A stretch of DNA of 64,000 nt, from NCBI GenBank assembly GCA_002282015.1, contig NCIJ01000002.1, positions 310,001 through 374,000 on the forward strand, read 5' to 3'. The notes below the pieces were generated by a model that had not been told where the DNA came from, ran no database searches, and worked only from the letters and a program-made list of their open reading frames with translations. The stretch is from Sulfuricurvum sp. 17-40-25 (lineage in GTDB: Bacteria; Campylobacterota; Campylobacteria; Campylobacterales; Sulfurimonadaceae). The translations under genes and the position numbers were made by a program. Positions 1 to 64,000 of the stretch are shown one piece after another (within the stretch, counting starts at the first letter, position 1; the number at the start of each line of letters is the position of its first letter).

Positions 1-790
1 CCAAAAGAAGATAAAACGCAGAGATCATATTTCTATAATCATCCAAAACAATTTTAAAAACAACCATCAGTGTCTCAATGGAGAGTGCTATGATGATGGA
101 TATCAAAAATTTTCCCAGCATCTTAAACTCGCGGTCTTCCTCTTTGTGAAAAGATTTAAATAGCACCTCATGCTCCATGATCTGACGTGATAGGTCAAAC
201 ATAGCCAGACCGATAGTAACCGCAACGATAGAATTAAATACATCATGTAAGAAATCATTTACAGAGAGGGAGAGGAGAACAGAAATCAAAATATAGGCTC
301 CATACCCAATAAGCGTGAATGCTACCAATCCTAGTACACTAGAACCAAAGATATAGACAGATTTGATGACTTTTTCATGAAAACTATTGTACTCGATAAG
401 TCTAAGTTCCTCGAGAAGATACATCATGTTTATGTCCATGACATAGTAGATATCCCCAACTCTATAAACAACAGATATACTTGGTTTTCCAGAGGTTTGG
501 TGGATGTATGGACTTGAGATGAAAACATCATTATGTTTGAGATTGATATTACTAAAGTACTGACTTTTGTCACTTCCAAGACTGTCGTTAGTCACTTTGT
601 GCCTATGAATGGAGGGGCTATTTTGTTTATACTCACTGTCTACACTGTAAATCATATCGATATATCTATGTTTTTTGAAAATACTCCGAGACTCTTTTAA
701 AAAGTCTTTAGGCAGAGAGCTGACCATTCCTCTTATGTGACCTACGATATGTTTTTGATCTTTTTTATAAATCTGTATAATTTTTTTCAT
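1..790 (-). CDS. PDC/Cache-sensor-like membrane protein (C-terminus cut by window edge)
   Basis: An uninterrupted reading frame runs from an ATG at 790 to the window edge, so the C-terminus is missing. The start is supported by an AGGGA ribosome site about 6 nt upstream. The first ~150 residues contain D-x-x-Y, G-x-D-x-S-x-YF and SPYIHQTSGKPSIS stretches that resemble a Cache/PDC extracellular-type sensor fold, but there is no membrane segment before them. Two or three hydrophobic segments follow (about residues 145-175, 180-205 and 225-245). Similar Campylobacterota proteins are sometimes annotated as general glycosylation pathway proteins; nothing here supports that role. Likely a membrane sensor of unknown signal; family assignment is moderate, function unknown. 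Confidence 0.6.
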   Translation of the reverse strand, partial: MKKIIQIYKKDQKHIVGHIRGMVSSLPKDFLKESRSIFKKHRYIDMIYSVDSEYKQNSPSIHRHKVTNDSLGSDKSQYFSNINLKHNDVFISSPYIHQTSGKPSISVVYRVGDIYYVMDINMMYLLEELRLIEYNSFHEKVIKSVYIFGSSVLGLVAFTLIGYGAYILISVLLSLSVNDFLHDVFNSIVAVTIGLAMFDLSRQIMEHEVLFKSFHKEEDREFKMLGKFLISIIIALSIETLMVVFKIVLDDYRNMISAFYLLL

Positions 791-955
791 CTTAGTCCCT
801 AAAATATGTAATCAATATTACTTTGTATAATACCACATATTGTAATTAATCTTGATAGAGTAAACTTACCCTAGTTACTCTTTTACGTTATTCCTAAACA
901 AGGAAATAACGAAATATTGCCCATATTATTGATGAATCATAGTATAATCATTGGT

Positions 956-1270
956 ATGAAACCGACAAAAGAACATATCTTAAAGTACCTTTGCGAACTA
1001 AAATCTGAGCTGAGAGAAGCTGGCATTACTCAGTTAGGATTATTTGGAAGCTACGCACGTGGTGATCAAACCCTCTACAGCGATATAGACATAGCCATTA
1101 AAAAAGAAGAAGACTACCTGAAACATCGCAATGCCTATGCCTATTTCGAAGACGTAGCAAAAATCAAACACCTATTATTTGAAAAATTTCGTCGCAGCAG
1201 TGATGTATTTGATTTGGATAGCAGCTCCAGCATGAAAGACTCTATTATCAGGGATATCATCTATGTATAG
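956..1270 (+). CDS. MNT-domain nucleotidyltransferase, probable antitoxin of HepT
   Basis: A 104-residue minimal nucleotidyltransferase. The Pol-beta-type signature is visible as GSYARGDQTLYSDIDI (Gly31-Ser32 and the metal-binding pair Asp43/Asp45). In the characterised MntA/HepT systems the MNT protein neutralises the HepT toxin by AMPylating its tyrosine. The downstream HepT gene overlaps by 8 nt, so the pair is translationally coupled. An in-frame TTG at 917 would add 13 residues, but ATG at 956 starts just before the conserved fold and is preferred. Ribosome site is weak for either start. Part of an accessory patch that may have moved as a unit (see the 20-mer at 1615). Confidence 0.85.
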   Translation: MKPTKEHILKYLCELKSELREAGITQLGLFGSYARGDQTLYSDIDIAIKKEEDYLKHRNAYAYFEDVAKIKHLLFEKFRRSSDVFDLDSSSSMKDSIIRDIIYV

Positions 1271-1622
1271 CCAAAGAGCGTTAGAACGTATTCAAGTGAT
1301 TGCCAAAAAAATTGGTTTTATTGAAAATATTATCCGCGCTCGCGGTTCTATCATCAATGCACTCGAAGATGAGGAAAACTCACGTGCCTCTATTATGATG
1401 CATCTGACCTCCATTGCCGAGCAATTTGATAAACTATTGCACGCAGGTGAACTTGAAATACTCACAAACTTTGAGAAACAAGATATCAAAGGAAGCTATG
1501 AGCTTCGTAATTTCATCGCGCATGACTATGAAGGAATTGATCTTTATATTGTTGAAAATGTTATCGAAGAACGGTTACCTATCATAGCCCAAGCAGTCAA
1601 AAAACTACTGGACGAAAAGTAG
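1263..1622 (+). CDS. HepT-like ribonuclease toxin (DUF86)
   Basis: A 119-residue all-helical protein with the HepT signature R-x4-H-x-Y, seen as RNFIAHDY (Arg82, His87, Tyr89). In known systems this motif forms the RNase active site and the Tyr is the residue modified by the MNT partner. It follows the MNT gene with an 8-nt overlap, the usual order for this type VII toxin-antitoxin pair. Its TAG stop codon lies inside the 20-mer that marks the junction with a broken relE-like gene on the other strand. Length and motif are complete, so the toxin is probably functional. Confidence 0.88.
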   Translation: MYSQRALERIQVIAKKIGFIENIIRARGSIINALEDEENSRASIMMHLTSIAEQFDKLLHAGELEILTNFEKQDIKGSYELRNFIAHDYEGIDLYIVENVIEERLPIIAQAVKKLLDEK

Positions 1623-1762
1623 CCTGTCCCCTTTATCTTTTTGATATTAGAAACGTCAGGGAAATTTTTGAGGGAAATGATTTTTTCGTGAAGTTTACTT
1701 TTTAAAGGTTCGTTTATTTTTTGAAAATCTTTGATCGCGCTTTTGCGTATCTCAATGAGCAT
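1544..1762 (-). pseudogene. RelE/ParE-like toxin fragment, C-terminal half replaced
   Basis: The first ~45 residues (start MLIEIRKSAIKDFQKI, ending SNIKKIKG) look like the N-terminal half of a RelE/ParE-superfamily toxin, normally about 85-95 residues. From the Lys-Gly onward the frame runs through the 20-nt junction repeat and then antisense through the 3' end of hepT, giving a meaningless tail. The missing half, which should carry the arginine and tyrosine residues of the active site, is not found in the 165 nt beyond the MNT gene. Its start overlaps the stop of the preceding antitoxin gene by 11 nt, a normal operon layout. Read as a toxin gene cut when the MNT/HepT block arrived; inactive. 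Confidence 0.65.
1615..1634. repeat. 20-nt junction repeat, copy 1
   Basis: The sequence AAAAGTAGCCTGTCCCCTTT occurs here and again, identically, at 46170-46189. Here it contains the hepT stop codon and marks the point where the relE-like toxin on the minus strand stops looking like its family. Its reverse complement resembles the ACAGGCTAC-type REP sequences I recall beside REP-associated tyrosine transposases; that resemblance is from memory and no such transposase is in the window. Confidence 0.8.
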
Positions 1763-1940
1763 CTTTTAAATAGTCCTCAAAAGGAATACTTTTTTCCTCG
1801 CGTGTTTTTGCTAAGAGCTTCAAATCGTCAATATCTTCTTTAGAAACAACTTCTACACCGTCTTTTTTAAAGTGATCTAACAACCACATAAACTTGTCAA
1901 ATATTTGTGGATTTTGAAAATTAAGGGTTAATGATTGCAT
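1752..1940 (-). CDS. Small RelB/Phd-type antitoxin-like protein
   Basis: A 62-residue acidic protein starting MQSLTLNF and ending with a FEDYLKDAH tail, the kind of C-terminal tail seen in antitoxins that pair with RelE toxins. The ATG at 1940 has a GGAG ribosome site about 8 nt upstream; a longer reading from 1988 has none. It precedes and overlaps the broken toxin gene, so it is probably an orphaned antitoxin. The exact family cannot be fixed by eye. Confidence 0.6.
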   Translation of the reverse strand: MQSLTLNFQNPQIFDKFMWLLDHFKKDGVEVVSKEDIDDLKLLAKTREEKSIPFEDYLKDAH

Positions 1941-1996
1941 TGCATTACTCCTACTATAAGATGAATAATTATAGCATGTATTTATCAAACAGTTTT

Positions 1997-2066
1997 CCTC
2001 GTTCCTACATTGAGGTGGAAACGAATAGCATCAGTCTGCATTCCAACTCAGGAGAGTGGGAAAGAG
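1997..2066. repeat. Pair of REP-like imperfect palindromes
   Basis: Two adjacent imperfect hairpins. The first pairs CTCGTTCC with GGAAACGA around an 11-nt loop with a one-base bulge. The second pairs CATTCCAACTC with GAGTGGGAAAG around an AGGA loop, matching at 9 of 11 positions. Both resemble degenerate forms of the widespread CGTTCC/GGAACG palindromes found between genes in many proteobacteria. They lie between the antitoxin gene and the unknown gene downstream on the same strand. Confidence 0.4.
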
Positions 2067-2072
2067 AAATTA

Positions 2073-2669
2073 TTATTCTTTTAACCACAATGGCAGTTCC
2101 TCTATATAAGCATCAAATTTTAAACTTTTAAATAATTTTACATAGGTTTCTTGATTCTCTTTTAAATAAGGTTTAATCACAATAACAGACATAGTTCCTT
2201 TATTAAACAAAGCAGTATACGGCTCATCAAAATCAGGTTTTTCACAAAAAACAATGCTACTTTCAAATTGATTTTTATATGTTTTATTCCCATCATGAAA
2301 TAAAATTTCATTTTCAATAGGGATCTCCTCTAACTTAGATCTACAAAACTTAGGCTCAAAATAAAAATAATTTTTCATACTTTCATTTTCATCTTTATAA
2401 CTAGTCATAAACTGATCTGTGTATTTATTAATTGGAGGTCCAATCAATTTTAGTTTCATTTCATCTTCATAAGCAATAAACCAGTTTGTTGGAATTTGTA
2501 TATGGACAAAACTTGATTCAACCGTTCTTTCACCTTTAAAAAAATAATATTTGCTAACCAACAGATGAACGAATGAATCAAATACACCAAACTCTAATAA
2601 AGAAACAAACACTAATAATAGAATCCAAAGATATATTTTTTTAAAAATCATTACCATTTTATCTCTCAA
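2073..2669 (-). CDS. Unknown membrane-anchored protein
   Basis: I do not recognise this 198-residue protein. It has an N-terminal membrane segment (about residues 8-32, IYLWILLLVFVSLLEFG) followed by a predicted extracytoplasmic region with only two cysteines, Cys109 and Cys142 by estimate. The start is read as TTG at 2669 because an AAGGAAG ribosome site lies 6 nt before it; ATG codons at 2657 and 2651 lie too far from that site. Codon use is more AT-rich than the helicase next door, and the gene stands alone next to a toxin-antitoxin patch, which suggests acquired DNA. Confidence 0.6.
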   Translation of the reverse strand: MRDKMVMIFKKIYLWILLLVFVSLLEFGVFDSFVHLLVSKYYFFKGERTVESSFVHIQIPTNWFIAYEDEMKLKLIGPPINKYTDQFMTSYKDENESMKNYFYFEPKFCRSKLEEIPIENEILFHDGNKTYKNQFESSIVFCEKPDFDEPYTALFNKGTMSVIVIKPYLKENQETYVKLFKSLKFDAYIEELPLWLKE

Positions 2670-2794
2670 TTTAGTCTTCCTTATAATCTAATACTATTAT
2701 AACTAAACTATATCCCGTTCATTTAAACACACCTAAACCTCCCCTAAAGCGCAAACCCCCTAAAATACGTTTATTAATTACGAGGACACCTTTC

Positions 2795-4033
2795 ATGTCA
2801 TTTACAGCACTCGGTCTCTCACCACAAATCCTCCGCGCATTAGATAATAGCGGCTACAAAGAGCCTACCCCTATCCAAGACGAAGTGATACCACTTGTAC
2901 TCTCTGGTGATGATGTACTGGCACGTGCACAGACGGGAAGTGGTAAAAGTGCGAGTTTTGTATTGCCTATCCTGCACCTATGGTCGCAAAATGTCGGTGA
3001 GGGAAAGAGCAAGATCAAAGCACTGATTTTGACCCCTACCCGCGAGTTGACCCTCCAAGTAGCACAAACGTTTGAAACTATGGGTGCATTTTTATCTCAA
3101 AAGCCAAAAGTCGTGAGTATTATCGGTGGAGAGAGTATCGGGGATCAGTTGTTTGCTATCCAAAAAGGGTGCGATATCGTCGTGGCAACCTCAGGTAGAT
3201 TGATCGATGTACTCAATAAAAAACAGATGAATCTATCCCATCTAGAGTTTTTTGTCCTTGATGAAGCGGACAAAATGCTCGATCTAGGGTTTGCAGAAGA
3301 ACTCGAACTGATTTTAAAAGAGATCCCTGCAAAACGTCAAAACCTCTTGTTCTCCGCGACCTACCCTCCAAAAATGCAGATGATTGCCTCACGTATCACT
3401 CAAAACCCTATGCAAGTGACGATAGAATCTGATGTACCAACAGTTCAGACCATCCATCAGCGTGTCATCGAGGTCAATCATGCCAATCGCGGCCCACTGC
3501 TGCGGCATTTACTCGAATCCGAGAAATGGGAACAGGTGCTGGTATTTATGGCCAATAAAAGAGCCACCGACAATATCGCCGCGAAGTTTAAAAAATACGG
3601 ATTTTTGGCCGAATCGTTTCATGGGGATTTAGTACAAGAGGATCGTAACTATACCCTCGATGCATTTAAAGCTAAAAAGATACGTGTCCTTTTCGCCACC
3701 GATATTGCGGCACGCGGACTGGACATCGACAATATCACCTGTGTGATCAATTTCGATCTGCCGCGATCTCCTGCGGATTACATCCACCGTATCGGACGTA
3801 CAGGAAGAGCGGGGAAATCAGGGATTGCTGTCTCTTTTATCGATTTTGAGGATATGGATCATTTTGCCCTCATCGAAAAACGCTCTCAAATAAAACTCCC
3901 AAGAGAACAAATAGAGGGCTTTGAACTCAGCGGAAACGCTCCTGTTAAAGTAAAAGGACCTGAACCAGTGAAAGGTCAAGGTAAAAGTAAAAAAGATAAA
4001 CTCAGAGAGCAAGCGGCAAAAGCGAACCGCTAA
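2795..4033 (+). CDS. rhlE: DEAD-box ATP-dependent RNA helicase, RhlE type
   Basis: A 412-residue helicase with all core motifs in order: Q motif (EPTPIQ near residue 25), Walker A AQTGSGKS, PTRELTLQ, VLDEADKMLD, SAT as LLFSATYP, and the C-terminal ARGLDID and HRIGRTGRAGK. A short lysine-rich tail follows. It unwinds RNA structures in ribosome assembly or mRNA decay; the exact substrate is not shown by sequence. The gene is monocistronic and converges on the TonB receptor gene with only 3 nt between stop codons. A cGAGGa ribosome site precedes the ATG. The rhlE symbol reflects closest motif pattern; other DEAD-box subfamilies are possible. Confidence 0.9.
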   Translation: MSFTALGLSPQILRALDNSGYKEPTPIQDEVIPLVLSGDDVLARAQTGSGKSASFVLPILHLWSQNVGEGKSKIKALILTPTRELTLQVAQTFETMGAFLSQKPKVVSIIGGESIGDQLFAIQKGCDIVVATSGRLIDVLNKKQMNLSHLEFFVLDEADKMLDLGFAEELELILKEIPAKRQNLLFSATYPPKMQMIASRITQNPMQVTIESDVPTVQTIHQRVIEVNHANRGPLLRHLLESEKWEQVLVFMANKRATDNIAAKFKKYGFLAESFHGDLVQEDRNYTLDAFKAKKIRVLFATDIAARGLDIDNITCVINFDLPRSPADYIHRIGRTGRAGKSGIAVSFIDFEDMDHFALIEKRSQIKLPREQIEGFELSGNAPVKVKGPEPVKGQGKSKKDKLREQAAKANR

Positions 4034-4036
4034 AAC

Positions 4037-6085
4037 CTACCATCGCCCCTCAAGTGTTAGAAGAAACGAGGAGTATGAGTTATCTCGATTTATTTGTGTC
4101 TCGGTAGAGGTCTTGGACGTTGTTTCGATCGTTGCATGGGTTATGTTCTTCCAATTTAACTGCACTTTAAATGTCTCATTAAGCCGTTTGTTGAGATACA
4201 TATCCAGCGTGCCATATCCCTTTTGTACTTGCGAGACTCCATTCTCATCGAGAGGATCATCGTATCCTCCCACATAGCGGTAGGCTGTCCCGTAGGTGAG
4301 TTTATACGAGGGCAATGTATGATCGATTCCGATGTTGTAGAGATAGTTACTGGTTTGCTTGATGGGTCGTTTGAACCCTGTTGCAGAATTAGTAATCGAT
4401 GAGTTTTGAATCGTGGCGTTTGCAAAAGTACCCAAGCCCTCGATATACGAGCTTAATGATTTTTTGAGTTCCAGTTCAACTCCCCATAAACTGCCCTGTC
4501 CCGAATTGTAAGGGCGCATCACATAGCGACCTCCCTCGACTACGGTCATTTTTTCGATTTTATCATCTATGTCGCGGTAAAAACCGCCCACACTGACAAT
4601 CCCTTTGTCCTCAAAAAAGTGTTCCAATCTCAGCTCATAGCTGAGTGCTTTTTCTTCGGTTAGATTTGCATTTCCCGTTAAATCCGGATGACGAATATCA
4701 TTACGATCAAAGGTACTGTCAAGACTCGTGGAGAGTTCATCCAAGCGTGGTAACTTCACCGTTTTTGCGACACTGGCTCTGAGGTTATCGTTGGGTGTCA
4801 GACGTGCTAATACATGTAAGGAGGGGGCTAGATAATCAATGTTTCCCGTAGCACCATAGTTACGTCTAATCGTCTCATACCGTAGCCCTGGGGTTACAAC
4901 AAATGACTCTCCAAAACTTATCTCGTCTTGCACATAAAAGGCACCTTTTGTTTGGTTCATCGAGATAGTATCTCCAGCTGTTGTGACGTCTGTTCCATTC
5001 ACATCACGGCGTACCTCATCGGTTTGATGCAATCCTTTTAGCTCTATACCCATTTTTATAAAATGGTTATCCTTTGCAACCGAATAACTACTTTCAGCAC
5101 CCAATACACGAAAAAGACTCTTGTCATCTTGATGACTCACGCTTGAGGTTGGAAGCAATTGAGCTGAACCGCTTTCTCCCGTGTTAGTGCTCTCATGAAA
5201 TTTGACTTTCCAATCCAACAGCTCACTGCCTGAGAGATGATGTTCTCCCTTGATTGCAGACCAAAGCATCGTCCCATCTGATCGGTCATTATTGGCAACG
5301 GTACGTGTAGTACTGGCTACATCAATATCCGTTTTACTGTTGTTTTTAGTAAGAGAACCATCGAAACTGTATTTATCTTTGGAGGATGGGGTATAGATCA
5401 GCTTCGTCGTTACCCCCAACGACTGATAACGGGTTACTATGTTACGCTGTTCGTTACTGACCCCTACTCTCAAGGTCGAAGAGGTATCTTCTTGACGGTT
5501 ATCCGATGCGTTTAGATTGACAAGATACGCCAGATTTCCCGATTTTCCCTCCCGTTGCACAAAAAGAGTTTGGCTGGGTACATCACCGTCATAGGCTCCA
5601 CCGGTTATCTTGGCCGTTGTCACCCCTTGTGCTTTTGGTTTTTTTAAAACGATATTAACAATTCCTCCCATCGACTCTGCCGTATATTCTGCCGAACCGT
5701 TGGTCATCACCTCGATACGTTCTATCATGTCCGAAGTAATTTGCTCCAATGGGTTTCCACGACGTTTTGACCCTGTAGAGGTTTCTTCACCGTCAACCAT
5801 CACCACTGTATAGCCCTTACCCGGTGAGCCTTTTTGTCCTCTTCCCTCTGGAATTGTGACACCTGGAGTGCGTTTGAGCATCTCCAGTGCATTTAGATCA
5901 CCGTATTGGGTCAACTCTGTACCGCTGATAATACGTTTGGCAATGGAGTGATCACGTCGCTCTTCTAATATGGCCGTGTTGGCTTCAACCTGTATTTTAT
6001 CAAGGGCAATAATATCCTCGGCATACATACTTGTAATACTCATGCTCGATAGTAACAGAAGGGGGATTAGAGGGCGATGTATCAA
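4037..6085 (-). CDS. TonB-dependent outer-membrane receptor
   Basis: A 682-residue protein with a signal peptide (IPLLLLSSMSITSMYA), a TonB-box-like segment after it, a plug domain (about residues 45-155, with TPGVTIPEG, VMVDGEE and ERIEVMTNGSAEY) and a beta-barrel ending in the aromatic residue Trp (TLEGRW). It would import a siderophore or other large ligand using TonB energy; the substrate cannot be read. The start is TTG at 6085, with an AGGA site 7 nt upstream; the next Met falls inside the signal peptide. The gene is single, and no ABC importer or regulator lies beside it. Confidence 0.9.
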   Translation of the reverse strand: MIHRPLIPLLLLSSMSITSMYAEDIIALDKIQVEANTAILEERRDHSIAKRIISGTELTQYGDLNALEMLKRTPGVTIPEGRGQKGSPGKGYTVVMVDGEETSTGSKRRGNPLEQITSDMIERIEVMTNGSAEYTAESMGGIVNIVLKKPKAQGVTTAKITGGAYDGDVPSQTLFVQREGKSGNLAYLVNLNASDNRQEDTSSTLRVGVSNEQRNIVTRYQSLGVTTKLIYTPSSKDKYSFDGSLTKNNSKTDIDVASTTRTVANNDRSDGTMLWSAIKGEHHLSGSELLDWKVKFHESTNTGESGSAQLLPTSSVSHQDDKSLFRVLGAESSYSVAKDNHFIKMGIELKGLHQTDEVRRDVNGTDVTTAGDTISMNQTKGAFYVQDEISFGESFVVTPGLRYETIRRNYGATGNIDYLAPSLHVLARLTPNDNLRASVAKTVKLPRLDELSTSLDSTFDRNDIRHPDLTGNANLTEEKALSYELRLEHFFEDKGIVSVGGFYRDIDDKIEKMTVVEGGRYVMRPYNSGQGSLWGVELELKKSLSSYIEGLGTFANATIQNSSITNSATGFKRPIKQTSNYLYNIGIDHTLPSYKLTYGTAYRYVGGYDDPLDENGVSQVQKGYGTLDMYLNKRLNETFKVQLNWKNITHATIETTSKTSTETQINRDNSYSSFLLTLEGRW

Positions 6086-6218
6086 TGTATTTCCTAGAAT
6101 CTAAAGTTCACAATATTATCAAAAAATAATTAAGAGATGGACCAAAAAATGCGAGTATCCTAGATTATTGCCGATATACAGTTCACTATTAAAAAAATCA
6201 ACAAAGCTGGTACTGTTT

Positions 6219-7430
6219 ATGAATAAGGTTTATTTAGCTAAACAGAAGATTTTTGATCACAAGGGTGAGCACTTTGCTTATGAGCTCCTCTTTAGAGACC
6301 ATCAGTTTGGTATAAAACAATTTCCCACTAACTTACAAGCAACTTCTCATGTCATGTTAAACACATTGACCAATATCAGCACGGATGAACTGTTGGGAGA
6401 TAAAGGGATCGCTTTTATCAATCTCGATGAACACGCTTTACTTTCCGGGATTGTCGATTTATTAGATACCAAACGGTTTGTATTAGAAATTTTGGAGACA
6501 GCAGATCTAAATGACAAAGTCATTACCAAAATAAAACAATATCATAAGCGCGGATTTAAAATTGCTATTGATGATTTTGACTGCAGTGCTGAAATGATCA
6601 AGAAGTTTACCCCTATACTCAAATATGTCCATTATATAAAAATGGATGTCATGATGGCAGAAGAACAAAATCTAAAAAGTGTAATGACAAAAATCAAACA
6701 GTTAAAGATCAAAGTACTCGCAGAAAAAATTGAAACAAAAGAAGAATATAATCTCTACCTAAAAATGGGTTTCGATCTATTTCAAGGCTATTATCTGCAT
6801 AAACCCGAAGTCGTTGAGATAGACCGATATAAAGACGCAACAAAACTGATTATTTTAAATCTTATCAAGCTCATCAAGGATGACGGTCATACCGTACAGC
6901 TGGAATCCTTTATCAAGCAAAGGGCAGACTTATCGTATAAATTGGTAAAATTTATCAATAACGAAGCAAAGTTTTCCACCAAAGTCGAATCCATCACCCA
7001 GATCATTACGCTACTTGGACGTGATAAATTACTGCGGTGGCTATTGGTATATTTGTACTCTGAACTCTCAAACAATCCCATTTCAGAAGCCATCATGAAT
7101 ATCGCTAAAAAACGTGCTGAAAAAATGGAAGATGAGGCCAGACCCATGGATAAAGACAAAGCTTATATCGCCGGTATGTTTTCCATGCTGGATACACTGT
7201 TTGAGGCCGATATGAAAGATGTCATGAGAGGGATACAAATTGACAAAGACATCTCTGATCTTGTACTTGAGAGGAAAGGAAAATTTCTCGCGAGTTTTAA
7301 TAAAGTCCAATTCAATGAACGTGAATACCTCAAACAGCTTTTCCTCAGAAATTTTGATAAGATCGATGTTACGCATATCATCACAGCATTGGAATCAAGT
7401 CACATCCATATAGATAAGAATAAATTTTAA
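6219..7430 (+). CDS. EAL-HDOD domain signalling protein (YuxH type)
   Basis: About 403 residues. The N-terminal half is an EAL-type fold with YELLFRDHQ in place of the catalytic E-A/V-L, plus AIDDFDCSAEM, HYIKMDVM and FDLFQGYYLHKP. The second half (about residues 200-400) is an HDOD domain without obvious catalytic residues. Proteins of this arrangement are usually regulators that bind, rather than degrade, cyclic di-GMP. ATG at 6219 is chosen over an upstream TTG at 6168 because homologous sequence begins at MNKVYLAKQ; the ribosome site is weak. Stands alone between divergent genes. Confidence 0.85.
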   Translation: MNKVYLAKQKIFDHKGEHFAYELLFRDHQFGIKQFPTNLQATSHVMLNTLTNISTDELLGDKGIAFINLDEHALLSGIVDLLDTKRFVLEILETADLNDKVITKIKQYHKRGFKIAIDDFDCSAEMIKKFTPILKYVHYIKMDVMMAEEQNLKSVMTKIKQLKIKVLAEKIETKEEYNLYLKMGFDLFQGYYLHKPEVVEIDRYKDATKLIILNLIKLIKDDGHTVQLESFIKQRADLSYKLVKFINNEAKFSTKVESITQIITLLGRDKLLRWLLVYLYSELSNNPISEAIMNIAKKRAEKMEDEARPMDKDKAYIAGMFSMLDTLFEADMKDVMRGIQIDKDISDLVLERKGKFLASFNKVQFNEREYLKQLFLRNFDKIDVTHIITALESSHIHIDKNKF

Positions 7431-7477
7431 ACTCATATAAATGAATATCGCTTTCTATCATTTTTACTTCTTAAAAT

Positions 7478-8824
7478 TTAAAGATACCGCACGATTTCCG
7501 AGACACTTGGGTGTGCATGTATCATCTCTTTTAAATCCGTATAGAGCAGTTCTTTTTCAACCGCTACGAGCAGTTCATGGATGATTTCCGTCGCTTCAAC
7601 CCCGATTATCGAAGCTCCCAATATCACCCCGCTTTGGGCGCATACGATGACCTTGGCAAATCCAGAATCATCTCCTAGTATCTTGGATTTTGCATTGACT
7701 TTGAAAAAAGCTTTTTTAATCTCAACGGCGCGTCCTTGCTCTTGCGCCTCTTTTTCTTTGATGCCGCAGCTTGCGATCTGAGGATGGGTGAATATCGTGG
7801 AGGGATTGACGTGAGTGTTGCTATTGGCACTGCCGCTGACTACATTCCCAGCCGCAATTTGAGCTTCAGTATACGCCGTGTGCGCATAAGCAGGAGTATC
7901 GATACAATCTCCAATGGCGTAGATATGTTTTTGCGAGGTTTGAAATGCGTCATTCACAACCACAAACCCTCTCCTATCACACTCTACTTGGGCATTTTGT
8001 AGCGAGAGTAACTGAGTATAAGGGTCTCTTCCAATAGCACAAAGCACTAGTTCACATTTGATCTCTTCTACAGCCTCGCCTTCTACTGTCAGTGTGACTT
8101 CCTGCTGTGTCACTTCAGCCTTTTGGACACTGGAGGATGTCATCACGTTAATACCGCTTTTTTTAAACGCTCTTAGCAGTGTTTTAGAGATATCCTCATC
8201 TTCCCCGCTTAAGAGTTGTGGTCCACGGGCAATCAACGTCACCTCCACTCCAAACGCATTGAAAAAAGTCGCAAATTCACACCCAATAGCTCCGCCACCG
8301 ACAATAGCAATGGATTTTGGAAGCACCTCAAGCTCGAACATCTCATTACTGGAAACGATTTTTTTTCCATCCAGTGGCAGTGCTGGAGTTTCTCTCACCT
8401 TTGCACCCGTTGCGATAATACACGTATCAAAAGAGACAGACTCGCCTGAGACATCTAGAGTATGAGCATCGACAAAAGATGCAGTTCCATACATCATCTC
8501 CACTTTTGCCCCATCGAGTTGCCAGACGACTCCGGAACGCAGTTCATTTTTTAACGCGATGGTTTTTTCTCTCAAACGCTGTAGATCAAAGCCTCTGATG
8601 GACATATCCAATCCGCACTCTTGAAAATAAGAGGCTTTTGCCATATACCCGGCACTCTCCAAATAGTTTTTCGTAGAAATACACCCCTCGTTGAGGCATG
8701 TCCCCCCGATACGCTCTTTTGTTTTGTCGATCAAAAGCGTCTTTACTCCCGCTTTTCCCAACTCTATAGCCGCTTCATATCCGCCCGGTCCTGCTCCGAT
8801 TATGACTGTATCAAAATGTTTCAT
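7478..8824 (-). CDS. lpdA: Dihydrolipoyl dehydrogenase (E3)
   Basis: A 448-residue flavoprotein disulfide reductase. It re-oxidises the dihydrolipoyl group of E2 and passes electrons to NAD+. Visible are the FAD motif GAGPGGYEA, the redox pair Cys43/Cys48 in GGTCLNEGCIS, the NAD motif GGGAIGCEFA, the second FAD motif AIGDC, and the C-terminal His-Glu dyad in HAHPSVSE. It is the last gene of a minus-strand trio with lipA and a LipM-like gene, with its ATG overlapping the lipA stop by 1 nt. The divergent E1-E2 operon lacks an E3, so this enzyme is the obvious third component. Confidence 0.93.
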   Translation of the reverse strand: MKHFDTVIIGAGPGGYEAAIELGKAGVKTLLIDKTKERIGGTCLNEGCISTKNYLESAGYMAKASYFQECGLDMSIRGFDLQRLREKTIALKNELRSGVVWQLDGAKVEMMYGTASFVDAHTLDVSGESVSFDTCIIATGAKVRETPALPLDGKKIVSSNEMFELEVLPKSIAIVGGGAIGCEFATFFNAFGVEVTLIARGPQLLSGEDEDISKTLLRAFKKSGINVMTSSSVQKAEVTQQEVTLTVEGEAVEEIKCELVLCAIGRDPYTQLLSLQNAQVECDRRGFVVVNDAFQTSQKHIYAIGDCIDTPAYAHTAYTEAQIAAGNVVSGSANSNTHVNPSTIFTHPQIASCGIKEKEAQEQGRAVEIKKAFFKVNAKSKILGDDSGFAKVIVCAQSGVILGASIIGVEATEIIHELLVAVEKELLYTDLKEMIHAHPSVSEIVRYL

Positions 8825-9678
8825 TATCCCTCCAAATATTCATGTGCCATATAACTGCTACGCGTATACGGTGAGCTTTTAATATATTTAAAACCCATCT
8901 CCATTCCACGGTTTCGAAGATACTCAAATCGCTTAGGCTCTGCATATTCTACCACGGGTTCGTATTTGCTTGAGGGGGCTAGATACTGCCCGATACTGAG
9001 ATATTTGCAATTAGCATCCAGTAAGTCTTGCATAAGAGCCATCACTTCATCATCGCGTTCACCAAAGCCCAGCATGATGCCACTTTTGGTTGAAACAGCA
9101 GGGTTTAGATCACTAAGCTGTTTCAAGACCCGAAGTGAGCGCTCATAATCTGATCCTTTACGTACATGATACAATCGTGGTACTGTCTCAATGTTATGCC
9201 CTATAATCTCGGCACCGCTGTTTGCAACTCGCTGTAATGCTAACGCATTTTCTTTCATATCGGGTATCAACAACTCTACCGTGATAGTATCATCCATTGA
9301 TTTGATCGCATTGACCGTTTTACAAAAATGTTCAGCTCCCCCATCATTCAAATCATCACGTGTTGAGCTGGTAATCACCACATGACGAAGTCCTAGGTGT
9401 TTAACCGTATTGGCAATATTTTCAGGTTCATAGGGGTTCAATGCCAATGGAACTCCACGGCTAACAGCACAAAAAGTGCAAGCACGCGTACAAATCGTCC
9501 CAAGAATCATAAAGGTCGCCACATTTTGACTAAAACACTCACCGATATTTGGGCACATTGCTTCTTCACAAATCGTATGGACCCTGCGGTCTGCCAGTAG
9601 TGTCTCCATAGGTTTTTGATCTCTAAGACTTATCTTTTTACGCAGCCACTGTGGCTTAGGAACATGTAGATTACCCAT
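8824..9678 (-). CDS. lipA: Lipoyl synthase
   Basis: A 284-residue radical SAM enzyme that inserts two sulfurs into a protein-bound octanoyl group. The auxiliary-cluster cysteines are C-x4-C-x5-C (Cys37, Cys42, Cys48), the SAM cluster is C-x3-C-x2-C (Cys63, Cys67, Cys70 in CTRACTFC), and the C-terminal RSSY motif needed to ligate the auxiliary cluster is present. Overlaps lpdA by 1 nt and the octanoyltransferase gene by 8 nt, so the three are translationally coupled. All catalytic elements are intact. Confidence 0.95.
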   Translation of the reverse strand: MGNLHVPKPQWLRKKISLRDQKPMETLLADRRVHTICEEAMCPNIGECFSQNVATFMILGTICTRACTFCAVSRGVPLALNPYEPENIANTVKHLGLRHVVITSSTRDDLNDGGAEHFCKTVNAIKSMDDTITVELLIPDMKENALALQRVANSGAEIIGHNIETVPRLYHVRKGSDYERSLRVLKQLSDLNPAVSTKSGIMLGFGERDDEVMALMQDLLDANCKYLSIGQYLAPSSKYEPVVEYAEPKRFEYLRNRGMEMGFKYIKSSPYTRSSYMAHEYLEG

Positions 9679-10450
9679 GTAAATTCCACCTTTCTTGAGA
9701 ATATTTTTCGGTAAGCAATTGTTTGGCTTGCTGTTCTTCCGATTCGCTCAACGTATCCAAAACAAGGGTGACCTCAAATGTCTCACAAAATGCTTCTTGC
9801 ACCAAAGCTGAAAGCTCCTCATACGATATAGGAGTTCCAAGCTTCTCTAGCGTTGTCACTTTGTCCCATCCAGCATCGCTTGAAAAAAGGGATGTAAAAA
9901 AACGTTCCTGTATGCGCATAGGGATACTCCCGTGCTGAAATAAGGTGTGACGGGTATGACGCTGTGCATTTCCACCCATCTTTTTGTCCTTGATCACAAT
10001 ATCGTACGCTTCGCGCCCTGAGAGACAAATATCTGAGCGTATTTCATCCAGCTGTGCATCACAGGAAAAATAAGCCTGATGTCCCAGTTTTTTATACAAA
10101 AGAATCAAAAATTCGCACAGATACTGGTAACTCTCTTTGACCCCTATGCCCATCAGACAAGCACGAGGGATGATCATGGTATAGGAGAGATCCCCACCAT
10201 GGACCAAAATACCTCCGCCACTCATTCTACGTACACACGGGATATTTTCGGATTGGATTTTAGGGATATTGAGACTATTGGAAAGAGATGAAAAACGGCC
10301 AAAACTCAGCGCATTTTCCCAGCCATAAAGTCGTAAGATCGGAATGTCCCCCTCTTGAAAACAGCTTAGAAGTGCTTCGTCAATTGCCATATTGGTCTGA
10401 GCAGTTTGAATACCGCTATCAATCAAACGCCACGTTTTATGGATCATCAT
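9671..10450 (-). CDS. LipM-like octanoyl-ACP:protein octanoyltransferase (lipoate ligase family)
   Basis: A 259-residue biotin/lipoate ligase-fold protein (PF03099 type). The start TWRLIDSG, the RRMSGGGILVHGGDLSY segment, KKMGGNAQ and FQHGSI match the family. Cys142 in SDICLSGREAYD sits where the catalytic Cys of Bacillus LipM lies, just before the conserved lysine loop, so I favour an octanoyl-ACP-dependent transferase over an ATP-dependent lipoate ligase. That reading fits the dedicated acyl carrier protein in the divergent operon and the lack of any LipB here. It is first in the operon with lipA and lpdA. Alternative: LplA-type scavenging ligase. Confidence 0.75.
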   Translation of the reverse strand: MMIHKTWRLIDSGIQTAQTNMAIDEALLSCFQEGDIPILRLYGWENALSFGRFSSLSNSLNIPKIQSENIPCVRRMSGGGILVHGGDLSYTMIIPRACLMGIGVKESYQYLCEFLILLYKKLGHQAYFSCDAQLDEIRSDICLSGREAYDIVIKDKKMGGNAQRHTRHTLFQHGSIPMRIQERFFTSLFSSDAGWDKVTTLEKLGTPISYEELSALVQEAFCETFEVTLVLDTLSESEEQQAKQLLTEKYSQERWNLHG

Positions 10451-10569
10451 ACCTCATCCTCTCCAAGATATCATTCTTTTATTAACTAATGTAGACTATA
10501 CTATTTGTGTGATAAATTATGTTTGATTGTACCTAAAAAAACGAAATATCAGCCGAGGAGAATACGATA
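10451..10569. promoter_or_regulatory. Divergent promoter region between lipoate genes and acs-E1-E2 operon
   Basis: The 119-nt space between two divergent operons must hold both promoters. It is AT-rich, with TATACT at about 10496-10501 and other -10-like hexamers on both strands; no convincing -35 or operator palindrome stands out. The plus-strand operon has a GAGGAG ribosome site 9 nt before its ATG. Shared control of the two operons is an inference from this layout. Confidence 0.35.
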
Positions 10570-12321
10570 ATGAAAAAAAATTGGATAGAAAAAGATCTGA
10601 GTTCTTTCACCGTTCAGCCAAATTTGATAAATTATTCCCATGAAAGAGATAACTTTGATTGGAAAGCCGTATCGCAGCAATTTGATGGATTATCCTCAGG
10701 CGGTCTCAACATCGCCCACGAAGCAATCGATCGCCATGCCAATGGTCCTCTTGCCACTAAAACCGCATTATTGTGGCTTGGAAGAAATGGCGAAAGAGCG
10801 TCTTTTACCTTCGCAGATATGAAAAAACAGACTGCAAAGTTTGCCAATGTTCTCACTACGCTTGGACTGCTAAAAGGGGAGAGAGTCTTCACCCTCTCAA
10901 CACGCCTTCCAGAACTTTATATCGCAGCCATTGGTATCCTCAAAAATCGTAATGTCCTGTGTCCTTTGTTCTCACAGTTCGGCCCTGAACCAATATTACA
11001 GCGAATGCAAAGAGGGGATGCAAGCGCTCTACTTACGACCAAAACACTTTATGAGAAAAAAATACGCCCTATACTTGACCAACTACCGGAACTACGTTTT
11101 ATATTATTGATCGATGCCGATAAAGATGAGAGCGAACAAGTCCGCTCTCTCAAAAAACTGATGGACACTGCGTCCGACACCTATGAGATTCTCCCCACTG
11201 ATCCCGAAGACATGTCGATACTTCATTTCACCAGCGGCACAACAGGAATGCCAAAAGGGGTTGTGCATGTTCATAAAGCGGCCTATACCCACTGGACGAG
11301 CGGAAAATATGTACTCGATTTACATCCTAATGACATCTATTGGTGTACCGCTGATCCCGGTTGGGTTACGGGAACTTCTTATGGAATCATCACCCCGTGG
11401 CTGCATGGTGTGACCAATGTCGTCGATGAAGCGGAATTTGATGCTATTCGCTGGTACAGTACGCTTCAAAATGAGAAAGTGAGTGTGTGGTATACCGCAC
11501 CTACTGCAATACGCAGACTCATGCGTATGGATTCTAATCCTACCAAAGAGTATGACCTCTCCCATTTGCGTCTTATCCAAAGCGTCGGTGAACCGCTCAA
11601 TCCTGAAGCAGTAGTCTGGGGTGTGGAAAAACTCAAAATGCCCATTCACGATAACTGGTGGCAAACGGAAACGGGAGGGATAATGATTGCCAATTTTCTC
11701 TCTCAACAAATTCGGCCAGGTTCCATGGGACGACCGCTTCCTGGGATTGAAGCGGGGATCGTTGTACAAAATGATGACGGTACCATCACTGAGATTACCC
11801 AAGCGCATAAAGAAGGAGAATTGGCTCTTCGTCCAGGTTGGCCTTCCATGTTTCGTGCTTATTTGCATAATGATGAAAAATATGACAAAAGTTTTGCCGG
11901 AGGATGGTATCTATCGGGTGATTTGGCCTACAAAGACGAGGATGGCTTTTTCTGGTTTGTGGGACGTGCAGATGATATCATCAAAACCTCAGGGCATATG
12001 GTTGGACCATTTGAAGTCGAGAGTACCCTCATGGAGCATCCATCGGTGGCAGAAGCAGGCGTTATCGGAAAACCTGATGAAATGATCGGACAGATTGTAA
12101 AGGCATTTGTCTCTCTTAAAAGCGGTTTTGAACCTACCGAAGAACTTCGACGTGAACTCATAGGCTTTGGCCGAAAAAAGCTCGGTGCCGCAGTAGCCCC
12201 AAAAGAGATAGAATTTGCCCAGAATCTACCAAAAACACGAAGCGGAAAAATCATGCGCCGTTTACTAAAAGCGCGTGAGATGGGATTACCTGAGGGTGAT
12301 ATCTCTACGTTGGAAGATTAA
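10570..12321 (+). CDS. Acetate/short-chain acyl-CoA synthetase (AMP-forming)
   Basis: A 583-residue adenylate-forming enzyme. Visible are the AMP-binding P-loop [10 protein letters not shown], the WWQTETGG motif typical of acetyl-CoA synthetases, [20 protein letters not shown] and the C-terminal [11 protein letters not shown] carrying the catalytic, acetylation-prone lysine. It is about 70 residues shorter than E. coli Acs, mostly at the N-terminus. It leads the operon encoding E1alpha, E1beta, E2 and ACP. Acs genes also accompany acetoin dehydrogenase operons, where the enzyme activates the acetate left from acetaldehyde. Substrate could be acetate or another short acid. Confidence 0.85.
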
Positions 12322-12333
12322 AAGGAGATAGTA

Positions 12334-13284
12334 ATGGATTTAGATTTAGCGAACACGTTGTACCGTGAAATGCTGCTCATCCGCCGATTTGAAGAAAAAT
12401 GTGTGGAGATGTACAGCAAAGAAAAAATCCGAGGTTTTTTACATCTTTATATTGGAGAAGAAGCCGTCGCTGTAGGTGTTATGCACGCACTAAACTCTGA
12501 AGATGCTGTTTTTGCCACCTATCGAGAACATGGTCATGCCCTTGCACGAGGAGTGCACCCCAATCCTATCATGGCTGAATTATACGGTAAAGAACAAGGG
12601 TGCTCTCGCGGACGCGGAGGCTCCATGCACCTGTTTGATGCAAAGACCCATTTTTATGGCGGTATTGCTATTGTGACAGGTGGCTTGCCTATGGCCATTG
12701 GGATGGCACTCTCGGATAAGATGATGAAACGTAACAGAGTAACCGTATGTTTCTTCGGAGAAGGTGCGGTTGCAGAGGGAGAGTTTCATGAATCCCTCAA
12801 TCTTGCAGCTTTATGGCATTTACCGATTCTATTCGTATGCGAAAACAACCTCTATGCGATGGGAACAGCTCTTGAGTTCACGCAATCTGAAACAAACATA
12901 TCCCTAAAAGCAGCATCATATCGCATTACCTCAACACAAATAGACGGAATGAATGTTACCCAGGTAGCTGAATCGGCCCAAGAGACTGTTAGACAGATAC
13001 GTGCCGGAAATGGACCAGTATTTCTCGAATGCCTTACCTATCGTTTCCGTGCCCATTCCATGTATGATGCTGAACTGTACCGTCAAAAATCAGAAGTCGA
13101 AGAGTGGAAGCAAAAAGATCCCCTCGTACGTTTACATCAAGATTGGCCTACTATCAACATAGCCCAGCATGAAAAAGAGATCGCTCAGATCATAGATGAC
13201 GCGGTTGAGTTTGCCGAAAATGGCACCCTGGAGTCCGTGGACGATCTTGAAAAATTTATTTACTCTTCGGAGGTAGCACCATGA
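12334..13284 (+). CDS. Thiamine-diphosphate 2-oxoacid/acetoin dehydrogenase E1 alpha
   Basis: A 316-residue E1 alpha subunit. The thiamine diphosphate motif runs from Gly142 ([10 protein letters not shown]) to Asn171-Asn172 (VCENN), and [11 protein letters not shown] matches the conserved E1 alpha loop. Together with E1 beta it decarboxylates a 2-oxo acid, or cleaves acetoin, and transfers the acyl group to lipoyl-E2. Size and split alpha/beta form match both AcoA and PdhA; the neighbouring acyl-CoA synthetase leans towards acetoin, but sequence by eye cannot decide. Preceded by AAAAGGAG 9 nt from the ATG and overlapping the E1 beta start by 4 nt. Confidence 0.88.
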
Positions 13285-14264
13285 ATTCTACACTAACGTA
13301 TCGTGAAGCAGTGAGACATGCTATCGTAGAAGCGATGGAAAAAGACCAAACAGTCTTTTTAATGGGAGAAGATGTCGGTCATTACGGCGGTGGTTATGCG
13401 GTCAGCATGGGACTTTTGGAACAATTTGGCTCCGAACGGATCATCGATACACCTCTCTCAGAATCCGCTTTTACCGGTGCCGGAATCGGTGCAGCATTAG
13501 GGGGAATGCGTCCCATCGTAGAGATAATGACCGTGAATTTCAGCCTATTGGCACTGGACCAGATCATGAACAATACTGCAAACTTGCTGCATATGTCAGG
13601 AGGTCAGTTTAATGTTCCGCTGGTCATACGAATGGCTACTGGAGGAGGAAAACAGCTGGGTGCACAGCACTCTCACTCACTGGAGGGATGGTACGCTCAT
13701 ATCCCTGGGCTTAAAATATTGACTCCCTACAGTGTCCAAGATGCCCACGATATGCTAGTACTTGCCCTGGCCGATCCTGATCCTGTATTGATTTTTGAGC
13801 ATGTTCTTTTGTACAATAAAAAAGGGACACTAAACACCGATACTCCTCCTTTAGCCATCGGAAAAGCAAAAATAGAAAGAACAGGCAAAGATATTACCCT
13901 CATTACCTATGGGGTCAATGTTTTAAAGGCACTTGAAGCCGCCCAAATCCTTTCACTAGAAGGTATTGATGTCGAAGTGATCGATTTAAGATCATTACGT
14001 CCGCTGGATGATAAAACCATCATGGCTTCCGTCAGTAAAACCCACCGTGTTCTCATCGTCGATGAGGGATGGAAATCAGGCAGTATCTCTGCTGAGATCA
14101 TGGCACGAATCAATGAGCAAGCTTTTTTCGAACTGGATGCTCCGATGAGAAGAGTCTGTACGGCAGAAGTGCCTATACCCTACGCCAGCCATCTCGAACA
14201 AGCGGCTCTTCCGCAAACTGAGACAATCGTCGCTATGGCACGTACACTAATGGAGGAATCATGA
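13281..14264 (+). CDS. 2-oxoacid/acetoin dehydrogenase E1 beta
   Basis: A 327-residue transketolase-like beta subunit, with [14 protein letters not shown] and [17 protein letters not shown] in the N-terminal half, the [18 protein letters not shown] loop in the middle, and a C-terminal transketolase domain with DLRSLRPLD and VDEGWKSG. Forms the alpha2-beta2 E1 with the previous gene. ATGA overlaps with both neighbouring genes show tight translational coupling. Substrate uncertainty is the same as for the alpha subunit. Confidence 0.9.
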
Positions 14265-15334
14265 GTGAATTTGTAATGCCCAGTCTGGGCGCAGATATGG
14301 AATCAGCCATTTTAATGGAATGGCTGGTCAAAGTTGGAGACCACGTCACCAAAGGCCAAGTAATTGCCGAAGTTGAAACCAGCAAGGGTGTCATAGAAAT
14401 AGAAGTATTTGAAGAAGGAATCGTTGATAAACTATTGGTAAAAGAAGAGACAGAGTGTGCTGTGGGAACACCACTAGCCATTATCCGAGGCTCTGATGAA
14501 GCAGCTGTGACTCAAGTCATTGAAAAAGCAGAGCGAATCAAGGCCTCTCCTGCAGCTCGTAAAAAGGCAAAAGAGATGGGGGTCGAACTCTCCTCTTTAG
14601 CAGCCTCTGGAAAAGTTCATCTGGCTCAACTAGAAACTTTTGCGAGTAAAGCACCAAAGATAATAGCACCAAATGGTATGCGCCAAGCCATTGCAAAAGC
14701 GATGAGCCGTTCAAATGCCGAAATCCCTCACTACTATCTCTCAACATCGATCAATATGACACCGGCACTTAACTGGCTTGAAGCCTTGAATGCAACACGC
14801 ACCATTGCGCAACGTATTCTCCCTGCTGCTTTATTGATTCGTGCCGTAGTTTTGGCACTCAAAGAAGTACCTGAACTAAACGGTTTTTGGCAAGATGGCG
14901 GCCCACAAATCAGTGAGCAAATCAATCCCGGCATTGCAATCGCACTGCGTAAAGGGGGATTGATCACCCCTGCACTTATCAATACCAATGAGCTTAGTCT
15001 TGATGAGACGATGCACTCACTGGGTGATCTTATCTCCCGTACCCGCGCAGGGAAACTGCGTAATACGGAGATGACACAGCAAACTATTACCATCACCAAT
15101 CTGGGTGATTTAGGAGTAGAGAGTGTTTACGGGGTAATCTACCCTCCGCAAGTCGCTATCGTAGGCCTTGGACGTATTATGGATGCTCCATGGGCACAAG
15201 GCGATTCCCTAAGTGTACGCAAAATAATGCAAGCAACGCTGGCTGGCGATCACCGTGCCACCGATGGACGTACGGGCGCATTATTTTTAGATAAACTCAA
15301 CCAAATTTTACAAGACCCACAGGAGTTACTATGA
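14261..15334 (+). CDS. Dihydrolipoamide acyltransferase (E2)
   Basis: A 357-residue E2 with one lipoyl domain (residues 1-78, lipoyl Lys42 in VETSKGVIE), a peripheral subunit-binding domain (about residues 95-125, [14 protein letters not shown]), and a compact catalytic domain ending with [13 protein letters not shown], the H-x3-D-G active site. It takes the acyl group from E1 and makes acyl-CoA. It is short for the family, mainly through short linkers. The lipoyl lysine is the likely client of the divergent octanoyltransferase and lipoyl synthase. Overlaps E1 beta and the ACP gene by 4 nt each. Confidence 0.92.
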
Positions 15335-15579
15335 CACAAGAACAGATCAGACAAGCCATCATCGACCAAATACTCGAAATTGCTCCGGACATAGAGCAAG
15401 GCGATATCATTCCTGACAAAAACATACAACGCTCTTTGGAAATCGACTCGTTTGATTTTCTGAAGATACTGACTGCTTTAAATGAGATAATCGGAGTAGA
15501 AGTCCCTGAAAAAGACTATGCTAAAGTCGATACTTTGGAGCATATGACCGAATATTTTAGGGAAAAACTGCTGAAATAA
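15331..15579 (+). CDS. Dedicated acyl carrier protein
   Basis: An 82-residue acidic four-helix carrier with a phosphopantetheine attachment site at Ser40 (LEIDSFDFLK, a D-S-F variant of the usual D-S-L). It overlaps the E2 stop by 4 nt, so it is made with the dehydrogenase complex, not with fatty-acid synthase genes. An ACP is not a usual member of 2-oxoacid dehydrogenase operons. It may donate octanoyl groups to the LipM-like enzyme, or carry a substrate for the MEMO and radical SAM proteins downstream; both are inference. Confidence 0.85.
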   Translation: MTQEQIRQAIIDQILEIAPDIEQGDIIPDKNIQRSLEIDSFDFLKILTALNEIIGVEVPEKDYAKVDTLEHMTEYFREKLLK

Positions 15580-15597
15580 TTTTCTTAGGAGGCCGTA

Positions 15598-16413
15598 ATG
15601 AGTTATCGAACGATGAGTGTATCTGGAAGTTTTTACCCCGAAAATTCAGATGAAATTAACAGCATGATCGAACGTTTTAATGCCATCTTAGATTCTCAGC
15701 CGGATATGCTAAAACGTTTTGATTCCCTCACAGGAAATACCATCATTGTTCCTCATGCAGGATGGATTTATTCAGGATTTACGGCCAACATCGCTTTTAG
15801 GATACTTGCAAAAATAAATCCGAAAACAGTTATCGTCATTGGTCCCTCTCACCGTGTCGGTTTTGAGGGAGTAAGTATCGCAGATGCACAATCGTATCAA
15901 ACACCTTTGGGAGATTTGACGATAGACCAAAGTTTTGTCACAGAACTACAGCATCGTTTTTCAATCCCTTATTTACACGAAGCTCATCACGAGCACAGTA
16001 CCGAAGTACAGATGCCGTTTATCAAATACTATCTTCCACATACACAGGTGGTTGAACTCGTGTATGCGTATGCCCAACCTGAGCTTATTGAGCCGATCAT
16101 TACCTATCTAGTATCTTTACAAGATACTGCTGTCGTCATCAGTACCGATTTGAGCCATTACTATACGCTTGATGAGGCCCAACAACTCGATTCGATCTGT
16201 TTGGATGCCATTGAAAAGGAAGATACTGATATGCTCAATAAAGGGTGTGAAGCATGTGGAATGGTAGGAGTGCACGCCATGTTAACGGTAGCAAAGAAAA
16301 AAGGGCTAAAAAGCACCATTTTGGATTATCGTACCAGCGCTGATGCAAGTGGAGACACTTCCCGAGTTGTCGGGTACATGAGTGCGCTATTTCATGCTCA
16401 AGCGCGCACTTAA
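15598..16413 (+). CDS. amrB: MEMO-family protein, AmmeMemoRadiSam system protein B
   Basis: A 271-residue member of the MEMO family, which has a fold related to class III extradiol dioxygenases. Conserved blocks are VPHAGWIYSG, IGPSHRVGFEG, HHEHSTEVQMPF, STDLSHYY and EACGMVGVHAM. His53, His85 and Cys220 appear to match the metal ligands reported for human MEMO1 (His49, His81, Cys244). The reaction of the bacterial protein is unknown. It lies 18 nt after the ACP gene with a GGAGG ribosome site and 14 nt before its radical SAM partner, in the dehydrogenase operon. Confidence 0.9.
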   Translation: MSYRTMSVSGSFYPENSDEINSMIERFNAILDSQPDMLKRFDSLTGNTIIVPHAGWIYSGFTANIAFRILAKINPKTVIVIGPSHRVGFEGVSIADAQSYQTPLGDLTIDQSFVTELQHRFSIPYLHEAHHEHSTEVQMPFIKYYLPHTQVVELVYAYAQPELIEPIITYLVSLQDTAVVISTDLSHYYTLDEAQQLDSICLDAIEKEDTDMLNKGCEACGMVGVHAMLTVAKKKGLKSTILDYRTSADASGDTSRVVGYMSALFHAQART

Positions 16414-16427
16414 AAAAAGGAGTCATC

Positions 16428-17453
16428 ATGTCATCACTAGCATGGTTGTCTACAAGACTTGACGATGGTAGAATCGCATGTGAAGCGTGCAATCAGCATT
16501 GCAAGCTTCATGAGGGCGAGTACGGTATCTGCGGTATTCGCAAAGTCGAAAATGGCGAACTGCTTTTACTGACGTATGGGCTTGCCGCTGCTGTCAATGT
16601 CGATCCTGTCGAAAAAAAACCGATGTTCAATTTTCTACCGGGTTCAAGCGTCTTTTCATTTGGTACCGTAGGGTGTAATTTCTCGTGTAAGTTTTGCCAA
16701 AATGCCGATATTTCCCAATATCCACAAGAGCACGGTCATGAAATAGTCGGCCAACCGCTTTCACCCCAAAAAGCGGTTGAACTCGCTCTGGAGTATGGAT
16801 GCCAAAGCATTGCTTACACCTACAATGAACCCGTCGTCTTTTTTGAATACACCTATGACACCGCCAAACTCGCCCATGAAGCAGGATTGAAAAACATCTA
16901 TATCACCAGCGGCTATGAGACGCACAAAGCGATCGATACCATTGCTCCTTATTTGGATGGGATGAATATCGATATCAAAGGCTTCAGTCAGTCGTTTTAC
17001 AAAGATATCTGCGGCGGATCACTCAAACCGGTACTTGATACGATCGAATATGCTCATAAAAAAGGGATATGGATAGAGACAACTACCCTACTGATACCGG
17101 GATACAACGATTCGGATGAAGAGATCAGAGCCATTGCGCAGTTTCAAGCCGATCTTGACCCAACCATCCCCTGGCACATCAGCGGCTTTCACCCCATGTA
17201 TAAGATGATGGATGTTCGCAGAACTCCACCTGAGACACTTCGTCGTGCATACGATATCGGCAAAGATGTCGGATTGCACTATGTCTATGTCGGAAATATC
17301 GACGATGAAGCCAGAGAGTCTACCTATTGTCCTGGATGCCATACATTGGTAATCGATCGACATGGTCATATCGGGCAATACGTGACCAACCATTTGGTTC
17401 ATAAAAACACTTGCCCCTCATGCGGTTATAAACTCGCAGGGGTATGGAGCTAA
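16428..17453 (+). CDS. amrS: AmmeMemoRadiSam system radical SAM enzyme
   Basis: A 341-residue radical SAM protein of the family that co-occurs with MEMO and AMMECR1 proteins. The cluster motif is C-x3-C-x2-C (Cys83, Cys87, Cys90). Four more cysteines lie near the N-terminus (Cys18, Cys21, Cys25, Cys35), and a zinc-ribbon-like tail has CPGC and CPSC pairs, consistent with extra metal sites. Substrate unknown; some relatives are labelled pyruvate formate-lyase activases by similarity. Last gene of the operon that starts with the acyl-CoA synthetase. The third component, AMMECR1, is absent from this window. Confidence 0.9.
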   Translation: MSSLAWLSTRLDDGRIACEACNQHCKLHEGEYGICGIRKVENGELLLLTYGLAAAVNVDPVEKKPMFNFLPGSSVFSFGTVGCNFSCKFCQNADISQYPQEHGHEIVGQPLSPQKAVELALEYGCQSIAYTYNEPVVFFEYTYDTAKLAHEAGLKNIYITSGYETHKAIDTIAPYLDGMNIDIKGFSQSFYKDICGGSLKPVLDTIEYAHKKGIWIETTTLLIPGYNDSDEEIRAIAQFQADLDPTIPWHISGFHPMYKMMDVRRTPPETLRRAYDIGKDVGLHYVYVGNIDDEARESTYCPGCHTLVIDRHGHIGQYVTNHLVHKNTCPSCGYKLAGVWS

Positions 17454-17530
17454 AGAAGCCAATCACCCCTAAATCAAAAACTTGAAGGTTTACTTGATAA
17501 TATTGTGTATCCTATAGTCAAAGATATACC

Positions 17531-18091
17531 ATGAATTCAAAAATAGATGAAATCTTTGATGCAATCCGTGTTCTCGAAGAGAATCTAAAAAAAGAAATTG
17601 AGCAAGAAGAAGAAAAACTTTCTATCAATCTGCAAGCTGCTCAAAAAAAGTTCAAAGAGGGTTTATTGCACTATCTTTGGCGTACACCGGTTCTGCATTA
17701 TCTTACTGCTCCTATCATCTATGCCGGTATTATTCCTGCCTTTATTTTGGAAGTTTTTTTATTTGTCTATCAAATGATCAATTTCCGTGTTTATAAAATC
17801 GCTCCGGTGCTTCGTAAAGACTATTTTGTATATGACCGTGCAAGTTTGGATTTTCTCAATATTATTGAAAAAATAAACTGCTTTTATTGTTCCTATTTTA
17901 ATGGTTTATTACAATACACGGTGGAAATAGTAGGACGGACAGAACAGTTTTGGTGTCCGATACGGCACGAACGAAAACTTCGTAATCATCATGCCCATTA
18001 TGCAAAATTTATCCCTTACGGGGATGGGGAACGTTACCGTGATGAACTACCAAAACTTCGTGAAGATTTAGTAACTCTTGAACCATTTTAA
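17531..18091 (+). CDS. Unknown membrane protein with N-terminal coiled coil and Cys/His motif
   Basis: I do not recognise this 186-residue protein. Residues 5-45 are highly charged and helical (likely coiled coil), then one or two membrane segments follow (about residues 55-85, YLTAPIIYAGIIPAFILEVFLF). The C-terminal part holds a CFYCSYFNG motif, a further Cys in FWCPIRHERK and an HHAHY cluster, which could bind a metal. Preceded by a TTGATA/TATCCT-like promoter and only a weak ribosome site. Monocistronic between the radical SAM gene and an orphan regulator. Confidence 0.65.
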   Translation: MNSKIDEIFDAIRVLEENLKKEIEQEEEKLSINLQAAQKKFKEGLLHYLWRTPVLHYLTAPIIYAGIIPAFILEVFLFVYQMINFRVYKIAPVLRKDYFVYDRASLDFLNIIEKINCFYCSYFNGLLQYTVEIVGRTEQFWCPIRHERKLRNHHAHYAKFIPYGDGERYRDELPKLREDLVTLEPF

Positions 18092-18255
18092 TGCTTCCAA
18101 TTTGCCATAATTATCTATAAAGCTCTCAATATAATATTAAATATCGATTATCTTCAAGAATAAGATAAAATCTCATATAAATCTAATAACACATTGCTAA
18201 AATCTGTTCAGAAAATAAGTACGAATATTATCATCTCACACAAGAAAGATTGGTT

Positions 18256-18936
18256 ATGGCAATATTACACGAGATAACAGTACTTTACGTCGAACCTGAT
18301 GCAGATATTCGACAATCAACTACCAATATTATGCGTAAATATGAGATCAACGTCTTACCGACTAATACTTTTCTCAATGCTTGTGATACGTTAAAAGCCC
18401 AGAAAGTTGACATTATCATCCTTGACTGTAATTCACCCCATGAGAATGGACTGGATTTTGTTCGCCATATTCGAGAAAAACAACTTTTTATTCCTATTAT
18501 TCTTATGACAACAGAACCTGATGTACGGCTTTTATTTGAAGCCATCAATCTGGATATTTCACGCTGCATTATAAAACCGTATTCAGAAGAGGATTTGATT
18601 CAAGCCTTAACCATAGCTGCCAAAAAAGTTCTCATATTCCATCCTCTCTCCCCCGCTGATTTGCATGAGGGATTTACCTATGACCCCATTAATAAGTCCG
18701 TCATACATCCCGATGGAATCATTGTTCAGCTTTCCAAAAAAGAATATTTATTGATAGAACTTTTATTGCATAATAGAGGTAGAATAATCCCCTATAGTCT
18801 TATAGAAAACAACGTCTGGGAAAATAAACCAATGAGTATGGATGCACTGCGTACCCTCATAGGGGGAATCCGTAAAAAAACCTATTCAGGGATCATCTTA
18901 AATCATAATTCTACAGGCTACAAAATAGATCTCTAA
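18256..18936 (+). CDS. Orphan OmpR-type response regulator
   Basis: About 226 residues. The receiver domain has the phospho-acceptor Asp in IIILDCNSPHENG, Thr in LMTTEPD and Lys in CIIKPYSEEDL, while the acidic pair is altered to YVEPDADIR. The C-terminal winged helix includes LSKKEYLLIELLLHNRG and MDALRTLIGGIRKK. It would regulate transcription on phosphorylation, but no histidine kinase is adjacent and the target is unknown. ATG at 18256 is used; a TTG six bases earlier is possible. The stop codon falls in the first of two copies of the hypA tail. Confidence 0.85.
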   Translation: MAILHEITVLYVEPDADIRQSTTNIMRKYEINVLPTNTFLNACDTLKAQKVDIIILDCNSPHENGLDFVRHIREKQLFIPIILMTTEPDVRLLFEAINLDISRCIIKPYSEEDLIQALTIAAKKVLIFHPLSPADLHEGFTYDPINKSVIHPDGIIVQLSKKEYLLIELLLHNRGRIIPYSLIENNVWENKPMSMDALRTLIGGIRKKTYSGIILNHNSTGYKIDL

Positions 18937-18963
18937 ATCGCACTTCCATCTCCAAGCTCATCA
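18930..18963. repeat. Degraded copy of the hypA 3' end (direct repeat, left copy)
   Basis: Matches 19648-19681 at 31 of 34 positions in the same orientation. Read on the minus strand it encodes the hypA ending LMSLEME, but the hypA TGA is changed to CGA here, so the copy is not functional. It overlaps the last bases of the response regulator gene. With the right copy it brackets two small unknown genes. Confidence 0.8.
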
Positions 18964-19046
18964 ACTGAGCACTATTAATATTTAGCTATAATCCAAAGAA
19001 TTAACACATAATAGACTCAAAAAATATTTTAAGACTAGGAAAAAAA

Positions 19047-19367
19047 ATGTACCCAGGATCTAAAATACGAACAGGTTTCACAATGAAAGTCACTGGGATA
19101 CATCTCAATCGTCCAGACTTGCATACTATAGCCGCAGAGTTGGGTATTGCTACTAGAGATGTACTCACAGCGGATGGAATCCTGACCATTTATAACACCT
19201 CAAAAACTTGCCAAGAAATTGTAGACGATAAGAACTTGGCCTTATTTATCTCAATGGCTCTGGATATCTCTCCTGAAAATATAAGTGATATAGAAGAAGT
19301 GACAGAAGTACCCGTAAAATTAGAGTTTGATCCCAGCGAATTTGCGTATGATGAGGATGATGAATAG
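19047..19367 (+). CDS. Small unknown acidic protein
   Basis: A 106-residue protein I do not recognise, with an acidic C-terminus (FAYDEDDE) and no membrane segment or clear motif. The ATG has an AGGA site 7 nt upstream. It is followed after 31 nt by a second small gene in the same direction, probably one transcript. The pair lies between two direct copies of the hypA tail, so it was probably inserted beside hypA. Confidence 0.6.
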   Translation: MYPGSKIRTGFTMKVTGIHLNRPDLHTIAAELGIATRDVLTADGILTIYNTSKTCQEIVDDKNLALFISMALDISPENISDIEEVTEVPVKLEFDPSEFAYDEDDE

Positions 19368-19398
19368 CCGTTTGAGCATTTTATAAAAAAGGATAGTA

Positions 19399-19641
19399 AT
19401 GACACAACTACAAGAAGAGTTTCTTAATGAGCTTAAGAGTAATCCAAAATTGACTATCGCCCAGTACGCAGAATTATATAAAAAGCACAGTCAACTAGCT
19501 ATTAAATACCAGCAAGACAATGGTGCTAGTGAATCTCAATCAAAGGCTATGGGTAACTATTATACGGTTACTGTGTTGTCTGATTTTATAGACAGTGAAA
19601 ACATACTGGCCAGAATTATTGCCCTACATGAATCATTGTAA
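19399..19641 (+). CDS. Small unknown helical protein
   Basis: An 80-residue, mostly helical soluble protein (start MTQLQEEFLNELKSN) that I do not recognise. It has a good AAGGA ribosome site 7 nt before the ATG. It follows the preceding small gene closely and its stop lies 7 nt before the right-hand copy of the hypA-tail repeat. A two-gene toxin-antitoxin or immunity pair is conceivable, but no motif supports it. Confidence 0.6.
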   Translation: MTQLQEEFLNELKSNPKLTIAQYAELYKKHSQLAIKYQQDNGASESQSKAMGNYYTVTVLSDFIDSENILARIIALHESL

Positions 19642-19647
19642 AATGAC

Positions 19648-19681
19648 TCTCTAAATCACGCTTCCATCTCCAAACTCATCA
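19648..19681. repeat. hypA 3' end (direct repeat, right copy)
   Basis: The functional copy: it contains the hypA stop codon and last eight codons on the minus strand. See the left copy at 18930-18963; 31 of 34 positions agree. The 684 nt between the copies hold only the two small genes. Confidence 0.8.
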
Positions 19682-20000
19682 GCATCATATCCTCTCCATC
19701 CGTAACACGGATGCTATGGCTCTCACATGCAGGGCAGATGTAGTGTGGCTGATCCAATACGCTTTCTTGCTGACAATCACTGCAGATGATCACCAGTGGC
19801 TGTATGGACATCACGAACTCGGCATGCTTACAAACTGTTTGGTCTTTGAAGGTTTCGAAGGCTATTTGGAGTAAATGCGGTTCAACTCCGCTGTATTTTC
19901 CTATCTTGACCACCACTTTGGTAATCGAGGAGGCTTTGTTGGTCACAGCCAGCTCCTCACACTGATCGATGAGTGCTTGGACAATCGAGTATTCGTGCAT
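19656..20000 (-). CDS. hypA: Hydrogenase nickel incorporation protein HypA
   Basis: A 114-residue nickel metallochaperone. It starts MHEYSIVQ, with the His2 needed for nickel binding, and has the zinc site formed by CSDC and CPAC. It delivers nickel with HypB to the hydrogenase large subunit precursor. It is the last gene of the hydrogenase operon, its ATG overlapping the hypE stop by 1 nt (TAATG). Its 3' end has been duplicated, see 18930-18963. Confidence 0.95.
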
Positions 20001-20998
20001 TAGCAGATCCTCGGCAACAACTCACCCTTGGGACGTTCGAGATAACGTGTACTGCCCCAGGCTGATCGTAATATCACCCGCCCTGCTTTGTGGGATGTCA
20101 CATTTCCAATGATAGCGGCATTAGAACTCATAGAAAATCGATGCAGAATTTCAATAGCTCTCAAAGCATCGCAAGGGTCAATGGCGAGGATAAAAGTCCC
20201 CTCATTGGCAAAATCATAGGGTTCCATCCCCAAAAGCTCGCAAATTCCGCGTACCTCATCACATATCGGAATATTTTTTTCCTCTAGCTCAATGCATACA
20301 TCACTTGAAATAGCCCATTCATTCAAAACTGCACTCAAACCGCCTCGTGTCGCATCACGCATCGCACGTATAGAGATGTTTTCAGAAATAAGAGCCTCAA
20401 CTACCGGCCATAAGGTAGCACAATCGCTAGACAAAGCACTTTGCAGTTCTATCCCCTCACGAGAAGCCAGTATGCATGCCCCATGAGCGCCGATATCACG
20501 TGAGACGATAATTATGTCGTCTTGTTGGAGATGATGCGCTGAAAGAGCGCTCAGGACTACCTCACCGATACCTGATGTGTTGATAAACAGTTGATCCACA
20601 GAACCTTTAGGGACGACTTTGGTATCACCGCAGACGATCTTAGCTCCACTTTTAGCCAGCTCGTCTTTCATAGACACTACAATACGCTCCAGCGTCTCAT
20701 AGGGCAACCCCTCTTCGATGATAAAAGCACAGCTGAGATACAGCGGTCGTGCCCCCATCATCGCCAGATCGTTGAGTGTTCCTGCAACCGCGATCTTCCC
20801 CATATCACCGCCATTGAAAAACAGTGGGGTCACCGTATAGCTATCGGTGGTAAACGCTATTTTGCCGTTGACCTCTAAAACAGCCGCATCTTCACTGCGC
20901 AACAGGATCTCATTGGAAAAATGGCGGTAAAAGAGATCACGGATCAGAACATCCATCTCCTCTCCCCCTCCTCCATGCGATAGCTGTATGTGCTTCAT
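20000..20998 (-). CDS. hypE: Hydrogenase maturation protein HypE
   Basis: About 332 residues, PurM/ThiL-like fold. HypE dehydrates the carbamoyl group on its C-terminal Cys to a thiocyanate for the active-site CN ligands; the C-terminal PRIC end is intact. The N-terminal SHGGGGEEM and later [18 protein letters not shown] and DFANEG are conserved ATP-site motifs. ATG at 20998 is chosen, since the protein family begins at about MKHIQLSHG and a 4-nt ATGA overlap with hypD supports it. An upstream in-frame start at 21031 would lie inside hypD. Confidence 0.95.
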
Positions 20999-22113
20999 AC
21001 TACATTCCCATATCGATAGTAAGCATTGCATGAACCCTCAGAACTCACCATACAACTGCCAAGCGGTGAGTTAGGAGTACAGGCAGTACCAAAAACCGTA
21101 CAGTCGTTGGGTTTGGCAAGTCCTTTTAAGATCGAACCGCAGATACAGAGTTTATGATCATCGATCGGCTCGTTAGAGAGAAATTGTGAAAATACAGCCT
21201 CCGCGTCTAAGTGTGCATAGTTCTCACCCAGTTGCAATGCACTGTGCTCAATGTCCCCCAACCCTCGCCATCGGAAGGTATCACGCACATTCATGGTCTG
21301 TTCGATCATCGCTTGCGCTTTGTGATTTCCATCCCGTGTCACTGCACGGCTGTATTGCACCTCTACCTCACTGCGATTTTCGTTTTTTTGAGCGATGATT
21401 TGCAAAATCCCTTCCATCACGTCCACTGGCTCAAATCCGCTGACAACCACTGGTGTTTCATACTGCTTGGCTATAGGTTCATAAATCTTTGAGCCCGTAA
21501 TGACGCTCACATGAGAGGGACCGATAAAAGCATCTATGCGATTTTGGGGATCGTCCATAATGGCATGTACGGCAGGAGGAACGAGCACATGATTAATATG
21601 GAAAAAGAGATTGTGCAGTTTTTCATTATCAGCTCGCAGTATTAACGCCGCAGTCATAGGGGTGGTCGTCTCAAAACCGATAGCAAAAAAGATGACCTTT
21701 TTGGTTGGATTCTCAGCTGCGATTTTCAACGCATCCATAGGGGAATACAAGGGTCGAATGTCACAACCTCTGGCACGCTCTTCAACCAATGAGCTCTCAG
21801 AACCTGGAACACGTATCATATCTCCCAACGTCAACAAAATCGTATTTCTCATACGCGCCAGATCAATCGCCTGATCAATGCGCTCTTTGGGCATGATACA
21901 CACAGGACATCCTGGTCCATGGATAAATTCTATCGTATCAGGCAGGAGCTGTTTTAGACCGTACTTCATAATCGTATGAGTATGTCCACCGCACACTTCC
22001 ATAATCTTCAGTGGCTGTGAAAGTTTTAGAGCTTCTTGATAGATTTTTCGTGACAATGCCTGAATCGTCTGAGGATGACGAAATATGTCAAATAACGCTT
22101 TATCGTCTTGCAT
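20995..22113 (-). CDS. hypD: Hydrogenase maturation protein HypD
   Basis: About 372 residues. Scaffold on which the Fe(CN)2CO unit is built with HypC. Conserved blocks are MEVCGGHTHTIMKYGL, HGPGCPVCIMP, GFETTTPMTA and FCxxC-like cysteines in the C-terminal [4Fe-4S] region (CICGSILKG, FGTACTPNSPLG, SSEGSCNAYY). ATG at 22113 is preferred to a TTG at 22137, placing it 2 nt after the hypC stop. Overlaps hypE by 4 nt. Confidence 0.95.
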   Translation of the reverse strand: MQDDKALFDIFRHPQTIQALSRKIYQEALKLSQPLKIMEVCGGHTHTIMKYGLKQLLPDTIEFIHGPGCPVCIMPKERIDQAIDLARMRNTILLTLGDMIRVPGSESSLVEERARGCDIRPLYSPMDALKIAAENPTKKVIFFAIGFETTTPMTAALILRADNEKLHNLFFHINHVLVPPAVHAIMDDPQNRIDAFIGPSHVSVITGSKIYEPIAKQYETPVVVSGFEPVDVMEGILQIIAQKNENRSEVEVQYSRAVTRDGNHKAQAMIEQTMNVRDTFRWRGLGDIEHSALQLGENYAHLDAEAVFSQFLSNEPIDDHKLCICGSILKGLAKPNDCTVFGTACTPNSPLGSCMVSSEGSCNAYYRYGNVV

Positions 22114-22115
22114 GA

Positions 22116-22400
22116 TCAAATACTTCGATTGGAACAATTATCATCTTGCTCAATCAATGAGCGGCGTTCTTCTTCATCCATGGCTATAATCATCTCTTCA
22201 TATATCTTGAGACTTTCCAGTGCATCTTCTTCATCAATCTTACCCATCGCAAAACCGATATGAATCAGTACATAATCACCAATCGCCACTACATCGGCCA
22301 TCAGATCTAGACTCACTTTTCGCCGAACTCCCATCGTCTCTACGATAGCAATATTGTCCTCTTCTATCTCAACGATTTTGGAGGGGATCGAGAGACACAT
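22116..22400 (-). CDS. hypC: Hydrogenase assembly chaperone HypC
   Basis: A 94-residue HypC/HybG chaperone with the N-terminal MCLSIPSKI, in which Cys2 holds the Fe(CN)2CO unit, followed by the OB-fold segment GDYVLIHIGFAMGKID. It carries iron between HypD and the large subunit. Its ATG overlaps the hypB stop by 1 nt. The C-terminal ~20 residues are an unconserved charged tail. Confidence 0.94.
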   Translation of the reverse strand: MCLSIPSKIVEIEEDNIAIVETMGVRRKVSLDLMADVVAIGDYVLIHIGFAMGKIDEEDALESLKIYEEMIIAMDEEERRSLIEQDDNCSNRSI

Positions 22401-23182
22401 CAGTTTCTCATACTTTTTTTAAACGTGATCCACTGTATGACGTTTTGAATACTTTTGGGGTCTTTGATCGAGACTTCTAAAATATCCACAGAGGGTTTGA
22501 GCTTGCGAGCCTCTGCCTTGGCATGCGCCATGTCAAAATCGATGTAGGGAAGCAGATCACATTTGGTGATCAACACCAGATCAGCTGTGCGAAACATCAC
22601 GGGATATTTTTCGACTTTGTCCTCTCCCTCAGGGACAGAGACGAGAACGATATTGAGATGCGCACCCACATCGTAACTCGCTGGACACACGAGATTACCG
22701 ACGTTTTCGATAAAACAAACCTCTAGGTCTGCAATAGGGAGTTCATGCAGTGCATGATGGACCATGAACGCATCGAGATGGCAGGCACTACCGGTTTGTA
22801 TCTGATGTGCCGGGATTCCTTTGGCACGTATTCGATCAGCATCACGCGATGTCTCCAAATCTCCCTCAATGACTCCAAATTTAAACGGTGCCGCATCCGC
22901 GATAGCTTCCAGTAAAGCTGTTTTTCCACTGCCAGGACTGCTCATCATATTGATAGCAAGAACACCGTGAGACTCAAAGTGCTCTCGGTTATGTTCTGCT
23001 TCATGATCGTTTTTGGCCAATATCTTGGTGATCACTGAAATCGTTTTAGGATCATTGAGCTGAGGATTATGATGTAGGGTCTCATGTGTATGGTGATGAT
23101 GTCCGTGTTCGTGGTCATGATGATGGTGGTCGTTGTGATCGTGATGATGATCCGTAATCGAACAGCCGCAATCTTTGCACAT
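22400..23182 (-). CDS. hypB: Hydrogenase nickel GTPase HypB, His-rich
   Basis: A 260-residue GTPase that inserts nickel. The N-terminus has MCKDCGC, then a His/Asp-rich stretch (about residues 12-38) that can store nickel, and the G domain has SSPGSGKT, the EGDLETSRDADR segment and TKCD. Long His tracts like this are found where HypB doubles as nickel store. The repetitive codons at about 23070-23150 are simply this tract. Lies 1 nt after the HupE-like gene and overlaps hypC by 1 nt. Confidence 0.95.
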   Translation of the reverse strand: MCKDCGCSITDHHHDHNDHHHHDHEHGHHHHTHETLHHNPQLNDPKTISVITKILAKNDHEAEHNREHFESHGVLAINMMSSPGSGKTALLEAIADAAPFKFGVIEGDLETSRDADRIRAKGIPAHQIQTGSACHLDAFMVHHALHELPIADLEVCFIENVGNLVCPASYDVGAHLNIVLVSVPEGEDKVEKYPVMFRTADLVLITKCDLLPYIDFDMAHAKAEARKLKPSVDILEVSIKDPKSIQNVIQWITFKKSMRN

Positions 23183-23183
23183 A

Positions 23184-23723
23184 CTAGTTCTCCATCACAG
23201 TGCCGTGCATTTGACGATACATGCTGATCTTTTGCATCCCTACAGCAGCCATTATTCCTAAAAGGTGCAAGATACCGGTAGTCACTGTAAATCCAGTCGC
23301 ATATCCTAGGCTTCCTATGTTCAATGGCATCTCAGAGACATGTGCAAATCCGTGAAACAGGGCAAAAAGAGCAACAGTAACGGTGCTAAGTGCTACCGAT
23401 ACGTTCAGTTTCATTACAATAAACACTCCAAGCAACAATACCGATACTGTAATCGCTTCTTCCACATACGGTACGTGCATCCCTTGCAAGCCGATCATCG
23501 CTCCAACACTCATCATACTCATAAAACTGACAGGAACCGCCCACAATGCACGTCCACCCATTTGTGCGGCCCAAAAACCTACGGCCAACATCGTCACAAT
23601 ATGATCACTCCCATGAAGCGGATGAGTCAGACCAGCCTGTAGACCTGACACACTTCCAACCCCTGCATGTGCCATTAGTGCTGCTTCTAGCACTAAAACA
23701 ATAAGCATAATTTTTTTGATCAT
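23184..23723 (-). CDS. hupE: HupE/UreJ-family membrane protein, probable nickel transporter
   Basis: About 179 residues, a signal-like first segment and about five more membrane segments. The conserved GLTHPLHGSDHIVTM motif, with histidines and Asp in a membrane helix, marks the HupE/UreJ family of nickel or cobalt permeases. ATG at 23723 has AGGAG 5 nt upstream; a GTG at 23729 lies inside that site. Placed between hypF and hypB, it likely supplies nickel to the maturation proteins. Confidence 0.88.
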   Translation of the reverse strand: MIKKIMLIVLVLEAALMAHAGVGSVSGLQAGLTHPLHGSDHIVTMLAVGFWAAQMGGRALWAVPVSFMSMMSVGAMIGLQGMHVPYVEEAITVSVLLLGVFIVMKLNVSVALSTVTVALFALFHGFAHVSEMPLNIGSLGYATGFTVTTGILHLLGIMAAVGMQKISMYRQMHGTVMEN

Positions 23724-23760
23724 AATCACTCCTTTATCCGTGTTCGTCTAATTATAAACA

Positions 23761-26001
23761 TTAAAGGTTATAAATACCCCACCATGCCTGACCAAGTGCT
23801 ATTGAACCATCGTTGATCGGAGTCTTTTGCTGAAAATAGAAATCTCGATGATTCAATGACATCTGCAGTTTTTCCATCAACGTGCGGTTTTGAAAAACCC
23901 CACCTGATACCACGATGGGAAGATCTGGATACCTCTGTGCAAAACTGCTAATGATGGCCTCCACCGTCGCCAAAAATCGGCTGGCAATAATACGTTTTGC
24001 TTCCTCTTTGTCAGACATCGACGATTCCAGCGCTATGATCTGAGCGATCATGGGTCTAACATCAATTTCTTCCCCGATAGTCAGAAATTCAAAGGGTTCG
24101 CACATAGCCTTATCCACGTATTTTTCGATCAATAACCCAGCCTGCGCTTCATACGCCAGAGTCTGAACAAAGCCACCCAAACTCGCAACAGCGTCAAACA
24201 GCCTGCCCATGGAACTGCACATGGGAGCATTGAGTTTTTGTGACCACATATAATGCAGCTGGCGTATCTCATAGGGTAAAAAAGCATCTACAGCGGGAGA
24301 TGAGAGCGATAATACTTCTTCCAACGTATGAGATTCAAACAACAATGACAGTGCAATACGGCGAGGCTCTTTGATAGCACGATCCCCTCCCAATAAGGCA
24401 AAAGGCTTCAGCCATCCGATGCGTTCATAGGAGTGAACATCCGCAATCATCACCTCTGATCCCCACAGCGTGTTATTGGTTCCATATCCGGTTCCATCAA
24501 ACGCAAACCCCAAAACTTTTTGACTCAATGAATGTTCGGCCATACATGCCAACACATGCGCGTAATGGTGCTGGAGTTCATGATGTTCATAATTTGTTTC
24601 CAATGCATACCGTGTTGAATAATAGTGAGGGTGCATATCGTGTATCAAAACCATTCGTTGATCAGGATAGAATCGCTCGAACGTATGGATGGTCCGTTCA
24701 AAATACTCCTGCGTTTGAATCGTCTCTAAATCCCCAATATAACCGCTTAACACGAGGTTTTTCTCAGAAGCTATCGCTATCGCATTTTTTTGATGTGCAC
24801 CCAGGGCTAAGATACGTTTGGTGACAGACTTTTTGGTTTGTACCGTATAGGGTGTATGCCCTCTACCCATGCGCAACATCACCGTTGTGTCATTGACCGC
24901 TTGAACAACCGAATCATCCAAAGCATTGACGATCACACGGTTATGGTTGATAATCCCTCCCAAGGAATTTCCAAAACATCCTAGGAGCTCTTTGGATCGG
25001 ATCATCATCGGTTCATCGCTCACATTGGCACTGGTGACTATCAAGGGGAAATCAATCGCGTCCAATAGCAATCGATGCAATGGTGTATACGGGAGAAAGA
25101 CCCCTATACGATCCAACCCAGGGGCTATATTAACCGATAGGTTGTTCGAATCCTTAGCATGGACGATGACGATAGGTTTGATGGCATCGTCGATCAAATA
25201 TTCTTCATATTTACTAATATTAGTATACTTATGGATCTCTTGCAGGGAATCAAACATCACAGCAAACGGCTTTCTGGGACGATGTTTTAATCGTCGCAGT
25301 GCTTGTATCGCATCATAATTGGTGGCATCACACAGCAGATTAAAACCGCCCAACCCCTTGAGCGCGATGATCTTCCCCGATACAAGCATTTTTACCGCTT
25401 CTTGTATCGGATCACCTTTTATTATCATCCCATCTGCATCCATAAAAGAGAGACTTGGCCCGCACTCAGGACACGCAATCGGTTGTGCATGGTAACGGCG
25501 TGAATTTGGATCCGTGTATTCACGCTCACAAGCATCGCACATCGTAAAGTGTTTCATCGAAGTACGGACGCGATCGTACGGAGGGATTTGCATGATCGTA
25601 TAGCGCGGACCGCAATCACTGCAGTTGATAAATGGATATCCAAACCGCCGATTTCTAGGATCTCGCAGCTCTCGTTCACACTCAGCACACAGTGCTGTAT
25701 CCCTAGGGATAACCGTATTTCCATCCCCTTCTAAGCTTGAGCGAATCTCAAACTCTAAGTTGTGTCCCCCATTTATGGAAACTCTATCCAATGAATCAAT
25801 CCGAGCGCCACTGGGAAGATTCTCCCTTAGGCTATTTATGAATAACTCTGTATCGTGACCATGGATTTCGATAACTGCTCCGAATGACGTATTGGCAACA
25901 AAGCCGGTGAGATTGTAACGTTTGGCCTCCCGATACACAAAGGGGCGAAAACCGACCCCTTGCACCAGACCTCTGATCTCGAGTCGCACGTGTTGCATCA
26001 T
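23761..26001 (-). CDS. hypF: Carbamoyltransferase HypF
   Basis: A 746-residue protein of the usual four-part layout: acylphosphatase domain (RGLVQGVGFRPFVYREA, residues 8-90), two zinc fingers (CAEC/CSDC and CDAC/CPEC, about residues 105-185), a YrdC-like domain (ALKGLGGFNLLCDA, about 200-380), and a Kae1-like domain with HHYAHVLACMAEH and FAFDGTGYG. It makes the carbamoyl group for the CN ligands and passes it to HypE. Overlaps the protease gene by 4 nt. No sign of damage. Confidence 0.95.
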   Translation of the reverse strand: MMQHVRLEIRGLVQGVGFRPFVYREAKRYNLTGFVANTSFGAVIEIHGHDTELFINSLRENLPSGARIDSLDRVSINGGHNLEFEIRSSLEGDGNTVIPRDTALCAECERELRDPRNRRFGYPFINCSDCGPRYTIMQIPPYDRVRTSMKHFTMCDACEREYTDPNSRRYHAQPIACPECGPSLSFMDADGMIIKGDPIQEAVKMLVSGKIIALKGLGGFNLLCDATNYDAIQALRRLKHRPRKPFAVMFDSLQEIHKYTNISKYEEYLIDDAIKPIVIVHAKDSNNLSVNIAPGLDRIGVFLPYTPLHRLLLDAIDFPLIVTSANVSDEPMMIRSKELLGCFGNSLGGIINHNRVIVNALDDSVVQAVNDTTVMLRMGRGHTPYTVQTKKSVTKRILALGAHQKNAIAIASEKNLVLSGYIGDLETIQTQEYFERTIHTFERFYPDQRMVLIHDMHPHYYSTRYALETNYEHHELQHHYAHVLACMAEHSLSQKVLGFAFDGTGYGTNNTLWGSEVMIADVHSYERIGWLKPFALLGGDRAIKEPRRIALSLLFESHTLEEVLSLSSPAVDAFLPYEIRQLHYMWSQKLNAPMCSSMGRLFDAVASLGGFVQTLAYEAQAGLLIEKYVDKAMCEPFEFLTIGEEIDVRPMIAQIIALESSMSDKEEAKRIIASRFLATVEAIISSFAQRYPDLPIVVSGGVFQNRTLMEKLQMSLNHRDFYFQQKTPINDGSIALGQAWWGIYNL

Positions 26002-26543
26002 CCCTGCGCCCTAGTATACGGATCACGATACGATTCTATGACCTCATTTAGCTCAAATAGTTGTTCATTGACGGTTACAGTGACGCCGACTTCTTCCAAT
26101 ATTGCTAGAAGGGATTGGATAAATGTATCAAACCGTTTTTTGAGTATTGGACTTAAATCCATAGCAACGGTTTGGATGTCTGAGGGAATGATCCCTAGAA
26201 CGCTGATGAGTGCCCTCACGTCCATCAACGATGCCAACTCGATCATTTGGGTTACTTCGACCTCATGAACCGTTTTACGTGTATCTCCAAGCCCCAGAAG
26301 AGCATCTGAGGGAAGATGGTAGATTGATCCTGCTTTTTCATCAATTGAGAGGGTATCGAGAAGTATGACGTGATCATAGTGGGTAAAGTACTGCATGAGA
26401 TTAAATCCCAGCGTCCCCCCGTCTATGATCTCGATGGGCGGTTCAAAACCGTAGTTCGTTTCCAGATACTTCGCCGCATAGACCCCTATCCCATCATCGG
26501 TAAACAGTATATTTCCTACTCCGATGACTGCGATAGTATTCAT
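25998..26543 (-). CDS. Hydrogenase maturation endopeptidase
   Basis: About 181 residues, HyaD/HupD type. It cuts the C-terminal extension of the large subunit after nickel insertion. Metal-binding acids are seen in GNILFTDDGIGV and IDGGTLGF, with a His in the HEVEVTQM segment. ATG at 26543 is chosen; the upstream start at 26594 lies inside the large subunit gene, whose stop is 7 nt upstream of this ATG. Directly follows its likely substrate gene. Confidence 0.93.
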   Translation of the reverse strand: MNTIAVIGVGNILFTDDGIGVYAAKYLETNYGFEPPIEIIDGGTLGFNLMQYFTHYDHVILLDTLSIDEKAGSIYHLPSDALLGLGDTRKTVHEVEVTQMIELASLMDVRALISVLGIIPSDIQTVAMDLSPILKKRFDTFIQSLLAILEEVGVTVTVNEQLFELNEVIESYRDPYTRAQG

Positions 26544-26550
26544 GCGTTTC

Positions 26551-28245
26551 TTATACAGAACAAACGGTCTGTATCTTGTAGTGTGAGAGTTCACGCCCCT
26601 TGGTATCGATTACATGAACCGCACAGGCCAAACACGGATCAAACGAGTGCACAACACGTAAGACTTCCAACGGACGCGTTGGATCAGTGAGTTTAACCCC
26701 GATGAGTGCTTCTTCATACGGTCCTCTCACGCCCGCAGCATCTTTGGGTGATGCGTTCCACGTTGTGGGTGCGACTACTTGATAATTGGCGACTTTGCCC
26801 TCTTCGATGCGGATAAAATGGCTCAATATCCCTCGGGGAACTTCAAAGATACCATGACCTTTAGACGTTGTCGGCAACTCTTCAAACACATACTTGGTCC
26901 AAGTGGTCTCATCGTAGTATTTGATGTTTTCGATCAATTCACTCATAAAATCAAAAAGATAATCACAACATATCTGCGCCTCAACCGCACGTGCTGCATT
27001 ACGCCCGACACTGCTGGAAAAATCGATCAGCTTCATCCCTGTTTGACTCATAAATCGGTCCATATAGGGTTTGATAACAGGAGAGTTCTTGACTGTTCCC
27101 ACGATCATACGGGAAACTGGACCCACTTCCATCACTTTACCCTCATAGCGCGGCGCTTTTATCCAGCTGTATTTTCCCTCAGATTTAAGTGTCCCATCCT
27201 CATTGAGATCGGTATAAAACGGCGTGCTATCTTGATCGTAGGGTGAGGTCGTAGTATTGTTTTCATACCATGCTCGTGATGCTTCTTCCGTAATTTTTTC
27301 AGGATCAAACGCTTCTAGGGTATCAAAATCATGCCCCGTGATGACACCACCCTCAAACAACTGTTCTTTGTTAGGTAAACGATATCCACCGCAGCACAAA
27401 AAGTTCCCGCTGCCACGACCCTCGCCACGTTTTATAGATTCACCATACGCTTTGACGACCATTTTGATATCGGGGATGTATGCTCGCTCTAAAAACTCCC
27501 GTACCTCTTTGATGATGAACATAAAATCATTCAGCCGTTGAGGATTGAGCATGTCCATAACACTTGTCACCCCGCCGACGACCAAGTTTTGAGGATGGGG
27601 TGTCTTGCCCGCAAAAATAGCAATCGCTTTGGAGATATCATGCTGTATCCGAAGCGCTTCGAGGTAATGGTTCATGTGCACCAGATTCTCTTCGGGTGTC
27701 AGACGATAGGTCTCATGCCCCCAATAGCCGTTTGAAAATAGCCCCAAACGCCCTGCTTTGACAAAACTGCCCAGCTTCTCTTTGACACTCTGTAAATGAC
27801 CCTCAGAGTTACGATACGGATTCTCGTGATAGTGTTGCGCCATCGTGACTGCTTTCGCGCAATCCGCTTCCAACGCACTCGTAATATCGACAAAATCAAG
27901 CGAGTGAAGGTGGTAATAGTGAATAATATGATCTTGTACAAAAAGAGCTAGACTGACGAGATTACGAATGATCTCAGCATTTTTGGGAATAGTGATGGCA
28001 TAGGCGTCTTCGACTGCACTGATGGAAGCGCGATAATGAACGTTGGTACACACACCGCATATACGCTGAGCGATTAAACCGACATCTCTGGGATCACGCC
28101 CTTTTAGTATAATCTCAATTCCTCGAAACAGCTGTCCTGAAGCCCATGCTTCGGTGACGACATTATTCTCATCTACTTCTACTTCGATACGCAAGTGTCC
28201 TTCGATTCGAGTGACGGGATCGATGACTATTTTGTTCTTACTCAT
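26551..28245 (-). CDS. [NiFe] hydrogenase large subunit (group 2-like)
   Basis: A 564-residue catalytic subunit that splits H2. The two nickel-binding pairs are intact: RICGVC near the N-terminus and DPCLACAVH near the C-terminus, followed by about 20 residues to be removed by the protease. There is no membrane-anchor partner gene and no Tat signal on the small subunit, so the enzyme is cytoplasmic. The affinity to group 2 rests on overall look and on the partner, not on a tree. Its ATG overlaps the small-subunit stop by 4 nt. Confidence 0.93.
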   Translation of the reverse strand: MSKNKIVIDPVTRIEGHLRIEVEVDENNVVTEAWASGQLFRGIEIILKGRDPRDVGLIAQRICGVCTNVHYRASISAVEDAYAITIPKNAEIIRNLVSLALFVQDHIIHYYHLHSLDFVDITSALEADCAKAVTMAQHYHENPYRNSEGHLQSVKEKLGSFVKAGRLGLFSNGYWGHETYRLTPEENLVHMNHYLEALRIQHDISKAIAIFAGKTPHPQNLVVGGVTSVMDMLNPQRLNDFMFIIKEVREFLERAYIPDIKMVVKAYGESIKRGEGRGSGNFLCCGGYRLPNKEQLFEGGVITGHDFDTLEAFDPEKITEEASRAWYENNTTTSPYDQDSTPFYTDLNEDGTLKSEGKYSWIKAPRYEGKVMEVGPVSRMIVGTVKNSPVIKPYMDRFMSQTGMKLIDFSSSVGRNAARAVEAQICCDYLFDFMSELIENIKYYDETTWTKYVFEELPTTSKGHGIFEVPRGILSHFIRIEEGKVANYQVVAPTTWNASPKDAAGVRGPYEEALIGVKLTDPTRPLEVLRVVHSFDPCLACAVHVIDTKGRELSHYKIQTVCSV

Positions 28246-30665
28246 TGAGGTTCCTTGGTAAGCGGTCGATGGTTGGCGTATTGATCAAACGCAATTTTTC
28301 CCGCACCACAGGCAAAACATCCATGACCTACTTGGACAGGCCAACTGGTCCCCTCATTAAACTTCACCTGTGAGCAGTTCATCTGTGCATAGGGACCCTT
28401 ACATCCCATCATAAATAAACACCATCCCTTTTTAGCCCCTTCATCTCCCCACTCCAAGACAAACTCACCCAGATCAAAATGACCGCGCCGTTCGCAGTTG
28501 TCATGCACTCTAGCTCCATACGCCCATACCGGACGATTTTTTTCATCAAGTTTTGGAAACTCCTCAAACATCATAAAATGCAAAAGTGTCCCGACGATAT
28601 TGATAGGATTGACAGGACATCCCGGTAAATTGATGATATCGGTACGCCCAAGTGCTTCGGCTACACCCACAGCACCCGTAGGATTAGGAGCTGCCGCAAC
28701 GACGCCTCCATCATACGCGCACGATCCTACAGCAATCACTGCCGCCGCATTTTGCGCTACACGTTTTAGTAGCGCATGCCCTGTTTCCCCTTTGGTACCG
28801 ATACGCAAAAACTTTCCATCAAGCCCAAGAGGTACAGCCCCCTCGACGATAAGAACGTATTTTCCAGAATCATATTTTAAAATATCATCTAGTACGGTCT
28901 CCGATTGATCACCAGAGCCTGCCATTAGCAGTTCATGATAATCCAGTGAGATATATTTCAAAATCAAATCGTCTATTTTCGGATGGGAGGATTTGATAAA
29001 TCCTTCTGAGTTTCCACTGCAATCCGCAAGTTCCAGCCAAATGATCGGTATCTTATTGAGCTGTGACACACCTTCTTTGACCACGTCCTCGTATCCGGGG
29101 TGCAAGTTCATGGTTGCGGTGATCATCGAGACCCATTTGTTAAATTCCTGACTCATGTCAAAGGATTCCATTGCCTCTTCTAGATTCTCAAAACTAAGCT
29201 GATTTTTGGGATGAATTTTATTGTATTTTTCAATGCGTCTACGCACCAGTGCCATCTCGGCTTCTTTTACATCCGCTTCTCGTTGTGTGTGTAGTTGTTG
29301 TGCCATCGCAGCATTCACTGGTGTCGCTGCAATCAATGCCGTGATATCTTGCTTACAGCGTCCGCATACCCGTCCAGCTTGGGTATAGGGTTTGAGCTCT
29401 GAAAAAGAGGTAATAGCGTTTTGCTTGATGATATCAACAAGTTGCGATTCATAAACACTCTCACAGCTACATACAAGACGGCCTTTACCGCTATGCAGTC
29501 GATTGGAATATAAATAAGCCGCATCAATAGGCTTATCCATTTCAATAAGGCGCTTAAGATACATTAGATCAATATTGGTATTAATTCCGATGAAACGTTT
29601 AAGCCTGTCATTGTTTACGATGTATTGATCAACACAGTTTTCATGGGTTATTAAAAGGGTTTCATTTCCGGAATCCTTTGGATCATAACTGGGGGAACTG
29701 ACATCGGCAAACAAAAATGAGCCTACTTTTAACCCATCAATCGCTACTTCTTGAGCAAACTGTTTGGTTTCTAATCCCAATATATTGCCAATAGCCACAT
29801 CTGCCTGCAACGTACACTCTTTGACCCGCCCTGCTATAAAACCACTGCTTCGTAGTTGTGCCGCTTCACCCACACAATAAATATCGGGGTTGGAAGTACA
29901 CAAAGTGTCGTCCACCAAAATACCTTTATCACATTCCAAGGTTTGACGTGCAAAATCAATATGAGGTGTAATTCCAACACCAAAAATAAGAAACGGATGT
30001 TCAATAATTCTATGATGTGTTTGCAGACTCGTAATGGTATTATTAGAGATGGTTTTATCGATGATCTCATCATTAAACTCAATGTGTATACGAGGGTCCT
30101 GTTCAAAAATTCCTTGAAGCAAGGAAATCCCCTCACGGCTCAAGTCCTGTGAATAAAGATACTCTTTTCGTGCCAGTAAAGTGATTGATTTGGCCGATGG
30201 GCTTTGCATCAATGTGTCGAGCAATTCTAGACCAATCGGTCCAACACCAACGATGACTACATTTTTTCCGACAATCCCATCCGCTATTTTTTCACTGTCT
30301 TTTTCACTGCGAAACGTTGAGGCATTGGTTATATGTTCTATATCAAACAGCGTTTTGGGATTCGATCCGGTCGCGATGATCAGTTTATCGTAGGCGAATA
30401 CGGCATGCTCGCTGAAAATGCGTTTTGCTGAAATGTCGATACCAATAACGGTTTGGTTAAGTTCCAGACGTACTTTTGGATGAAGATCCAGAGTTATGGA
30501 TTTAATCGCTTGGCTTTTATTGACAAGGGCACACAAGTGAATACGATCATAGGGTGAATGCGACTCGTCCGATACGATGAGAACTTCAGATAAGGGGGAT
30601 TTTTTCAGTATGGTATTGGCCAGGTAAACCGCAGATATACCGCCGCCGACAATCACAATTCGCAC
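28242..30665 (-). CDS. Fusion: FAD/NAD(P) oxidoreductase + BFD [2Fe-2S] domain + [NiFe] hydrogenase small subunit
   Basis: An 807-residue fusion. Residues 1-300 are a NirB-like pyridine nucleotide-disulfide oxidoreductase (FAD motif VGGGISAVYLA at 6-16, second dinucleotide motif VGVGPIGLELL at 139-149, CVGEAAQ at 264-270). Residues 395-445 are a BFD-like [2Fe-2S] domain with Cys399, Cys401, Cys434 and Cys437. Residues ~535-807 are a hydrogenase small subunit with cluster cysteines 549, 649, 683, 724, 749, 755, 764, 783 and 786. The second cysteine of the usual C-x-x-C is Asn552. No Tat signal. GTG start with a GGGGGA site 5 nt upstream. Probably passes H2 electrons to a pyridine nucleotide or ferredoxin. 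No frameshift joins the parts; the frame is continuous. Confidence 0.93.
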   Translation of the reverse strand: MRIVIVGGGISAVYLANTILKKSPLSEVLIVSDESHSPYDRIHLCALVNKSQAIKSITLDLHPKVRLELNQTVIGIDISAKRIFSEHAVFAYDKLIIATGSNPKTLFDIEHITNASTFRSEKDSEKIADGIVGKNVVIVGVGPIGLELLDTLMQSPSAKSITLLARKEYLYSQDLSREGISLLQGIFEQDPRIHIEFNDEIIDKTISNNTITSLQTHHRIIEHPFLIFGVGITPHIDFARQTLECDKGILVDDTLCTSNPDIYCVGEAAQLRSSGFIAGRVKECTLQADVAIGNILGLETKQFAQEVAIDGLKVGSFLFADVSSPSYDPKDSGNETLLITHENCVDQYIVNNDRLKRFIGINTNIDLMYLKRLIEMDKPIDAAYLYSNRLHSGKGRLVCSCESVYESQLVDIIKQNAITSFSELKPYTQAGRVCGRCKQDITALIAATPVNAAMAQQLHTQREADVKEAEMALVRRRIEKYNKIHPKNQLSFENLEEAMESFDMSQEFNKWVSMITATMNLHPGYEDVVKEGVSQLNKIPIIWLELADCSGNSEGFIKSSHPKIDDLILKYISLDYHELLMAGSGDQSETVLDDILKYDSGKYVLIVEGAVPLGLDGKFLRIGTKGETGHALLKRVAQNAAAVIAVGSCAYDGGVVAAAPNPTGAVGVAEALGRTDIINLPGCPVNPINIVGTLLHFMMFEEFPKLDEKNRPVWAYGARVHDNCERRGHFDLGEFVLEWGDEGAKKGWCLFMMGCKGPYAQMNCSQVKFNEGTSWPVQVGHGCFACGAGKIAFDQYANHRPLTKEPQ

Positions 30666-30739
30666 TGTATCCCCCTGTTGTATAATGTATTATTATGACA
30701 TAAAGTTCACAATTTTATTCACGTTCGTTAAAGCCTAGT

Positions 30740-30756
30740 AGCACTATTATAGCGCT
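30740..30756. promoter_or_regulatory. Near-palindrome in the hydrogenase/rhodanese divergent region
   Basis: AGCACTAT and ATAGCGCT form an inverted repeat matching at 7 of 8 positions around one central base. It lies in the 113-nt gap between the divergent hydrogenase operon and the rhodanese gene, 75 nt before the hydrogenase start. On the minus strand it contains TATAAT. It may be an operator overlapping a promoter; the binding protein is unknown. Confidence 0.3.
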
Positions 30757-30778
30757 TCTATTAACTTTGGAGCCAAAC

Positions 30779-31192
30779 ATGACAAAAAAACAAATCACCA
30801 CTCTTTTCTATTATCTAGCGATTGCAGGTATCGCTGGCTATTTTGCCTATGTCAAAGGTTGGATCTTTTCAGATTTTGAATCTATCTCTCCTAAATCAGC
30901 TTATGAACTGCTACAAAATGATACCAATGTAGCACTTTTAGATGTCCGAACCCCTGAAGAGTTTTCAAAAGAGCACATCGAGGGAGCTACACTCATCCCC
31001 GTGCAGGTATTAGCTCAAAACCTCTCAATGCTCTCAGAGGTCAAAGATAAAAAGATCATTGTCTACTGTCATAGCGGTAGTCGAAGCGTTGCTGCTTCAC
31101 GTATCTTGGTTGATAATGGATTTATGCCTCTCAATGTTTCCGGTGGGATCACAGCATGGAAAGCGGATGGATTAAGCGTTACCCCATTTTAA
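30779..31192 (+). CDS. Membrane-anchored rhodanese-like sulfurtransferase
   Basis: About 137 residues: an N-terminal membrane segment (about residues 8-28) followed by a single rhodanese domain with DVRTPEEF and the active-site loop CHSGSRS (Cys97). Such proteins carry persulfide sulfur, probably on the periplasmic side here. ATG at 30779 is chosen over a TTG at 30767. Divergent from the hydrogenase operon. Confidence 0.88.
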   Translation: MTKKQITTLFYYLAIAGIAGYFAYVKGWIFSDFESISPKSAYELLQNDTNVALLDVRTPEEFSKEHIEGATLIPVQVLAQNLSMLSEVKDKKIIVYCHSGSRSVAASRILVDNGFMPLNVSGGITAWKADGLSVTPF

Positions 31193-31242
31193 AAAACTCA
31201 CCTTTTGCCGATATATCTTTAACTCCAAAAAAAGGGATAAAT

Positions 31243-31422
31243 ATGGATGCAATTAGCTCAAATACAGTGTCCAGTCCTGAAATATTTGCACTAAAAAAAG
31301 CAATAGAGGTTCAGGAACAAGGAGTGATGAAGGTGTTAGAAAGTGCGCAAGCACCTGTTGCATCATCAAACTCAGGCTCTTCATTGACAGGAATCGGTCA
31401 AACTCTCGATCTTCGTGCCTAA
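31243..31422 (+). CDS. YjfB-like putative motility protein
   Basis: A 59-residue protein starting MDAISSNT and ending GIGQTLDLRA, with a central helix LKKAIEVQEQGVMKVLESA. The pattern fits the small YjfB-like family (PF14070) found in flagellated bacteria; its role is not established. ATG at 31243 has an AAAGGG ribosome site; a longer reading from 31156 overlaps the rhodanese gene without a site. A hairpin terminator follows directly. Confidence 0.65.
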   Translation: MDAISSNTVSSPEIFALKKAIEVQEQGVMKVLESAQAPVASSNSGSSLTGIGQTLDLRA

Positions 31423-31424
31423 TT

Positions 31425-31446
31425 AACAGACCCTGACAGGTCTGTT
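31425..31446 (+). terminator. Hairpin terminator after the YjfB-like gene
   Basis: AACAGACC and GGTCTGTT form a perfect 8-bp stem with a 6-nt loop, starting 3 nt after the stop codon. The following T-run is short (TTTAG), so efficiency is uncertain. Confidence 0.6.
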
Positions 31447-31484
31447 TAGATTCAATTAAACCTCTTAACTAAAGACACACCAAT

Positions 31485-32258
31485 ATGGATATATGGATTA
31501 AAATCGCCATCGTAATTGTATTTTGCCTACTTGTGTACCGAGAAATCTTAAAATCAGCAGCCCTAAGTCACACCAGTATATCAACCTCTACAGCAAAAAA
31601 CAAAGCTGGAATTATGAGCTTTATCCTAGTGGGAGCGTGTGTTGGTTTATTTGTCTATGTCGGACTTTCCATTACCAATATCCAAACCAGAGATTTAAAA
31701 CCTTATCGCTTACCAAACTCACCTGAATTCGTTAGTATTTTTGATAAAGGGGTTATTGAATTAAACGGTCACTACATCAAAACAAATCTTGCTAAACCAG
31801 GAGAGCTGTCAGGGTTGGCAAGTAATTTAACCCAAAAATGTCATGGCAATAATGCATGTGAAATCAATACACTCTTTGATTATGTCACACACATACCCTA
31901 TCGGACAGACCAAACCAGCCGCAGTCCAAAACAAGTATTGCAAACCAACTGGGGAGATTGCGATGATAAATCAAATTTGTTTGCTTCATTGCTTAACGAA
32001 AGAGGCTTTGACTACCGATTTGTGTATGTACCTCACCATGTATTTGTGGTCGTACAGGTTGAAGATGAAAGCTTACTACCCTTATTAAGTGCCAATCTGA
32101 CTATTGATGGGAAAAAGTACTATTACGCCGAGACAACGGCTAAAGGTTCACGTATAGGTGAGTTTAACGGTCAGTTCCCCTATACATTTGATGGTATCTA
32201 CGATATTAAAAATGATAAAGCTGTTGATATGAACAACGTTTCTTTTAGGATGATGTAA
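31485..32258 (+). CDS. Membrane-bound transglutaminase-like (papain-fold) protein
   Basis: A 257-residue protein with two N-terminal membrane segments (about residues 4-22 and 43-64) and a transglutaminase-like domain. The likely catalytic triad is Cys in NWGDCDDKSNL, His in VPHHVFVVVQV and an acid in YYAETTA. Substrate unknown; such domains act as peptidases or amidases. Its last 26 codons are copied again beyond the arfB gene at 32697-32776, where the encoded peptide differs slightly. Confidence 0.72.
   Translation: MDIWIKIAIVIVFCLLVYREILKSAALSHTSISTSTAKNKAGIMSFILVGACVGLFVYVGLSITNIQTRDLKPYRLPNSPEFVSIFDKGVIELNGHYIKTNLAKPGELSGLASNLTQKCHGNNACEINTLFDYVTHIPYRTDQTSRSPKQVLQTNWGDCDDKSNLFASLLNERGFDYRFVYVPHHVFVVVQVEDESLLPLLSANLTIDGKKYYYAETTAKGSRIGEFNGQFPYTFDGIYDIKNDKAVDMNNVSFRMM
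32178..32257. repeat. 3' end of the transglutaminase-like gene (direct repeat, left copy)
   Basis: This 80-nt segment matches 32697-32776 with about five substitutions and no gap. Here it encodes the true C-terminus, PYTFDGIYDIKNDKAVDMNN and six more residues. The two copies bracket the arfB gene. Confidence 0.88.
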
Positions 32259-32267
32259 ACAGGTTTC

Positions 32268-32690
32268 TTAACCTTCCCCTTTATTGACTTTCCCCCGCAT
32301 CTTCTTAATATTCCCGTGCTTCGTCTTGCTGTCCATCCGCCGTTTCTGCGAGTTTCTCGTCGGTTTGGTCGCTGTGCGTTTTTTCTGGGTCACCATGACA
32401 CTTTTGATCAGTTCTTTAAGCCGCTGTAACGCCGATTCTTTGTTCTCTTCTTGACTTCGCGATTCTTGGGATTTGATGTTTACGATTCCATCTTTGGTAA
32501 TCCGGTGATCCGTGAGAGCTAATAGCCGTTCTTTGTAGAGTTCGGGAAGTGTCGAGGTGTTGATGTCAAAGCGCAGGTGGATCGCAGTTGAGACTTTGTT
32601 GACGTTTTGCCCCCCTGCTCCTTGGGAGCGGATGGCAGTGATCTCGATCTCTGAATCAGGAATAGATACTGTGTGTGAAATTTGTAGCAT
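32268..32690 (-). CDS. arfB: Alternative ribosome-rescue factor ArfB (YaeJ)
   Basis: A 140-residue codon-independent peptidyl-tRNA hydrolase that frees stalled ribosomes. The catalytic GGQ is at residues 26-28 (SQGAGGQNVNKVSTA), and the long basic tail (many Lys/Arg after residue 100) is the part that enters the empty mRNA channel. It is convergent with both neighbours in effect: it sits opposite to the transglutaminase-like gene and between two copies of that gene's 3' end, so its arrival here appears to be secondary. Confidence 0.93.
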   Translation of the reverse strand: MLQISHTVSIPDSEIEITAIRSQGAGGQNVNKVSTAIHLRFDINTSTLPELYKERLLALTDHRITKDGIVNIKSQESRSQEENKESALQRLKELIKSVMVTQKKRTATKPTRNSQKRRMDSKTKHGNIKKMRGKVNKGEG

Positions 32691-32696
32691 TTTTTA

Positions 32697-32776
32697 CCCT
32701 ATGTATTTGAAGGCATCTACGATATTAAAAATAATAAAGCTGTTGATATGAACAACGTTTCTTTTAGGATGATGTA
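32697..32776. repeat. Orphan copy of the transglutaminase-like gene 3' end (right copy)
   Basis: Same orientation as the left copy at 32178-32257. It still reads PYVFEGIYDIKNNKAVDMNN and six more residues, then TAG. Two of the five changes alter residues conservatively, which suggests a diverged homologous allele more than a plain recent duplication. The last codons of the minus-strand mscS gene extend 13 nt into it. Confidence 0.88.
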
Positions 32777-33690
32777 GAGACCCTATCAATTTCAACGTGT
32801 AATTTTGGAAAGGCGACTATTTCAGATGTTGCAGAAGACATTTGAATTTGCTTATTGCTCTTATCAACCTCTTCTAAAAAACGGGTATACATACGATCCC
32901 TGGTTGAACGCCGCTTTTTGAAATCCACAACATAGCGTAGGGTAAATGCGATCCAGTTATCATTTGCCACTATGGTTACCATCGGTGTTATTGTGGCATC
33001 TTCAACAGCATACGTTCTTGCCAAATTTTTCCAGCTTTTAGTGACGGATGCCGTAAAATCACCTACTACTTCGACCGCAATTGCTTCTAGTGTTTGACGC
33101 GTATACTCAACTGAGCTTCCATACCGTATAGGCAGTGTTATCTCATCCCACAAAAAAGGAAATTCTCCTGAGTAGTTATACACAGGATCTTTAAAAATAA
33201 AGCTGTTCGCTACACGAACAATCCGACCGTTATATAGATCGCTTTGAACCCATTCTCCACACTCCATGAGTGTTGTTCTTAATATCCCGATGTCGATAAC
33301 ATCTCCATAAATGGAACCGATTTTAATCCGATCACCAACCCGGTAAAATGAAGAAAACGTGATGGCAAGCCATCCAGCGATACTGATAATTACCTCTTGC
33401 AAAGCAAAGGCAATACCACCCCCGATAACCCCGATGGCAACAGCAAAACCGCTCATGTCTTTTTTAAACGTTGCAATGACAAAAATAATAAAAATGGCAT
33501 AAGCGACCATTGTCACTACTTTACGTACTTTATAACGTGTCGAACTCTCATCAACCAAGGTATTGACTCGTGATTTTACAACACTAACGATAGTCATAAT
33601 TATAAAAAAAGCAAGAACAACAATAGTAAGTTTTGTAAGTAAGGGATAAAGCGTCATCAATGCATTCATTTCATGCAGAATATCATTCAT
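32764..33690 (-). CDS. MscS-family mechanosensitive channel
   Basis: About 308 residues: three membrane segments (about residues 15-38, 58-78 and 84-118), the last being the glycine/alanine-rich pore helix with GVIGGGIAFALQEV, then a cytoplasmic beta domain with YRVGDRIKIGSIYGDV. It opens on osmotic down-shock. ATG at 33690 has GGGAG 5 nt upstream; a GTG at 33696 is less likely. Lies at the end of a minus-strand series with proB and putP. Confidence 0.88.
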   Translation of the reverse strand: MNDILHEMNALMTLYPLLTKLTIVVLAFFIIMTIVSVVKSRVNTLVDESSTRYKVRKVVTMVAYAIFIIFVIATFKKDMSGFAVAIGVIGGGIAFALQEVIISIAGWLAITFSSFYRVGDRIKIGSIYGDVIDIGILRTTLMECGEWVQSDLYNGRIVRVANSFIFKDPVYNYSGEFPFLWDEITLPIRYGSSVEYTRQTLEAIAVEVVGDFTASVTKSWKNLARTYAVEDATITPMVTIVANDNWIAFTLRYVVDFKKRRSTRDRMYTRFLEEVDKSNKQIQMSSATSEIVAFPKLHVEIDRVSTSS

Positions 33691-33716
33691 CAGCACTCCC
33701 TATAGCTTCATTTAAT

Positions 33717-34496
33717 TTATTTTTTTGGTTTAAACAATGTACCTAAATTATGTTCGCCTTTAAACAAATAATCTTCTGCAGCAGTGAGATCAAATCCGTT
33801 ACATAAAAACATTTGATGTCCGCGTTTCATCAAGAAATCGGCAGCTTTGAGTTTCGTTACAATTCCACCTGTTGCAAAAGCATTGTTTGCAGTAGAATCA
33901 TCGGCTAATGCCTCTTTTGGGATCTCTGTCATCTCTTTGATGATTTTTGCATCTTTAAAATCTCTCGGATTTTTATCGTAGTATCCGTCGATATCACTCA
34001 AGATAACTAATAGATCCGCACACGTAGCATAAGCTACATTTGCGGAAAGCTGATCGTTATCTCCAAATGTTTGCTCTGGCGTCGAGGTAATATCGTTTTC
34101 ATTGATAATAGGGACAATGTCGTATTCAAGATGCGTATCAATAATCTCTTGAAACATAACGGTACGCTTACGTGAGTCAAAATCGTCTTCAGTCAAAAGG
34201 ATCTGTGCTGTGTCCATCTCATAGATAGCAAACATGCTTTTATAGCTTGACATCAAAATCGGCTGTCCCGCTGCTGCCAATGCTTTTCTCCCTATTTGCT
34301 TACTTTTATCGAGTTTAAGTGCTGAATACCCTGCTGCAACAGCACCTGAGGTTACCAAAATAACATCATACGTTTTTTTAAGATTCGCGATCAAAGTCAC
34401 GAGGTTCATCATCCGTTCTTTAGCGATAGTATTATTTTCATTCAAGACAGCGGTGCCGACTTTGATGACGATACGTTTTAATTTTTTAGTTGCCAT
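33717..34496 (-). CDS. proB: Glutamate 5-kinase
   Basis: A 259-residue amino-acid kinase without the C-terminal PUA domain, a normal short form. Motifs: IVIKVGTAVL, VTSGAVAAGY, NENDITS, FGDNDQLSANVA and ATGGIVTKLKAA. It phosphorylates glutamate in the first step of proline synthesis. It lies 2 nt downstream of the putP stop and is probably co-transcribed with it, pairing proline synthesis with proline uptake. Confidence 0.93.
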   Translation of the reverse strand: MATKKLKRIVIKVGTAVLNENNTIAKERMMNLVTLIANLKKTYDVILVTSGAVAAGYSALKLDKSKQIGRKALAAAGQPILMSSYKSMFAIYEMDTAQILLTEDDFDSRKRTVMFQEIIDTHLEYDIVPIINENDITSTPEQTFGDNDQLSANVAYATCADLLVILSDIDGYYDKNPRDFKDAKIIKEMTEIPKEALADDSTANNAFATGGIVTKLKAADFLMKRGHQMFLCNGFDLTAAEDYLFKGEHNLGTLFKPKK

Positions 34497-34498
34497 AG

Positions 34499-35977
34499 TT
34501 AACTTCTTTTCGTTTTTAATTTTTTTTGAACTTCATCAAAAATTTTCTGTGTATGTTTAGAACTTTCATTCCCAACTTTACTCACTACTATTATAGCACC
34601 CCAAGCTGCTATAAATCCTGGCAGTAGTTCATAGAGGTCAAAGAGACCTCCGTCCAACTGCTTCCAAATGATTACCGTAAGTGAACCCGTAACCATTCCT
34701 GCTATTGCTCCTAGTCTAGTGATGTTGGGATTATATAAGGAGAGGATGATCAGTGGACCAAAAGCAGCTCCAAATCCTGCCCAAGCATACGCTACGAGCA
34801 TCAAGACACTGGAATCTTGATCCGTAGAGAGGTACCATGCAATCACAGCTATCACGATAACTGTCGCACGCCCTACCCATACCAATTCAGTGTTTGATGC
34901 CTCTTTACGTACTAGCGCATGATAAATATCACGTGTAAGCACCGATGAAGAGACCAGTAATTGTGAATCAATAGTACTCATAATAGCCGCGAGAATTGCC
35001 GCTAGTAAAAAACCGGCAATCCATGGGTTGAAGAGTAACTGGGAGAGAGTAATAAAAATTTTCTCACTGTCTTGAAGGTCTATCCCCTCAGACAATACGT
35101 ACGCAAATCCAAAAAATCCTACCGCTAAAGAGCCGATGACCGATAAGATCATCCACGTCATACCAATCGTCTTAGCCCGGTTCATCTCATCCTCATGACG
35201 AATCGACATAAAACGGACCAGAATGTGCGGCTGACCAAAATAGCCAAGCCCCCATGCCATTAATGACAAAATACCGATAAGCGAGGTTCCGCTCAATATA
35301 TCCAGTTTAGCAGGGTCAACAGATTCAATAAGGGCTAACCCTTCGCTAATACCACCAATATGCATGATCACTACAATAGGGGTAATGACCAAAGCCAGCA
35401 TCATCAAAATACCCTGAATAAAATCAGTCCAGCTTACAGCGTTATACCCTCCTAAAAAAGTATAGGAGACAATGATAACACTACCAACCAGAAGAGATGT
35501 AGAGTAATCAAGGTGAAAGGTTGCTTCAAACAGTTTGGCACCACCGACAAGACCAGACGAGGTATAGAGAGTATAAAACACCAATATTACGACCGCAGTA
35601 ACAATTCTCAACGTATTAGAATGATCTTCAAAACGGTTTGAAAAATAATCGGGGATCGTGATCGCATCGTTTAGATGATGAGTGTAAACACGCAGAGGTT
35701 TGGCAATATAATGCCAGTTCAAATACGCTCCTAAAATAAGCCCAACTGCAATCCAGCTACCGACAATTCCATCGCTGTACATCATACCTGGCAATCCCAA
35801 AAGCAGCCACCCGCTCATATCCGATGCTCCAGCACTGAGTGCAGTAACTCCAGGTCCTAATTGACGTCCTCCAAGAACAAAATCACTGAGATCGTTGGTC
35901 TTGAAATAAAAATAAAGTCCTATCCCTACCATGACAAGCATGTAAAGGGTAAATGATATAAGTACCGGTGTTTCCAT
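34499..35977 (-). CDS. putP: Sodium/proline symporter
   Basis: A 492-residue sodium:solute symporter with about 13 membrane segments and the PutP signatures LGGRQLGPGVTALSAGASDM, GWLLLGLPG and AYAWAGFGAAFGP. Imports proline with Na+, for osmoprotection or as a nutrient. No proline dehydrogenase gene lies nearby, which leans toward osmoprotection. GGAG ribosome site before the ATG. First gene of the putP-proB unit. Confidence 0.93.
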   Translation of the reverse strand: METPVLISFTLYMLVMVGIGLYFYFKTNDLSDFVLGGRQLGPGVTALSAGASDMSGWLLLGLPGMMYSDGIVGSWIAVGLILGAYLNWHYIAKPLRVYTHHLNDAITIPDYFSNRFEDHSNTLRIVTAVVILVFYTLYTSSGLVGGAKLFEATFHLDYSTSLLVGSVIIVSYTFLGGYNAVSWTDFIQGILMMLALVITPIVVIMHIGGISEGLALIESVDPAKLDILSGTSLIGILSLMAWGLGYFGQPHILVRFMSIRHEDEMNRAKTIGMTWMILSVIGSLAVGFFGFAYVLSEGIDLQDSEKIFITLSQLLFNPWIAGFLLAAILAAIMSTIDSQLLVSSSVLTRDIYHALVRKEASNTELVWVGRATVIVIAVIAWYLSTDQDSSVLMLVAYAWAGFGAAFGPLIILSLYNPNITRLGAIAGMVTGSLTVIIWKQLDGGLFDLYELLPGFIAAWGAIIVVSKVGNESSKHTQKIFDEVQKKLKTKRS

Positions 35978-36034
35978 TGTTTTTTGCTCCTTTTATTTCA
36001 AGCTCTTTTTAGAACTCTGTTTATTATGGAATTT

Positions 36035-36889
36035 TTACGCTATCGCCTCTTTAAACTCTTTTGAGTCTTTGATCCGATCAAATGACGGTTCATTGACAAT
36101 ATCATCTCGTAGATTTGGATTTTTATGCAATGCTGTTTTCAAATCCATAATAGCATCACTACGATTATCCAGTTTTGCATTCGCACACGCACGTTGCCAA
36201 TAGGCATACCCGTAATCAGCATCAATTTCGATCGCTTTATTACTCAAATTAAGTGCCCATTCATACTCATCCAAATCCAATACGGCATCCGCTTTATACG
36301 CATAAGCTTCTGCATCGTCATTATTGACCTTTAATATCTCATCATAGACTTCGATCTTGGACTGCAAATTGGTTTCCAAGTTTGCACGCATCCATAGCGA
36401 ATGACTTAGTTGTGTATTATAGATTCTATTTTGATTAGCCAATATTTTTTTCGACTGATCGGTCAGACGCTGTTGGAGCAGCTCAAGCTCTTCATTGTAC
36501 TTTTTCGTAATCTGTTCGACACGCACTTCAATGATCTCTTCTGTCTTTTGACGAATATCTCGAAGGGAATTCCACCCTGCAAAGATTAAAAAAGACGTTG
36601 CCCCTGCGATAATATAAAAGATATTGCCGACAGTATCCGTAATATAGCGAGCAGCACGATCTGTTTGGGTTACTTCAGCCTTTGCGATACGCTTTTCAAC
36701 ATCACTGCGAATTCTCTGATTGTCCATTCGGACTTCTTTAAGTTCATCCAAAATATAGCGCTCAATAAGCGGTTCATACATAGGTTTTTGAATAGTGTCA
36801 ACGGTTTTAGAATCTGAAGCTTGAATGTTTGATGTTAACAATAATGCGAGAATAGCCAAGAGTTTAAACATTTTTATATAATCCATCAT
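36035..36889 (-). CDS. Membrane TPR protein with coiled coil
   Basis: A 284-residue protein: signal-like N-terminus (LAILALLLTSNIQAS), a charged stretch, one membrane segment (about residues 88-107, IFYIIAGATSFLIFAGW), a coiled coil (about 115-160), then TPR repeats (about 175-275, with AYAYKADAVLDL and AYWQRACANAKL). Function unknown, probably a protein-binding scaffold. Begins 3 nt after nhaD and is probably co-transcribed with it. Confidence 0.72.
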   Translation of the reverse strand: MMDYIKMFKLLAILALLLTSNIQASDSKTVDTIQKPMYEPLIERYILDELKEVRMDNQRIRSDVEKRIAKAEVTQTDRAARYITDTVGNIFYIIAGATSFLIFAGWNSLRDIRQKTEEIIEVRVEQITKKYNEELELLQQRLTDQSKKILANQNRIYNTQLSHSLWMRANLETNLQSKIEVYDEILKVNNDDAEAYAYKADAVLDLDEYEWALNLSNKAIEIDADYGYAYWQRACANAKLDNRSDAIMDLKTALHKNPNLRDDIVNEPSFDRIKDSKEFKEAIA

Positions 36890-36892
36890 AGT

Positions 36893-38218
36893 CTAATAAA
36901 CACCTAAAACCATAAATTGGAAATACCAAATACTAATAGATACACCGTAACCAACCAAAACTGTCCAAGCAAGTTTCACATGAGCAGAGAATGTGTAAAT
37001 ACCACGCATTCTGCCCATAACACCAACCCCAGCAGCACTTCCAAAACTGATCAGTGATCCGCCAATACCTGCGGTAAGGGTCAATAGCATCCATTGTGCA
37101 TGGTCAATAGCAGGGTTAGCTTTTAGCACTGCGGACATGACCGGTACATTATCAATAATAGCAGAGACAAAACCAATACCTATATTGACATACATTGGAT
37201 CATACGCATCATATAGTTGTGAAATATAATTTAAAAATCCGGCAAAATAAAGAGCACCAACTGCTGCCAAAATACCAAAGAAAAAGAGAAGCGTATTGTT
37301 TTCGATTTTACTGATGGATTTGAAGATATTAACATCCTGTTTATGACGTCGCTGCAGACTGTGTATGTACAACTTCAAAACAGAAAGTCCAAACAGCATC
37401 CCCCACATTGGAGGTAAATGCATCACCTGTTTAGCAATCACCGACATAATGATGGTTGCGATTCCAATCCCGATAATAACTTTTCCACCTTTGAGAATCT
37501 CAATTTTTTCAGCAAGTTGGGGATCACCATCTTTATTGGGATCCAGATCAGGTACATAGCGTACCAATAAATACGCCGTAACCAGCCACCCTATAAACGA
37601 TGCTGGGAAAAGATATAAAAAGTCTGCAAACTGCCCCTTATGTGCTGTCCATGCCATAAGTGTTGTGATATCCCCAAACGGACTCCATGCACCACCTGCG
37701 TTCGCAGCAACAACCACATTGATCGCACTAGGAACCAAAAAGGCCTTGTCTTTTCGCTCAATTGTCACTAACACCGTGGAAAGGATGAGAGCTGTTGTCA
37801 GATTGTCCGCAATCGGAGAGATAAAAAAGGCTAAAAATCCTGTAATCCAAAACAATTCTCGATAAGAGTATCCCTTGGCGATTAACTTACCCTTGAGTGC
37901 ATTAAACACTCCTCTCTCGATCAGCGCTTCAACAAAGGTCATCGCAACAAATAAGAAGAAAAATATCTCCGCAATCTCATAAACTAAATGGGTAATTTCC
38001 CTCGTAAAGGGGAGAAAGTTTAGGCCATAAAATGCATAGAATCCCCCGATAAGGATAAACATAAATGTTCCAATTAATAATGCGGGTTTGGACTTATCCA
38101 AATGATATTTATCTTCCATCGCAATGAAGTAATATCCGATGATAAAAATGAGCAGCAACATCCAGCCAAATGGATGTGTTGACAGATCAATTCCGTCTAA
38201 TGCTATGGGTTTAACCAC
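36893..38218 (-). CDS. nhaD: Na+/H+ antiporter NhaD
   Basis: A 441-residue transporter with about 12 membrane segments and the family blocks FISPIADNLTTALILSTVL, ANAGGAWSPFGDITTLMAW and GFVSAIIDNVPVMSAVL. It expels Na+ in exchange for H+. Monocistronic or with the TPR gene behind it; GGAG-type ribosome site upstream. Fits the surrounding Na+ and osmotic genes. Confidence 0.93.
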   Translation of the reverse strand: MVKPIALDGIDLSTHPFGWMLLLIFIIGYYFIAMEDKYHLDKSKPALLIGTFMFILIGGFYAFYGLNFLPFTREITHLVYEIAEIFFFLFVAMTFVEALIERGVFNALKGKLIAKGYSYRELFWITGFLAFFISPIADNLTTALILSTVLVTIERKDKAFLVPSAINVVVAANAGGAWSPFGDITTLMAWTAHKGQFADFLYLFPASFIGWLVTAYLLVRYVPDLDPNKDGDPQLAEKIEILKGGKVIIGIGIATIIMSVIAKQVMHLPPMWGMLFGLSVLKLYIHSLQRRHKQDVNIFKSISKIENNTLLFFFGILAAVGALYFAGFLNYISQLYDAYDPMYVNIGIGFVSAIIDNVPVMSAVLKANPAIDHAQWMLLTLTAGIGGSLISFGSAAGVGVMGRMRGIYTFSAHVKLAWTVLVGYGVSISIWYFQFMVLGVY

Positions 38219-38310
38219 CTATTTCTCCTTTTTTTAGTAAAAATTCACTAATTATGATCCTATTAGTATAATACACAAAAGTAAACATAAAGCCCTATTT
38301 TATTGCCTTC

Positions 38311-38354
38311 TTGACAATATAGGCTTAATTTTCTGAATAATATTGTATTATAAT
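38311..38354 (+). promoter_or_regulatory. Putative sigma-70 promoter of the DUF389 gene
   Basis: TTGACA at 38311-38316 is followed 17 nt later by TGAATA, and a stronger TATAAT lies at 38349-38354. Which -10 is used cannot be told; the phylum often uses -10 elements with weak -35. An AAGGA ribosome site follows 9 nt before the gene start. Confidence 0.45.
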
Positions 38355-38391
38355 ATAACTAACGCATATAACTTTCTAAGGATTAAGCAAT

Positions 38392-39756
38392 ATGACAAGC
38401 CTTGAAGAACACCGTTTTTGGATTAAAGCAAAAGAAATTTTTCGTGATATGTTAAGCCTCACTGAGGATAAAGCCGACGATGATGTGATTGATGACCGTA
38501 TTCGCGGGGATGTCCATATGAAGGGGGCTAACCTCTGGATTTTGATGTTTGCTATTCTCGTCGCATCCATCGGTCTAAATGTCAACTCAACCGCTGTTAT
38601 TATCGGTGCCATGTTGATCTCACCTCTTATGGGACCTATTATGGGTATCGGATACGGTGCCGGGATTAATGATTTTTCGTTACTGCGCAGTTCATTTAAA
38701 AATTTATCCATTGCAACCCTTATTGGACTTCTTACTTCCACCCTTTATTTTCTGATCTCACCTTTAGATATAGCCCAGTCAGAACTCTTGTCACGTACTA
38801 CCCCAACGGTATGGGACGTTATGATAGGACTATTTGGCGGATTAGCGGGGATCGTTGCTGCAACGCGTAAAGAAAAAAGTAACGTCATACCGGGTGTTGC
38901 AATCGCGACCGCACTTATGCCACCTTTATGTACCGCAGGGTTTGGATTGGCGCTGGGAAATTGGAGCTACTTTTTTGGTGCTTTTTATCTTTATACTATC
39001 AACTCTGTTTTTATCGCGCTGGCTTCATTTTTGATTGTTCGACTTTTTAATCTCAGTGAAAAAAAATACGTTGATCCCCAAACGGCCAAAAAAGCGCAAC
39101 GATATATCGCTATTATCGTCATCGTAACCATTCTTCCCAGCTCATATTTGGCCTATCATCTTGTTGAGGACCAGCTGTTTAAAGCTAAATCAAATAGCTT
39201 TGTTACTGAACATCTTCAATTTAAAAATACCGATGTTGCTCAAGTCAAAATAGATCCTAAGAACCGTATTATCAAAGTCTTTTTAATCGGGGATCATGTC
39301 CCTAAGGGAGAGTTAGATCATATCAGTATGCGTATGATCAGTGCTGGATTAGACAATGCAAAGCTAAAGGTTTATCAAAACGGTGAACGTGATGATGTCG
39401 ATGTCAGAACCTTAAAAGCTGATATAGTGACGGATTTGTATAAAAATACCAAAGCAGACTTAGACAATAAAGCAAAAGAAGTGGCAACACTCAAAGAACA
39501 GATTCGTCTTCTCTCCAGTGATCGTGAATATTATACAGCTGTTCCCAATGAACTAGAAACACTTTTTCCAAAAGTCAGAAATGTTATCCTATCCCGAAAT
39601 TATGATTCTTCTGCGCTTGATCGTAACCGTAGCGTAAACCGTTTGATCCTCAACGCAGACAGTAAAAAACGGCTTACTCGAAGTGAACAACAAAAGATCG
39701 AAACATGGCTAAAAATGAGAACTAAATCGGATAATGTCAAACTGATTGTTCGGTAG
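38392..39756 (+). CDS. DUF389 membrane protein
   Basis: A 454-residue protein. The membrane part (about residues 45-245) carries the DUF389 signatures NSTAVIIGAMLISPLMGPIM and IATALMPPLCTAGFGLALG, followed by a soluble C-terminal region of about 200 residues with a coiled-coil-like stretch. The family's transport role is unknown. First of three plus-strand genes with a P-type ATPase and an MscS channel, 25 nt before the ATPase gene. Confidence 0.82.
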   Translation: MTSLEEHRFWIKAKEIFRDMLSLTEDKADDDVIDDRIRGDVHMKGANLWILMFAILVASIGLNVNSTAVIIGAMLISPLMGPIMGIGYGAGINDFSLLRSSFKNLSIATLIGLLTSTLYFLISPLDIAQSELLSRTTPTVWDVMIGLFGGLAGIVAATRKEKSNVIPGVAIATALMPPLCTAGFGLALGNWSYFFGAFYLYTINSVFIALASFLIVRLFNLSEKKYVDPQTAKKAQRYIAIIVIVTILPSSYLAYHLVEDQLFKAKSNSFVTEHLQFKNTDVAQVKIDPKNRIIKVFLIGDHVPKGELDHISMRMISAGLDNAKLKVYQNGERDDVDVRTLKADIVTDLYKNTKADLDNKAKEVATLKEQIRLLSSDREYYTAVPNELETLFPKVRNVILSRNYDSSALDRNRSVNRLILNADSKKRLTRSEQQKIETWLKMRTKSDNVKLIVR

Positions 39757-39781
39757 AAAAACTTAAGGAGATCATACATAT

Positions 39782-42358
39782 ATGCAAGCATCCATAGAAG
39801 CTCCCCATTCAAAAACACCTGAGGAACTCTATCTTTTACTCGACAGTTCCCCATCTGGGGTTGAAGCATCCTCTGCACTACAACGTCAACGTCTTTATGG
39901 ACGTAATCTTCTAAAAGATGAACAACGCTCTTATTTAGCCATTTTCATAAGCCAATTTATGAGTCCTATTGTCCTAATTTTAATCATTGCGGCACTCTTA
40001 TCCTTAGCAATGGGACACACTACTGACAGTATGATTATTATTGGAATACTGGTAATCAACAGTTTATTGGGTTTCGTTCAAGAATACCGTGCTGAAACAT
40101 CGATACGTGCTCTTAAAAAACTCACTGAAACCCATGTCCGTGTACTGCGTATGGGAATGGAAGCCCTTATACCTTCAGATGACCTCGTCCCTGGAGATGT
40201 GGTGTTTTTAGGAGAAGGGGACCTTGTTTCAGCGGACATCAGGCTCATTGAATCACATGCTTTACAAGCCGATGAAGCAACCCTAACGGGAGAATCTATC
40301 CCCAGTAACAAACAGTCTCTCCAACTTCTGCATGCAGATGCCCTTCCCTATGAGAGGAGTAATATGCTCTTTTCAGGAACGCATATACTCAAAGGGGTTG
40401 CTACGGGTATTGTCACAGCAACTGGAGAGCATACCTATTTAGCCACCATTGCAAAAAGTGCGCAAGAGAAATCACCCCATTCTCCCCTCACTCGATCCTT
40501 AGCTATTTTTTCTAAACGTCTAATTATTATTTTAATCGCTATTTTATTCATTGTCGGGATCATCGGATTGCAACAGGGGCGAAGTACTGAAGAGATAACG
40601 TCAATCTTGATTGCAGAACTGGTCTCTGCCGTCCCTGAAGGGCTGGCGATTGTCGTAACCTTGATTCTGGCATTGGGAGCCTACCGTCTCAGTCGTCATA
40701 AAGTTCTGGTTCGTCATCTTCCCAGTGTAGAATCATTGGGAAGTGCCTCGGTGATAGCTACGGATAAAACGGGCACTATCACCGAAGGATTTTTATCCGT
40801 TTCCACAATAGAAGCGCTGGACCAAGAGGGCCTAAAAATGTGTGCTGCTTTGTGTAACGACGCGACAGCCCAACACGGAGACTCAGTGGATATGGCATTG
40901 GTACGTTGGATTAACGATGAGTACAGCATCCTACGAGATAACAATCCACGTGTTTTTTATCATCCTTTTGATCCTACAACCAGACTGATGGCTACCGTCA
41001 ATCAAAATGAAAGTACAGAACGTCTCTATATCAAAGGAGCCTATGAAGCGCTCCTAGCACTATCTCAAAATAACTCTGAAGAACTAGAACAGCTCCGTAA
41101 TGCCCATGATACGATGGCATTACAGGGATTACGCGTTTTAGCTTTCGGTATCAGTGATGAAAAATGGGAAGACCCCGCACAGTGGACTATTCGTCTTGTA
41201 GGTTTGATCGGTTTTGCAGATGCCGCAAAGAGTGGTGTAGCAGATGCTGTTCAACAAGCTAAAGAAGCAGGGATACGCGTAATCATGGTAACGGGAGATA
41301 ATCCCCTAACTGCACAAGTCATCGCGAAAGAAGTGGGTATTTGGCAAGAAGGAGATACTGTTCTCAATGGCCATGATATCGAAGGTATGGATGATGAACA
41401 GCTTCAACACATCCTCCAAACATGTACGGTAGCCGCACGTGCACTACCTGAGCACAAATACCGAATTGTCAAGCTTCTCCAAGCAAAAGGTGAGATTGTC
41501 GCCGTCACGGGTGATGGGGTCAACGATGTACCTGCCCTCAAAGCAGCTGATTTGGGAATTGCGATGGGTAATGGAAGCGAGGCCGCAAAATCGACTTCCA
41601 AAATGGTGATTACGGATAATAATCTAGGCGTTATCGTCGATGCCATACGCCAGGGAAGGATTATCGCAGCTAACCTTCGTAAAGTTATCTTTTATCTTGT
41701 CGCTACGTGTTTTGATGAAATCATTATTATTAGCGGCGCCATAATAATGGGACTTCCTCTCCCAATTCATCCAACACAGATCTTATGGGTCAATATTGTT
41801 ACTGACGGAGTCACCGATAAAACATTTCCTATGTGCCATGAGGAAGGGAATGTGATGAAAAATACCCCTAGAAGACTTGATACACAGTTTTTTGATCGCT
41901 GGCAAATAGCAAGAATTAGCTGGGTTTCATTGGTTAACGGATTAGTAACACTCGCTGTTTTCATCCACCTTCTTGACACTGGACACACCTATGAATCTGC
42001 CCTAACAGTATCATTTTGTATCATTGTCACATCCCAATGGGTAAATGGCATCCTGGCTCAAAAAGAAGAAGAGCCTTTTTTTCTTAATATACGTCGCAGT
42101 CTGACGATCAATCCATGGATATGGGTTGGGATAAGCATCGGTATCGTACTTCAAGGTATTGCCTTATATGTAGTTCCACAGTGGTTCCATGCTATACCTC
42201 CTAACAAAGAGATGTTGATCTATATTGGTATTTCTACGGCCATTGTATTTCTCTTGATTGAAGCTTATAAGTGGGGTGAATGGGCGTTAAAAAAATCCAT
42301 CGCGAATGCCAAAAGCATTAGCTATAATGCCGATCAAAATACCCAAAGGGCAGTTTAA
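39782..42358 (+). CDS. P-type cation-transporting ATPase (P2 type)
   Basis: An 858-residue pump. Motifs: actuator LTGES (168-172), membrane motif VPEGLAIVV at about 284-292 in place of the usual PEGLP, phosphorylated Asp328 in DKTGT, and TGDGVNDVPALKAADLG. The layout fits the P2 group (Ca2+, or Na+/K+-like ions); the ion is not clear because PEGL is followed by Ala. Its stop overlaps the mscS start by 1 nt (TAATG). AAGGAG ribosome site. Confidence 0.9.
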   Translation: MQASIEAPHSKTPEELYLLLDSSPSGVEASSALQRQRLYGRNLLKDEQRSYLAIFISQFMSPIVLILIIAALLSLAMGHTTDSMIIIGILVINSLLGFVQEYRAETSIRALKKLTETHVRVLRMGMEALIPSDDLVPGDVVFLGEGDLVSADIRLIESHALQADEATLTGESIPSNKQSLQLLHADALPYERSNMLFSGTHILKGVATGIVTATGEHTYLATIAKSAQEKSPHSPLTRSLAIFSKRLIIILIAILFIVGIIGLQQGRSTEEITSILIAELVSAVPEGLAIVVTLILALGAYRLSRHKVLVRHLPSVESLGSASVIATDKTGTITEGFLSVSTIEALDQEGLKMCAALCNDATAQHGDSVDMALVRWINDEYSILRDNNPRVFYHPFDPTTRLMATVNQNESTERLYIKGAYEALLALSQNNSEELEQLRNAHDTMALQGLRVLAFGISDEKWEDPAQWTIRLVGLIGFADAAKSGVADAVQQAKEAGIRVIMVTGDNPLTAQVIAKEVGIWQEGDTVLNGHDIEGMDDEQLQHILQTCTVAARALPEHKYRIVKLLQAKGEIVAVTGDGVNDVPALKAADLGIAMGNGSEAAKSTSKMVITDNNLGVIVDAIRQGRIIAANLRKVIFYLVATCFDEIIIISGAIIMGLPLPIHPTQILWVNIVTDGVTDKTFPMCHEEGNVMKNTPRRLDTQFFDRWQIARISWVSLVNGLVTLAVFIHLLDTGHTYESALTVSFCIIVTSQWVNGILAQKEEEPFFLNIRRSLTINPWIWVGISIGIVLQGIALYVVPQWFHAIPPNKEMLIYIGISTAIVFLLIEAYKWGEWALKKSIANAKSISYNADQNTQRAV

Positions 42359-44274
42359 TGAAAGCTTTTATCTTACTATTTTTCATTTTAATGGCTATTG
42401 CACAAGGCCTTAGTACATCCAATATAGCTTCCGAAACAGATAGCTCGTCTCCAACAGGCTATCCAGTAACCTTATATGGAAAAAAAGTTCTCACTATCTA
42501 TGCTCCATTGGGCGTATTTTCAGCTCAACAAAGAGCTGAACAAATTACCAATACCTTAAATGAGATTTCCAAAAAAAATGATTTTGACCCTTCACATTTG
42601 ATTGTTATGTGTAAAAGCAGCGATTGCTTGATCCGCTACGGTACCACATCCATTATGGCGGTAACAGCAGACGATGCAAACTACAGCCATAAAGATCTTC
42701 GAGAATTTAGCGATCAAACGGTAACATTATTACAAGACAGACTTCAAAACGAGCATGCTTCTCATAAAATAGAATATATATTTCGTCAAGTCGGCATAGT
42801 AGCTGGAATGCTAGTTGCGCTTGTAGCATTTCTATTTCTTCTCGAAAAGATTTTCAGCTACCTTTATAAAAGAGTAGGAAGCTCTTCTCTTTTCAAAACC
42901 CTTACATTCCGTAAATTTGAGATTATTCATGGTGAGACGCTTCGCTCTTTAACCATTACCATTACAAAGTTTACTCGCATCTCTTTGGGACTTCTATCCA
43001 TATACTACTTTATGGTAACCAGTTTTACCTTATTACCGTGGACACAGGAATTTGATGCCAAACCCCTTTTACAAAAAGTCATGTGGGCCATTTTTTCAAC
43101 CCTGATTGCCTTGTTTCTTATTCGTAGCAGTAGCATACTGCATATCACTCTTCTACGTAAACTCATGGAATTAAAAAAGACCTTTTTTAAACCTATAGAG
43201 CTGGGTGGATTGATCATAATATCCGTTCAAAAAGAGATGGAACTGCTCACGTTAATGGCGAAAGTAGTGATGTTTACCTTTGTGATATTTGTAGCTTATA
43301 GCTATATCACTTTTCTCTTTAGCTTATTTGATTTTACCAAAACTTGGGCAGATACACTCATCACCTATGTTATGACACCTATCAAAGTCGTTATTAGTGC
43401 TATTATTGCCTTTATTCCTAATATTTTTTACATTTTCATTATCGTCTATGTGTTTCGATATCTGCTTAAAATGGTTCATTACTTTTTCTCTGAAATAGAT
43501 AATGGAAATCTAAAATTTGAAGGTTTTTATCACGAGTTGGCACTGCCTACTTATGGGGTAATCCGTGTCATGATCATCATCTTTGCAGCGATTGTTATTT
43601 TTCCCTATCTTCCGGGATCAAATTCTCCCTTTTTCCAAGGAATATCTATTTTTATGGGATTATTGCTCTCTATGGGTTCGTCTTCAGCCATTGCCAACAT
43701 CGTTGCAGGGATTGTACTGATCTATATGCGTCCTTTTAAAATCGGGGATCGTGTTAAGATCGCAGATACCATAGGAGATGTAGTCGAAAAAAACTTTTTG
43801 GTAACTCGAATACGTACCATTAAAAATGCCGATATTACAATTCCAAATTCATTAGTACTTGGCGGTCATATAATCAATTACAGCTCAAGCACAAAAGATG
43901 CCGGTCTGATTCTTAACACCACCGTTACCATTGGCTATGATGTACCCTGGAAAGACGTTCATGCATTACTGATCAATGCTGCAAAAGTAACAGACGATAT
44001 TTTACAGCAACCTGCACCCTTTGTCTTGCAAACATCGTTGGATGATTTTTATGTCTCATATGAGCTCAATGCTTACACCGATAAACCCGGTAAGATGGCA
44101 CGTACCTATTCTGATTTACACTCAGCAATCCAAGATCGCTTTAATGAAGCTGGAGTTGAGATCATGTCTCCACATTACGGTACATTACGCGATGGAAACG
44201 AGACGACTATCCCTGCTAGTTACCGTCCGCAAGGATATACTCCGCCTCCATTTGGCGTTCAGCTAAAAAACTAA
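42358..44274 (+). CDS. Large MscS-family mechanosensitive channel
   Basis: A 638-residue MscS protein with a signal peptide, a soluble periplasmic region of about 120 residues, about seven membrane segments, then the pore helix and beta domain: SMGSSSAIANIVAGIVLIYM, FKIGDRVKIADTIGDV. Being larger than the 310-residue channel upstream, it belongs to the extended MscS type. Translationally coupled to the ATPase gene. Converges on the glycine-zipper gene with 9 nt between stops. Confidence 0.9.
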   Translation: MKAFILLFFILMAIAQGLSTSNIASETDSSSPTGYPVTLYGKKVLTIYAPLGVFSAQQRAEQITNTLNEISKKNDFDPSHLIVMCKSSDCLIRYGTTSIMAVTADDANYSHKDLREFSDQTVTLLQDRLQNEHASHKIEYIFRQVGIVAGMLVALVAFLFLLEKIFSYLYKRVGSSSLFKTLTFRKFEIIHGETLRSLTITITKFTRISLGLLSIYYFMVTSFTLLPWTQEFDAKPLLQKVMWAIFSTLIALFLIRSSSILHITLLRKLMELKKTFFKPIELGGLIIISVQKEMELLTLMAKVVMFTFVIFVAYSYITFLFSLFDFTKTWADTLITYVMTPIKVVISAIIAFIPNIFYIFIIVYVFRYLLKMVHYFFSEIDNGNLKFEGFYHELALPTYGVIRVMIIIFAAIVIFPYLPGSNSPFFQGISIFMGLLLSMGSSSAIANIVAGIVLIYMRPFKIGDRVKIADTIGDVVEKNFLVTRIRTIKNADITIPNSLVLGGHIINYSSSTKDAGLILNTTVTIGYDVPWKDVHALLINAAKVTDDILQQPAPFVLQTSLDDFYVSYELNAYTDKPGKMARTYSDLHSAIQDRFNEAGVEIMSPHYGTLRDGNETTIPASYRPQGYTPPPFGVQLKN

Positions 44275-44283
44275 GAACAAACC

Positions 44284-44679
44284 TTATCTGCAATTATAAT
44301 CGTCATTACGACGATTATAACGATTATCACGGTTGTGATGCTTATGATGACGCGTATAGACTACTCGCGGTGCTTGTTGTACATAAACCGTTTGTGGCTG
44401 TACATAGTACACTCTCTGAGGTTCAACATACGTCACATAACGTCGTGGCGTGTATACACGATTGTCATAATCCTCATCATAGCTTCTGTAGTTACTATTA
44501 CTACCTATCATCGTACCGATAACCGCACCGCCAATCGTTGCCGCAGTGTTACCATCACCTCTACCGAACTGATGCCCGATCACTCCACCCATAGTTCCAC
44601 CAATTATCCCGCCAATAACATCATTAGCCACAACCACTGATGAAAATGTCAATGCCAACACCAATAGAATCTTTTTCAT
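44284..44679 (-). CDS. Glycine-zipper 2TM-like surface protein
   Basis: About 131 residues: signal peptide (KKILLVLALTFSSVVVA), then a glycine-zipper segment (GGIIGGTMGGVIGHQFGRG, about residues 22-55), then a Tyr/Arg/Val-rich tail ending in Cys-Arg. Proteins of this kind insert in or line the outer membrane; role unknown. ATG at 44679 has AAGGA 8 nt upstream; the ATG at 44688 overlaps that site. Its 5' end and upstream region are duplicated beyond the AbiE genes. Confidence 0.75.
   Translation of the reverse strand: MKKILLVLALTFSSVVVANDVIGGIIGGTMGGVIGHQFGRGDGNTAATIGGAVIGTMIGSNSNYRSYDEDYDNRVYTPRRYVTYVEPQRVYYVQPQTVYVQQAPRVVYTRHHKHHNRDNRYNRRNDDYNCR
44294..44320. terminator. 11-bp perfect inverted repeat at a convergent gene end
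   Basis: TTATAATCGTC and GACGATTATAA pair perfectly around ATTAC. It lies inside the last codons of the glycine-zipper gene and 20 nt past the mscS stop, so it could end the mscS transcript. There is no T-run on either side, so a protein-binding or mRNA-end stabilising role is as likely. Confidence 0.35.
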
Positions 44680-44742
44680 GGTATCCATCCTTTTAAAAAC
44701 AAGTTATGCAAGTATCGGATGTGAATGTGGAGTAATTGTGAA
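44637..44742. repeat. Direct repeat flanking the AbiE pair, left copy (106 nt)
   Basis: Covers the first codons and upstream region of the glycine-zipper gene. It matches 46193-46292 perfectly except for 6 extra bases here (one copy of a CAACAC-like unit). The stretch from the 6-nt gap to the end is identical over more than 75 nt. Confidence 0.95.
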
Positions 44743-44779
44743 CTTTTTACGTACTATAAAATTATCCAAACTAAAAAAT

Positions 44780-44808
44780 TTGTATAAATTCCGATATTCG
44801 GATATAAT
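44780..44808 (+). promoter_or_regulatory. AbiE promoter with operator palindrome in the spacer
   Basis: TTGTAT at 44780-44785 and TATAAT at 44803-44808 are 17 nt apart. Within the spacer lies TCCGA-TAT-TCGGA (44790-44802), a perfect 5-bp inverted repeat. A repressor bound there would block RNA polymerase, matching the self-repression known for AbiEi antitoxins. AAGGAGG ribosome site follows. Confidence 0.6.
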
Positions 44809-44838
44809 AACACTATAAATTTCAAGGAGGAGGGAAAT

Positions 44839-45447
44839 ATGACAACAGCAGAAATCACACAGTTTTTTCATATTGCTAATAGCACGCTCAGTGATTGGGA
44901 ATCCAATCCAAAACGTCAAAAGCTTTTTATCCTCCTCCGTACTATTAGCCTTGATGAAGCTGAAACCTATTTACAACCTAAAAATACACCATCAAAGTTT
45001 AGCCCTAAAACCCGTTTCATCAAACTTCGGAAAGAGTGGTTTACGATTGATCTACTATGGTCACGTCAAGATCATTCACTTATAGAGATTAATAGCCTCA
45101 TTTGGATTTATCTCTCTACACCAAATCAAGAGGATACTCAAACACTGATCCGTCTATTTGGAATCGAACGAGTCCGTTCAATCTTGATGAAACTGGAAGA
45201 TACCATGCCAATTGAAGATTATAATGAAGCTTCAGAACAGATTGAATTTTCCATAGACCCTGAAACCTATTTTGAAGTTCATCCATTACCTTCACTAGAA
45301 GAACTTCTACGCCATCCTAAAAAACGTTACATTACCTATCTGAGCAAACAATACAGTGCCGATGAGTTGGTTAAAATGGCTAAAGAAAGAAAAGTACCGT
45401 TTAACACCCTCTTCCAAATTAAAAAGATGACAGGGCTTAGCGTATGA
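44839..45447 (+). CDS. Probable AbiEi-like antitoxin / DNA-binding protein
   Basis: A 202-residue protein. Residues 3-30 (TAEITQFFHIANSTLSDWE) look like a helix-turn-helix; the rest has no motif I know. It precedes an AbiEii-type toxin gene, overlapping it by 4 nt, and its promoter carries an inverted repeat, so it is likely the antitoxin and repressor. It does not look like the canonical AbiEi with a winged-helix and long C-domain, so the name rests on position. Strong ribosome site. Confidence 0.6.
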   Translation: MTTAEITQFFHIANSTLSDWESNPKRQKLFILLRTISLDEAETYLQPKNTPSKFSPKTRFIKLRKEWFTIDLLWSRQDHSLIEINSLIWIYLSTPNQEDTQTLIRLFGIERVRSILMKLEDTMPIEDYNEASEQIEFSIDPETYFEVHPLPSLEELLRHPKKRYITYLSKQYSADELVKMAKERKVPFNTLFQIKKMTGLSV

Positions 45448-46154
45448 CCGAAGCAATCAAACAGATTCTACCAATCATCCAAAATCACGAGATTTTCAAA
45501 AAGCATGATTTTAGACTGGTTGGTGGAACCGCTCTTTCCTATCATATCAATCACCGTATATCTGAAGATTTAGACTTTTGTTTAACTCAGGAGCTACCAT
45601 TAGATGACATTCAAAAATTCATAGAATTTTGTATCGAGAAATTTGACATGAGTAATATCGACTATATCGAACCCTCACAGGCAATCAAAGAAGATTTTTT
45701 ACTTGCTGGTGACAATGTCGAATACTATCTCCAAACATGGATAGTTAACGGTATAAAAATTCAATTTTTCGATGGTGGTGGTAATACTGGCACCAAGGAA
45801 TTTCTTTCTACTGATATTTATACAACCATCGGAAATATCAAAATATCTTCACTTGATACAATCTTTAAGATGAAATCTCTAATGTTCTACAAACGAACCA
45901 AATCACGAGACCTCTACGATATGCTCCAATTCTACGAACTGAATAATGACCGATTTACACCAGAAGCAACCAAGGCGTTAATTATGCAACATGAGCCGCT
46001 TTATTACACGGAAGAATATTTCCAAACGATGTGGCTAGAGAGTTTTAAAACTAAAAAATATTTGGCGGAACGCGATGAGGGGTTGGCGGGATTAGTAGGT
46101 GAACTTCAAACATTTGAGGTGATGCGCATGAAGTTGGTAAAACTTTTTCAATAA
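45444..46154 (+). CDS. AbiEii/AbiGii-type nucleotidyltransferase toxin
   Basis: A 236-residue nucleotidyltransferase-fold protein with VGGTALSYHINHRISEDLDF: Gly27-Gly28 and the metal-binding Asp42/Asp44. Members of this family block growth by adding nucleotides to tRNA ends and defend against phage when freed from the antitoxin. Overlaps the upstream gene by 4 nt. The gene is complete. The whole two-gene unit lies between copies of a neighbouring gene's start. Confidence 0.85.
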   Translation: MTEAIKQILPIIQNHEIFKKHDFRLVGGTALSYHINHRISEDLDFCLTQELPLDDIQKFIEFCIEKFDMSNIDYIEPSQAIKEDFLLAGDNVEYYLQTWIVNGIKIQFFDGGGNTGTKEFLSTDIYTTIGNIKISSLDTIFKMKSLMFYKRTKSRDLYDMLQFYELNNDRFTPEATKALIMQHEPLYYTEEYFQTMWLESFKTKKYLAERDEGLAGLVGELQTFEVMRMKLVKLFQ

Positions 46155-46169
46155 ACTTTTTTATTGTAT

Positions 46170-46189
46170 AAAAGTAGCCTGTCCCCTTT
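46170..46189. repeat. 20-nt junction repeat, copy 2
   Basis: Identical to 1615-1634. It lies 15 nt after the AbiEii stop and 3 nt before the right-hand copy of the duplicated glycine-zipper segment, that is, at the exact edge of the inserted DNA. Confidence 0.85.
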
Positions 46190-46192
46190 TTT

Positions 46193-46292
46193 CTGATGAA
46201 AATGTCAATGCCAATAGAATCTTTTTCATGGTATCCATCCTTTTAAAAACAAGTTATGCAAGTATCGGATGTGAATGTGGAGTAATTGTGAA
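46193..46292. repeat. Direct repeat flanking the AbiE pair, right copy (100 nt)
   Basis: Carries the first 13-14 codons of the glycine-zipper gene with its ribosome site and upstream region, lacking 6 nt relative to 44637-44742. On the minus strand it starts MKKILLALTFSS and then runs into the junction repeat, so it makes no protein. The DNA to its right, leading to the tRNA gene, is probably the original upstream flank. Confidence 0.95.
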
Positions 46293-46369
46293 TTAATCTG
46301 GTTAGATATAGCATCTAATCATTAGTAAATTTAGTGAAGAAATTATATAAAATGAAGAAGATTTAAAGA

Positions 46370-46445
46370 TGGTGGGTCAAGCAGGATTTGAACCTGCGAC
46401 AACTCCGTTATGAGCGGAGGGCTCTAACCACTGAACTATTGACCC
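46370..46445 (-). tRNA. tRNA with CAU anticodon (Met or Ile2)
   Basis: A complete 76-nt cloverleaf on the minus strand: acceptor GGGTCAA/TTGACCC, anticodon stem CTCCG/CGGAG around loop CTCATAA, T arm GCAGG-TTCAAAT-CCTGC, discriminator A and an encoded CCA end. The CAU anticodon fits elongator Met or lysidine-modified Ile; I cannot decide by eye. Lies 78 nt past the AbiE right repeat and just downstream of rodA. Confidence 0.93.
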
Positions 46446-46481
46446 ATATGAATGTGGAGCGCAATTATAAGCGTTCTTTGA

Positions 46482-47543
46482 TTAGACGAAGCTTTTTTTG
46501 CCGACCGCAAACAAGACCATAAAGTTCACAAAACTACTGCCTCCATAACTAAACATGGGCAATGGGACACCTACAACGGGGAAAAGCCCCATCGTCATCG
46601 CGATATTGATACTCATATAAATAAAAATCAAGAGCGATAAACCGCCTGAGACCACTTTGGTATAATAATCACTAGCCCAGGTAGAAAGCATCAGAAGATG
46701 CACAATAAGTGCTGCATACAAAGAAATAAGCATAAATCCACCCAAAAATCCAAAACGCTCTACAACATAGGCAAAAATAAAGTCACTCGAAGCGATAGGG
46801 AGGAATTTCATCTGTGTCTGTGTTGCATCTTCTTTGTCTTTACCTGTAAAACCGCCTGAACCAATCGCAATAATGGACTGCTCGACGTGATAACTTGGTT
46901 TTTCACTGACAAAATCCACCAAACGCTGTCGTTGATAATCATGTAACTGCGTGTATACAAGAGGCAACGAGATCAGAAATACCGTACCCAATCCAATCCA
47001 TACTTTCCAATGCACCCCGACCAAAAACAAAATCCCATACCCCAGTAATGCAAGGACAACAGCCGTTCCCAAATCAGGCTCTTTAGCAATAAGGATAAAA
47101 GGCAATAGGATAAAAAAGGATAACTTCATGAATTCTTTGAATCGGTAGCCATCTCGATCGGGAGGATTTCGACTGATTAGATAAGCCAACATCAAAACAA
47201 AGGCAGGCTTCAGTAGTTCTGAGGGTTGTAGTGTAAAGTGCACAAACGGAATTTCAATCCATCGTTTTGCCCCCAATCGTGCATGTCCTACAAACTCAAC
47301 TGCGACAAGCAGTAATATACTCACCCAATAAAAAATAGGGATCATCCAAAACAGCCGTCGAACCGGCAATAAAAAAAGAGTTATAAAAACACCAATACCG
47401 ATGACCACATAGGTCAGATGCTTTTGCCCAAGCACAGGATGAATCTCAGTAATCAACCAGCCTGAGAGAAAAATAATAGGTACCAGCAGCACAACCGTCA
47501 CAAAGTCAAAGTGTGCTAAAATTCTACGATCAATATTGAGCAC
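46482..47543 (-). CDS. rodA: Rod-shape SEDS glycosyltransferase RodA
   Basis: A 353-residue polytopic protein of the RodA/FtsW family, with about 10 membrane segments and the blocks LQPSELLKPAFVLMLAY, AKEPDLGTAVV and VVGVPLPMFSYGGSS. It polymerises peptidoglycan for cell elongation. It points away from the rluD-trmB-ftsEX run on the other strand. Confidence 0.92.
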   Translation of the reverse strand: MLNIDRRILAHFDFVTVVLLVPIIFLSGWLITEIHPVLGQKHLTYVVIGIGVFITLFLLPVRRLFWMIPIFYWVSILLLVAVEFVGHARLGAKRWIEIPFVHFTLQPSELLKPAFVLMLAYLISRNPPDRDGYRFKEFMKLSFFILLPFILIAKEPDLGTAVVLALLGYGILFLVGVHWKVWIGLGTVFLISLPLVYTQLHDYQRQRLVDFVSEKPSYHVEQSIIAIGSGGFTGKDKEDATQTQMKFLPIASSDFIFAYVVERFGFLGGFMLISLYAALIVHLLMLSTWASDYYTKVVSGGLSLLIFIYMSINIAMTMGLFPVVGVPLPMFSYGGSSFVNFMVLFAVGKKSFV

Positions 47544-47630
47544 TGCAATCTCATCTTTAAATTAAATAATTTTGAATGAATTGTAGCATAAGGGGACTTA
47601 ACCCCAAAGGCATCAATGCTAAGGAAATGA

Positions 47631-48599
47631 ATGGAACGTGAAAATATAACTTTTATGGTTGAAAAGGCTATGCGCCTTGACCTGTTTTTAGTCGAAAAGC
47701 TGGCACAAACACGTAACCAAATCGCTCAACTAATCGAGCAAAATGCCATTGAGATCAATGGTAAACGCTGCGCAAAACCTGGGGTAAAACTCAAAGAGGG
47801 ACAATACGTTCAAGTACTTTTTCCAAAACCAAAATCAACACCGGCTATGGTGATTGATTTTGATGTTCAAATTTTATTCGAAGATGATGACATTTTAGTT
47901 ATCAATAAACCAAGCGCCCTTACCGTTCATCCCGCACCAAGTGTTAAAGAGCCCACCCTTGTGGATTGGCTTAAACACAAAGGAATCAGCCTTTCAACCC
48001 TTAGTGGTGAAGAGCGTCACGGTATTGTCCATCGACTTGACCGTGGGACCTGCGGTGTTATGGTGGTAGCAAAAAACAACACAGCTCATGAAGCGCTTTC
48101 TCAGCAACTGCAAGACAAAAGCATGGGACGTTACTATCTAGCCGTGTGCACCCCTCCTCTCAAAGAAGAAGAGACAACGATTGACAGACCAATCGGCAGA
48201 AGCGCCCAGAATCGTCTTAAAATGGCAATCAATGAAGCGGGTAAAAGTGCCAAGACGATGTTTCGAAAACTGCTCACTTCTCATGATGGTAACAGTGAGC
48301 TTATCGTCTGTAAACTCTTCTCAGGACGAACACACCAAATCCGTGTTCACCTCGAGTCTATAAGCCGTCATATCCACGGTGATCACCTCTATGGCGGGCA
48401 AGCAAAAGACATTAAGGTGGAACATATTTTGCTCCATGCTTACATGCTGTATTTGGTTCATCCAACCACGGGTGAATCTCTCCATTTCAAAGCTCCTTTG
48501 GACAGTGTTATGGAGACTTATTTAAACAAACATTTTAATTTAAAGGAACTTCATGCGAACATCGATTCTATACGTTTTGAGCATCTCTTTAGCGCTTAA
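47631..48599 (+). CDS. rluD: RluA-family 23S rRNA pseudouridine synthase
   Basis: A 322-residue enzyme with an N-terminal S4 domain (about 12-70, AMRLDLFLVEKLAQTRNQIA) and a catalytic domain with the active-site Asp in IVHRLDRGTCGV. Likely modifies 23S rRNA; the RluD versus RluC/RluA assignment is by size and S4 domain. Overlaps the next gene by 47 nt. Confidence 0.88.
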   Translation: MERENITFMVEKAMRLDLFLVEKLAQTRNQIAQLIEQNAIEINGKRCAKPGVKLKEGQYVQVLFPKPKSTPAMVIDFDVQILFEDDDILVINKPSALTVHPAPSVKEPTLVDWLKHKGISLSTLSGEERHGIVHRLDRGTCGVMVVAKNNTAHEALSQQLQDKSMGRYYLAVCTPPLKEEETTIDRPIGRSAQNRLKMAINEAGKSAKTMFRKLLTSHDGNSELIVCKLFSGRTHQIRVHLESISRHIHGDHLYGGQAKDIKVEHILLHAYMLYLVHPTTGESLHFKAPLDSVMETYLNKHFNLKELHANIDSIRFEHLFSA

Positions 48600-49806
48600 T
48601 CTTTTTACCGGTTGTAGCAAACTGCCAAAACCAGAGAAGACCATTACTGTTGATCCTAGCTTGAGTGTTCCTTCACTCAACGGTTCTTTGTCCGATATCA
48701 CATCAACGGCATTTGAATGGAAAGCGATGGAAGACCCAAAAGTCAGCGGTTTTTATGTCTATCGTTCACTCCAAAGTAATGAGGATCAAAAGCTGCAGCG
48801 CATCGCTACGATCGAAAGCCGTTTTGCAACGCACTTTGTGGATGAAAACCTAGTACCCAATACACAATATCAATATCGATTTTCATCCAAGGGCACAGAA
48901 AATACGGAATCTCCTGCCAGTGAGACAATCAGTGTAAGTACTCTACCAATGATCGCACCTGTTAGCTTCTTCCAATCTGTAGGCAATATGCCACGCAGTG
49001 CAAAACTTTTGTGGCGTCCGCATCCTAATGCAAAAATAAACAGTTATATTATTGACCGCCTGAATGTTAACGATCAAAAGTGGAGTGCAATAGCTACCAT
49101 CACTGGACGCTTAAATGCTGAGTTTATTGACCGTGACCTCAAAGACGGTCAAGTGTATTATTATCGTGTACGTGCCGTTACCTATGACAAACTGATCACT
49201 GACCCTAGTGAAACCAGTAAGGTCGTTACCAAACCATTACCACCTGAAGTCAAAAACATCACTGCTACTAGTGATCTTCCAAGAGCCATCTCGTTGAGCT
49301 GGGAAGCAACAAGTATCGATGATTTGGATCATTACAATATTTACCGTGCAAGTACTTCTAATGGTGCCTATGCCTACCATGTAAAACTTAATGAGCCAAA
49401 CTTCACCGATACTATCAAAGAAGACGGGGCTGTTTACTTTTATAAAGTCACAGCTGTCGATAAAGACGGTTTAGAAAGTCTTCAAAGTACTCCTACCGTT
49501 CAGGGATCAAGCCTGGTAAAACCAAAAACTCCAACCTCATTTGATGGAAAAATAAGTCCTAATGGTGTTGATTTAACGTGGGCAAACAGTGATCCTAGAA
49601 CCGTATCCTATACCGTTATTAAAACCACTAAAAAAAGTTGGATCGATCGTTTACTCGTAGAGATCAACAACATAACAGATACACAGTTCCATGATTCAGA
49701 TGTGAATCCTAATGTCGAGTATCTTTATGAAGTCATCAGTGTTGATAAAGACGGTATCCGTTCTCTTCCAACCCTGCCGATCCCACTTCACTATGAGACA
49801 AAATAA
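48553..49806 (+). CDS. Lipoprotein with four fibronectin type III repeats
   Basis: A 417-residue lipoprotein: signal peptide with lipobox LFTGC at about residue 21, then four fibronectin type III-like repeats of about 95 residues, each with a F/W-x-W/T and a Y-x-V/I-Y-R pattern (SGFYVYRSL, NSYIIDRLN, DHYNIYRAS, VSYTVIKTT). Probably an envelope protein that binds other proteins or glycan. It sits 3 nt before trmB. Start has AAAGGA 5 nt upstream, inside rluD. Confidence 0.85.
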   Translation: MRTSILYVLSISLALNLFTGCSKLPKPEKTITVDPSLSVPSLNGSLSDITSTAFEWKAMEDPKVSGFYVYRSLQSNEDQKLQRIATIESRFATHFVDENLVPNTQYQYRFSSKGTENTESPASETISVSTLPMIAPVSFFQSVGNMPRSAKLLWRPHPNAKINSYIIDRLNVNDQKWSAIATITGRLNAEFIDRDLKDGQVYYYRVRAVTYDKLITDPSETSKVVTKPLPPEVKNITATSDLPRAISLSWEATSIDDLDHYNIYRASTSNGAYAYHVKLNEPNFTDTIKEDGAVYFYKVTAVDKDGLESLQSTPTVQGSSLVKPKTPTSFDGKISPNGVDLTWANSDPRTVSYTVIKTTKKSWIDRLLVEINNITDTQFHDSDVNPNVEYLYEVISVDKDGIRSLPTLPIPLHYETK

Positions 49807-49809
49807 TAT

Positions 49810-50985
49810 ATGCCGCATTTACACCTAGAATCGTTTCATCCTATCGCGCTTCCAGCTATCGAAGGGGATGTAGCCTTTGATTTTATCGCTACGTCTCGCG
49901 GTGAGGGGAAAGAATCTTTAATCGCTACGCGTTTTCGAGATCGTGAGTTTTTCGTTCTGCACAAAATGAGCGGAGAAAAGCATCTCCTCAAAAGTGACAA
50001 AATCACCCGTCCATCACCCAATTATTTAATTAAACAAGCTCTTCTTGCCTACGCACGCCACTCTGGGATTACCATACTCGATTCTAATGTGGATACTGCT
50101 GGAGAAAATGTTCACCTCAAAACGCATGATGCTCTTAAATCCGTTGATTTTTTTGCAGACACTTTTCCAAGTGATCGTGAAGTTCGTGTTGAAGTAGGAT
50201 TCGGATCAGCGCGACATCTGTTGCATCAAGCGCTTCTCAATCCTGATGTTTTATTTATCGGTCTTGAGATACATAAACCCTCTATTGAACAAGCTCTAAA
50301 ACAAATCACAATCCAAAAGCTTACTAATATAATGGTGTTAGATTACGATGCGCGTTTATTTTTAGAGCTTATCCCTTCCAATACCCTTAGCCGTATTTAT
50401 GTCCACTTTCCCGTTCCATGGGATAAAAAACCTCACAGACGGGTTATCGGTGATGTTTTTGTCGAAGAAGCACTCCGTACATTAGCTGTGCAAGGGAGAC
50501 TTGAATTACGTACCGACAGTGAAAACTACTATCGTTTCGCTCTTGAAACCTACTCTCATCCTTCGTATGCACGATTTGAAGTACGTAAAAATCAAGAGAT
50601 TGCAATCGTCAGCAAATACGAAGACCGATGGAAGCGGATGGAAAAAAATATCTATGATGTAACGCTCATCAATGATTTCCAAAGTCCTGCAAAAGTATTA
50701 GAAGGGGAGTTCATCTTTAGCCAAACACCTATTAATGATGCTATACTCCCTAAACTAGAGCGTCAAACTTTTCGACGCGAATGGGGCTTTTTAAATGCAG
50801 AGGCTAGTTTTGATATAGATGGTGGAGGATGGATGCTTCGCCTTGCTATGGGAAGTTTCGACCGTCCAGAACATCTTTACTTGATCGTTGAAAATGGAAA
50901 GGCTCGCTACTTTCCAACACAACCGGTTCGCTCAAGCGCTAATATAAAAGCCCACATCTTATTAAATGAGTTACTCAATGGATAA
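49810..50985 (+). CDS. trmB: tRNA (guanine-N7)-methyltransferase, long form
   Basis: A 391-residue TrmB. The catalytic part (about residues 130-310) has VEVGFGSARHLL, GLEIHKPSIEQA and VHFPVPWDKKPHRRV. The extra ~120 residues at the N-terminus and ~70 at the C-terminus are absent from E. coli TrmB (239 residues) but are, as I recall, usual in Campylobacterota. Modifies G46 of tRNA. Its stop overlaps the ftsE start by 8 nt. Confidence 0.88.
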   Translation: MPHLHLESFHPIALPAIEGDVAFDFIATSRGEGKESLIATRFRDREFFVLHKMSGEKHLLKSDKITRPSPNYLIKQALLAYARHSGITILDSNVDTAGENVHLKTHDALKSVDFFADTFPSDREVRVEVGFGSARHLLHQALLNPDVLFIGLEIHKPSIEQALKQITIQKLTNIMVLDYDARLFLELIPSNTLSRIYVHFPVPWDKKPHRRVIGDVFVEEALRTLAVQGRLELRTDSENYYRFALETYSHPSYARFEVRKNQEIAIVSKYEDRWKRMEKNIYDVTLINDFQSPAKVLEGEFIFSQTPINDAILPKLERQTFRREWGFLNAEASFDIDGGGWMLRLAMGSFDRPEHLYLIVENGKARYFPTQPVRSSANIKAHILLNELLNG

Positions 50986-51649
50986 AGTTATTATTGCCCA
51001 AAACCTTTCACTTTCGTACAAAGAGTTCGAAACTATTATTTCTAAAGCAACCTTCTCAATCGATGCAGGAAGCTTTGTTTTTATCACCGGAGCCAGCGGA
51101 AGTGGTAAATCAACGCTTCTTAAATCCCTGTACGGTGCTATTGAACCAAAGCAAGGGCAGCTTACTGTCGGTGGTGTGAAGATGAACCGTATCAGTACTT
51201 CTAAGCTTAATTTTCTACGCCGTCATATCGGAATCGTCTTCCAAGATTATAAACTGATCAAAGAGTGGACCATTGAGAAAAATGTAATGCTTCCTCTTAT
51301 CATCTCAGGCTATACAAGCGATGTCAGTGGAACTCAGGTCCAAAAACTGCTCGGACATGTCAAACTCATCCATCAGGCGGGAAAATACCCACTTGAGTTA
51401 AGTGGTGGAGAACAACAGCGTGTTGCAATGGCTCGGGCATTGGCACATAATCCTATTTTGATCCTTGCAGATGAACCGACGGGAAATTTGGATGAATATT
51501 CCTCTTCCGTTATTTGGAGCTTGTTGGAGGGTGCAAACTCTCAACTCAAGACTACCGTAGTAGTTGTCACTCACCACATTCCAGAGACACTAAACGTCCC
51601 TTACAAACACTTTCATATTGACGCGGGTAACATCAATGAAATCGCTTAA
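50978..51649 (+). CDS. ftsE: Cell-division ABC ATPase FtsE
   Basis: About 223 residues with Walker [11 protein letters not shown]-loop [10 protein letters not shown], signature [15 protein letters not shown] and Walker [13 protein letters not shown]. With FtsX it drives activation of a periplasmic peptidoglycan-hydrolase regulator, encoded two genes on. ATG at 50978 has a GAG site; ATG at 50966 would add four residues and has none. Overlaps ftsX by 14 nt. Confidence 0.88.
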
Positions 51650-52448
51650 AAACCATATATCTCTTATTATCGCTCTTTTTACTGTTTTGGCATCGGTACA
51701 AATTTATGTTGCAGTTGATCGTACCATTGCAGCCTATGAAACCCGTCTCAAAGACGACTATTCTGTTATTGTTGTTGCCAATAAAGCATTCACTGCAGAA
51801 GAGTTTAAATCGATGAGCTCTATGATAGAACGCAGTGAGTCTATCAGTACAACCCAAGTGTTGGATCGTCTTAAAGGGGAAATGAGTCAAAAGAATCTTG
51901 AGCTTTTGCGATTAACCCTTCCTAAGTTTTATCGTATTTATCTTAACCGATACCCATCACCAAAAGAGATCAACAATCTCCAGCATCTCTTACAGCGTAA
52001 CCCTTCTGTTGAACGCGTTGAAGGATTTGCACAAACACACGATACTATCTATAAACTGATGCTACTATTTAAAAATGTAGTACAGATTTTCTCTATAGCT
52101 ATTGCTGCTGTTACGTCTATGCTTATTCTTAAAGAGATGCGTTTATGGCAGTTTCAACACGCTGAACGTATGAGTATTATGGCTTTATTTGGCGCACCGG
52201 TATGGCTTCGTTCTGCTGTCTTATTTCGTTTGGCAATTGTAGATGCAATTATTGCCACCATTATCTTGTCTTTTTCCTTTTTTCTTATCGATTACTACGG
52301 ATTTTTAATCGCTCAGCTCAAGGCAATCGGTATTAGCGTACAGCTCTTTGACTTTGTCAATGATGCCCTGCGTTCATTGGTTATTGCGTTGGGAATCTCG
52401 ATTACGTTAACCTTTATGATCGTTATTTTTCCTAACGAAGAGAAATAA
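51636..52448 (+). CDS. ftsX: Cell-division membrane protein FtsX
   Basis: A 270-residue protein with four membrane segments, one at the N-terminus and three at the end, and the periplasmic loop (about 30-140) typical of FtsX. ATG at 51636 is used; the in-frame TTG at 51618 is deeper in ftsE. It signals from the FtsE ATPase to an EnvC-like activator. The next gene's ATG directly follows the stop. Confidence 0.88.
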   Translation: MKSLKNHISLIIALFTVLASVQIYVAVDRTIAAYETRLKDDYSVIVVANKAFTAEEFKSMSSMIERSESISTTQVLDRLKGEMSQKNLELLRLTLPKFYRIYLNRYPSPKEINNLQHLLQRNPSVERVEGFAQTHDTIYKLMLLFKNVVQIFSIAIAAVTSMLILKEMRLWQFQHAERMSIMALFGAPVWLRSAVLFRLAIVDAIIATIILSFSFFLIDYYGFLIAQLKAIGISVQLFDFVNDALRSLVIALGISITLTFMIVIFPNEEK

Positions 52449-53666
52449 ATGACCGTTTTAACCCGTTCACTTATTCTTGCAACCATAATCAGCACTTCAC
52501 TGTGCGCTGCCAAAATTGATGCACGCATACAATCAACCACCTCTAAACTTGATGCAGCCAAGCAAACCTACTCATCCCTAAACAGCAAACTCGAAGCTAC
52601 TGCTCATAAAATACTTCAGCAAAAACAAGCCGTAGGTCTTCAGCAAGAAAAAATAAATACCCTAGTAACCGAACTTAACTCCAAAGAGAGTGTCTATCAA
52701 AGTAATAAGCTAACCCTTAATGGATTAGAAGTTCGACAAAATCAACTCATAAAAACCCAAAATGATATTGAGCAGCGCCTTGTCTTTGCCTTGGCTAGAA
52801 ATACGTCTATTTCCCTGCTCATCAATGATGATCGTGCCAAAGAAGCCAATGCAATCATCACCGAAGAGGCATTAAAGCTCCATCTTAAACAAATAAAACA
52901 AGAGATCAAAGAGCTCAATGTGATCTTTGGTCAAAATGCCGCTAAAATTTCTGCACTTGCCAGTCAGACCACTGTTTTAAAGCAATCCATTGCCATTATC
53001 GATAAACAAAAACAAAACGTATTACTTACAAAAAAGCAAAATGAAAAAGCCATCGCAACACTGGAAAAAGAAAAGCAAGCCTATAAACGCTCTCTTGGTC
53101 GTATTGTAAACCAACAAAAATCACTCCAAAATACTCTTGCAAGCTTAAATATCATTAAACAAGAAGCCCTCAAACCTAAAAAAGCACCTCCACCTCTTGT
53201 AGCACCAAAACCTGGGTCTAAAGCACTTCCAGAAGGGGCGAAAGAAGCTATTTCTTCCTATCAGCCGTCTAAAACAGCGAACTATAGTGGTGATCGTACG
53301 ATTGCTCCACTCGATAGTTATGTTGTCACGAAGCGTTTTGGTCCCTATACTGATCCTGTTTACGGTATCAAGATTTACAATGAATCTGTTTCATTACATC
53401 CAAATGAAGCCGATGCAAAAGTAAAAGCTATCTTTAACGGTAAAGTCATTTTTGCAAAATCCACAGCAATGCTTGATAATGTTGTCATCATTGAACACGA
53501 TAACGGATTACATACGATCTATGCCCATATGGACAAAATTGCCCCTACTATCTCTGTGGGACAGCGATTAAAACAAGGGGCTATTATTGGACGTGTTGCC
53601 CGTGAACTGCTCTTCCAGGTCACCCAACGCAATGCCCATATTGATCCATTAGAAGTCATACGATAA
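52449..53666 (+). CDS. envC: EnvC-like amidase activator with degenerate LytM domain
   Basis: A 405-residue protein: signal peptide (LILATIISTSLCAA), long coiled coil (about residues 25-235), proline-rich linker, and a C-terminal M23/LytM domain (about 290-405). The H-x-x-x-D zinc site is lost (NESVSLHP region), though TIYAHMD keeps part of the H-x-H site, so it probably activates an amidase and does not cut glycan itself. Operon position after ftsEX supports this. Confidence 0.87.
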   Translation: MTVLTRSLILATIISTSLCAAKIDARIQSTTSKLDAAKQTYSSLNSKLEATAHKILQQKQAVGLQQEKINTLVTELNSKESVYQSNKLTLNGLEVRQNQLIKTQNDIEQRLVFALARNTSISLLINDDRAKEANAIITEEALKLHLKQIKQEIKELNVIFGQNAAKISALASQTTVLKQSIAIIDKQKQNVLLTKKQNEKAIATLEKEKQAYKRSLGRIVNQQKSLQNTLASLNIIKQEALKPKKAPPPLVAPKPGSKALPEGAKEAISSYQPSKTANYSGDRTIAPLDSYVVTKRFGPYTDPVYGIKIYNESVSLHPNEADAKVKAIFNGKVIFAKSTAMLDNVVIIEHDNGLHTIYAHMDKIAPTISVGQRLKQGAIIGRVARELLFQVTQRNAHIDPLEVIR

Positions 53667-53725
53667 TCTTTCAAACTTTATTTCAATTTTTTGTCTTATA
53701 ATAAGGCAGATTATGAATTAAAGAG

Positions 53726-56269
53726 ATGGACTATCCAAACATGCGCAGTTTATATAAAACAATTCTTTCAAAGTTTATTTGGGCATCTCTAGTTCCAATA
53801 CTGTTTATCGAAAGCTCTCTTATTGGTACACTTTTTTGGATGAACAATCGACAAACCAATGAAACAAAACTGGCATTGGCAACGATTTCTACTGATTCCT
53901 TTACCGAAATTGCACAGCACACTTCAAAACAGCTTGAACAGCAATTAACTCAAGCACAAACTCAAATTGAGCAGCTTGATTTATTTGCTCAATCCCTATT
54001 CAGTAACCCTCAGCGCTATTCTTACCCACCGTTAACACTGTACTATGATCAAGGCTTTTTTAGAGACGGTGAACCGGGGGGATTAAGTTCTATTTACACC
54101 ACCAACCACGCGGTACTCAACAACAATGATACCAAACCACTTGAGCTTCTCAGTTTGTTAATCCCACATATGCAGCAAATGGTAGATTCCAACAAAGATA
54201 TTTTTCAAGGTGCATGGATCAATCTCTCCAAAGATTACTCTTTATCCTATCCCCCTATCAATCCCGTCGATGAATTAACGCACGATTTGGATGTAACACA
54301 AGAATCTTTTTATTATGCGGTTGACCCAAAGCACAATCCCGCTAAGGAACTCAAGTTTATCCCTCTATACCAAGAAGAATGGGCATCAAGCCTAGGACAA
54401 CTTGGCGCATATGAGTCCCCTTTGTATGCTAATGATACTTTTATCGGCGTACTTGGTGCCAGTGTCTCTATCAACAATGCTGCCAATATCTTTCAACAAA
54501 TGAAATTGCCTTTTAATGCTTATGCAATGCTTGTAGACAAGGAAAACCATCTCCTGCTCTCTTCAGATGAAAATCGTTCATTCAAAGAGACTCACGTCCA
54601 AAGTTTTTATGATATTTATAAACAAGAACTTGCCGGTATCTCGTCAAAATCTTTACAAAGCGTTAATCCAAAAATGTTTGAAACCGAAGGAAAAATTATA
54701 TTTACGCAACCTGTCAGCGGAAGTGTTTTCAAAATCATATTTATCCTTAACAAAGAAGATATCTACGGTCCAGTAGAAGCACTGTCGAATACTGCCAATC
54801 AAATCGGTTATTACATTATTCTCACCCTTACCTTGTTCTACACTGTGTATTTTATAGCCATGATACGACGTGTACGGCACTTGGCACTCAAAATATCCAC
54901 ACCAGTTGGGCAAATACTTTCTCTTTCTTCCCAGCTAGGTCAAGATGAATACCTTAGCCTTCCAAGCAGTGATATTGAAGAACTCGAATTACTCGCCACC
55001 AACCTCAATCACACACATAAAGAGCTTCTACACCTTATCAATTATGATGAAACAACGGCGTTATTTAATCATCATAAATTACTGCGGGATGTTACTCAAT
55101 ACGATACGTCAGCCCTGTTCTTTTTAAAAATCAATAATTTTAATCAATACAATGCTCTGTATGGTCCCGATGTCGGCGATGGTATTTTGACACTTTTAAT
55201 CAATTATCTCCTCGCTTACCCTATTGAAGGCACTTTTTATCGAGAAAATGAGAACACCCTAGCCCTTCGTGTTGACAAACAATCATCCCAACATACAGAG
55301 TCTGCTTTACAATCCCTGCTGACTATCCTTACAAAAGAAAAGTTCCGTTATAACGATTTAGACATCCATTTTGTTATCACAGCAGGACTTACTCTGGGGA
55401 CGCAGGATGATGGTATAGATATGATGGCGCAAGCACACATTGCACTAACCCAAGTTCCTTTTAACGCAGCAGGCACCTACGTCAAATACGATGACATCCA
55501 CGAAATAACCAAAGTGTATCAAGAAAATATGCTCTGGAGTAAAAATGTCAAAGAAGCACTTGAGGAGAATAGAATTATCGCCTATTATCAGCCTATCTAC
55601 GATTATAAGAAACAAAAAATTGAAAAATTCGAAGCTTTAGTTCGACTTGAACTGGAGGATAAAATCATCTCTCCCTTCAAATTTTTAACCGCAGCCAAAT
55701 CAATTGGAAGACTTCATGACATTACCTTGGTGATGCTGGATCATGTTTTCAAGATGGCAGAACTTTATCCCGAAATAGAATTTTCGATCAATACTTCCTT
55801 TGATGATTTTGAAAAAGGAAGATTACTGGAGGTGGTCAAAACCAAACTTCACTCTAATCCCATCGATCCCACAAAAATTATTTTTGAAATCTTAGAAACC
55901 GATACCTACCGTGATGAAAACTCCGTGATGGAAATCATCAAAGAACTCAAAAAACTGGGCTTTAAGATTGCTATTGATGATTTTGGTACCGGTCATTCCA
56001 ACTTCGCCCATTTAACACTCATGGAAGTTGAATACATTAAAATTGACGGAATGTTTATCAAAGATTTAGACACTAACGAGCTTAGTCAAAAGATGGTAGA
56101 GACAATAGTTACTTTTGCACGTCAGATTAAAGCACAAACGATTGGAGAGTTTGTTCATAATAGGGCCGTATTTGATCTCACACAGTCTCTAGGAGTAGAT
56201 TATGCTCAAGGGTACTATAAAAGTGCTCCTGTATCGCAAAATGAGATTGCACAGCTTTTAGAACCTTAG
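53726..56269 (+). CDS. Membrane dCache-GGDEF(degenerate)-EAL cyclic-di-GMP phosphodiesterase
   Basis: An 847-residue protein: membrane segment (about 15-38), periplasmic Cache-type sensor (about 45-345), second membrane segment (about 365-385), GGDEF-like domain with the active motif changed to RENEN (FYRENENTLALRV), and EAL domain (about 605-845) with FEALVRLE, AIDDFGTGHSN and YIKIDGMFIKDL. So it likely senses a small molecule and hydrolyses c-di-GMP. Start could be 53726 or 53741; neither has a good ribosome site. Ends overlapping flgH by 4 nt, convergent. Confidence 0.88.
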   Translation: MDYPNMRSLYKTILSKFIWASLVPILFIESSLIGTLFWMNNRQTNETKLALATISTDSFTEIAQHTSKQLEQQLTQAQTQIEQLDLFAQSLFSNPQRYSYPPLTLYYDQGFFRDGEPGGLSSIYTTNHAVLNNNDTKPLELLSLLIPHMQQMVDSNKDIFQGAWINLSKDYSLSYPPINPVDELTHDLDVTQESFYYAVDPKHNPAKELKFIPLYQEEWASSLGQLGAYESPLYANDTFIGVLGASVSINNAANIFQQMKLPFNAYAMLVDKENHLLLSSDENRSFKETHVQSFYDIYKQELAGISSKSLQSVNPKMFETEGKIIFTQPVSGSVFKIIFILNKEDIYGPVEALSNTANQIGYYIILTLTLFYTVYFIAMIRRVRHLALKISTPVGQILSLSSQLGQDEYLSLPSSDIEELELLATNLNHTHKELLHLINYDETTALFNHHKLLRDVTQYDTSALFFLKINNFNQYNALYGPDVGDGILTLLINYLLAYPIEGTFYRENENTLALRVDKQSSQHTESALQSLLTILTKEKFRYNDLDIHFVITAGLTLGTQDDGIDMMAQAHIALTQVPFNAAGTYVKYDDIHEITKVYQENMLWSKNVKEALEENRIIAYYQPIYDYKKQKIEKFEALVRLELEDKIISPFKFLTAAKSIGRLHDITLVMLDHVFKMAELYPEIEFSINTSFDDFEKGRLLEVVKTKLHSNPIDPTKIIFEILETDTYRDENSVMEIIKELKKLGFKIAIDDFGTGHSNFAHLTLMEVEYIKIDGMFIKDLDTNELSQKMVETIVTFARQIKAQTIGEFVHNRAVFDLTQSLGVDYAQGYYKSAPVSQNEIAQLLEP

Positions 56270-56979
56270 AAAGGCCAAACGGCCTGAACCATCTTGCTTG
56301 CCCATCCTTGATTCACAGAACGGTCGATGTCTCCTTCATTAGCATACATGATTTTTGCATCGGAAATCTTGGCAGAACTTATTTGATTGTTTTGATCAAT
56401 ATCGTATGGGCGTATAACACCGCTTAACTGCATGATTTGCTTTTGATCATCCACCATGATCTCTCTGCGTCCCACAATGAAATAGTTTCCATTGACCATT
56501 ACTTTGACAATACGTGCGGATACCGTAGTCGTAAAGGTTGCATTTTTAGTTGCTAAACCTGAACCTGCATAATCCGATGTCGAACCACCACTAAAACCTA
56601 TATTGGCAACACCATTTAGCTTCGCTGTAGCTGAATTCAGTGCTGAATTGGTTCCAGCATTTGTAAATACACCCCCATTAAGACCTATTGTGTCTGCTTC
56701 GGTAAGTGTTTTTACACCTTGATTCGAACTTCTAGCGCTTTCAGAAATCACAACCGTCACAATATCATTCACATGCATCGCTTTATGGTCTGAAAACAAA
56801 GGGCTGTCACCCTGTCCAAACAAGCTGCCACGTGCCGCGAAACTGCTCTCTTCTTCACGTGCAGGCATCTCTTCCACATACTTAGGCGGTGTAAAAGTTA
56901 TCTCAGGTTCCGTGAGTCTAGCCATACATCCACTGATGAGCAACGATACGGCAACGAGAGAGAGGTAAGTTTTAGTCAC
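56266..56979 (-). CDS. flgH: Flagellar L-ring protein FlgH
   Basis: A 237-residue lipoprotein with lipobox LISGC (Cys18) that forms the outer-membrane ring around the flagellar rod. Conserved SLFGQGDSPLFSDHKAMHVND and VVISESARSSNQG segments, and VNGNYFIVGRREIMVD. The P-ring gene is not beside it. Convergent with the EAL gene. Confidence 0.93.
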   Translation of the reverse strand: MTKTYLSLVAVSLLISGCMARLTEPEITFTPPKYVEEMPAREEESSFAARGSLFGQGDSPLFSDHKAMHVNDIVTVVISESARSSNQGVKTLTEADTIGLNGGVFTNAGTNSALNSATAKLNGVANIGFSGGSTSDYAGSGLATKNATFTTTVSARIVKVMVNGNYFIVGRREIMVDDQKQIMQLSGVIRPYDIDQNNQISSAKISDAKIMYANEGDIDRSVNQGWASKMVQAVWPF

Positions 56980-57010
56980 GATATTGATCCATTCAAGAAG
57001 GTTATTTAGC

Positions 57011-57016
57011 TATAAT
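57011..57016 (+). promoter_or_regulatory. -10 element of yqeY
   Basis: TATAAT lies 28 nt before the yqeY start, followed by an AAGGA ribosome site. No matching -35 hexamer at normal spacing. Confidence 0.4.
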
Positions 57017-57043
57017 AAGCAAAAATAGTTCCAAGGAATCCTA

Positions 57044-57487
57044 ATGAGTTTAAAAGAGCAAATCAATAATGACATTAAAACCGCTATGAAAGAAAAAGAA
57101 GTCGTCAAACGTGATGCCTTACGTCTTCTATCCAGTGCTATGAAACAAATCGAAGTAGACGAACGCAAAGAACTAAGTGATGAGGACATCATCAAAATCA
57201 TCCAAAAACAGGTCAAACAACGTAACGATTCAATGACACAGTACAAAGAAGCAGGACGTGATGATTTATACGATGTAGAAGCTGCAGAAGCTGCTATCTT
57301 CGAGACCTATCTTCCTCAACAACTTAACGATGAAGAACTCGAAACCGCACTACGTTCTATTATCGCTGAAATAGGCGCTACGTCTATTAAAGATATTGGA
57401 AGAATCATGGGAGCATCCTCCAAAAGTATTGGTGCTCTTGCTGATGGGAAACGGATCAACGAATGTGCCAAGAAGCTCTTGAGCTAA
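57044..57487 (+). CDS. yqeY: GatB/YqeY domain protein
   Basis: A 147-residue YqeY family protein (start MSLKEQINND; AAIFETYLPQQLNDEEL; IGRIMGASSKSIG). Family members resemble the tail domain of GatB and bind tRNA-like ligands; the role is not settled. Monocistronic. A weak stem (AGAAG/CTTCT) just past the stop may end both this and the convergent gene. Confidence 0.9.
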   Translation: MSLKEQINNDIKTAMKEKEVVKRDALRLLSSAMKQIEVDERKELSDEDIIKIIQKQVKQRNDSMTQYKEAGRDDLYDVEAAEAAIFETYLPQQLNDEELETALRSIIAEIGATSIKDIGRIMGASSKSIGALADGKRINECAKKLLS

Positions 57488-57495
57488 GAAGCTAG

Positions 57496-58455
57496 CTACT
57501 TCTCAGTATCGATTTGACAACATAAGTCTACCGATGCGATTCTAAACACAATAGAATTTTGGAAGATGAGAGGATGAGCGTACTGACACGTCACAATCCC
57601 CTCGCAAGGTGAGATCAATTTTTCAAGTCTCTCACCGCTCAGGGCATCTATGATTTTACCTAGAACCTTTCCCTTTTGAATATGAGTTCCACACTGCACT
57701 TTAGAAATAAGGATACCTGCACGCGATGCTTTGACTAAAGTGATCCGATTTGGATCGACTAGATTGCTCTTTCTTCCTTCAAAAACAGGAATGTCGAGCA
57801 TTTTACGTTTGGAAAGAAATCGTATAATTGCCGTATGCACTTCATTACTGGTACCTTGATCTATTGCTCCATTTTTTCCGAAAACAATGGAAAATGCTTT
57901 CGTTTCCCACAGTTGCCAGTTATATTGAAGCATCGCTGTTTCAATGGGATCATGCGGACGGTAATGGATAAAACCCAATCCTAGATCTTTGGTACATTCC
58001 AAATCCTCGTAACCGCTTTGCATCAGCTTTACATACGGAAGACACATGCTCTGATCACGACGACCTTCTAAGATAATCCCGTAATCATATCCTTTGAGCT
58101 CCTCAAAAAGCCGTGATGCAATGCGTTGTGTCGTTTCACCTTGCGCATATCCTGGAAACATCATATTGAGATCCGTTTTGTCCAATGGCCAATTTTTTTC
58201 ACCCATATTAAGCGCATACGCATTAATCGCAGGAATCACGAGAATCTTCCCGATAATTAGCCCTTCTTCTTCTTTGGTACGTAAATATTCCACCAAACCT
58301 GATGCTACATAAAGCTGATTGATATGATCCCCACTCATGGCACCAACGATAGCGACCGAAGGCCCTGTTGTAGTTTCATCACCAAATAAAAAACCCTCAA
58401 TTCGTAACGGTGCTCTATTAGGAGACTCAAGTGTTACTATGTCAAATCGTTTCAT
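57496..58455 (-). CDS. AspA/AstE-family deacylase, second paralogue
   Basis: A 319-residue M14-like succinylglutamate desuccinylase/aspartoacylase family protein. Segments GAMSGDHINQLY, PAINAYAL, DLNMMFPG and ILEGRRD correspond to the zinc site; note ILEGRR in place of the usual DxH block in its paralogue, and GDH in place of H-G-D-E. So zinc ligands may be altered and it may be inactive or bind differently. Ends in a biotinyl-lipoyl-like fold. Overlaps the upstream paralogue by 4 nt. Confidence 0.8.
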   Translation of the reverse strand: MKRFDIVTLESPNRAPLRIEGFLFGDETTTGPSVAIVGAMSGDHINQLYVASGLVEYLRTKEEEGLIIGKILVIPAINAYALNMGEKNWPLDKTDLNMMFPGYAQGETTQRIASRLFEELKGYDYGIILEGRRDQSMCLPYVKLMQSGYEDLECTKDLGLGFIHYRPHDPIETAMLQYNWQLWETKAFSIVFGKNGAIDQGTSNEVHTAIIRFLSKRKMLDIPVFEGRKSNLVDPNRITLVKASRAGILISKVQCGTHIQKGKVLGKIIDALSGERLEKLISPCEGIVTCQYAHPLIFQNSIVFRIASVDLCCQIDTEK

Positions 58456-59390
58456 TGTTTTTCTCCAAAAATACGTCCAAGCAATGAACCCTCATACACA
58501 ATCGGATAGGCTCTGATGGTAAAAAGTATTCCAGCAATTGGAGCAATCACTTCATCCAATACTTCACCACTTAATGCACTCACGATATGACCAACAACCG
58601 AACCTTTTTCAATAACCTGACAATGCTCAATTACAGGAACAAATAATCCAGGACACGCAGCATTTAGATACGCTACTTCACCTACATGCGATTGGATTGG
58701 AAAACGCACCTTTAACGGTTCGATATCCAATATTCCCTCATGTGCCATCAAATTAAGCAGTCCATCCAATAATTGGTGACCATACGCCATACCTAAACGC
58801 ATCCCCACACCCATTTCTACAACCAATGTTTTCGTACCAATCGTATTCATCGCATGAGCAAACGTTGATTCCAAAACCGTCACGGCATCATGTACCCAGA
58901 CAAAATCAATGTTTAGTAAGTTCGCTAAAGGAACTAGGACATCTTCTTGAGATTTTGCAATACGTACCTGAGGAATCTCTCGTAAAAAGATATTACTGGA
59001 GTGTATGTCGATTGCAAAATCACTCCCTTGCATTGCATTCACAACTCCATCGGCAATCTGTGCCGGTAGAAAGTCATTTTTACTGCCAGGAAAGGTACGA
59101 TTGAGATCAACATTGTAAAAAGGGACGGAACGGGTAATACTGTCGATTCCTAGACTGTTAATTGCAGGGTAAATATCAATGGTTCCCTTGATCGCTTCAC
59201 GATGCTCTCGCAACCATTGTCCTAATAAAAAACAAACGTACTGGCCTTCTAACTCATCTCCATGGATACCGCTGACTACCGAGATCCGTTTTGTCGGCTT
59301 CTCTTTTATAGGTGTATAACGACATCGCTGAATCCGGAAACTTTCTCCTACTGGCAATTCAATCGTTAATACTTCTTCTATCATTCCCAT
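58452..59390 (-). CDS. AspA/AstE-family zinc deacylase, first paralogue
   Basis: A 312-residue M14-like deacylase with SGIHGDELEGQ (His and Glu zinc ligands), PAINSLGID, DLNRTFPG and FAIDIHSSNI (second His). The acidic loop VVEMGVG may carry the catalytic Glu. Family members remove acyl groups from amino acids or gamma-linked peptides. The ATG at 59390 has AAGGA 5 nt upstream. Lies between the alpha-E gene and its degenerate paralogue, so it probably works on a product of the ATP-grasp protein. Confidence 0.85.
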   Translation of the reverse strand: MGMIEEVLTIELPVGESFRIQRCRYTPIKEKPTKRISVVSGIHGDELEGQYVCFLLGQWLREHREAIKGTIDIYPAINSLGIDSITRSVPFYNVDLNRTFPGSKNDFLPAQIADGVVNAMQGSDFAIDIHSSNIFLREIPQVRIAKSQEDVLVPLANLLNIDFVWVHDAVTVLESTFAHAMNTIGTKTLVVEMGVGMRLGMAYGHQLLDGLLNLMAHEGILDIEPLKVRFPIQSHVGEVAYLNAACPGLFVPVIEHCQVIEKGSVVGHIVSALSGEVLDEVIAPIAGILFTIRAYPIVYEGSLLGRIFGEKQ

Positions 59391-59392
59391 TA

Positions 59393-60097
59393 TTATCCTT
59401 GTGTTTGCGACTCTTTTTCAACAGTATCAAATATACATGCTTTTTCTTCAATCACTTTATTGATTATACCGTTTACAAGAGCCAAAGCTTTGGTGAGATC
59501 TGACGTAAAAATTTTATTGAATTGATAGTCAGGGTTGAGTCGTTTTGCCAATGTATTCATAGCATCCAATTCAGCATTAACATAATCAAATCCACCATAC
59601 AGTCTCAAAATGAGGTCAAATCGTTCAACGTATTGCCCTAAGCGCACAAAATTATAGGCTTTTGTACGTCCTAGTTCTGAGGAAAAAATACCCAAAATAA
59701 AAGAAAGATCATCGATGAAGTCTTCTACCATAGCAGGAGTAACTTCTTTTCCTCGTGCACTTACAATACAATTATGAATCAAATTGAGCCGTGCAAATCC
59801 CCGCTCCTCCAAAAGATTACGTGCTTCGATTGCATTTTCTCTCGCCATCATTATGATAGAGGCAATAGAACTGCTATGATTACCATAAACACCCTGATAT
59901 ATAAAATCGTAGGCATTACCATAATCAATCTCTATGTCTAATTTCGCGTAATGATATCGACCATAGTCGATATCTCGATCAATGACATTATCATATCCGA
60001 GTAACAGTTCTTTGAGCATGGTCTGAGCACGCTGTACATAACGTCCTTTCCAATAAAGCCGCTGTGCCATATTAATCGTAATTGCTGTATCTATCAT
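59393..60097 (-). CDS. Alpha-E domain protein
   Basis: About 234 residues, all-helical, with NMAQRLYWKGRYVQRAQTML at the N-terminus and VRLGQYVERFDLILR later. These are the R/E-rich helices of the alpha-E family, which travels with circularly permuted ATP-grasp proteins. Function unknown, perhaps a partner subunit. The ATG at 60097 overlaps the preceding stop by 4 nt (ATGA), preferred over the ATG at 60112. Confidence 0.85.
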   Translation of the reverse strand: MIDTAITINMAQRLYWKGRYVQRAQTMLKELLLGYDNVIDRDIDYGRYHYAKLDIEIDYGNAYDFIYQGVYGNHSSSIASIIMMARENAIEARNLLEERGFARLNLIHNCIVSARGKEVTPAMVEDFIDDLSFILGIFSSELGRTKAYNFVRLGQYVERFDLILRLYGGFDYVNAELDAMNTLAKRLNPDYQFNKIFTSDLTKALALVNGIINKVIEEKACIFDTVEKESQTQG

Positions 60098-61458
60098 AGT
60101 TCCACCACCCACGTATCTTTAAAGCCTCCGCCTTGAGAAGAGTTCACCAAATAATTACCCTCTTCCATCGCATATCGGGTCAATCCGCCCATACTTACCG
60201 TAATTTCCTCACCATAGATCACATAGGCACGTAAATCTGCTTTTCGAGGCTCTATACCGCCATTTAACATGCAAGGCAGATCGTAAAACTCAATGACTTC
60301 TTGTGCAATAAAACGACGTGGATTTTCAATTATTTTTGCAATAATCTCTTCACGCTGCTGCGGTGTTAAACGATTACCAAACAAGACACCGTATCCTCCT
60401 GCTTCCGCAACGTCTTTGATTACAAGCTTATCAATGTTAGCCAGTACATACTCACGATCTTTTTCATAATACGGTAAATACGTCGGTGCATTGGAAAGAA
60501 TTGGCTCTTCTTTGAGATAATACCGGATCATTTCAGGAACAAAATAATAGATACCTTTATCATCTGCAACCCCATTTCCTATACCGTTCATAACTGCAAC
60601 ATTACCAGCACGATACGCACTCATCAAATGAGGAACCCCTATGAGGCTCTCTGCATCAAACTCTTGCGGATCAAGGAAGTCATCATCCAATCGTCGATAA
60701 ATAGCTCCAACACGCAAGCGTTCACCATTATAGCTTCTCAAATAAACGACTTTGTCCTCGATAATTAGATCATCACCGTTTACCAATGTCGCTCCGGTGA
60801 CTTTAGCCAAATAGCTGTGCTCATAAAATGCCGAGTTATACCGTCCAGGAGTCAAGATAACATTGAGCCCGCCAGTATTGACATGATCCATTGCATCTTT
60901 GAGCTCGGTACCGTATTGGCGGATTTTAGAGATCTTCATCTGCTCAAAAAATTCCGGATAGGTATGACGAAACGCACGACGGATGGTGAGAGGATAACTC
61001 ACCCCGCTTGGGACACGAAGATTATCTTCCAAGATTACCCACTCGCCGCTTACGGTATCTTTTACCAAATCAATACCGCTAATATGCGTTCTAATCCCTT
61101 TTGGAGGAATAACCCCTTGAAAACTAGGTAAATATCCTGTAGCTGAATCTATGTATTCTTTTGGAACGATGCCATCGGCTACAATCTTTTGATCGGTATA
61201 AATATCATTTAAAAAGGCATTAAGCGCACGAACGCGCTGAATAATACCCGCTTCTAAATGATCAAATTCTTTTTTTGGAATTATACGAGGAATCATATCA
61301 AACGGAAAAGAGCGTTCGATAAAATTTCCCTCTTTAAAGAGGTTAAAATTTACGGCATTTGTTTCCAAAAAGTCTTTAAATTCTGAGACTTTACTTTGGT
61401 CAACGCCATCAAAAATATCGTAAAATTTTTGTAATTCAGGTGTAATAGGCTCTGTCAT
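60094..61458 (-). CDS. Circularly permuted ATP-grasp protein, type 2
   Basis: A 454-residue protein with the ATP-grasp type 2 blocks VILEDNLRVPSGVSYPL, VILTPGRYNSAFYEH, GAIYRRLDDDFLDP, NGIGNGVADDKGIYYFVPEM, VIKDVAEAGGYGVL and LRAYVIYGEEI. Predicted peptide-bond-forming ligase, proposed in comparative work to act with alpha-E and peptidase proteins on an unknown peptide. First gene of a four-gene operon with the two deacylases. Confidence 0.88.
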   Translation of the reverse strand: MTEPITPELQKFYDIFDGVDQSKVSEFKDFLETNAVNFNLFKEGNFIERSFPFDMIPRIIPKKEFDHLEAGIIQRVRALNAFLNDIYTDQKIVADGIVPKEYIDSATGYLPSFQGVIPPKGIRTHISGIDLVKDTVSGEWVILEDNLRVPSGVSYPLTIRRAFRHTYPEFFEQMKISKIRQYGTELKDAMDHVNTGGLNVILTPGRYNSAFYEHSYLAKVTGATLVNGDDLIIEDKVVYLRSYNGERLRVGAIYRRLDDDFLDPQEFDAESLIGVPHLMSAYRAGNVAVMNGIGNGVADDKGIYYFVPEMIRYYLKEEPILSNAPTYLPYYEKDREYVLANIDKLVIKDVAEAGGYGVLFGNRLTPQQREEIIAKIIENPRRFIAQEVIEFYDLPCMLNGGIEPRKADLRAYVIYGEEITVSMGGLTRYAMEEGNYLVNSSQGGGFKDTWVVEL

Positions 61459-61558
61459 ACTTTCCCTTCACAAATAAAATGTTATCTATCCATGGTATCG
61501 TAAATGACTGCTGTGTCTTGCTTAAAAAGTAAGCAAGTCCTTATATTTTATAGTTTAC

Positions 61559-62344
61559 TTACCCTTTTTTAAGTTTTTGCAGTGCTTCTTCGACATTGTC
61601 CTGACGCATAAGTGATTCTCCCACTAAAAAGGCATCTACTCCTGCCTTATTCAAATCTCCCAGTTGACCGTGCTCATAAATGCCGCTTTCAGCCACAATG
61701 ATTTTTCCATTAGGAATAAGAGGGATGAGATCGTAACTGAGATTCATATTCATCTCAAATGTCTGAAGATTACGATGATTAATCCCAATGATATCAGCAC
61801 CTGCATAGATCGCTTTGGTCAACTCCGTTTTATCGTGAATTTCTACCAATGCTTCCATCCCAAGATGACGCGTGTAGTTTAATAGTTCTTTGAGCTCGCC
61901 CTTGGAGAGTGCTGCCGCGATAAGGAGGACAAAATCAGCCCCATATACCAATGCTTCGAGAAGTTGATATTTGGTAACAATGAAGTCTTTACGCAATAAC
62001 GGGATACCGACATAACGACGAATCTCAGCGAGATAATCAAGGTTTCCTTGAAAGAAATGGGGCTCTGTCAAAATCGAAATAGCGTTTGCACCCCCACGCT
62101 CATACCCTTGTGCAATGGCTACAGGATCAAAGTCTTCACGAATCACCCCTCTCGAAGGGCTCGCCTTTTTAACCTCAGCGATAATGCGAAACGGTTCATC
62201 CTCTGTGGAGGTTAAAAATGAATACACATCACGTGGCGCTCTGGAGTTAAATGCCAACGATCGACCCAGCCAATCCATACTGAACTTGGCTTCTCGCTCT
62301 TTGACATCTTCTCTCGTTTTTACCAATATGTCGTCTAAAATCAT
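61559..62344 (-). CDS. trpC: Indole-3-glycerol phosphate synthase
   Basis: A 261-residue TIM-barrel enzyme of tryptophan synthesis. Blocks: [44 protein letters not shown] and VAESGI. Its ATG overlaps the stop of the preceding TPR gene by 4 nt, so it is made from that operon and not with other trp genes. Confidence 0.95.
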
Positions 62345-63600
62345 TTCTTTTCCTTCGTTTTACAATTTTTGATTGCTTTTAGATGTTCTTTTACTTCTTG
62401 TTCATCTGCACCGATTATCGACTCCACTTGTTTTATCAAACGCAAGGCTTCAGCACATTCACCTAATTTGTATTTTCCCCATGCGAGTGAATCAAGATAA
62501 AAGGGAGAGTCGGGATGTTTATCGAGCGCTTTTTGAACGTATTGCATCCCCTCATCAACACCCAAGTCATGATCAATCATCAAATAACCCAAATAGTTAA
62601 GATAGACAGGATCATCTATTTCTTCATTGGCCTGTTTTAACCCATCGATGACTTGTTTTAGTAACTGTGCGTCATTGTGATCCGTGGCAGCTTCATATTC
62701 AAATACCGAACTTTGTGCCAAATACAGAGGGTTGGCATCACGCTTATAGAGTTTACGCGCTAATACCGATGCTTTTTTAAACTCCTTCTCCCGAACATAC
62801 AAGTCCAAGAGCATTGGATCATTTACTTCTGATTTTTCTAGTAAAATTCGTAGTTTTTGGAGCTCCCGCTGATAGGCATATACTTTCACAGCTTCTTGTG
62901 CGATCAAAGGATCATTGGTAAGTTCATACGTAGCCTCATAAATTTCTGCTGCATCTTCCAATGCACCGCTGTCCGCATACAGACTTCCTAGCCTTTTACC
63001 TATGACTTTCGAATTGCCATGGGCACTGATATGATCTTTTAAAAAGCTAATCGCTTCTTGTTTTTGCCCCAACTGCGTATACATAAGTAACGCCATACGA
63101 TCAGCCGTTTCTTCATCATAGCTAATTTCATAGGCTTTTTTTAACTCACTGTAACCACTTTGATAATTACCAAGTTTTAATAATGCTTCTGCACGTAATA
63201 AATAGTCAGGACTCTCTTTTGTTTCTCGAGACAGCAAAAGCCCCTCATGAGAAGCTTCTGCGTATTTTCCTTCTTTGAGTAGAGAAATAAGTTGGAAGCG
63301 TAATAATATTTTATCCTTAGGATTATCACTCAGTGCTTCATCTATCGCATTCGAGAACAAACTACTGTCTTTAATGGATTCATACATACGTAATGAATCG
63401 TATAAGTACTCTTTTTGCCCTGTTTTTTCATATAAATACTTAAAATATTGCGAAGCTACATCGTGTTTTTGACGTACTTGAGCATCCATCGCCGCCAAGA
63501 CATACGTCTCGTCACTTATTCCTACTGGGGTGTTCAGCTTCATATTCGTTGCTTGTACTACTACAGCACACATCAGTAATATCCATAAGCGCTTGTTCAT
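62341..63600 (-). CDS. Secreted or periplasmic TPR protein
   Basis: About 419 residues, signal peptide ([12 protein letters not shown]) and then many TPR-like repeats, for example [32 protein letters not shown] and [20 protein letters not shown]. Probably an envelope protein-binding scaffold. ATG at 63600 is chosen because it overlaps the ykgJ stop (ATGA) and has an AGGG site; ATG at 63618 lies farther inside ykgJ. Confidence 0.82.
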
Positions 63601-63974
63601 TCTATTATCCCTGGGCATTCAGCTTTTAGTTCATCCACTCTCTGACGAAAATAATCCCAAAAAGGAAAAGTTCGACACTGTAGAGGACGTGCTTGATATA
63701 TACTACACCCATTTTGTGAACGATTGAAAAACACACAATCATGTGAACCGTTTACCATTTTTTCTTTGAGGGAATAACGGTAAGCAACTTTTCGTAGATA
63801 GGTACGGCGAAACTCACCCTCTTCCATTTCCAGTAATTTTGCAATAGCGGTTATTTCGGTGACAGAAACAAAAATATTGCCACTCTCACCCGTACAGCAA
63901 TTACCCCCGCACGAGGCACATGCGCTTGGATCGAATGCATAGCTGAATCCTTCTTGTTTCATTAAATCTGACAT
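63597..63974 (-). CDS. YkgJ-family cysteine-cluster protein
   Basis: A 125-residue protein with the YkgJ pattern CASCGGNCCTG near the N-terminus, HDCVFF and GCSIYQARPLQCRTFPFW, which together can bind zinc or an iron-sulfur cluster. Role unknown. First in the operon with the TPR protein and trpC. Only 26 nt remain to the window end. Confidence 0.88.
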   Translation of the reverse strand: MSDLMKQEGFSYAFDPSACASCGGNCCTGESGNIFVSVTEITAIAKLLEMEEGEFRRTYLRKVAYRYSLKEKMVNGSHDCVFFNRSQNGCSIYQARPLQCRTFPFWDYFRQRVDELKAECPGIIE

Positions 63975-64000
63975 TTGATGCTGTGTGCCTTTGCCTTGTC

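Follow-up and report, generated by a model that had tools for sequence, protein, structure and literature searches.

The window, a stretch of 64,000 nucleotides from Sulfuricurvum sp. 17-40-25 that belongs to a 2.3-Mb assembly (99.99% complete), carries two unrelated toxin-antitoxin (TA) modules that share a 20-mer at their downstream edge (Table 1). Module 1 pairs an MNT-type antitoxin gene with hepT, whose stop codon TAG (1620-1622) falls within copy 1 of the 20-mer; on the opposite strand, a relE/parE-like gene (the family match is weak) is cut by this copy after about 45 codons, and its C-terminal half was not found in the window. The small ORF upstream of the remnant gave no match in a Pfam search and is probably the remnant's antitoxin partner, judging from position and size. 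In module 2, the AbiEii toxin gene is preceded by an ORF whose product by itself matches nothing in Pfam or NCBIfam; from its position we presume it to be AbiEi, and it may represent an undescribed AbiEii partner. Copy 2 of the 20-mer starts 15 bp past the AbiEii stop codon, and the 5' end and promoter of the resident glycine-zipper gene are duplicated around the module, the two repeat copies being identical over 100 bases apart from a 6-bp gap by which the first is longer. The AbiE insert spans about 1.45 kb and has no integrase. A previous sequence-only reading, which placed the 20-mer at the ends of both modules with host sequence resuming within a few bases, thus describes the two sites well: the cut relE-like gene comes after copy 1, and after copy 2 the 5' end of the neighbouring gene appears again.

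Table 1. Features of the two TA modules and of their immediate surroundings in the window.
Feature	Position	Strand	Basis
MNT-type nucleotidyltransferase antitoxin gene, module 1 cargo	917..1270	+	Pfam NTP_transf_2 1.6e-9
hepT HEPN toxin gene, module 1 cargo	1263..1622	+	Pfam HepT-like 8.2e-9 (L207:5664-6023, same gene); sequence
Solitary TIR copy 1, AAAAGTAGCCTGTCCCCTTT, outer end on CCCC side	1615..1634	+	Sequence search
Remnant of resident relE/parE-like toxin gene	1628..1762	-	Translation MLIEIRKSAIKDFQKINEPLKSKLHEKIISLKNFPDVSNIKK; weak Pfam ParE_toxin E=0.046
Small ORF upstream of relE remnant	1752..1988	-	Position and size
Resident glycine-zipper protein gene	44284..44688	-	ORF; NCBIfam PRK11280 6.4e-8, below cut-off
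Direct repeat copy 1, left edge of module 2, intact 5' end of resident gene	44637..44742	+	
Presumed AbiEi-type antitoxin gene, module 2 cargo	44839..45447	+	Operon with AbiEii
AbiEii nucleotidyltransferase toxin gene, module 2 cargo	45444..46154	+	Pfam AbiEii 1e-11 (L208:5345-6055, same gene)
Solitary TIR copy 2, AAAAGTAGCCTGTCCCCTTT, right end of module 2	46170..46189	+	Sequence search
Direct repeat copy 2, starting where TIR T-run ends	46193..46292	+	100 bases identical to copy 1
tRNA-Met beside AbiE insertion site, context not module	46370..46445	-	ARAGORN

Both copies of the 20-mer are exact, and the window holds no further match at up to three mismatches. Base composition predicts 1.5e-7 copies and 100 shuffles of the window gave none, so the two-copy occurrence is not due to chance, in line with the sequence-only reading, which had judged chance identity very unlikely. 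Exact repeats of at least 20 bases form three groups only in the window: the 20-mer, the direct repeat on either side of the AbiE module and a further, unrelated pair at about 32.2/32.7 kb. In the whole genome, the core GTAGCCTGTCCCC occurs four times with nothing extra when one mismatch is allowed, and searching with CCTGWCCCCNTTT adds a single variant, which forms the left arm in a short inverted pair adjacent to one of these copies. What these copies have in common is just 20-25 bp, which rules out membership of a long dispersed repeat, an option that would have spoken against a mobile module. Each of the four lies next to a TA module, which is MNT/HepT in three cases and AbiE in one. The genome has eight HepT loci and three of them carry the motif; the rough chance of three of four motif copies lying beside such loci is 2e-7. 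Of the two copies outside the window, one sits by a HepT/MNT pair beside ssrA (L001/L206) and the other by an MNT/HepT pair after tRNA-Phe (L004/L209), where the motif runs into an FtsK/SpoIIIE-type gene just before its Walker A motif and truncates it. At this last locus (G000:C39:44.0-46.1 kb) the 3' end of tRNA-Phe recurs about 2 kb downstream and encloses the MNT/HepT pair and the truncated FtsK-type gene, probably as an island remnant. For the right-hand neighbours of the hepT and ssrA-side copies, no genus relative was found at the threshold used, and a search of viral contigs returned no copy of the motif.

Reversed, the motif reads GGGGACAGGCTAC (also written AAAGGGGACAGGCTACTTTT) and fits the consensus GGGGWSAS, with GGGGACAG as the core in the reverse complement of every copy. 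This consensus is shared by the terminal inverted repeats (TIRs) flanking RAYT-like genes in what were named TIRtrons or TIRYTs (Di Nocera et al. 2013, PMC3733652), most of which have been placed in TnpAREP subclass 2.1, that is RAYT group 1 (Quentin et al. 2018, PMC6006769). The subclass is prevalent in epsilon-, beta- and deltaproteobacteria, and movement of subclass 2 transposase genes has yet to be demonstrated (PMC6006769). In one genus genome only (G012, L214), inverted motif copies at 5264 and 5992 flank a transposase gene that matches NF047646 (REP-associated tyrosine transposase; 81.3 bits against a cut-off of 80) as well as PF01797 and lies on the GTAG side, the same inner side as the TA modules. 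A sister TIR, ATACCTGACCCCTATTT, accompanies other Y1 genes of the genus, and its solitary copies also have Fic, RelBE and AbiEi-type genes on their inner side. A classical RAYT REP combines GTAG with a stable palindromic hairpin and high copy number, and neither the hairpin nor the copy number applies to a motif with four copies and no self-complementary stem within its 20 bases. Hence, of the earlier suggestion that the 20-mer is a RAYT-type REP, the relation to RAYTs stands by virtue of the GGGGWSAS core, while the hairpin REP gives way to a TIR of TIRYT type. No PF01797 or Y1 transposase was found in the 99.99% complete genome, nor was an inverted partner with up to three mismatches within 2.5 kb of the four TA modules. 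A TA element with paired TIRs is therefore ruled out and the copies are solitary ends rather than TIRtrons; a left end common to the TA-carrying insertions was not found either.

In the genus at large, a 13-mer occurs in 19 of 41 genomes, with about 40 matches as against four to five for a reversed-sequence control, and the 19-mer AAAGTAGCCTGTCCCCTTT in 14 of the 41, compared to 5 of 187 genomes from the other 17 genera and zero for the control. When genes next to the motif were called by a simple ORF picker and then assigned by Pfam, the GTAG-side gene belonged to a TA system at about 17 of 36 usable sites, a count that is approximate as it takes in a module 547 bp off (L226) and an HTH-only site that is TA by homology (L235). 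On the CCCC side this applied to one or two of 34 sites, one with ParE and the second being the window's own truncated relE at the hepT site, and ten further small ORFs on that side had no TA match. The resulting side bias has a Fisher p of 1.3e-5, or 8e-5 when the window relE is counted. GTAG-side families comprise HepT/NTP_transf, AbiEii, ParE, PhdYeFM with YoeB or ParE-like, BrnT, Fic with HTH, DUF4160 with DUF2442 and a weak Unstab_antitox, so that recognised toxin and antitoxin families (type II, IV and VII cargo) lie beside the motif. TA operons face either way relative to the motif, some modules pointing away from it, and the constant is therefore position, not transcription. On the left of roughly half of the genus sites no TA gene was recognised; other cargo on this side includes an arfB/RF-1-like gene (L223) and GNAT-like and unknown ORFs. 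Same-orientation tandem copies of the motif are present in L236 and L238; in these two loci as well as in L222 and L230, a non-coding block of 35-180 bp (GAAATGTGGGGTGAGGGAAGGGGA...) stands ahead of the motif and may be a miniature element, non-autonomous and of the same family.

Outside the genus the picture is different. The motif is common in other phyla, where it often forms inverted pairs and mostly lies in ordinary intergenic space; Y1_Tnp is the commonest family among 82 left neighbours (four cases) and is not among the families listed for 83 right neighbours, and no TA family is among the 25 families listed first. With no TA enrichment visible there, the motif outside the genus is an ordinary dispersed TIR and the TA link is a property of the genus, not of the motif everywhere. 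The sequence-only reading had proposed to list the genes near each copy in the genome and its relatives, and had named copies mostly in ordinary intergenic space as an outcome against mobility: this describes the other phyla yet not the genus, in which TA genes are enriched and on one side only.

The right boundary of the modules is shared as well. In pairwise site comparisons across genomes, common blocks stop at +17 to +23 from the G of GTAG, and homology between related cassettes ends with the T-run after the motif. The clearest case is a 1,090-bp Fic-HTH cassette that is 93% identical between G002 and G016 with both flanks unrelated; a third copy (G021) keeps antitoxin and motif with a different gene in place of the toxin. 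As to the loci L211, L216 and L235, the HTH antitoxin and the motif are constant and the toxin-side gene in L235 differs from the Fic gene of the other two: the toxin seems to have been exchanged while the block of antitoxin and TIR stayed the same. That motif-proximal sequence is conserved and distal sequence variable is as expected for one fixed and one variable end. Right-hand junctions sit inside genes, as is evident from the truncated relE, the truncated FtsK-type ATPase and the duplicated gene ends. Direct repeats starting at +19 to +21 were seen at 4 of 41 genus sites versus 1 of 328 control positions (p=6e-4), and outside the genus there was no such excess (2/139 vs 14/1248 in the control). 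The repeats include 117 bp from the 3' end of an FtsX/MacB-type gene (L210), 100 bp from the 5' end of a gene (L229) and 73 bp inside another repeat (L228). Uninserted sites, which the earlier reading had asked for, do exist: 36 of 41 genus genomes have the FtsX gene, and of the 28 orthologues that were inspected not one is followed by the motif within 1.4 kb. In L210 (G001), the repeat copies (-657..-540 and +20..+137 around the motif) are 78% alike over their first 67 bases and 96% over the last 50, above any orthologue there, a mosaic that a simple target duplication does not account for and that we read, as an incomplete explanation, as later recombination between species. Copies in L210 and L229 differ by 15-20%, so not all duplications are simple and recent.

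Two further loci are worth describing here. At the AbiE-site orthologue of G033 (L240:4806-5872), there is no AbiE; in its place are relBE, a variant motif (GTAGCCTGTCGC) and a weakly HepT-like ORF, so this locus looks like a repeated target. In G023 and G027, synteny at the AbiE site differs. Within the window, an arfB/RF-1-like ORF (32268-32690, minus strand) is flanked at 32175-32776 by an 83-bp direct repeat (93%) that is the 3' end of the upstream transglutaminase-like gene, and no TIR is present. The same locus in G017 (L219) has a 94%-identical arfB-like gene in an insert that does end in the motif, and after the motif comes a short remnant of the transglutaminase-like gene's 3' end.

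Together, these findings lead us to favour, with some reserve, a model in which the 20-mer is a solitary TIR that forms the fixed, CCCC-side outer end of non-autonomous, TA-carrying insertions in this genus, moved by a transposase acting in trans. There is good support for the TIR as the fixed end of inserted units. So the previous idea of an end of a non-autonomous mobile module gains from the one-sided TA enrichment and from the uninserted orthologous sites, whereas its companion, the 20-mer as an insertion point, does not agree with junctions and duplications indicating that the 20-mer arrived with the module. Mechanistically, the TA module would occupy the place of the transposase gene inside the insertion, and a TIRYT transposase (an HUH single-strand nuclease absent here but present in relatives) may cut single-stranded DNA at the TIR, the cut end then being joined to a target, often within a gene. 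For the far end, which lacks a TIR, resolution might come about through copying or annealing into the target, or through homologous recombination; this would yield variable left ends and, in several cases, a duplication of 70-117 bp that keeps the target gene intact. IS200/IS605 enzymes are not known to make a target duplication; the duplications would thus need a second process, and known IS200/IS605 chemistry leaves their length unaccounted for. Inserts with TA genes would be retained through addiction, and we propose that TA cargo is over-represented because it resists loss. More tentatively, and on balance doubtful to us, a TIRYT/RAYT-group-1 transposase may move or capture neighbouring genes from a single TIR by a one-ended single-stranded DNA mechanism. 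If true, TA and other small modules could spread without an integrase of their own, and this would be the first cargo-carrying function for the RAYT family.

Among the alternatives, the modules might be cargo of genomic islands that use tRNA or tmRNA sites, the TIR hitch-hiking along, with duplicated gene ends as integrase attachment duplications or traces of interspecies recombination. This option has to be taken seriously, as three of the four copies lie close to tRNA-Met, tRNA-Phe or ssrA; furthermore, in L004 the tRNA-Phe end recurs 2 kb downstream, the regenerated ends of genes look like att sites of integrases, the FtsX repeat shows a mosaic structure and divergence at the level of species, and the 83-bp repeat around the arfB-like gene does without any TIR. 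Against it, the AbiE insert lacks an integrase, and the repeats leave out the tRNA genes and, in three or four target genes unrelated to each other, begin where the TIR ends, so we regard islands as an unlikely source overall. Less probable still is a scenario in which solitary, REP-like TIRs came first and TA modules inserted preferentially beside them, much as some insertion sequences target REPs. The intergenic, often paired motif copies of other phyla, the genus sites without a TA module and the HepT module at L001/L206, which lies beside a short inverted TIR pair and not flush with the TIR, would fit such targeting; however, direct repeats enclose TA module and TIR as a single unit, homologous modules share their TIR-side end across genomes and diverge beyond, TA genes keep to one side and none of the 28 FtsX orthologues has a TIR at the site. 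It is very improbable that the motif is just an ordinary intergenic repeat of low copy number, or a terminator, located downstream of TA genes by coincidence, since the T-run and weak local hairpin present at each site are outweighed by the motif's want of a stem of its own, by TA modules pointing away from it, by enrichment and polarity far from chance and by the in-gene junctions.

Chromosomal TA pairs are thought to spread horizontally, many of them without visible transfer machinery, and a fixed directional end common to unrelated TA families would be a handle on how such pairs move. Solitary TIRs at their edges, as our data suggest, may be an undescribed way for them to spread. Integron gene cassettes are alike in being compact TA cassettes with a recurring sequence on one side and, as in L236 and L238, some same-orientation arrays; in contrast to these, the recurring sequence here does not appear to be attC-like (the conserved block GTAGCCTGTCCCC has no GTTRRRY, the attC core) and insertions are scattered over the chromosome and within genes. 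One-ended transposition of IS91/ISCR elements and transfer of Agrobacterium T-DNA likewise combine an HUH-type nuclease with one precise and one variable end, but these systems are larger, have identified initiation sites and do not involve TIRYTs. REPs and REPINs mobilised by RAYTs share the GTAG tetranucleotide and non-autonomous copies beside RAYT-family genes, whereas our motif has no palindromic hairpin, occurs four times in a genome and not hundreds of times, and delimits genes where REPs spread as short repeats. Tn3-derived inverted-repeat miniature elements (TIMEs), said to generate mosaic non-autonomous transposons (PMC4133298), resemble it as short non-autonomous transposon ends and differ in belonging to the Tn3 family with its other chemistry. 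Closest are the TIRtrons/TIRYTs (PMC3733652, PMC6006769) with their GGGGWSAS inverted repeats, their HUH transposase with NHFH and Y-I-E-x-N motifs, their frequency in epsilonproteobacteria and their low-copy solitary or paired genomic TIRs; the difference is that the TIRs here are single and unpaired, border TA modules on one side and occur in a genome without the transposase. As we found no link between TIRYT TIRs and TA genes in the open-access literature, these are, within that literature, TIRs of a known kind in a new role, and whether TIRYT ends bound gene cargo can be tested in vitro.
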